From a virus: a DNA stretch of 20,145 bases. The DNA is taken from IMG/VR virus record IMGVR_UViG_3300046690_000427, positions 1-20,145 of that record, one strand, 5' to 3'. This document shows positions 1-20,145 of the stretch, piece by piece. Made by a program: the position numbers and the translations under genes. Every line of letters begins with the position of its first letter. Position 1 is the stretch's first letter. The notes beneath the pieces were generated by a model. That model was not told where the DNA came from. It worked only from the letters and a program-made list of their open reading frames with translations, and did not search any database.

Positions 1-6
1 ACAATT

Positions 7-29
7 AAGCCGGCAACGGGTGCCGGCTT
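7..29. terminator. Terminator-like hairpin at the left edge
   Basis: A perfect 9-bp stem (AAGCCGGCA / TGCCGGCTT) with a 5-base loop (ACGGG) is followed on the + strand by GCATGTTTT. It probably ends a host gene just outside the window. The T-run is displaced a few bases from the stem, and the stem could also work on the other strand. It most likely marks host DNA beside the prophage junction. Confidence 0.6.
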
Positions 30-53
30 GCATGTTTTCCTGCTGTATTTGAT

Positions 54-77
54 GCGACTGTACCAAATTCGTACCAA
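54..77 (+). repeat. 24-bp direct repeat, copy 1 (candidate integrase site)
   Basis: It reads GCGACTGTACCA, then AATTC, then GTACCAA, and matches the copy at 215-238 at 21 of 24 positions. Each copy contains GTACCA twice, 11 bp apart. Direct repeats beside int are typical of integrase arm-type sites or a duplicated attachment core. The sequence alone does not decide between these. Confidence 0.5.
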
Positions 78-88
78 TCGCCTTGAGA

Positions 89-105
89 GCCTTATTCTAT
101 AAGGC
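89..105. other. Short inverted repeat, possible recombination core
   Basis: GCCTTA and TAAGGC are separated by TTCTA and lie between the two 24-bp repeats. Tyrosine recombinase core sites are often imperfect short inverted repeats with a 5-8 bp spacer, so this is a candidate core. It could equally be chance. Confidence 0.2.
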
Positions 106-124
106 CGCTTGGTGCCCAGGAGAG

Positions 125-141
125 GACACTTATCTGGTATC
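125..141. promoter_or_regulatory. Operator-like palindrome a (degenerate)
   Basis: GACACT-TATCT-GGTATC followed by CGT matches the dispersed phage operator GATAC(C/T)-N5-(A/G)GTATC with one weak arm. It lies 54 bp upstream of the better copy at 179-195, in the integrase promoter region. It may be an auxiliary operator for the same repressor. Confidence 0.5.
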
Positions 142-169
142 CGTTCGCCCCGAAACCGCGATGTAATCG

Positions 170-197
170 TTGTTTTGAGATACTAACATGGTATCAT
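170..197 (+). promoter_or_regulatory. Integrase promoter with operator b
   Basis: The candidate -35 TTGTTT (170-175) and -10 TATCAT (192-197) are 16 bp apart. The palindrome GATACT-AACAT-GGTATC (179-195) fills the spacer and overlaps the -10, the same geometry as at the minus-strand early promoters. Repressor binding there should block int transcription. Start to operator is about 75 bp, and the leader would contain the second 24-bp repeat. Confidence 0.55.
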
Positions 198-214
198 TTG
201 GTCAATTTAAGAGT

Positions 215-238
215 GCGACTGTACCAGATATGTACCAA
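215..238 (+). repeat. 24-bp direct repeat, copy 2 (candidate integrase site)
   Basis: This is the second copy of the repeat at 54-77: GCGACTGTACCA, GATAT, GTACCAA. It differs at three central positions and lies in the predicted int leader, 33 bp before the start codon. If it is an arm-type site, integrase binding here could also repress its own gene. Confidence 0.5.
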
Positions 239-270
239 GGTGCGTCGCCAGACAAAAGGGAACCGAAAAC

Positions 271-1281
271 GTGGCGACATACCAGAAGCGCGGCGAGAGC
301 TGGCGCGCTATCGTGAGAAAGGCCGGCCACAAGCCGATCAGTGCATCATTCAACACCAAACCTGAGGCGGTGGCATGGGCTACGGCAACAGAGGCAAAGC
401 TGAATGAGGGCGGGCAGATCGTCGACGACAATTCCGTGACGCTGCCAACTGTCGCGCGGCTGCTGACGCGTTACGCGCTCGAAGTCAGTCCGACGAAGCG
501 GGGCGAGCGTTGGGAGGTGATGCGGCTGGAAATGCTGGCGCGCAATTTCCAGGTGTTCCAGAAGCCTCTCGCGCGATTCTCGCCTCAGGACGTAGCCGAC
601 TGGCGCGACGACCGCCTGCGCAGCGTCTCCGCTTCGTCCGTGAATCGCGAACTCAACCTTATATCTGCGGTGTTCACGACGGCAATCAAGGAATGGCGCA
701 TGCCGCTCAAGGAAAACCCGGTGCATCTGATCCGCCGGCCTAAGAGCGCACGGCCCAGAAAGCGCCGAGTGGACAACACCGAAATCCAGACCATTTGCGG
801 CGCTCTCGGGTGGGACATGAAGTCCGCACCTGAAATTTCGAAGCATCTGATCGCGTGGTCATTTGCTTTTGCCGTCGAAACCGCCATGCGCCGCGGCGAG
901 ATCCTGAACATCCGGCATCGTGACGTCAACATCGCAGAGCGCTATATTCATCTGCCGCAAACAAAGAACGACGATGCTCGTAACGTGCCGCTCTCGACGC
1001 GCGCAATCGACCTTTTGGCGCTGCTTTCCAAAGGTCGGCCAGACGATCATCTGGTGCCGGTGAACGCTGGATCGTTTGATACGCTTTTCCGCGAGGCGAA
1101 AAAAAAGGTCGGCTTGACCGACCTGCATTTCCACGATTCGCGGCGCGAAGCTGCTACTCGAATGTCGAAGTTGCTGCCGAACGTTTTAGAACTGTCGGCA
1201 GTCACTGGACACAAAACCCTCAAGATGCTGCAAATCTACTATGAACCGAAGGCGACGGACATCGCCGCCAAACTCGGCTAA
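271..1281 (+). CDS. int: Phage tyrosine recombinase (integrase)
   Basis: This protein integrates, and with a directionality factor excises, the phage genome by site-specific recombination. The 336 residues have the usual integrase layout: an N-terminal arm-binding segment (about 1-55), a core-binding SAM-like domain (about 58-145) and a C-terminal catalytic domain (about 168-336). The visible catalytic set is Arg207 (AMRRGE), Lys232 (TKN), His288 and Arg291 (HDSR), His314 (VTGHK) and the nucleophile Tyr323 (IYY). The start is a GTG preceded by AAGGGA about ten bases upstream, and the MATYQKRGESWRA opening is typical of the family. It is the only gene on the + strand. Its TAA overlaps the stop of the convergent AlpA-like gene. 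An operator-bearing promoter and two direct repeats precede it. Confidence 0.96.
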   Translation: MATYQKRGESWRAIVRKAGHKPISASFNTKPEAVAWATATEAKLNEGGQIVDDNSVTLPTVARLLTRYALEVSPTKRGERWEVMRLEMLARNFQVFQKPLARFSPQDVADWRDDRLRSVSASSVNRELNLISAVFTTAIKEWRMPLKENPVHLIRRPKSARPRKRRVDNTEIQTICGALGWDMKSAPEISKHLIAWSFAFAVETAMRRGEILNIRHRDVNIAERYIHLPQTKNDDARNVPLSTRAIDLLALLSKGRPDDHLVPVNAGSFDTLFREAKKKVGLTDLHFHDSRREAATRMSKLLPNVLELSAVTGHKTLKMLQIYYEPKATDIAAKLG

Positions 1282-1505
1282 GCAACAGTGGGCGTCCTGC
1301 GTGGGCGCCCACGCTGCGCAGGCGCCGCATGAGTGCTCTGATCGATCACCCAATCTCTGACCACTGACGGCACCCACCGCGGCCGGCCAAGGCCCGCAAC
1401 TCGCGGCGGAAGGCTGGCGGGTTTCTTCGTTACCATCGTCTGAATCGACGTCGGGCTGTAGCCTAAAAACTTCGCCAGTTCCTTGCTCGTCCACAGTTCT
1501 TCCAT
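1278..1505 (-). CDS. AlpA/excisionase-like HTH protein
   Basis: This is a 75-residue protein with a MerR/AlpA-type winged HTH. The segment LWTSKELAKFLGYSPTSIQ is the helix-turn-helix, and a later region reads GLGRPRWVPSVVRDWV. Small proteins of this fold next to an integrase are commonly recombination directionality factors. I infer excisionase from position; the sequence shows only the DNA-binding fold. The ATG at 1505 is chosen because AGGGGA precedes it by seven bases; a GTG at 1526 is possible. It is the last gene of the leftward operon from 5091, and its TAG overlaps the TAA of convergent int. Confidence 0.75.
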   Translation of the reverse strand: MEELWTSKELAKFLGYSPTSIQTMVTKKPASLPPRVAGLGRPRWVPSVVRDWVIDQSTHAAPAQRGRPRRTPTVA

Positions 1506-1515
1506 TTTCAATCCC

Positions 1516-1758
1516 CTAGATGTCACGCGCAGATGATTTCTGATGAACTGTGTCGTCTACTGGCAGCTTGAACAGTTCAACGTCGTCAGGCTTCAGGTGC
1601 AGAAAAGGGAAGATGCGTATGCAGCCTTTCGGGTTGTCGCGCTTCGCCATGACGACTCCGTTATCCAAGACACAAAGCACTGTGCATACTTCATTCTTCA
1701 GCCAAGCGCGCCGCTTGACGGTAATCCGATCGCCTGCCCTAAATTTGCGTTCGGTCAT
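1516..1758 (-). CDS. Small phage protein, SH3-like/KOW-type appearance
   Basis: This 80-residue protein has no name I recognise. It begins MTERKFRAGDRITVKR and is followed by hydrophobic beta-strand-like segments (NEVCTVLCVLDNGVVMAK). That pattern resembles small SH3/KOW barrels and recalls the 16497-16799 product, but this is only a visual likeness. Its ATG overlaps the TGA of the upstream gene (ATGA), which indicates translational coupling. The next gene, AlpA-like, starts 11 bases beyond its stop. Confidence 0.7.
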   Translation of the reverse strand: MTERKFRAGDRITVKRRAWLKNEVCTVLCVLDNGVVMAKRDNPKGCIRIFPFLHLKPDDVELFKLPVDDTVHQKSSARDI

Positions 1759-2261
1759 GCCGCCAGCCTTTGCGGCTCCGTCTGCCGCGCGCTCCTGCGC
1801 ATCACATCTTCAAGCTCAAACTTCAATTGGACGTCGGCCACAAGAGCGCTCGCATACCGCGATGTCATGTGCGCGGACTCCTGCCTCATTGACGCAATCG
1901 AGCGCTTTGCTGCAGCAATGTCGAGCGCCGTGATCTCGTGGCCGAGTTCCAGCTTGCCGCATAGCACGGCCAGGCCGTTCGTCAGGATAGGGCGCTTGTT
2001 CCGGTTCGAATGCAGATCGAATGCATCTGTCAAGCCTCGGATCGACGGCCCCATCGCGTAATAGCATCCTTCCGTGCGGTCGGAGAACACTGGTGCGCCG
2101 CTCTCGTCCGTTGTAACGGTGCCGTCGTGCTCCAGTTGCTCAACGATCGCCTCGACCGGAGTGAACACGGCCGATATTTTCCACATTTCATGGCGTAACA
2201 GCCTGCCGCCTGCGTTCCACTTAGGCTGGTACGGCTTGCGCGCTTTTTTGTTGCCGGCCAT
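1755..2261 (-). CDS. Phage protein of unknown function
   Basis: The product has 168 residues and opens with a basic stretch, MAGNKKARKPYQPK, a style seen in many Burkholderia-type prophage proteins of unknown role. No catalytic motif is visible. The C-terminal half (about 100-165) is alpha-helical in appearance with many Ala, Arg and Glu residues. The ATG at 2261 is preferred over the GTG at 2267 because GGAGAG lies seven bases upstream. The stop overlaps the next start (ATGA). It is part of the operon headed by the operator at 5143. Confidence 0.75.
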   Translation of the reverse strand: MAGNKKARKPYQPKWNAGGRLLRHEMWKISAVFTPVEAIVEQLEHDGTVTTDESGAPVFSDRTEGCYYAMGPSIRGLTDAFDLHSNRNKRPILTNGLAVLCGKLELGHEITALDIAAAKRSIASMRQESAHMTSRYASALVADVQLKFELEDVMRRSARQTEPQRLAA

Positions 2262-2263
2262 TC

Positions 2264-2323
2264 TCACACTCTCCAGTAAGAGCGGGTCAGTTCGATGATC
2301 CGCTGTGCTGCTGCTTCAATCAC
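2264..2323 (-). CDS. 19-residue micro-ORF, coupled on both sides
   Basis: A GTG start at 2323 follows AGGAGA with good spacing and opens MIEAAAQRIIELTRSYWRV. It overlaps, as GTGA, the stop of the alternative-frame extension of the upstream gene (TGA at 2320-2322). It ends two bases before the ATG of the 1755-2261 gene. It may be a real tiny gene or only a translational bridge. There is no domain, and the evidence is spacing and the ribosome-binding site alone. Confidence 0.3.
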   Translation of the reverse strand: MIEAAAQRIIELTRSYWRV

Positions 2324-2356
2324 TTCTGGTCTCCTACCTTTTGAGACAGGGCGCTC

Positions 2357-2788
2357 TCAACGATGCTTAGGGCGATGCTCATGCCCGTTTGCACCGCGCT
2401 CTCGATGGTTCCTTTCGCTTCGACCGGCACGCTGGTCGCCACCTTTCCTAAGTGCAGCGGCTATTTCCTCCAACGCCTCCCGCCGTATCGCATCCTTCGA
2501 AGCGGGGGCGGGGTGGGACTGGCTGAGTGTGAGCCATGCATCGTTTGCCTTGACCAGCTGCGCCTCCAACTCGGCGATGCGCTGTTTAGCCTGACGCGCT
2601 TCAATGCGGTATGCAGTTCCTTCGCATGCCCGGCCGCACGTGTCACCGTCTCGCATCATCGTCACTTGCTGCTCCAACTCGGCGATGCGCGCGACTTGCT
2701 GCTCGATCAGGTCGAGAATGGAGTGTCGATCCGCTGGCGTTATCTCGCGGTTTGCGTCGCGGATCAGTTCAGTTAAGGATTTGCTCAT
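2357..2788 (-). CDS. Coiled-coil phage protein, possibly frameshifted at its C-terminus
   Basis: The product is 143 residues as read. It opens MSKSLTELIRDANREITPAD. Residues about 25-80 contain heptad-like repeats (RIAELEQQV, QRIAELEAQLVKA) that predict a coiled coil, interrupted by a Cys-containing loop (GDTCGRACEG). After residue 113 the frame becomes Arg/His-rich and loses the GC-rich third positions (15 of 30 codons). The +1 frame stays open to a TGA at 2320 with 31 of 42 GC-ending codons. The original C-terminus therefore probably lies in that frame (see findings). The start at 2788 follows the upstream stop directly. Its function is unknown; such proteins are common phage early-region accessories. 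Confidence 0.7.
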   Translation of the reverse strand: MSKSLTELIRDANREITPADRHSILDLIEQQVARIAELEQQVTMMRDGDTCGRACEGTAYRIEARQAKQRIAELEAQLVKANDAWLTLSQSHPAPASKDAIRREALEEIAAALRKGGDQRAGRSERNHRERGANGHEHRPKHR

Positions 2789-2789
2789 A

Positions 2790-3251
2790 TCACCGGCTCC
2801 CCGCTTCGCGTAGAAGGGCGGCGTCGATAACTGCGCCCCAATCCTCCTGCTCGCCAAGCACGTTCCATAGCTTGGTTGCGTAATAGCTATGAACGCCCAT
2901 GAGATCGAACTCGGATTTCTGCGCATCTAGCCATCGATACCGGGCCGCGTCTCGCTCAACGTCGCTCACCCCGTCCCCGGCTTCGCGCGCGGCGGGAGAG
3001 GGTGCGGCGTGCTCGGCAATGCAGCCTCGCGTGCCGTACTCGCAAACGCGGGTTGAGAAATTGTCGTGCACGCAGGCGTCACGCGGCTTAGCGCTGGCAG
3101 CGGCGAGTTCGCGCAACTTTTGCACAGCGCGGACCATTGGCTCAAACGACATCTTGGCGGGTTTGATTTCGCCGTTCGCTACCTTCAGGTATTCACGCTC
3201 GAGCGCATCGGCCACACCCGCAGCGCTGACGTTATTCGGTTGGTGGGTCAT
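2790..3251 (-). CDS. Phage protein with ERDAARYRWLD signature
   Basis: The product has 153 residues. The N-terminal third is helical (AADALEREYLKVANGEIKPAK), and the centre has Cys/His residues (ACVHDNFSTRVCEYGTRGC) that could bind a metal. The C-terminal part carries VERDAARYRWLDAQ, a signature seen in many small phage proteins of unknown role, and ends with WGAVIDAALLREAG. The gene at 9918-10169 opens with a related DAERWRWIEKRL. A GAGG sequence lies eight bases before the ATG. It follows the Dam-type methylase in the operon. Confidence 0.75.
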   Translation of the reverse strand: MTHQPNNVSAAGVADALEREYLKVANGEIKPAKMSFEPMVRAVQKLRELAAASAKPRDACVHDNFSTRVCEYGTRGCIAEHAAPSPAAREAGDGVSDVERDAARYRWLDAQKSEFDLMGVHSYYATKLWNVLGEQEDWGAVIDAALLREAGSR

Positions 3252-3263
3252 TTCGGGTCCTCG

Positions 3264-3758
3264 TTATGCAGCTTGGCGTGGCACAGCGACAACGACGCCA
3301 AGCCCGCTGCGAAGTAACGCTGCATGGTTTATTTGTCCGTATGCCACAAGGCAGATAGGCGCGCCGCTGTTGAAGTCCGCTCGGGAGCCATCTACACGGT
3401 GAAAATGCGGGCGCCCCTTGAGGAACAGCACGGCATCTGCTTTTCCCCACACACTTTCGTAAAACATTGCCGTCTCAGTACGGGCCGGAATCAGCGCGAC
3501 CCCATTGCCGTGCTCTGCCATGCGGCGCATCCACAGCGTTGCCGCTCGCCCAAAAGGTGGGTTCATCCAGACACGGCCAAACCATTCTTTGCTCAGCCCG
3601 TCGTCGTTGACGGTGTAGTGCCGCCGCGCGGTGTCCCAAGGGCGATTTACTGGCGAGCACGGATCTAGGTCGAACGCACCGAGCGTCGCCATGATCTCCG
3701 GCGGCGTGAGCCATTCGTCGCTAACCATATTCGGCGATTGATGACCGCTCAGGCTCAC
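3264..3758 (-). CDS. Phage N6-adenine DNA methyltransferase (Dam family)
   Basis: The product has 164 residues and matches the phage Dam-type family (DNA N-6-adenine-methyltransferase) by eye. The opening block is DEWLTPPEI. FDLDPCS (29-35) is the SAM-binding motif I. WMNPPFG (64-70) is the catalytic (D/N)PP(Y/F) motif. It transfers methyl from SAM to adenine N6 in phage DNA, probably to evade host restriction. The start is a GTG at 3758, overlapping the upstream TGA as GTGA, with GGAGAG five bases before it. An in-frame ATG exists at residue 11. No restriction partner is adjacent, so it is an orphan methylase. Confidence 0.9.
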   Translation of the reverse strand: MSLSGHQSPNMVSDEWLTPPEIMATLGAFDLDPCSPVNRPWDTARRHYTVNDDGLSKEWFGRVWMNPPFGRAATLWMRRMAEHGNGVALIPARTETAMFYESVWGKADAVLFLKGRPHFHRVDGSRADFNSGAPICLVAYGQINHAALLRSGLGVVVAVPRQAA

Positions 3759-3934
3759 GATTGCTCTCCGTTAGTGGATTGGGCGCGGGCTTCGACTTTG
3801 AAAAAGCAGTCGCGCGTTGATTGAACGAAGACCCGTTCGTGCTTTCCGTAGTTGTATGTGAGCCGTTCCCCGTATCGAAGCGCCAACCAGCGCACGACGA
3901 ACAGCGGCAGGATATTCACCCATGCGCGCATCAT
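3755..3934 (-). CDS. Small phage protein, 59 residues
   Basis: The frame opens MMRAWVNILPLFVVRWLALR and ends EARAQSTNGEQS. The first 20 residues are hydrophobic and could form a short membrane segment or amphipathic helix, followed by a soluble YNYGKHERVFVQSTRDCFF stretch. It is supported by overlap at both ends: its ATG overlaps the TGA of the 3931-4746 gene, and its TGA overlaps the GTG of the methylase. It exactly fills an otherwise empty 170-bp gap. Function unknown. Confidence 0.7.
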   Translation of the reverse strand: MMRAWVNILPLFVVRWLALRYGERLTYNYGKHERVFVQSTRDCFFKVEARAQSTNGEQS

Positions 3935-4746
3935 GATTTGACCTCTCCGTCGCTATCGCTCGTCAGGGGAGCCGTGGCTGAAGATGCGGCGTTCACCATC
4001 GCGCGGAACACGGCGTTGGCGGTCCATATTTTGTTGAGCGCAGTCGTTTCCATTCGAATCGCTTGCGCCCCGGCCAATTGCATCGCGTCGTCAGGTTTAA
4101 GCGGAATGAGTGCGAACCCTTCTGGCACACTCGCGGCATCGCTAACAGTGGCCGTGAGTGTGGCGGCCGATGCAGGCGCGGTGTCTACGATCTTCTGAAA
4201 AATGTCCATCGTCCGGTTGGTGGCTTCTTCCCACGCCCAAGAGACGACGCATTCTTTCGGGATCTTGTCGTGCAGAGCCGCATGGATCGCGCCTCGCATG
4301 TGGTCCCAAAGGTCGCGTCGGTCGAGCGTGACGAGATTGCGCGCGTCCCCTGTCAGCGCCACACTCGCCTCATCGCGAGCGAGAGCGGATGCACTGGTAG
4401 CGAGGGCGGATTCAGCGCGCTCAAGTCGCTCGATCAGTGCAAGAACGGTGCTTGGCTTGACTGCACGAAAGTAGGCCTCTGCCGCGCCATGCTCGGGGCC
4501 GATGCCGTAGAACTGCACTCCAAGCGCATGACCGTCGTAGTTGCAAAAATCTCCTTCGAGATTAACGGTTCCTTCGCCGCAGCAAACTGGGCATTCGAGG
4601 TGCCTGCTGCCATCGGTGAAATGCTCGATCCGCTCTGCGCCGTCGATGTCTTGCGGAGTTGCGATGATCGCTGCGGCTTTGAGTGCGGCAAGTTGTTCGT
4701 CGCTCAACGCCTCGCGTCCCTGGTCTTTGCTGTCGTTTGTCATCAT
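3931..4746 (-). CDS. Ea22-like phage protein
   Basis: The product has 271 residues. It contains a Cys-rich knuckle HLECPVCCGEGTVNLEGDFCNYDG (about 49-72), followed by EAYFRAVKPSTVLALIERLERAE, a combination recognised from Ea22-type early proteins of lambdoid phages. The C-terminal half is Ala/Thr-rich with the phrase SVPEGFALIPLKP found in many phage accessory proteins. The biochemical role is unknown. Two adjacent ATGs (MMT) occur, the ribosome-binding site is weak, and coupling from the 4759-5091 gene is likely. Confidence 0.75.
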   Translation of the reverse strand: MMTNDSKDQGREALSDEQLAALKAAAIIATPQDIDGAERIEHFTDGSRHLECPVCCGEGTVNLEGDFCNYDGHALGVQFYGIGPEHGAAEAYFRAVKPSTVLALIERLERAESALATSASALARDEASVALTGDARNLVTLDRRDLWDHMRGAIHAALHDKIPKECVVSWAWEEATNRTMDIFQKIVDTAPASAATLTATVSDAASVPEGFALIPLKPDDAMQLAGAQAIRMETTALNKIWTANAVFRAMVNAASSATAPLTSDSDGEVKS

Positions 4747-4758
4747 GATTTAGCTCGA

Positions 4759-5091
4759 TCAAGCAGCCGCGCGTTCGCCGGGCTTGCGTGTGATTGCGGG
4801 AATGTTTCCGATGCGGATGCTGACCGGCTCGCCGCTGTTGCGCGCGACAAGCGATGCAACCGCGGCGATCAGGTTATGTGTCAGTTGATGCGTCGGCGTG
4901 ATCGCGCGCAGATATGCGTCTGTCGCTTGCGCAAGCGCGCGGCCTAGTGGATCGTGTGTCACCGTGCGGGTTCCGATGTGGCGATGTGAACAAGCCGCCC
5001 GGCGCGCAATGACTGAGCACGCGCTTACACGAGCGGCCATGATGGCTGTCGCTGGCGTGCGTAATAAAGTTGAGAGTTTCGTGTAGAGCAT
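4759..5091 (-). CDS. First gene of the leftmost early operon, unknown function
   Basis: The product has 110 residues, starting MLYTKLSTLLRTPATAIMAARV at 5091. The longer frame to 5169 would run through the promoter/operator and is rejected. The protein is Ala/Arg-rich with no domain I recognise. The HDPLGRALAQATDAYLRAITP segment looks helical. GGACGGAACC precedes the ATG, nearly the same leader as at 15493. It is the first gene after the operator at 5143-5159 and leads an operon that ends with the excisionase candidate. Confidence 0.65.
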   Translation of the reverse strand: MLYTKLSTLLRTPATAIMAARVSACSVIARRAACSHRHIGTRTVTHDPLGRALAQATDAYLRAITPTHQLTHNLIAAVASLVARNSGEPVSIRIGNIPAITRKPGERAAA

Positions 5092-5140
5092 GGTTCCGTC
5101 CGTTTGTTGTTGATTATTTGTGTGCGCTGCTATGTGCGTA

Positions 5141-5169
5141 ACGATACCGCAACAGTATCCGTAACGCAA
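5141..5169 (-). promoter_or_regulatory. Early promoter with operator c
   Basis: On the - strand, TTGCGT (5164-5169) and TATCGT (5141-5146) are exactly 17 bp apart. The palindrome GATACC-GCAAC-AGTATC (5143-5159) covers the spacer and -10. It lies 52 bp before the ATG at 5091. The boxes and geometry are identical to the promoter at 15551-15579, which makes chance unlikely. Confidence 0.75.
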
Positions 5170-5172
5170 TAC

Positions 5173-5532
5173 CTAATTTCGTGCTGTCATGCATAATTCC
5201 TTGAATCTGCGCTGCTCTGCCTCGTACCCAGTCAGGCTGGCGTTCATCCAGGCTGGCGACACGCTACGTTTTGTATTGCGTTCGATGGCCTCACGCAAGG
5301 CATCGCCTTCGAGCAGTGCATAGCGCACGCGTGATGTGGTGGAGTCCCGCCAGATGACGCCTTTGGCAATGAGCGCATAGAGCGTGTCGCGCACCGCAGC
5401 TCGTGGCCGGTCGTGGAGTAGGGCGAATACTTCGTCGAGGGTGAATTGGTAATTTGGGTCCATTGCCGAGATCAGGTCGTCGTGCGCAACGGTCTCGGCT
5501 TGGCGTTTTGTGCTGATGGCGATGTTTCTCAT
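5173..5532 (-). CDS. Winged-helix-like phage protein
   Basis: The product has 119 residues. The segment FTLDEVFALLHDRPRAAVRDTLYALIAKGVIWRDS (about 31-65), followed by VRYALL, looks like a winged helix-turn-helix with a wing. This suggests DNA binding, but no family name is certain. AAAGGAG precedes the ATG with good spacing, and the ATG overlaps the upstream TGA. It is the last gene of the unit starting at 11307 and stops just before the operator/promoter at 5141-5169. Confidence 0.7.
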   Translation of the reverse strand: MRNIAISTKRQAETVAHDDLISAMDPNYQFTLDEVFALLHDRPRAAVRDTLYALIAKGVIWRDSTTSRVRYALLEGDALREAIERNTKRSVSPAWMNASLTGYEAEQRRFKELCMTARN

Positions 5533-5735
5533 GCCGGCTCCTTTGCGCCTGCTGCGTTGTATGCATCGACGGCGGCCATGCCGAATTGCGCAAACAGTCC
5601 TTCACATCGATCGACGAAGAAAGAGCGGAAGGCGCGTAACCTCTCGCACTCAGCCTCAAGCGCCTCATAGTCCGAATGCCGCACGTAGACGCCGTCCGAC
5701 CTTGGCATTGAGCTAGTCCCGTATCGTTGAACCAT
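5529..5735 (-). CDS. Small coiled-coil phage protein
   Basis: The product has 68 residues. SDGVYVRHSDYEALEAECERLRAF is a common phage motif: a short strand, then a DY-ALEAE helix that often forms a coiled coil. The rest, VDRCEGLFAQFGMAAVDAYNAAG, is amphipathic. AGGAGA lies six bases before the ATG. Its TGA overlaps the next ATG. Its role is unknown. Confidence 0.7.
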   Translation of the reverse strand: MVQRYGTSSMPRSDGVYVRHSDYEALEAECERLRAFRSFFVDRCEGLFAQFGMAAVDAYNAAGAKEPA

Positions 5736-5744
5736 GTTTGTCTC

Positions 5745-5822
5745 CTATACCTTGTGACTTGTTGTTAGGGGATAGACTGCGGATCGATATGAGCAGCAAG
5801 GTCCGCATTGCTTCATCGTCAT
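5745..5822 (-). CDS. 25-residue Cys-rich micro-ORF with strong RBS
   Basis: The ATG at 5822 follows AAAAGGAGGTCAG, the best Shine-Dalgarno sequence in the window, and overlaps the TGA of the 5819-6025 gene. The product opens MTMKQCGPCCSYRSAVYP and carries CGPCC. Its TAG sits in the ribosome-binding site of the next gene (TATAGGAGA). It may be a genuine small protein or a coupling device that carries ribosomes to 5735. Confidence 0.45.
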   Translation of the reverse strand: MTMKQCGPCCSYRSAVYPLTTSHKV

Positions 5823-6025
5823 CTGACCTCCTTTTGGTAGCCGGCCACAGCCTTTCCTATGGCCGCGCCGATTGCTTCGGGAGTGGACCCTTGAACGGCG
5901 CCGACAATCTTTACGGCGGTGAAGGTGTAGACCGCTATGATGCAGATCGCCAGAGCTGCGACGAATCCAAACCACACCTTGAAGAACAGGGGTATTCCCG
6001 GCCGGCCAAAATCGTTTCGTTTCAT
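5819..6025 (-). CDS. Small single-span membrane protein
   Basis: The product has 68 residues. The segment IPLFFKVWFGFVAALAICII plus AVYTF (about 11-36) is a clear transmembrane helix. A soluble tail follows with VQGSTPEAIGAAIGKAVAGYQKEVR, the type of short helix seen in small phage membrane proteins. The ATG at 6025 overlaps the NinG stop. No lysis motif is evident, and its place in the early region argues against holin function, so I leave it as unknown. Confidence 0.75.
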   Translation of the reverse strand: MKRNDFGRPGIPLFFKVWFGFVAALAICIIAVYTFTAVKIVGAVQGSTPEAIGAAIGKAVAGYQKEVR

Positions 6026-6624
6026 GCTGCCTCCCGTTTCATTTCAATCCGCCGCTCCAGACGGCGAGCCTTCTTGTTCATGACCTTCTTGAGCCGCTGC
6101 AAATACTCGACGGACCATTTGGCCGTCCACTGCATGGACTCGATCTGCTCGACGCGGTCTATCCCGATGCGCTCGACCAGGCCCTTGCGGTAGTCAACGG
6201 CGCAGCCGCCTAAATCACGGTTACAGCGAGTGCATTGGGCTGAAATATTCGGCAGAAAGAAGCGCATGTGCGGCGCGCTGCCGACAGAGCGGTAGTGACC
6301 GGCATCGACCGTCCCGCCGAACTTCTGCTGTGGTCTTGCTCCGCACGAGATGCATCCGTGACCTGCAAGCGTGTCGCGCAGCCTAGCCACCTTATTGACG
6401 ACGGCCTGGCACTCAGCGATCCATTCGCGGCGCGTCTTGAGCTTTGCCTTGCGCTCGGCCAGCGATTTCCGCTCGTCGCGATTGGCTCTCGCGGCCTTCT
6501 GCGCCTTTTTCTTCTCTGTCAGTTTGATAGCGCAGGGCACGGAACAAGCTTGCTGCATCTGACGAGCGGGTTCGAAAATGACGCTGCAAGCTTTACACTT
6601 GCGCTTTCTAGGGGTCACATTCAT
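6022..6624 (-). CDS. ninG: NinG (Rap) recombination protein
   Basis: The product has 200 residues and matches the lambda NinG family. It opens MNVTPRKRKCKACSVIFEP with Cys10, Cys13, Cys27 and Cys31 forming an N-terminal zinc knuckle. A Lys/Arg-rich helix follows (35-70). Next comes a second metal/HNH-like region with CISC (91-94), DAGHY (108-111) and CTRCN (131-135). Lambda NinG/Rap is a structure-specific endonuclease that promotes phage recombination and resolves branched intermediates. The ATG at 6624 overlaps the upstream TGA. A longer frame to 6672 lies inside the neighbour and is not needed. Together with RusA and NinB it forms the recombination group of this operon. Confidence 0.92.
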   Translation of the reverse strand: MNVTPRKRKCKACSVIFEPARQMQQACSVPCAIKLTEKKKAQKAARANRDERKSLAERKAKLKTRREWIAECQAVVNKVARLRDTLAGHGCISCGARPQQKFGGTVDAGHYRSVGSAPHMRFFLPNISAQCTRCNRDLGGCAVDYRKGLVERIGIDRVEQIESMQWTAKWSVEYLQRLKKVMNKKARRLERRIEMKREAA

Positions 6625-7016
6625 CGTGCCGCCTCCAGCAATCCGGCGAACGGATGCGCGCGGCCATTGCAAGCAGTCCTACGCGCCTTGAGTACGCCGG
6701 AATACTTGCGATAATGACGAGCCGCCGCCTGTTTGCGAGCTACGATGCGATCCGGCTCCGGTTTGTCGCGCTTGTCGCCGAGCGCATAGACGGCGCCCCA
6801 CAAGCCGCCCTTGCCGACCATACGGTGCCAGTCGCTGATGTAGACCTTCTTCGGCGTTTCGGCGCGCAAGTTGCGCAGATGCCGGCGCACGCCCGTTTCG
6901 GCGATGCCGACGAGCGCCTGCAGTTCGATGACGGTCATCGGCTCGTGGGCCAGCAGTTCGAGGATCTTGCGGCGCGTATCGTGACGCGCGCTTTGGGAAT
7001 TGATTTTGGCTGTCAT
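6621..7016 (-). CDS. Winged-helix DNA-binding phage protein
   Basis: The product has 131 residues. RRKILELLAHEPMTVIELQ, then ALVGIAETGVRRHLRNLRAE (about 15-55), is a clear ArsR/MarR-like winged HTH, followed by the wing KVYISDWHRM and GLWGAVYALGDKRDKPEPD. Proteins of this layout are common in prophage early regions and presumably regulate transcription. The target is unknown. The ATG overlaps the TGA of the cytosine methylase gene, and the stop overlaps the ninG start. Confidence 0.8.
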   Translation of the reverse strand: MTAKINSQSARHDTRRKILELLAHEPMTVIELQALVGIAETGVRRHLRNLRAETPKKVYISDWHRMVGKGGLWGAVYALGDKRDKPEPDRIVARKQAAARHYRKYSGVLKARRTACNGRAHPFAGLLEAAR

Positions 7017-8449
7017 GCTGCGATCCTTCGTGCGCTCAGTGCGGCATCAATCCGCGATCCAATGAATGCCATGCAGGGAACGGCCATGCTGTTGCCAAGA
7101 GCCTTATATCGTGGTCCGTCTGCTGCGCGCTTGCCCCGATATGGAACGTCTGTGTAGCCGCGCGGGAAGCCTTGCAGCGCTTCACATTCGGTTGGCATGA
7201 GGCGGCGAACAGCCATTCCTTGCAAGGCGCCGTTGTGACGGCGAGGACCGTTGTTCGCGTCAAGGGTTGCGTGCGTCTCGCTTAAGCGCACGCCAGACTG
7301 TGATGACTGGAAGGCAACAGGCGGATCGGATCGAGCTGGCAGCGTGTGCGATAACTCTGGAGTCGGCTTGCTGCGATTCGTAGCGCTCGTCACCTGGTTC
7401 GGATCGAACACGCAAATAGCGGGAACGATCGGCTGCCCTCTACCAGTTCCGTCCTCGCTTGCGTCGAATCCTTCCGCCTTCAGCGTGTGTGTGATGTCGC
7501 CGGTTACGCATACCGCAAGTGGTGCCGCGCGCGATCTGTCTTGCGAAGTGGTGAGAGCGCTCGCGCAATCCGTCCTCGAGAATGTTCCGCTCTTGTAGTC
7601 CTGCGCGACGAATGTCTCTGTGTCGAAGTCGAGACGCTGGCCGCTCGTCGTCAGGCAGGTTCCAACGTCGATTGATCCGCCAGTGTTTCCGCCGCCAAAG
7701 GCTTGCAGGTATCGGCCGCATGCTTCGTCGGTTCCGGGGAAGCCGCCTGCTCCAGTGCGCGATGCAAGGGTTCCGGCAGTTTCTTGCCCCGTTTCGCGGC
7801 TCGGCGCAGAATCCCGGCGCACGCCGTCGAACTCAAAAAGTACGTCTGCGGGATTGAAGTCCTTTCGAGCACTTGCGATAACGAACACACGGCGGCGTCG
7901 TTGGGCCACTCCGAAGTATTGGGCGTCAAGGACTCGCCACGCGACTGTACGCGTGGGTCCAAACACACAACCAGCGTTCGCCCATTTTTTCCCTGGCGGC
8001 TGGAGTTCGTCATCTTCTCCGGCAAGTGCTCCAAGAAAGCAGCCGAACGCGTTGTCTTTGGAGCTGAGCACACCGGGGACGTTTTCCCAGACGGCGATTG
8101 CTGGTTGCTTTCCTGCGCGTCCGCGAACATAGTCAATTGCATCGAGCAGCCTCACATAGCTGATTGTCAGTTGTCCGCGCGCGTCCGATAGACCTTCTCG
8201 CAGGCCGGCGACGCTGAATGCTTGGCAGGGCGTTCCGCCAACGAGAACGTCAGGCGCGGCAGCATCGCCGAGCAGTACGGCCCGCGCGATCTTCGTCATG
8301 TCGCCAAGGTTCGGGACGGTTGGGTAGTGGTGGGACAGTACAGCGCACGGGAACGGTTCGATCTCGCTGAACCATGCGGCATTCCATCCGAGCGGATGCC
8401 ATGCAACGCTTGCGGCTTCAATGCCTGAGCAAACAGATCCGTAGTTCAT
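7013..8449 (-). CDS. C5-cytosine DNA methyltransferase (phage Dcm type)
   Basis: This 478-residue protein methylates cytosine C5 in DNA with SAM. The canonical motifs appear in order. Motif I is CSGIEAASVAW (7-17). Motif IV is GGTPCQAFSVAG with catalytic Cys75. Motif VI is WENVPG (121-126). Motif VIII is QRRRRVF (183-189). Near the C-terminus are TECEALQGFP and GNSMAVP (motifs IX-X). The long variable region (about 205-405) contains Gly/Thr-rich stretches and DITHTLKAEGFDASEDG, a phrase typical of phage Dcm-like enzymes. The specificity cannot be read from the sequence. No cognate nuclease is present, so it is probably an anti-restriction orphan. Both ends overlap neighbours by four bases. 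Confidence 0.95.
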   Translation of the reverse strand: MNYGSVCSGIEAASVAWHPLGWNAAWFSEIEPFPCAVLSHHYPTVPNLGDMTKIARAVLLGDAAAPDVLVGGTPCQAFSVAGLREGLSDARGQLTISYVRLLDAIDYVRGRAGKQPAIAVWENVPGVLSSKDNAFGCFLGALAGEDDELQPPGKKWANAGCVFGPTRTVAWRVLDAQYFGVAQRRRRVFVIASARKDFNPADVLFEFDGVRRDSAPSRETGQETAGTLASRTGAGGFPGTDEACGRYLQAFGGGNTGGSIDVGTCLTTSGQRLDFDTETFVAQDYKSGTFSRTDCASALTTSQDRSRAAPLAVCVTGDITHTLKAEGFDASEDGTGRGQPIVPAICVFDPNQVTSATNRSKPTPELSHTLPARSDPPVAFQSSQSGVRLSETHATLDANNGPRRHNGALQGMAVRRLMPTECEALQGFPRGYTDVPYRGKRAADGPRYKALGNSMAVPCMAFIGSRIDAALSARRIAA

Positions 8450-8859
8450 GCTGCAAGCTCCGCATATCCAGGAGGGGCGCTAAGCGGAATTCCATTCGTC
8501 GCCATCCACGCATGAACGTATTCGAGCAGGCTATTCATGCGGCGCACACCCATGTGAGCGCTAGACTCGCGAATGTTGACGAACTCGCCTTCCAGGCCGG
8601 GGATCATGTCCGCGCCGATGCCCGATGCGATCGCATGGCCGCTGATGAAAAGAACCTTCCATTGGGCAGCCGTCAGTCGACGACTCATGAAAGTCGCCTC
8701 GCGCGCGGCGACGCTGAAAAGGTGGTGCAGCAGCGCATTGGCTTGCAAACTTCTGGTGCGCTCTTGCAAGATCAGCACATGACCGTCAGGCCGGTTATGC
8801 ACGGCATCGGCCGCTAAGCGCCGGTTATGCGGCGTGAGGAAGATTGTCAGCTTATCCAT
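8446..8859 (-). CDS. ninB: NinB-like recombination protein
   Basis: The product has 137 residues; lambda NinB (Orf) is about 146. The family pattern is visible in ERTRSLQANALLHHLFS, SRRLTAAQWKVLF, GLEGEFVNIRESSAHM and MNSLLEYVHAWM. NinB/Orf is an ssDNA- and SSB-binding recombination mediator that can replace RecFOR functions. The ATG at 8859 shares one base with the RusA stop, and its own stop overlaps the methylase start. The annotated extension to 8916 lies in rusA and is discarded. An SSB-like protein is encoded upstream at 11678-12322. Confidence 0.9.
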   Translation of the reverse strand: MDKLTIFLTPHNRRLAADAVHNRPDGHVLILQERTRSLQANALLHHLFSVAAREATFMSRRLTAAQWKVLFISGHAIASGIGADMIPGLEGEFVNIRESSAHMGVRRMNSLLEYVHAWMATNGIPLSAPPGYAELAA

Positions 8860-9233
8860 CACACCCCCATGACCATCACGCCACAGCGGCCACCCTTGAC
8901 GATCTCGCCGCGGCAAACCAGAAGCTCGTCGATTTGCGAGTCGTCGTCATAGACGCCAGCATGGGTCAGCGCATCGAGCGCTGCCTTGACGCGGTTGTCG
9001 ATGTCGGCCACGCGCCGATCACGCATGCTGACGTGCATCGCAACACAGAGGCGCGCATCGCCAAATTTGATGGCCTCGCGCTCGGCAACGATCTCGGCTA
9101 CGCGCTGGCGGAAGTCTTTGCCTTCCTTCGTGATGTACATGCCACGCGGGCTCTTGCGCCAGTACGAGTTAATCGACGGCGGCAAGGGCAGGGTGAGGTA
9201 TTGGGCGACGCCCGATAATGGATGGTCTGTCAT
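8859..9233 (-). CDS. rusA: RusA-family Holliday junction resolvase
   Basis: The product has 124 residues, the normal RusA size. LPLPPSINSYWR (15-26) is the family N-terminal motif. DIDNRVKAALDAL (77-89) supplies the catalytic aspartates Asp77 and Asp79 and Lys83. DDDSQID (96-102) supplies the third acidic residue. It cuts four-way junctions, usually as a dimer with Mg2+. GGAG lies upstream of the ATG, which overlaps the TGA of the beta-class methylase gene. It is encoded between the methylase and ninB. Confidence 0.94.
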   Translation of the reverse strand: MTDHPLSGVAQYLTLPLPPSINSYWRKSPRGMYITKEGKDFRQRVAEIVAEREAIKFGDARLCVAMHVSMRDRRVADIDNRVKAALDALTHAGVYDDDSQIDELLVCRGEIVKGGRCGVMVMGV

Positions 9234-9982
9234 GCAAACTCCAGCGTCAGACCGCGTTGCCGCTGGCGGTCACTCAGAAGCGTTTGGTACTCAGGGTTTA
9301 GTTCGCAGCCGATAAATTTGCGTCCAAGCGTTTCTGCTGCGATGCCGGTCGATCCACTACCCATGAATGGGTCAATCACGATCCCGCCAGCCGGAACGGA
9401 GTATTTAATCAGCGGCGCGATGATGCCGAGCGGCTTCTGGGTAGGATGGACTGCTCTGCCATGCTCGTTTGCGACGTCGATCACGCTGCGCACCAAGCGC
9501 GGGCCGCCGTCCTCGCTGACGTAATGCCCTGCGTCGATATGGCCGGTATGAGTCGGCCTCGTCTTACGTCGAACTGTCTTGGCTCGAGCATCGTTAGTGA
9601 ATTGGGGCTCTTTGAATACGTCGCCCCATGCGCCGCGGTAAAATTGAACCGCATGTTCATGAACGCGTCGGAAGCGGTCAGCATGAAATCCGGAGCCGTT
9701 TTGCTTCTGCCACACGATGTCCTGTGCATACTTGAAACCTGCATCTTCCATATCGACGAACAGCGTCGCGATAAAGCGCATGCTTCCGAATACCCAAATG
9801 CTTGACGCCGGCTTAAGAACGCGTGCTACGCCTTCTATCCATCCCGCGCACCGGCTATCCCATTCGAGGCTTGTATCGCCATATGAAGGGTCCGTAATGC
9901 ATGCATCGGCTACTGCATCAGGCCACGTCGCCATGATTTCGCGACAGTCTCCGGCGTGCACCTTGTTTAACAGATCTTTCAT
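9230..9982 (-). CDS. Beta-class DNA methyltransferase (N6-A or N4-C)
   Basis: The product has 250 residues. The catalytic motif IV comes first, TDPSYGD (30-36), and the SAM motif I comes late, DPFMGSGSTG (204-213). This order defines the beta class. VHPTQKPLGI precedes motif I as in most members. The catalytic tetrad is DPSY instead of the usual DPPY. The start at 9982 is chosen because a GAGAGAGA run lies just upstream, and the longer frame to 10162 overlaps the neighbouring gene. Motifs alone do not distinguish adenine-N6 from cytosine-N4. It is the third methylase in the window, again without a nuclease partner. Confidence 0.92.
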   Translation of the reverse strand: MKDLLNKVHAGDCREIMATWPDAVADACITDPSYGDTSLEWDSRCAGWIEGVARVLKPASSIWVFGSMRFIATLFVDMEDAGFKYAQDIVWQKQNGSGFHADRFRRVHEHAVQFYRGAWGDVFKEPQFTNDARAKTVRRKTRPTHTGHIDAGHYVSEDGGPRLVRSVIDVANEHGRAVHPTQKPLGIIAPLIKYSVPAGGIVIDPFMGSGSTGIAAETLGRKFIGCELNPEYQTLLSDRQRQRGLTLEFA

Positions 9983-10169
9983 TTCTCTCTCTTTCGATGC
10001 ACTCGTCAATTGCGTCAGAAACTGATTTGCACCCTTCGGAGCCGGTTCCGATGTGGATCTGGGGTATGACATGGCGTCGCTTTGCCTCATTTCGCGATCC
10101 AACTGCAGGACCAAGCCGCAATCTCTTTTCAATCCACCGCCAGCGTTCAGCGTCTTTCTCATTACTCAT
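9918..10169 (-). CDS. Small phage protein with DAERWRWIEKRL start
   Basis: The product has 83 residues, beginning MSNEKDAERWRWIEKRL. It is related in style to the ERDAARYRWLDAQ segment of the 2790-3251 product. The middle segment SVSDAIDECIERERNER is helical. The last 21 codons overlap the methylase gene, an unusually long overlap for this window. GGGAGAGGG precedes the ATG. Function unknown. Confidence 0.6.
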   Translation of the reverse strand: MSNEKDAERWRWIEKRLRLGPAVGSRNEAKRRHVIPQIHIGTGSEGCKSVSDAIDECIERERNERSVKQGARRRLSRNHGDVA

Positions 10170-10193
10170 CGCCGCGCCCTCTCCCGATCTTTC

Positions 10194-10415
10194 TCATGCT
10201 CTCTTGTCCGATTTGATATAGCGCCACAACTCTGATTTCGCCCGCTCTGCCGCCGCATCGCCTGCTTTGCTGCGAACGGATTCGACTATCGCTTTGGCCG
10301 CGCGAAAATCGTTGCTGCGACCGTCGCGCACTGCGGCGAGGAAGCGGGCTAAACAGTCGGCTTGCGTCAGCACCACGGAATTGCTCCAAGGCTTACCGTG
10401 CGCCGGATGAACCAT
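10194..10415 (-). CDS. Small phage protein, unknown
   Basis: The product has 73 residues. It opens MVHPAHGKPWSNSVVLTQAD, and a basic helical half follows (DFRAAKAIVESVRSKAGDAAAERAKSELW, about 36-64). GGTGGGG lies immediately before the ATG. It has no recognised domain. It overlaps the 37-residue frame at 10367-10480, so one of the two may be spurious, though both have plausible starts. Confidence 0.6.
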   Translation of the reverse strand: MVHPAHGKPWSNSVVLTQADCLARFLAAVRDGRSNDFRAAKAIVESVRSKAGDAAAERAKSELWRYIKSDKRA

Positions 10416-10480
10416 GCCCCACCGTCTACGCGACCGTATTCGCTGTAGCTATCGAACTTCAGGCGTAAGGCGGTGTGCAT
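10367..10480 (-). CDS. 37-residue small ORF after the exonuclease
   Basis: The ATG at 10480 lies 11 bases after the exonuclease stop, in a gap that is otherwise empty. The product opens MHTALRLKFDSYSEYGRVDG and continues GAWFIRRTVSLGAIPWC. Its amino-acid make-up looks coding rather than random, but the ribosome-binding site is weak, and the last 49 bases overlap the next gene. It is possibly translated by coupling. Confidence 0.4.
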   Translation of the reverse strand: MHTALRLKFDSYSEYGRVDGGAWFIRRTVSLGAIPWC

Positions 10481-10491
10481 GGCAGGCTCGA

Positions 10492-11307
10492 TCAGAACGG
10501 CAGTTCGTCGACTTCTTTCGCTGATACCAGCGCAGCCGGAATCGGCTGGAATGTGAGGCGGCAGTACGCTCGATACGTCGCCGCAATGTCTCCGCGGCAG
10601 TAGTCGGCAACTTCATCTATGCGGCCTTCCTGCACCATCGGCCATACCATCGAGCCATCGATACCTTCTGTCTTGCCGCCAACGCCAAGCGCCTTGCATA
10701 GCGCGTCGAGCTTGATGCTTCCTTGATTGCCGGCCCATCGTGTCATCGTGTCGAATACCGCCTCGTCCCACGGCTTTGCGTGAAATGGGATAATCGACGG
10801 CGGCTTGATGCCAAGGATCACCGCGCGCTGGAATAGGAAACGAAGATCAAAGCCAGTGATGTAGTGGCCGATGAACAGCGGGCGTCGGTCGCTCTGCTGG
10901 TGATAGCAGTCTGCAATGGCGGTGAACGCTTCAGCGATCAAATCTCCTTCGCTTGTCGGGTCTTGCCAGTCATCGCGATAAATTGCGATCGGCGCAGCAT
11001 CGTCGAACGCCAAGCCGATGACGCAGATTTGCCCCTGAGATCCGTCAAAGCACGTTTTCTTGTACTCGTCCTGCGCGACCTCTTCGGCCCTCTCGAATTT
11101 GAACCGATCCGCCCACAATTCGAGCGCGCGCGCCTTCGAGGTAAACTTGATTTCATTCGCGTCCGTCATGCCAAGTTCGGCGCACGCTCGTTCTTTGGTC
11201 ATGTCGGACGGCGCTTTGAAGTTGGCGGCGATAGATGCACGGATCTCGTCTAGCAAGCCCGGCTTCTGGCTCGGTATCGTCTCGATGTCCAACGTGATTG
11301 CGGTCAT
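10492..11307 (-). CDS. DnaQ/PolB-like 3'-5' exonuclease
   Basis: The product has 271 residues with a complete DEDD exonuclease set. Exo I is TLDIET (Asp7, Glu9). Exo II is GHYITGFDLRFL (Asp154). Exo III is YCRGD (Tyr236 to Asp240), which makes it DEDDy. The spacing is like that of the exonuclease domains of family-B polymerases, but no polymerase domain follows. It probably trims DNA ends or ssDNA in phage recombination or replication. The C-terminus ends VDELPF, resembling the acidic SSB tail. It is the first gene after the promoter at 11354-11384, whose operator lies 49 bp before the ATG. Confidence 0.88.
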   Translation of the reverse strand: MTAITLDIETIPSQKPGLLDEIRASIAANFKAPSDMTKERACAELGMTDANEIKFTSKARALELWADRFKFERAEEVAQDEYKKTCFDGSQGQICVIGLAFDDAAPIAIYRDDWQDPTSEGDLIAEAFTAIADCYHQQSDRRPLFIGHYITGFDLRFLFQRAVILGIKPPSIIPFHAKPWDEAVFDTMTRWAGNQGSIKLDALCKALGVGGKTEGIDGSMVWPMVQEGRIDEVADYCRGDIAATYRAYCRLTFQPIPAALVSAKEVDELPF

Positions 11308-11353
11308 TCCGGTTCCTTTTATCGTTCGTCGTTCTGGTATCGGTACAGCACTA

Positions 11354-11384
11354 AGAATACCATGATGGTATCCGTAGCGGTCAA
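11354..11384 (-). promoter_or_regulatory. Early promoter with operator d
   Basis: The palindrome AATACC-ATGAT-GGTATC occupies 11356-11372, followed by CGT. On the - strand TTGACC (11379-11384) and TATTCT (11354-11359) could be -35 and -10, with a long 19-bp spacer. The -35 overlaps the stop codon of the 11381-11623 gene. It drives the exonuclease-to-5173 unit. Another GGTATC at 11336-11341 lacks a partner arm. Confidence 0.65.
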
Positions 11385-11623
11385 ATTTTTTTGCGTCGCA
11401 AGCCGCGCCATTCGAAGCCGCCTTCGCGCTCTGCCTCTGCGCTCGGCCGGTGCTTGCACGACTCGGCGCCGTGTGGCGTCTGCGCGGTGTAGGACCATCT
11501 TTTGCCCGTCCAGTAGCTGAACATGCGGAAGATGGTTTTACCGTTTGGCTTTCGGCGCACCTCGTATGCGCCTATGTGGCGAGGCTTGATGCTCTTGTCG
11601 AACCAGTCTGTGAACTCTTTCAT
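11381..11623 (-). CDS. Small basic phage protein
   Basis: The product has 80 residues with a beta-rich look: IGAYEVRRKPNGKTIFRMF, then SYWTGKRWSYTAQTP, and a basic C-terminus ending GLRRKKI. The phrase resembles conserved proteins of unknown function in Burkholderia-type prophages. AGGAGA lies five bases upstream of the ATG, a strong site. Its stop touches the -35 of the next promoter. Confidence 0.7.
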   Translation of the reverse strand: MKEFTDWFDKSIKPRHIGAYEVRRKPNGKTIFRMFSYWTGKRWSYTAQTPHGAESCKHRPSAEAEREGGFEWRGLRRKKI

Positions 11624-11640
11624 TGGAGTCTCCTGGCTGA

Positions 11641-11659
11641 CGCCGGCACGCGGCCGGCG
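11641..11659. other. GC-rich hairpin between two genes
   Basis: CGCCGGC and GCCGGCG are separated by ACGCG, forming a stable 7-bp stem. It lies between the SSB-like gene and the 11381-11623 gene, a few bases before the latter's AGGAGA. It has no T-run, so it is probably not a classical terminator. It could protect the mRNA 3' end or modulate readthrough. Confidence 0.45.
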
Positions 11660-11677
11660 ACGCGGGCTAGTGCGTTG

Positions 11678-12322
11678 TCAGAACGGGATCAGTTCATCGT
11701 CGAATGCGCTTCCGCCGCCATCCATCGGGTGGGACGCGCCGGCGCTCGATGCTGCGCGCGACTTATTCTTCAGCGGGCGATCCTTCAGTGCTGCCACAAG
11801 CTGCGGCAACTTCGTCGGCGTCGTCTTGCGGTCGAGAATCTCCGATGCCGTCAGTTCAGTGTCTGCCTGGAATACGGCGTTCAGGCGCGCGCTCCAGCCG
11901 GTGCCGCTGCCGTCGCGCTTCTCGTATTCCTCCATCGCCAGCAGGATGCCGACGCGCTTGTTCATCAGGTCCGGGAACTGGCTGAGAGTCTTGTTGACGT
12001 TCGCGCCAGCGTCTCGGTCCCAAACCAGCGATTGAACTTGTGCGGGCTTGATGTCCTTCACGCCGACGCATGTCATCAATGCCATCAACGTGCCGTAATC
12101 GCCGAGCTTTTCGCCGTCCGACTTGATGGTGTAGATCGAGAAGTTGGCCTTCTGGCCGTCGTCACTCTCGAACGTGAATGCGATGCCGCGCGTGCCGCTC
12201 AGCGCGGTAATGTCCTCTGCGCGCGTGAACTTGCCGACGTACTTGCCTTTCTCGTCAATGAAACTGGTGCGTTGCTCGGCCTTGCGTGCTGCTTGCGCGG
12301 ATTCGTTGTTGAGTGCGTACAT
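11678..12322 (-). CDS. Phage single-stranded DNA-binding protein (SSB-like)
   Basis: The product has 214 residues. The C-terminus, SAFDDELIPF, is a textbook SSB acidic tail, used to recruit partner proteins. The body (about 1-165) contains strands such as GIAFTFESDDGQKANFSIY that would fit an OB fold, followed by a flexible Ser/Ala/Gly linker (185-205). The start at 12322 is chosen by AGGAAAA at good spacing; the longer frame to 12640 runs through the ATPase gene. It lies directly after the P-loop ATPase, an arrangement known for phage Sak4-type annealing systems. It is not of the classical Ssb sequence type. Confidence 0.8.
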   Translation of the reverse strand: MYALNNESAQAARKAEQRTSFIDEKGKYVGKFTRAEDITALSGTRGIAFTFESDDGQKANFSIYTIKSDGEKLGDYGTLMALMTCVGVKDIKPAQVQSLVWDRDAGANVNKTLSQFPDLMNKRVGILLAMEEYEKRDGSGTGWSARLNAVFQADTELTASEILDRKTTPTKLPQLVAALKDRPLKNKSRAASSAGASHPMDGGGSAFDDELIPF

Positions 12323-12347
12323 GGTGCGTTTTCCTGTGGGTTGCTTG

Positions 12348-13004
12348 TTAGGCCGTAGCCAGTTGAGTGATGCCGTAAAAATCGGCGATTGCGGCGTCGA
12401 CCGCTGCGAGGTCGTTGTCGATGTGCTGCTCGGCAAACATATCGATCGGCGACTTGCAGGTGTCTGATCCGCTGTTCTGCGTGCTGAAGATGTGCCGGCC
12501 ATTGATGAGCGCCGCACGAATAACGATCGTGAACAGCGATTCAACGGGGCATTTTTCGTCGAGCATTTTGCCGATCGTGCGAGCCCGGATGTTTCCGAAC
12601 TCGTCCGTTGCAACGTGCCCAAGGAAATAGACGCGAACATCGTCGGGCAGAACGGACGCGGCCATCATCACGTCCCATGCGCTCTTACCAATGTCGCTGA
12701 ATTTTTGGAACCCATGCTCGGAGCTGCGGCGCATGAATTCGTTTGTCATCATCAGATTCCAGTCATCGAACACGATGACCTTGCGCTGCGTCTTGCTCAT
12801 CAGCGCAATGATCTGGTCGGCCTTGTCGGTCACGAAGATGTTTCCGCCCGGGTTCTCCTTCGAGCGGTACGACCAGCCCTTTGTGCGAAAGGGGAGGGGC
12901 TTTTTAATAGCCTGAATCAAAAGGGTCTGCGCCGGGTCCAGATTGCGCATGCTTGTTGACTTGCCTGTCCCGCTTTCGCCCAAAATCAAAGTTGCTACGC
13001 TCAT
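12348..13004 (-). CDS. P-loop ATPase, Sak4/AAA_24-like
   Basis: The product has 218 residues. The Walker A motif is GESGTGKS (9-16), and Walker B is VIVFDD (76-81). RVYFLGHV and the following GNIRARTIGKMLDEKCP are typical of the phage nucleotide-binding (AAA_24) family, which includes the RecA-like single-strand annealing protein Sak4. Length and the adjacent SSB-like gene fit that role. General phage ATP-binding protein is the safe call, and Sak4 is an inference. AGGAGCG lies four to five bases before the ATG. Confidence 0.85.
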   Translation of the reverse strand: MSVATLILGESGTGKSTSMRNLDPAQTLLIQAIKKPLPFRTKGWSYRSKENPGGNIFVTDKADQIIALMSKTQRKVIVFDDWNLMMTNEFMRRSSEHGFQKFSDIGKSAWDVMMAASVLPDDVRVYFLGHVATDEFGNIRARTIGKMLDEKCPVESLFTIVIRAALINGRHIFSTQNSGSDTCKSPIDMFAEQHIDNDLAAVDAAIADFYGITQLATA

Positions 13005-13095
13005 TTTTCGCTCCTGTTCGCTCGTTTAGTTCGATTTGCTGCTGTTCTTCGCATTCGGCCTGCCATTGCCAGCCGTCGTCGTCCGGGCTGTCCAT
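12904..13095 (-). CDS. Small acidic ORF overlapping the ATPase start
   Basis: The ATG at 13095 abuts the upstream stop (TAGATG) with AAGGTG upstream, which suggests coupling. The product opens MDSPDDDGWQWQAECEEQQQ, acidic and Gln-rich. The last 100 bases overlap the ATPase gene in another frame, which is unusual here, and the C-terminal half looks less coding-like. It fills a 91-bp gap. Function unknown. Confidence 0.4.
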   Translation of the reverse strand: MDSPDDDGWQWQAECEEQQQIELNERTGAKNERSNFDFGRKRDRQVNKHAQSGPGADPFDSGY

Positions 13096-13332
13096 CTAGC
13101 TCACCTTGACGTGGCTGAAATGCCTGGCGATGTAGTTGGGCACAAAGCCGCTGCCGATCGCTACGCGGGGCTGCACACCGCGGCGGCTCAGTTCGGCTTT
13201 TGCCGCACGCTGGCGCTGCTCAGTGCGCGCGCAGAGTGCTTTGTGTTCGGCGTCGAGAATTTCGTTACGCGAGAGGCGCACGTTCGTCTGAACGTGGCGG
13301 AGGTCATTCAGTGATTTTGCGATCAGTTGCAT
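13096..13332 (-). CDS. Small basic helical phage protein
   Basis: The product has 78 residues. The ATG at 13332 follows GGGAG by six bases and overlaps the end of the 13323-13550 frame by ten bases. The product opens MQLIAKSLNDLRHVQTNVRL and is strongly helical and basic (ILDAEHKALCARTEQRQRAAKAELS, about 25-50). It has no recognised family. The frame upstream to 13428 is not needed. Confidence 0.65.
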   Translation of the reverse strand: MQLIAKSLNDLRHVQTNVRLSRNEILDAEHKALCARTEQRQRAAKAELSRRGVQPRVAIGSGFVPNYIARHFSHVKVS

Positions 13333-13550
13333 GTTGCACTCCCGGAGAAAGTAAGAACGATCATCACGGCGAGAGCCATTGCGCACGCGCCAGCAGAGAA
13401 AGCGAGAAACAGGTCGTTGACCTTGCAAACGCTAGCTACTACGGTATCCGTGCAGGACAAATTTTTACCGGCGACGTCCGACTGACGCGCGCATGCAACG
13501 GGGCTAGGGCGTAATAATAACGTGGCTTTGGCGAGTGCAACAGGCTTCAT
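13323..13550 (-). CDS. Small membrane protein, first gene of its unit
   Basis: The product has 75 residues. The C-terminal part NDLFLAFSAGACAMALAVMI plus VLTF (about 45-68) is a likely transmembrane helix. The N-terminal 40 residues look poorly conserved and contain a stray operator-like sequence. AAGGAAA precedes the ATG by five bases, and the operator at 13598 lies 48 bp before it. This supports the start, but the true N-terminus is uncertain. The stop overlaps the next ATG. Confidence 0.55.
   Translation of the reverse strand: MKPVALAKATLLLRPSPVACARQSDVAGKNLSCTDTVVASVCKVNDLFLAFSAGACAMALAVMIVLTFSGSATCN
13432..13448. promoter_or_regulatory. Degenerate operator e inside a small gene
   Basis: One perfect arm, GGTATC at 13443-13448 followed by CGTG, is present; the other arm is lost. 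The flank is very like operator d: AAAAATTTG-(A/T)-CC followed three bases later by ACGGATACC on the - strand. It may be a relic of a duplicated promoter. It may have no function now. Confidence 0.35.
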
Positions 13551-13595
13551 GATGGTTTCCTTCCGTTCGTGGTTGTTGTTGTGCTGCTGAAATGA

Positions 13596-13624
13596 AGGAT
13601 ACTAAAACGGTATCCGTGGTGCAA
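13596..13624 (-). promoter_or_regulatory. Early promoter with operator f
   Basis: On the - strand, TTGCAC (13619-13624) and TATCCT (13596-13601) have a 17-bp spacer. The palindrome GATACT-AAAAC-GGTATC covers 13598-13614. It lies 48 bp before the ATG at 13550 and controls the unit containing the P-loop ATPase and SSB-like genes. Confidence 0.75.
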
Positions 13625-13654
13625 GTGGTTTTGCGAAAATAATTGCTTGTTCGC

Positions 13655-14047
13655 CTACGCGAGGTGTGGAAGCGCAGGTGATGGCATCCAGTGCGTCACG
13701 TCGTGCCACTGCCAGTCCTGACCATCGTTGTGCGGGTTGTCCCAATAACGGAACGGCTCGTATGTTTCCTCGTGGCTTGGGTTCTCCCAGCGCAGTTCGC
13801 CAATTGCAAGCTCACCACGCAGTATCACAAGCACCGGGGTCTCATCTGGCGGCAGCTGCTCATCGACGCTGATCCACTGTGTCGATCTGCACATAGGATG
13901 AAGCGTAATGTCTGCAAGCTCTCGAATAACTGCCGTGGCTTTTGGCCCAAATTGGTCGCCGTTTAGAACGTTATAATCCGCGTCAGTGCGCATCGCATCG
14001 GCCAGCATCGTTGCTATTGCTGTCGATTGCATTCCGTGTGCGCTCAT
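13655..14047 (-). CDS. DUF551 phage protein
   Basis: The product has 130 residues. The C-terminal half is a clear DUF551 domain: STQWISVDEQLPPDETPVLV (about 59-78), then the tail DWQWHDVTHWMPSPALP (about 109-125). The family is very common in phages of proteobacteria and has no known function. The N-terminal half (MSAHGMQSTAIATMLADAM...) is specific to this protein. The ATG at 14047 has GGAG nine bases upstream. It ends the seven-gene operon that starts at 15493. Confidence 0.88.
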   Translation of the reverse strand: MSAHGMQSTAIATMLADAMRTDADYNVLNGDQFGPKATAVIRELADITLHPMCRSTQWISVDEQLPPDETPVLVILRGELAIGELRWENPSHEETYEPFRYWDNPHNDGQDWQWHDVTHWMPSPALPHLA

Positions 14048-14048
14048 C

Positions 14049-14237
14049 TCAATGAACTCCAGTAAGGTGAAAGGTGCGGTGCGTCTGGCCGGCGATCTGC
14101 ACGGATGCTTGCAGGGCAGAGGCGGATTCGATGCAGCGCGCGGCAATGTCGTGCGATGCGCTGGCGTGCAGCGCGTCGGCGGCAGCTTTCAGCGCGGCGA
14201 TAGCGTCGATGATCTTTTCGGGGCTGACTTGCATCAT
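14049..14237 (-). CDS. Small helical phage protein (MMQ paralogue 2)
   Basis: The product has 62 residues, opening MMQVSPEKIIDAIAALKAAA. It is mostly Ala-rich helix. It resembles the 14988-15197 product in length, in the MMQ start, in the AIxAxxxAADA pattern and in the junction sequence (GGTGAATGATGCAA). The two are likely duplicates. Its ATG overlaps the TGA of the previous gene. Function unknown. Confidence 0.7.
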   Translation of the reverse strand: MMQVSPEKIIDAIAALKAAADALHASASHDIAARCIESASALQASVQIAGQTHRTFHLTGVH

Positions 14238-14446
14238 TCACCTCGCGCGCGGATCATTGCATCGGCCATCTGATAGGCCCGCAACGCGCAGTCATAATCG
14301 TTGAGCGGTTTTTGTTCGCTCCACACGGCAGGCATCAGTTTCGCTGCGAAATAGTCGCGCGTCGTGATTCCTAGACTGATAAATGGCGTCTCGTTCAAGT
14401 CGCCACACCAGGGAAACGCTGGTCCGCCAGTTTTGATCTCGCTCAT
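14234..14446 (-). CDS. Phage protein, GGPAFP/GITTRDYFAAK family
   Basis: The product has 70 residues. The motifs GGPAFPW, then ISLGITTRDYFAAKLMPA, and a C-terminal AYQMADAMIRAR form a widespread small phage family without an assigned function. It shares the first five residues (MSEIK) with the gene just upstream. It is coupled at both ends by ATGA overlaps. Confidence 0.82.
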   Translation of the reverse strand: MSEIKTGGPAFPWCGDLNETPFISLGITTRDYFAAKLMPAVWSEQKPLNDYDCALRAYQMADAMIRARGE

Positions 14447-14808
14447 TGCTCGCCCCTTGCTTTAGCCAGAGCAGCGCGAGCCTTGTTTGCCGCTTCTGTG
14501 TTCGGCCACAAATGCAAGAGGGCATCCTCCAGCGCTTCGAGCAGTTCCGGCGCGGCTGCCCGCAGATAAGCATCCGCCAGTTGCTTCTCGTTCGCGGCGA
14601 CGGATTTCTCTTGCATATCTGGATCAAGGCTCGACCGCATGCCGTATCCTGTCATGACGTCTTCCACCGTTTCCTGACGGGAGCCATAGGCGTATCGACG
14701 TTCCTCGAAAACCACTGCGCCGGCCGCATCAACGATCTCGATGTTGAACGGCCATTTTTCCGGCTGGCGCACGAAGAGCGGTCCAGGTGTGTGTTTGATC
14801 TCGCTCAT
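14443..14808 (-). CDS. Phage protein, HTPGP/AAAPELLEALE family
   Basis: The product has 121 residues. It opens MSEIKHTPGPLFVRQPEKWP and carries ANEKQLADAYLRAAAPELLE followed by ALEDALL (about 73-99), the signature of a very common phage early protein family of unknown role. The beta-rich middle (NIEIVDAAGAVVFEER) is also typical. The stop overlaps the next start as ATGA. Confidence 0.85.
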   Translation of the reverse strand: MSEIKHTPGPLFVRQPEKWPFNIEIVDAAGAVVFEERRYAYGSRQETVEDVMTGYGMRSSLDPDMQEKSVAANEKQLADAYLRAAAPELLEALEDALLHLWPNTEAANKARAALAKARGEQ

Positions 14809-14811
14809 GTC

Positions 14812-14991
14812 TTACACCGCTACCTGAATAACGAGTTGTTTGTGCTCTGCGTCGATTTCTTGCACGTCGATGTATTCGGCGCTGACCGGTTCGTAGATCA
14901 CCACAGGCATATCGCTCGGGTACTTCTGCAAAACCGCGATCAGTTCAGCCGCCGTGATTTGTGCGTTGACGTGTGGGCGGGAATAGCTCAT
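14812..14991 (-). CDS. Small phage protein, 59 residues
   Basis: The frame opens MSYSRPHVNAQITAAELIAV and continues through QKYPSDMPVVIYEP and a C-terminal HKQLVIQVAV. The helix followed by PSDMPVVI matches the widespread small phage pattern LI..L...P.D.PVV. The ATG overlaps the TGA of the 14988-15197 gene, and the TAA lies just before the start at 14808. It fills a 180-bp gap exactly. Function unknown. Confidence 0.8.
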   Translation of the reverse strand: MSYSRPHVNAQITAAELIAVLQKYPSDMPVVIYEPVSAEYIDVQEIDAEHKQLVIQVAV

Positions 14992-15197
14992 TGCACACCT
15001 CCGAACGGATGCGCGGTTGATGCGCCCGATACGTCAACCGTCGCGCGCCCGATGCGCACCTCGAGATCAATGGCCGCGATAATGCAACCTGCTGCGGCTC
15101 GACCTCGCTGCTCAGGCGTTCCGTTTCGAATAGCGTCGGCCGCTTGGTTCATCGCCTTGATGGCGCCTAGAACGTATTGAAGATCAATTTGCATCAC
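14988..15197 (-). CDS. Small helical phage protein (MMQ paralogue 1)
   Basis: The product has 69 residues. It opens MMQIDLQYVLGAIKAMNQAA and is helical to about residue 47, ending in a Gly/Ser-rich tail. It is the likely paralogue of the 14049-14237 product. Its ATG overlaps the TGA of the 15194-15493 gene. Its function is unknown. Confidence 0.7.
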   Translation of the reverse strand: MMQIDLQYVLGAIKAMNQAADAIRNGTPEQRGRAAAGCIIAAIDLEVRIGRATVDVSGASTAHPFGGVQ

Positions 15198-15493
15198 TCA
15201 CCTCCAGCCAGACGGCGCTTGACGATGACTTCCTTCGCATCGGTCAGCAGCGTGTGAATCGTATGCAGGTCGTCTTTGTTGCCACGTGCCAGCGCAGTCA
15301 TGAACGACTCGCGTTGCGGGCCGGTCAGCTCGACCAGCAGTTCCATCAGGTCATCGAACGTGACCTCGCGCTCTACCTGCTCGCGGCGATCTTCTGCGGC
15401 CAATGCTGCGTTGTCGGCTGCTTCGAGATCCCGGTCGAACAGCCAATTGCCATATGCTTGCGTGCGGGAAACTAACTGCGGTACGTGTGGCAT
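15194..15493 (-). CDS. First gene of the 15493-13655 operon, unknown
   Basis: The product has 99 residues and is acidic and helical. VTFDDLMELLVELTGPQRES (about 44-63) followed by FMTALARGNKDD is the most distinctive stretch. No family is recognised. AAGGACGGAATC precedes the ATG, nearly the same leader as at 5091. The operator/promoter at 15551-15579 lies 60 bp upstream. Confidence 0.72.
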   Translation of the reverse strand: MPHVPQLVSRTQAYGNWLFDRDLEAADNAALAAEDRREQVEREVTFDDLMELLVELTGPQRESFMTALARGNKDDLHTIHTLLTDAKEVIVKRRLAGGE

Positions 15494-15550
15494 GATTCCG
15501 TCCTTGTTGTGTTTAGTGACGAATACTGCTTTGGTGTGTCGATGAAATGA

Positions 15551-15579
15551 ACGATACCAAAGAAGTATCCGTCACGCAA
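15551..15579 (-). promoter_or_regulatory. Early promoter with operator g
   Basis: On the - strand, TTGCGT (15574-15579) and TATCGT (15551-15556) are 17 bp apart, identical to the promoter at 5141. The palindrome GATACC-AAAGA-AGTATC lies at 15553-15569. It starts the seven-gene operon of small proteins. It sits just after the stop of the 15588-16187 gene. Confidence 0.75.
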
Positions 15580-15587
15580 GCGAAGAA

Positions 15588-16187
15588 TCACTGTTGCGTT
15601 TCTGCCTCACGCTCGATCCAGTTGCGTCGCTCGAACGCCGGCCGTAACTTCTCGTGCGCGGACTTGCGTAAATCCGCGATTGCGGGCGTCACCTTGGCGG
15701 CTGCTCGCGCGACGGTCTGCGGGTGGATGGCGCACTCGCGCGCGATGCGATTGAGGCTCCAGCAATAGCTTTCCCCAAACACGAACTCTCGCGCAACGAG
15801 CATGCGAACCATCGTGCGATTGCGGTGCGCTCCTTCGAGCAGGCATACAAGCCGCTCAACGCCCGCGTGACGCTCTCCGCGCTCTCCGCCATAGGTGGCA
15901 TCCAGCAGGGCGCGCTGATCCAGCGAGAGGTGCGATTCAATGACGTCGTGCACGTATTGCGCCTGTGCTTTCTTCTCGTGGACCGATAGCAGCAGGGCGG
16001 CTCCGTCAGGTCCGGTGTATTCGCCAATCTGCCCGATCTTGACGCCGGGCCGCGCGCGCCACGTGTAAGCGAAGGAAAGCGCCGCATCCATCGAGCGGAA
16101 CATCGGCGCGCGACTGTCGTCTTCCGGCTTAGGAGTGCGAAGGGTGAGCCTGCCAAGCGAGCTTTCGTGTGCGGTGCATACTTGCAT
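15588..16187 (-). CDS. HTH-containing phage protein, possible late regulator
   Basis: The product has 199 residues. The C-terminal part has a clear helix-turn-helix, YCWSLNRIARECAIHPQTVA (about 141-160), preceded by a helical region (80-130). The arrangement, a hydrophobic helical body with a C-terminal HTH, recalls phage Q-like or sigma-like transcription regulators. I cannot assign a family, and DNA binding is the only supported role. AAGGAACC precedes the ATG. It is the last gene of the 18068 unit. Confidence 0.7.
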   Translation of the reverse strand: MQVCTAHESSLGRLTLRTPKPEDDSRAPMFRSMDAALSFAYTWRARPGVKIGQIGEYTGPDGAALLLSVHEKKAQAQYVHDVIESHLSLDQRALLDATYGGERGERHAGVERLVCLLEGAHRNRTMVRMLVAREFVFGESYCWSLNRIARECAIHPQTVARAAAKVTPAIADLRKSAHEKLRPAFERRNWIEREAETQQ

Positions 16188-16200
16188 AGCGGTTCCTTGG

Positions 16201-16500
16201 TCAGTGGAGCGGGGCGGAAAGCAGATCGGGAGCGGCTTGGATTGGCTTCACGAGCTGCCCGGTATGCGGGCACCGTCGCTTCGGCAACTCGATCACTAGG
16301 CCGTCGTCTTTCAGTTCGCCTATGCGGCCGCAAACGCTTTGGATCGGATAACCGAAAATCTTCGACAGGTCAGTGCGCGAAAATGATGCAGTCGGGACCG
16401 TGCGCAGGAAGTTGAGAATCGCGAGCCGTTGAACGGCTGCTGTGCCATCCTCTTTCTTTGCGAGGAAGGATAAGAACGACGTTTCGGCTTGTCCTCTCAT
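16201..16500 (-). CDS. Winged-helix phage protein
   Basis: The product has 99 residues. AAVQRLAILNFLRTVPTASF, SRTDLSKIFGYPIQSVCGRI and GELKDDGLVIEL (about 21-72) form a winged helix: three helices and a wing. A short tail (CPHTGQLVKPI) follows, as in several phage proteins that check gene choice by context. It is probably a DNA-binding regulator. Its ATG overlaps the previous TGA. Confidence 0.8.
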   Translation of the reverse strand: MRGQAETSFLSFLAKKEDGTAAVQRLAILNFLRTVPTASFSRTDLSKIFGYPIQSVCGRIGELKDDGLVIELPKRRCPHTGQLVKPIQAAPDLLSAPLH

Positions 16501-16799
16501 GCTGGCTCCTTCAGATCCTCGGTCACTTCGTCGTTGACAGGAACGCCACTGATGGGGCGGAGCAATCTATCCATCACCACGCGTCGCTTTACGATTCGAA
16601 GAATCCCATCGTTGCTGCGCACCGGAAGCGACGATCCGGCGGACTCGACCACCCAGCCTGGTTCTGTGACTTCGTAACGTATCCCGTCAACAGTCTCCAT
16701 ATGAACCGCAGAGCGCAAAACGGAAACTACCGCCCCGACCATTTCTGGTGTAACAACTGCCCGAATCACGTAGGCCAGATCACCAGGTTTGCAGTTCAT
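16497..16799 (-). CDS. Small beta-rich phage protein
   Basis: The product has 100 residues: MNCKPGDLAYVIRAVVTPEM, VGAVVSVLRSAV, and a C-terminal LRPISGVPVNDEVTEDLKEP. It has the appearance of a conserved phage protein with an SH3-like fold, similar in style to the 1516-1758 product. It has no known role. It is coupled by ATGA to the next gene. Confidence 0.75.
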   Translation of the reverse strand: MNCKPGDLAYVIRAVVTPEMVGAVVSVLRSAVHMETVDGIRYEVTEPGWVVESAGSSLPVRSNDGILRIVKRRVVMDRLLRPISGVPVNDEVTEDLKEPA

Positions 16800-17170
16800 T
16801 GCCCCACCCCCATGCGAACAATCGCGTTGACAGCGTTCAGCAGCGTCGGATCAACTTTCGGGAACCGGCGGTTGTCGCGGCGGTACTTTGCGTCGACCTC
16901 GGCTTCGGTCAGCTTCGGCCGCGGCGCCGGCGTCGGTCGCAGCGTGACGTTCTCGCCCTTGCCGATCACGTACCGGACAGCGCGGCGATAGCCGTTGTTG
17001 TCGATTGCGCGGAACTCCTGGTCGCGGCCCGGAACGCGCGCGCGTCGTAAGTATTCGTTGACCACCGATAATTCGCGCCCGATGCCCTCGGATATTTCCT
17101 GCGCAGTGCGCGGCTTGCCGTCAGCCATCAGATTGCGAATTAAGTCGGCAGTGAATACGCGTGTGGTCAT
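16796..17170 (-). CDS. HTH phage protein
   Basis: The product has 124 residues. The N-terminal part TADLIRNLMADGKPRTAQEI, SEGIGRELSVVNEYLRRARV (about 8-47) looks like a winged or plain HTH. The C-terminal half is basic, with a Pro-rich linker (LRPTPAPRPKLTEAEVDAKY). A regulatory role is likely, and the target is unknown. Both ends overlap neighbours. Confidence 0.72.
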   Translation of the reverse strand: MTTRVFTADLIRNLMADGKPRTAQEISEGIGRELSVVNEYLRRARVPGRDQEFRAIDNNGYRRAVRYVIGKGENVTLRPTPAPRPKLTEAEVDAKYRRDNRRFPKVDPTLLNAVNAIVRMGVGQ

Positions 17171-17298
17171 GCTTGCTCCGCCATGCAGGAAAGAGGGTGG
17201 GCGCCGTAGTAGAGGCGGAAGTGGCCGATTCCGAATGTGCCTAGCACGGCGAGCGCGAGCACGATTCCGCCGATGACAGAGAGAATGGTTTTAGTCAT
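17167..17298 (-). CDS. 43-residue membrane peptide
   Basis: The frame opens MTKTILSVIGGIVLALAVLG and continues TFGIGHFRLYYGAHPL. One transmembrane helix spans about residues 4-25. The ATG overlaps the TGA of the 17295-18068 gene and the stop overlaps the next start, so it is a tightly coupled small gene. It could be a phage inner-membrane peptide, for example of the superinfection type, but there is no direct evidence. Confidence 0.72.
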   Translation of the reverse strand: MTKTILSVIGGIVLALAVLGTFGIGHFRLYYGAHPLSCMAEQA

Positions 17299-18068
17299 TG
17301 CGCAGGTTGCGCTGCCAGAATGGCGCGGGCGAAGTCGAGCAATGCGCCTTTGCTGAATTTGTACGAGCCCGGCCCGGTCTCGGTCGCGCACATGAACCCG
17401 AGCATGTCGATCTGCTCATCCGTCAGCGCCACCTGTGTCTGCACTGGCTGCGTTGCCGTGGATTGCGTGGATGCGGCGCGGGCTGCTTGCCAAATCTCCC
17501 ACGGACCGATAGAACGATTGGCCGGAATGCTCTTGCACCATGCGTCAAACGCCGCCCGCTCGTCCTGCTCGGCATATTGCGCGGGAACTGGGGATGCGAT
17601 GCGTCTCAACGTCTCTTCGACCGCCGCCTCTGCTGCAATGTAGAGCGTCGTCATCCCGGAGCATGCCTTGCATTCATCCTCGACATATCCTGCTATTTCC
17701 TCGATCTCGCGACGCGTCAAGGTGCGAGCGACCGGATAGAGCTTTGTTCCGACCGGAATATCTTCTGCGTCCTCGATGTCGAACTGAACGTATTTCGTCC
17801 CGTCCTTGTCTTCGTACACGGACGCTATGTGCTCCACTTCCTCTTGCCGCGAACCAGCGTCGGCAATAACTTCGCAATCCGCGATGCAGTTCCTCAATTC
17901 CGCCATCGCCAGGCGAATTTCGGCGGCTGCCTGCATTGGATCGGATGCGTTTTCTAGCCATCGAGCCGTGCATTCCATCGAAAAAAGCACGCCGTCGAAC
18001 GCGCGTTTTTCACGACTACTGTATGTTTGTACAGTACTCCGAGCTAATGATGCCTCGTTAGTGTTCAT
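17295..18068 (-). CDS. Large phage early protein, unknown; carries an SOS box
   Basis: The product has 257 residues. The N-terminal part is helical (WLENASDPMQAAAEIRLAMAELRNCIADCE, about 37-66), the middle is beta-like (DGTKYVQFDIEDAEDIPVGTKLYPV), and a Cys pair lies near CKACSGM. The C-terminal part AFDAWCKSIPANRSIGPWEI continues into WQAARAA, a phrase seen in many phage accessory proteins. The family is unassigned. AAGGAACTGAGA precedes the ATG. A near-perfect LexA box lies 32-51 bases inside the gene. The double operator at 18132-18167 is upstream. Confidence 0.78.
   Translation of the reverse strand: MNTNEASLARSTVQTYSSREKRAFDGVLFSMECTARWLENASDPMQAAAEIRLAMAELRNCIADCEVIADAGSRQEEVEHIASVYEDKDGTKYVQFDIEDAEDIPVGTKLYPVARTLTRREIEEIAGYVEDECKACSGMTTLYIAAEAAVEETLRRIASPVPAQYAEQDERAAFDAWCKSIPANRSIGPWEIWQAARAASTQSTATQPVQTQVALTDEQIDMLGFMCATETGPGSYKFSKGALLDFARAILAAQPAQ
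18017..18036. promoter_or_regulatory. LexA/SOS box
   Basis: TACTGTATGTTTGTACAGTA matches the LexA consensus TACTGTATATATATACAGTA at 17 of 20 positions and has a perfect CTGT-N8-ACAG core with 7-bp arms. It lies within the first codons of the 17295-18068 gene. This is about 100 bp downstream of the -10 candidate at 18141-18146, so LexA would act as a roadblock or on an undetected internal promoter. Its location inside a gene is unusual. Confidence 0.75.
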
Positions 18069-18131
18069 TCTCAGTTCCTTTTTTTATTTGTTCATATGAA
18101 AGATTTTTAGGCTATTTCGGACCTAAAAACC

Positions 18132-18167
18132 GATACCGTAAGTATAAACGGATACCGCCACGGTATC
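18132..18167 (-). promoter_or_regulatory. Operator pair h1/h2 upstream of the 18068 gene
   Basis: h2 is GATACC-GCCAC-GGTATC (18151-18167), a perfect copy of the phage operator. h1, GATACC at 18132, has only one good arm and starts 19 bp away from h2. A TATACT (18141-18146 on the - strand) between them could be the -10, with no good -35. Two operators in close phase may permit cooperative repressor binding. Confidence 0.6.
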
Positions 18168-18192
18168 CATAGAATTCGCAAAAAAGATGTGC

Positions 18193-19002
18193 TTAGGCGC
18201 GAGCCCGATGTGATTCCCAATCAAACGCCAGAACGCGACCGCCACCTTCCCGCAATCGATCAACGACTCGCGCTGACAGATACTTCTCGATTCCGCCTAG
18301 ATCCTCGTTAGAGGCAATGATGGTCGGTCGGCGCGCGTCGTACCGCCCATTGAGTATCGCAAACAGAATCATCTGCTCGTTGTCGCCGCCGCCCTGAACG
18401 CCGACTTCATCGAGAATCAGCAGATCCGGGTCGACCATCCTTTGAATCGCTTCGCGCTCAGACATTCGCGAATCTCGGCGGTACGCCTCGCGCACAAACT
18501 GGACCGCCTCATACGTGCGCGCAAAGAGCGGAAGGGCGCCGCGGCGAGCAACGACGCGCGCAATCGAGATCGCAAGGTGCGTTTTGCCTGTTCCGAACAG
18601 CCCGCACATGATGAGGTTTCGGCCGTTCGTGCTGACGTCATCCCATTGGGCGGCGTACTCGCGGCAGGCGTCAAGCACCTGTTGCTGAGCAGGAGTTTCA
18701 GCCAGATACGTTTCGAACGATGCCGACTCGAAGCGCTTAGGGATGGCCGCGCCTTTCCACCCGCTCAGCAGAGCATCGCGCCGAGCTGTACGTGATCGCT
18801 CCGCCTGCAACTCTTCGTTTTTCTTCGCGTCTTGTTCCTGCATGCACTTGTCGCAACCGCTCCAGCGTGCGACGCCTCCGAAGTTCGCGTTGAGAGACTT
18901 GTATGGGCCGTGCGTGTCGCATACCGCGTCGCGTTCCTCCATCTTCCGGCGGCCCATGATGTAAGCGGCGATGGCGTGCGCGTTAGAACGTTCCGTCTGC
19001 AT
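18193..19002 (-). CDS. DnaC-like helicase loader
   Basis: The product has 269 residues and is an AAA+ loader of the DnaC/IstB group. Walker A is GLFGTGKT (134-141), Walker B is LLILDEVG (194-201), sensor I is IIASN (228-232), and the arginine region is SARVVDRL (243-250). The N-terminus has Cys28, His31, Cys50 and Cys53, a probable zinc knuckle. It would deliver the host DnaB helicase to the phage origin, as lambda P does without homology. A strong GGAGGGG site precedes the ATG at 19002, and the gene overlaps the initiator gene by 20 bases. Confidence 0.92.
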   Translation of the reverse strand: MQTERSNAHAIAAYIMGRRKMEERDAVCDTHGPYKSLNANFGGVARWSGCDKCMQEQDAKKNEELQAERSRTARRDALLSGWKGAAIPKRFESASFETYLAETPAQQQVLDACREYAAQWDDVSTNGRNLIMCGLFGTGKTHLAISIARVVARRGALPLFARTYEAVQFVREAYRRDSRMSEREAIQRMVDPDLLILDEVGVQGGGDNEQMILFAILNGRYDARRPTIIASNEDLGGIEKYLSARVVDRLREGGGRVLAFDWESHRARA

Positions 19003-19870
19003 TGATACCCCTCCGATAGTCGATGCCCTTGAAGTCCGCAGTCGTTACGGGCTTGCGGTATTGCATGGGCACGGTTGCCTTATGTAGCGAGTTCCAGACC
19101 TTTTGCAGATCGGTCAGAAGCACGCCGACAGGATGCTGCGCCTGCTCATAGAATCCACCGAGCGTCAGGTAATGCGTCACGACAGCCGGTGCATTGTCGG
19201 CACCGACTTGATCCACGATGCTTTTCAGTGAGGCGTTGACCTTCGCGTTTCGCAAAGGCTCTACGCCATAACGCTTGAAATACGCCACGCTGTAAGCATC
19301 CCAGGATGCAGACGATGCAGCCGGATCTTTCTTTGCGGCACACTTCTTTTTCTGCGAGACCGGAGGCGCGTCAGCGTCGCCGGAAGGTGTTAAGTCATAG
19401 CTAAGAGTCAGTTCTTTCTTAGAGTCAGTCTTTACTTGTGTCGGATTAGGCGGCGACGGTTCAGCCGTCGACGGCTCAACCGTAGACGGTTCAGCCGGTG
19501 ACGGTTTATCCTGCGATGGTAAAAGTTCGCCCACCGCTTTCATCGGTGCGTCTGACACGATGTAGTCATATCCGGCAAAGCTCCCGTCTGCGTTGTGCTT
19601 CGGCTTATCGCTGCGCGAGAGATAGCCGGCCGTCATCAACTCGGCGAGAATGGCCTTCACACCGTCTCGCTTTGTGTGGCCGCCAGCACCGCGCACGCAG
19701 TCTGCTGTTTCATTCACGAGCGCCGCGACCGACACTTCCCAATGGTCAGGTTTGCTGAGAAGGAAAATAAGCAGCCCGCGCGCGGACCACGAAAGACGCT
19801 TGTCCCCGCTGATGGCGTTGCTGAGTACGTAGAAACCTGACTCGGGGCGTGCCCCGCGAACGATCGCCAT
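18983..19870 (-). CDS. Phage replication initiator, lambda-O-like
   Basis: The product has 295 residues in three parts. The first is an N-terminal winged helix (about 25-105), with LSWSARGLLIFLLSKPDHW, a long spacer and GVKAILAELMTAGYLSR. A low-complexity linker (about 118-150) follows, made of a repeated pentapeptide ending EPS. The C-terminal part (about 185-295) begins SWDAYSVAYFKRYGVEPLRN and is DnaD/O-like. It probably binds the repeats inside its own gene and recruits the loader encoded next. The four 15-bp DNA repeats encode the linker. Its function is inferred from position and architecture. Confidence 0.8.
   Translation of the reverse strand: MAIVRGARPESGFYVLSNAISGDKRLSWSARGLLIFLLSKPDHWEVSVAALVNETADCVRGAGGHTKRDGVKAILAELMTAGYLSRSDKPKHNADGSFAGYDYIVSDAPMKAVGELLPSQDKPSPAEPSTVEPSTAEPSPPNPTQVKTDSKKELTLSYDLTPSGDADAPPVSQKKKCAAKKDPAASSASWDAYSVAYFKRYGVEPLRNAKVNASLKSIVDQVGADNAPAVVTHYLTLGGFYEQAQHPVGVLLTDLQKVWNSLHKATVPMQYRKPVTTADFKGIDYRRGINADGTF
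19389..19440. other. AT-rich stretch, candidate DNA-unwinding element
   Basis: Bases 19391-19440 are 32 of 50 A/T, against a clearly GC-rich surrounding. The stretch contains two direct copies of AGAGTCAGT (19404-19412 and 19421-19429) and lies immediately downstream, in the sense of transcription, of the four tandem repeats. In lambda, ori has an AT-rich segment in the equivalent place. It could be coincidental, since the same bases code for protein. Confidence 0.45.
19455..19514. repeat. Four tandem 15-bp repeats, candidate origin iterons
   Basis: The units start at 19455, 19470, 19485 and 19500. The first is GACGG-TTCAG-CCGTC, itself a perfect inverted repeat; the second is GACGG-CTCAA-CCGTA; the third ends CCGGT; the fourth, GACGGTTTATCCTGC, is partly decayed. 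Repeats with dyad symmetry inside the initiator gene encode the linker of the protein, as in lambda O. Function is inferred. Confidence 0.6.
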
Positions 19871-20145
19871 TTATGCTTCCTCGTCTTTCGAATCCGCTTC
19901 CTGTTCGGAGTGTTCGGGCGGAACATCAGGCAGATTGGGGATCGGCTCGATCACGGCCGGGCCGCGCGCTTTGCCGACGAGCTTCGGCATTTCGTGGCGC
20001 AATCCGATCATGTCGATGACGGTCAGGTGCGGCTTGTTCGGTCCAACTAACTGCGCGCTGACTCGAGCGAATTCGAGCGCGCGCTTTTTGCCGACCACCT
20101 TGTGACCGTTGCGGATGTTGCTCCAGTAGATCGCGCCGATTCCGA
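19871..20145 (-). CDS. Partial HTH protein cut by the right edge
   Basis: The frame is open to the window end and lacks its start. The visible N-terminal part reads GIGAIYWSNIRNGHKVVGKK, which resembles the recognition helix and turn of XRE/Cro-like DNA-binding proteins. It is followed by RALEFARVSAQLVG. The C-terminal part is Pro/Glu/Asp-rich (VPPEHSEQEADSKDEEA). A GTG at 20098 could be mistaken for the start. It lies in front of the initiator gene, where a Cro or CII-type regulator would be expected; the exact class is not assignable from this fragment. Confidence 0.6.
   Translation of the reverse strand, partial: GIGAIYWSNIRNGHKVVGKKRALEFARVSAQLVGPNKPHLTVIDMIGLRHEMPKLVGKARGPAVIEPIPNLPDVPPEHSEQEADSKDEEA

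Follow-up and report, generated by a model that had tools for sequence, protein, structure and literature searches.

In mycobacteriophage CrimD and its cluster K relatives, attP lies 5' of the integrase gene and its core lies in the tmRNA gene (PMC3203893). Two pairs of 11-bp putative arm-type repeats, inferred from sequence, flank the CrimD core, and residues in the N-terminus of the integrase have been proposed to set arm specificity (PMC3203893); pairs of putative arm sites are also described in other mycobacteriophages (PMC10865867). In Acinetobacter phage vB_AbaS_TRS1, a 29-bp putative attP lies upstream of the integrase gene and is also found at the prophage boundaries of other strains (PMC5064099). 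For KplE1 intS and TorI, the att region overlaps the promoter of the integrase gene and arm-type sites lie before the gene; negative autoregulation, which has been measured with KplE1 intS as well as certain other integrases, is predicted for 61.5% of tRNA-associated integrase genes (PMC2951348).

Here we describe the left end of an IMG/VR virus record that is linear and 20,145 bases long (the window). We consider it very probable (about 0.93), from comparison of sequences, that bases 54–238 are the attP of a temperate phage, in which GTACCA doublets serve as putative arm-type integrase sites around a tRNA-Leu core. The features are as follows.

6–30, plus strand: terminator-like hairpin; the sequence runs on leftward in relatives
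54–77, plus strand: left (P-arm) doublet, putative arm-type integrase sites, with GTACCA at 60–65 and 71–76, 11 bp apart; present in 19 of 19 leaders
89–105, no strand assigned: small inverted repeat, located after the left doublet and before the core
109–127, minus strand: putative attP core, identical in reverse complement to the 3' end of a tRNA-Leu gene (the CAG isoacceptor in genomes that were examined)
215–238, plus strand: right (P'-arm) doublet, putative arm-type integrase sites, with GTACCA at 221–226 and 232–237
271–1281, plus strand: tyrosine integrase, 336 aa, GTG start (PF00589, 2.2e-20; phrog_1, 5.7e-49)
1278–1526, minus strand: putative excisionase (recombination directionality factor, RDF), convergent with the integrase gene (phrog_66 match; TRS1 counterpart)

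As in CrimD attP, paired repeats of the 11-bp type lie on either side of a core, 5' of the integrase gene; however, CrimD is a mycobacteriophage and one of its pairs is inverted with respect to the other, whereas both pairs run in the same direction here. Since CrimD and other mycobacteriophages have paired arm repeats, the arrangement is already known in kind and this phage is a further example of it. The TRS1 integrase (KX268652) is about 40% identical to that of the window and TRS1 also has doublets on both sides of its putative attP, of which the available parts of PMC5064099 make no mention. In contrast to the window, the TRS1 arm unit is TACGCCA, not GTACCA, and the TRS1 core, read by eye, is another tRNA-like 3' end. 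As in KplE1, arm-type sites lie before the integrase gene, although autoregulation was measured in KplE1 and is inferred here.

The two copies of the direct repeat (54–77 and 215–238) are identical at 21 of 24 bases, and the mismatches, at positions 66, 69 and 70 only, all lie within the five bases (66–70) that separate the two GTACCA units; the earlier note on this DNA had given exactly this match. Each copy is a tandem GTACCA pair with an 11-bp period, and the match grows by one base leftward to 22 of 25. None of 1000 dinucleotide-preserving shuffles of bases 1–270 gave 21 of 24 (the best shuffle gave 19). TGTACCA is present three times in the window, each time near the repeats (0.65 expected; at least three in 2 of 100 shuffles), and when we scanned the window for the doublet pattern with up to 3 mismatches we found two places only, both exact, where 1.48 are expected by chance. 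The small inverted repeat that the earlier note had placed at 89–105 is also present (GCCTTAT at 89–95 and ATAAGGC at 99–105; fold z –1.75 for 84–127). It is a possible trailer hairpin or weak terminator, which in the prophage would lie just 3' of the restored tRNA. In the phages PAN70 (L197), Lodos (L195) and Turba (L198), the stretch from the left doublet to the core holds a longer hairpin with A-rich and T-rich ends, seen by eye, in the place of this small inverted repeat; the longer hairpin may substitute for the terminator of the tRNA gene after integration.

Between the repeats lies a 19-base core, TTGGTGCCCAGGAGAGGAC, at 109–127, which is the reverse complement of a tRNA-Leu 3' end and nearly invariant in the upstream alignment of 19 sequences. 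This 19-mer is carried by 34 stretches of viral contigs: 18 are family loci in which it lies inside attP, 14 run on into the tRNA-like TCGAACC, and the remaining two (L028 and L045) show neither a family attP nor the TCGAACC continuation there. Of the 14 TCGAACC stretches, 8 have an ARAGORN tRNA-Leu at the 19-mer; five of these read CAG as the anticodon, two TAG and one GAG. Because it also ends tRNA-Leu(TAG) or tRNA-Leu(GAG) genes in three viral-contig loci, the 19-mer alone does not fix the isoacceptor. The junction of core and tRNA, TGGTGCCCAGGAGAGGACTCGAACC, is present in all 9 bacterial genomes searched (8 exactly, G016 with one mismatch in the core), and ARAGORN gives tRNA-Leu(CAG) at the junction in 10 of 10 loci fetched. 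By sequence comparison, the core thus matches a host attB candidate, the 3' end of a tRNA-Leu gene. In the 10.6-kb record L045 (positions 1–10629) there is a copy of the core near each end and a tRNA-Leu(CAG) at the right end; L045 seems to use the same tRNA core as the phage of the window.

The finding of a tRNA core between the repeats led us to drop another reading from the earlier note, in which each repeat is an att core and repeated insertion at one site accounts for the pair. The near identity of the 24-bp copies and the 161 bp between them would suit such a history, but the core that is identical to the tRNA is a different sequence and lies between the copies, each copy is itself a doublet of a kind that is found before the integrase gene in 60 of the best 80 distant relatives (see below), and both copies are present at near-constant spacing in 19 of 19 leaders. 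We give this reading next to no chance of being correct.

These leaders come from a scan of viral contigs that gave 22 related loci. All 19 leaders, which comprise 14 different sequences, follow one layout (doublet, 32 bp, core, 91 or 92 bp, doublet, integrase gene), so that putative arm repeats flank the core on both sides in every case. The period of the left doublet is 11 throughout, the period of the right doublet is 11 or 12, and the spacer within the right doublet varies freely. One-base variants are found in the first left unit of five leaders (L004, L005, L008, L013 and L017) and in the first right unit of one (L019). Across 11 loci of the family, about 73 kb in all, 53 of 54 TGTACCA matches fall between –350 and +150 of the core. 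An extra single TGTACCA is found near –208 from the core in 9 of the 11 loci (L002–L004, L009, L011, L012, L014, L019 and L022) and another near –274 in 8 of 11 (the same loci minus L014); these sites fall left of the doublet, beyond the left end of the window, and may be further arm sites.

The terminator-like hairpin at 6–30 (fold z –3.15 for 1–40) had been taken in the earlier note as a sign that the host border is very near. Our terminator scan found one terminator where 0.6 are expected from shuffling, so the scan alone is not above chance, and all 18 relatives aligned with the window extend leftward past base 1. In the left flanks of L013 and L014, 5 of 10 tested ORFs match PHROG, all five to phage-type families; tail assembly chaperone and DNA ligase genes lie left of the site in both, and there is a superinfection immunity match in L013. 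Phage genes are found on both sides of the core, and we find no support for a host border near base 1. Since the relatives extend to the left, into phage genes in L013 and L014, base 1 is a fragment end and the region is an uninterrupted attP.

We infer integrase binding, strand exchange, tRNA restoration and autoregulation as follows. The N-terminal domain of the integrase would probably bind both GTACCA doublets, each of which would take two protomers spaced by one helical turn; the core at 109–127 would probably be bound by the core-binding and catalytic domains, so that the integrase most likely bridges doublets and core. A tRNA-Leu gene of the host, probably that of tRNA-Leu(CAG), whose 3' end is identical to the phage core, would be the partner in recombination. 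Once the phage is integrated, its own copy of the core would make the tRNA whole at the end away from the integrase gene, and one doublet would stay at each prophage end. The right doublet ends 32 bases before the start codon of the integrase gene, which suggests autoregulation; bound integrase may repress its own gene. A scan of bases 1–400 for the sigma-70 consensus gave no promoter match. The IHF consensus is WATCAANNNNTTR; when we allowed up to one mismatch, there was no match to it near the core, and the nearest is at 684.

The integrase itself carries R207, K232, H288, R291, H314 and Y323, which are invariant in 46 integrase sequences and which we assign from the motif as the catalytic RKHRH-Y residues. 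An arm-binding domain consists of three strands and a helix (PMC8138268), and the model of the integrase (mean pLDDT 88.7) has predicted strands at residues 2–7, 10–15 and 23–27 and a predicted helix at 30–45; the N-terminus is thus predicted to be an arm-binding-type domain of beta-beta-beta-alpha form, as in integrases of the lambda/P2/L5 kind. Profile A3 matches 5c6k (named Integrase, which we take to be P2 Int), HP1 (1aih) and lambda Int (1z1b). As modelled, the fold resembles lambda Int in matching full-length chains over 355–356 columns (1z1g and 1z1b), but identity is 18–20% and rmsd over the full-length chains is 10–11; this high rmsd suggests that the domain arrangement differs from that of lambda Int.

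To see the repeat in more distant relatives, we used the best 80 genome loci listed, which have 35–44% integrase identity and are related to one another rather than independent. In 60 of these 80, a unit of 6 bases or more recurs exactly at an offset of 11, no more than 80 bases before the integrase gene, as compared to 1.1 expected from shuffles and an average of 0.25 in control windows within genes; no other offset from 7 to 30 exceeds 8. The other 20 of these best-listed loci do not have an exact 11-bp repeat. The sequence of the repeated unit differs widely from clade to clade, and the plan recurs, with other arm sequences, in phages and a plasmid whose integrases are about 40% identical to that of the window. 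In 4 of the 5 records that were read on both sides, doublets are present on both sides of the core: TRS1, Lodos (one unit one base off), PAN70 and an Aquitalea plasmid (12-bp period on the integrase side). The fifth, BgVeeders33, has no doublet on the far side of the core; in Turba, of which only the far side was read, the far-side doublet is present.

A repeat matched at the other end of a prophage, which the earlier note had proposed to look for, is found in one distant relative, while no integrated close relative could be found. In this distant prophage, G030, a 21-bp core is duplicated at both ends, and each end also has the doublet, with 20 of 20 bases the same. The doublet lies outside the core duplication, which is the placement expected of arm sites; it starts 30 bases before the integrase gene and, at the other end, finishes 45 bases from the core. 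Together with the tRNA-Leu core between the repeats of the window, this bears out the other reading offered in the earlier note, that of arm-type sites around a core. At the G030 core, ARAGORN calls no tRNA. G039 and G081 carry 47 bp of the 3' half of a tRNA-Val as the core at both ends, with far-side doublets that are only degenerate and were picked by eye. G099 showed no convincing core duplication at its far end, and the contigs of G150 and G042 end before the far prophage end.

As for close relatives, a first genome scan confirmed none. In 144 genomes of one genus, the best integrase relative has 45% identity and 37 of the 144 have a match at E 1e-50; at E 1e-80, there was no close relative in 399 genomes of the order of that genus nor in 398 of its family, at a strict limit that also excludes the match of G009 itself and with no known positive among the genomes searched. 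These genome scans gave no lysogen of the phage of the window or of a close relative and hence no family attL or attR.

The two-sided placement also bears on whether the doublets could be operators, either of a phage repressor or of an integrase that purely regulates its own gene, with no role in recombination. The right doublet is close to the start of the integrase gene and there are the extra single TGTACCA sites near –208 and –274, both of which would suit operators. In contrast, G030 has doublets at both prophage ends, one of them far from the integrase gene, and the doublets on both sides of the core in four of five other records likewise argue against operators, so we see only a very slight chance that this explanation holds.

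We found that the putative arm-type sites differ between clades, and we compared these differences with the domains of the integrase. We entered 97 loci and dropped 2 with short proteins (L096 and L120) and 15 without a doublet by our criterion, which left 80. Loci whose match does not start at residue 1 had been left out of L071–L150 (L082, L084, L100, L114 and L132); also left out were L068 and, from L161–L180, L165, L166, L172, L173, L177 and L178. Three of the 19 family leaders (the window, L009 and L013) were included. In a Mantel test on 56 loci, r was 0.451 for the N-terminus, 0.474 for the core-binding domain and 0.436 for the catalytic domain (partial Mantel: N-terminus given catalytic 0.248, catalytic given N-terminus 0.215). 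Because the Mantel test did not separate the integrase domains, we used a nearest-neighbour test, in which pairs with at least 85% identity were excluded and the base rate is 8.3%; the 80 loci are related and not independent. A locus and its nearest neighbour agree in arm motif in 50 of 80 cases when neighbours are chosen by the N-terminus, in 41 of 80 by the core-binding domain and in 33 of 80 by the catalytic domain with insertion columns included. With the columns of the window only, the catalytic domain gives 39 of 80, and 14 loci as compared to 3 favour the N-terminus (p 0.013, ignoring relatedness); ten random subsets of 55 catalytic columns give 34 to 46 of 80. For the 14 loci with GGGACA arms and the 7 with GGGCCA arms, the counts are 21 of 21 for the N-terminus, 18 of 21 for the core-binding domain and 15 of 21 for the catalytic domain. 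By nearest neighbours, the repeat sequence tracks the N-terminal domain of the integrase somewhat better than it tracks the catalytic domain, though the Mantel test does not tell the two apart.

Single residues and exchanges can be read from the same loci. T3 and Q13 are found together in 12 of 14 integrases with GGGACA arms, and Q3 and R13 in 7 of 7 with GGGCCA arms; L086 likewise carries the T3 and Q13 pair, and the N-terminus of L091 is different. L10Y was dropped as a third residue tied to GGGCCA, since L086 has Y10 with GGGACA arms. In L115 and L105, the catalytic domains are 95% identical, the N-termini are 70% and the core-binding domains 73% identical, and the arms differ. Tentatively, and with more doubt than confidence, we propose that in a large proteobacterial integrase family the arm-type site is legible from sequence as a doublet of 11-bp period before the integrase gene, that its bases change in step with a small number of positions in the N-terminal strands (in the L089-like group, T3Q and Q13R accompany the change from GGGACA to GGGCCA), and that the N-terminal half and its sites are exchangeable while the catalytic domain is kept, which would amount to a natural recognition code for arm-binding domains. 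Among the open-licence papers listed, we recognised none that describes a family-wide 11-bp doublet or such covariation for proteobacterial integrases; the available parts of PMC4111918 contain nothing on doublets, and those of PMC4482086, on dusA integrases, contain nothing on doublets and do not use the word 'arm'.

A further explanation is that the doublets are binding sites of the excisionase rather than of the integrase. The sites of RDFs are likewise direct repeats about one helical turn, or 10–11 bp, apart (PMC7498355), a spacing that the doublets here share. Some RDFs repress integrase promoters. A putative excisionase is encoded at 1278–1526: its match to phrog_66, 'excisionase and transcriptional regulator' (1.6e-6), is third among 8 matches, there is no match in NCBIfam or Pfam, and TRS1 has an annotated putative excisionase at the corresponding place. 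The array of lambda Xis is confined to one arm, but here both arms carry the same doublet, each at a fixed distance from the core, and the motif tracks the N-terminal domain of the integrase better than its catalytic domain. In addition, automatic picking did not give RDF genes dependably in the distant set: among 12 listed picks of an ORF downstream of the integrase gene, 7 are, by eye, unlike excisionases although their integrases have doublets. We therefore regard excisionase sites as very unlikely and favour putative integrase arm sites around a tRNA-Leu core.

For the phage of the window, an attP of this kind points to a tRNA-Leu gene as the probable site of integration and identifies the components with which the reaction could be rebuilt. 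Beyond this phage, the clade-variable, 11-bp-spaced doublet before the integrase gene yields dozens of pairs of integrase and arm site, which could make the DNA choice of arm-binding domains directly testable and could aid in finding prophage ends.

We also noted several smaller features. A same-looking arm unit is present in opposite orientations with respect to the integrase gene, in L076, L088 and L092 as compared to L089 and L097 (TTTGTCCC and GGGACAAA, respectively). Other proteins of the window that were scanned include a Sak4-like protein, a DnaC-like loader, NinG and two DNA methyltransferases; the latter are encoded on the minus strand at 7013–8449 and 9230–10162 and are of the C5-cytosine and N6/N4 type. 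Within the leader, GGTATC/GATACC elements are found at 134–143 and 177–197 of the window, including GATAC-N7-GTATC; the GGTATC parts are conserved across the family leaders, and these elements are a candidate operator of a repressor or of the RDF.
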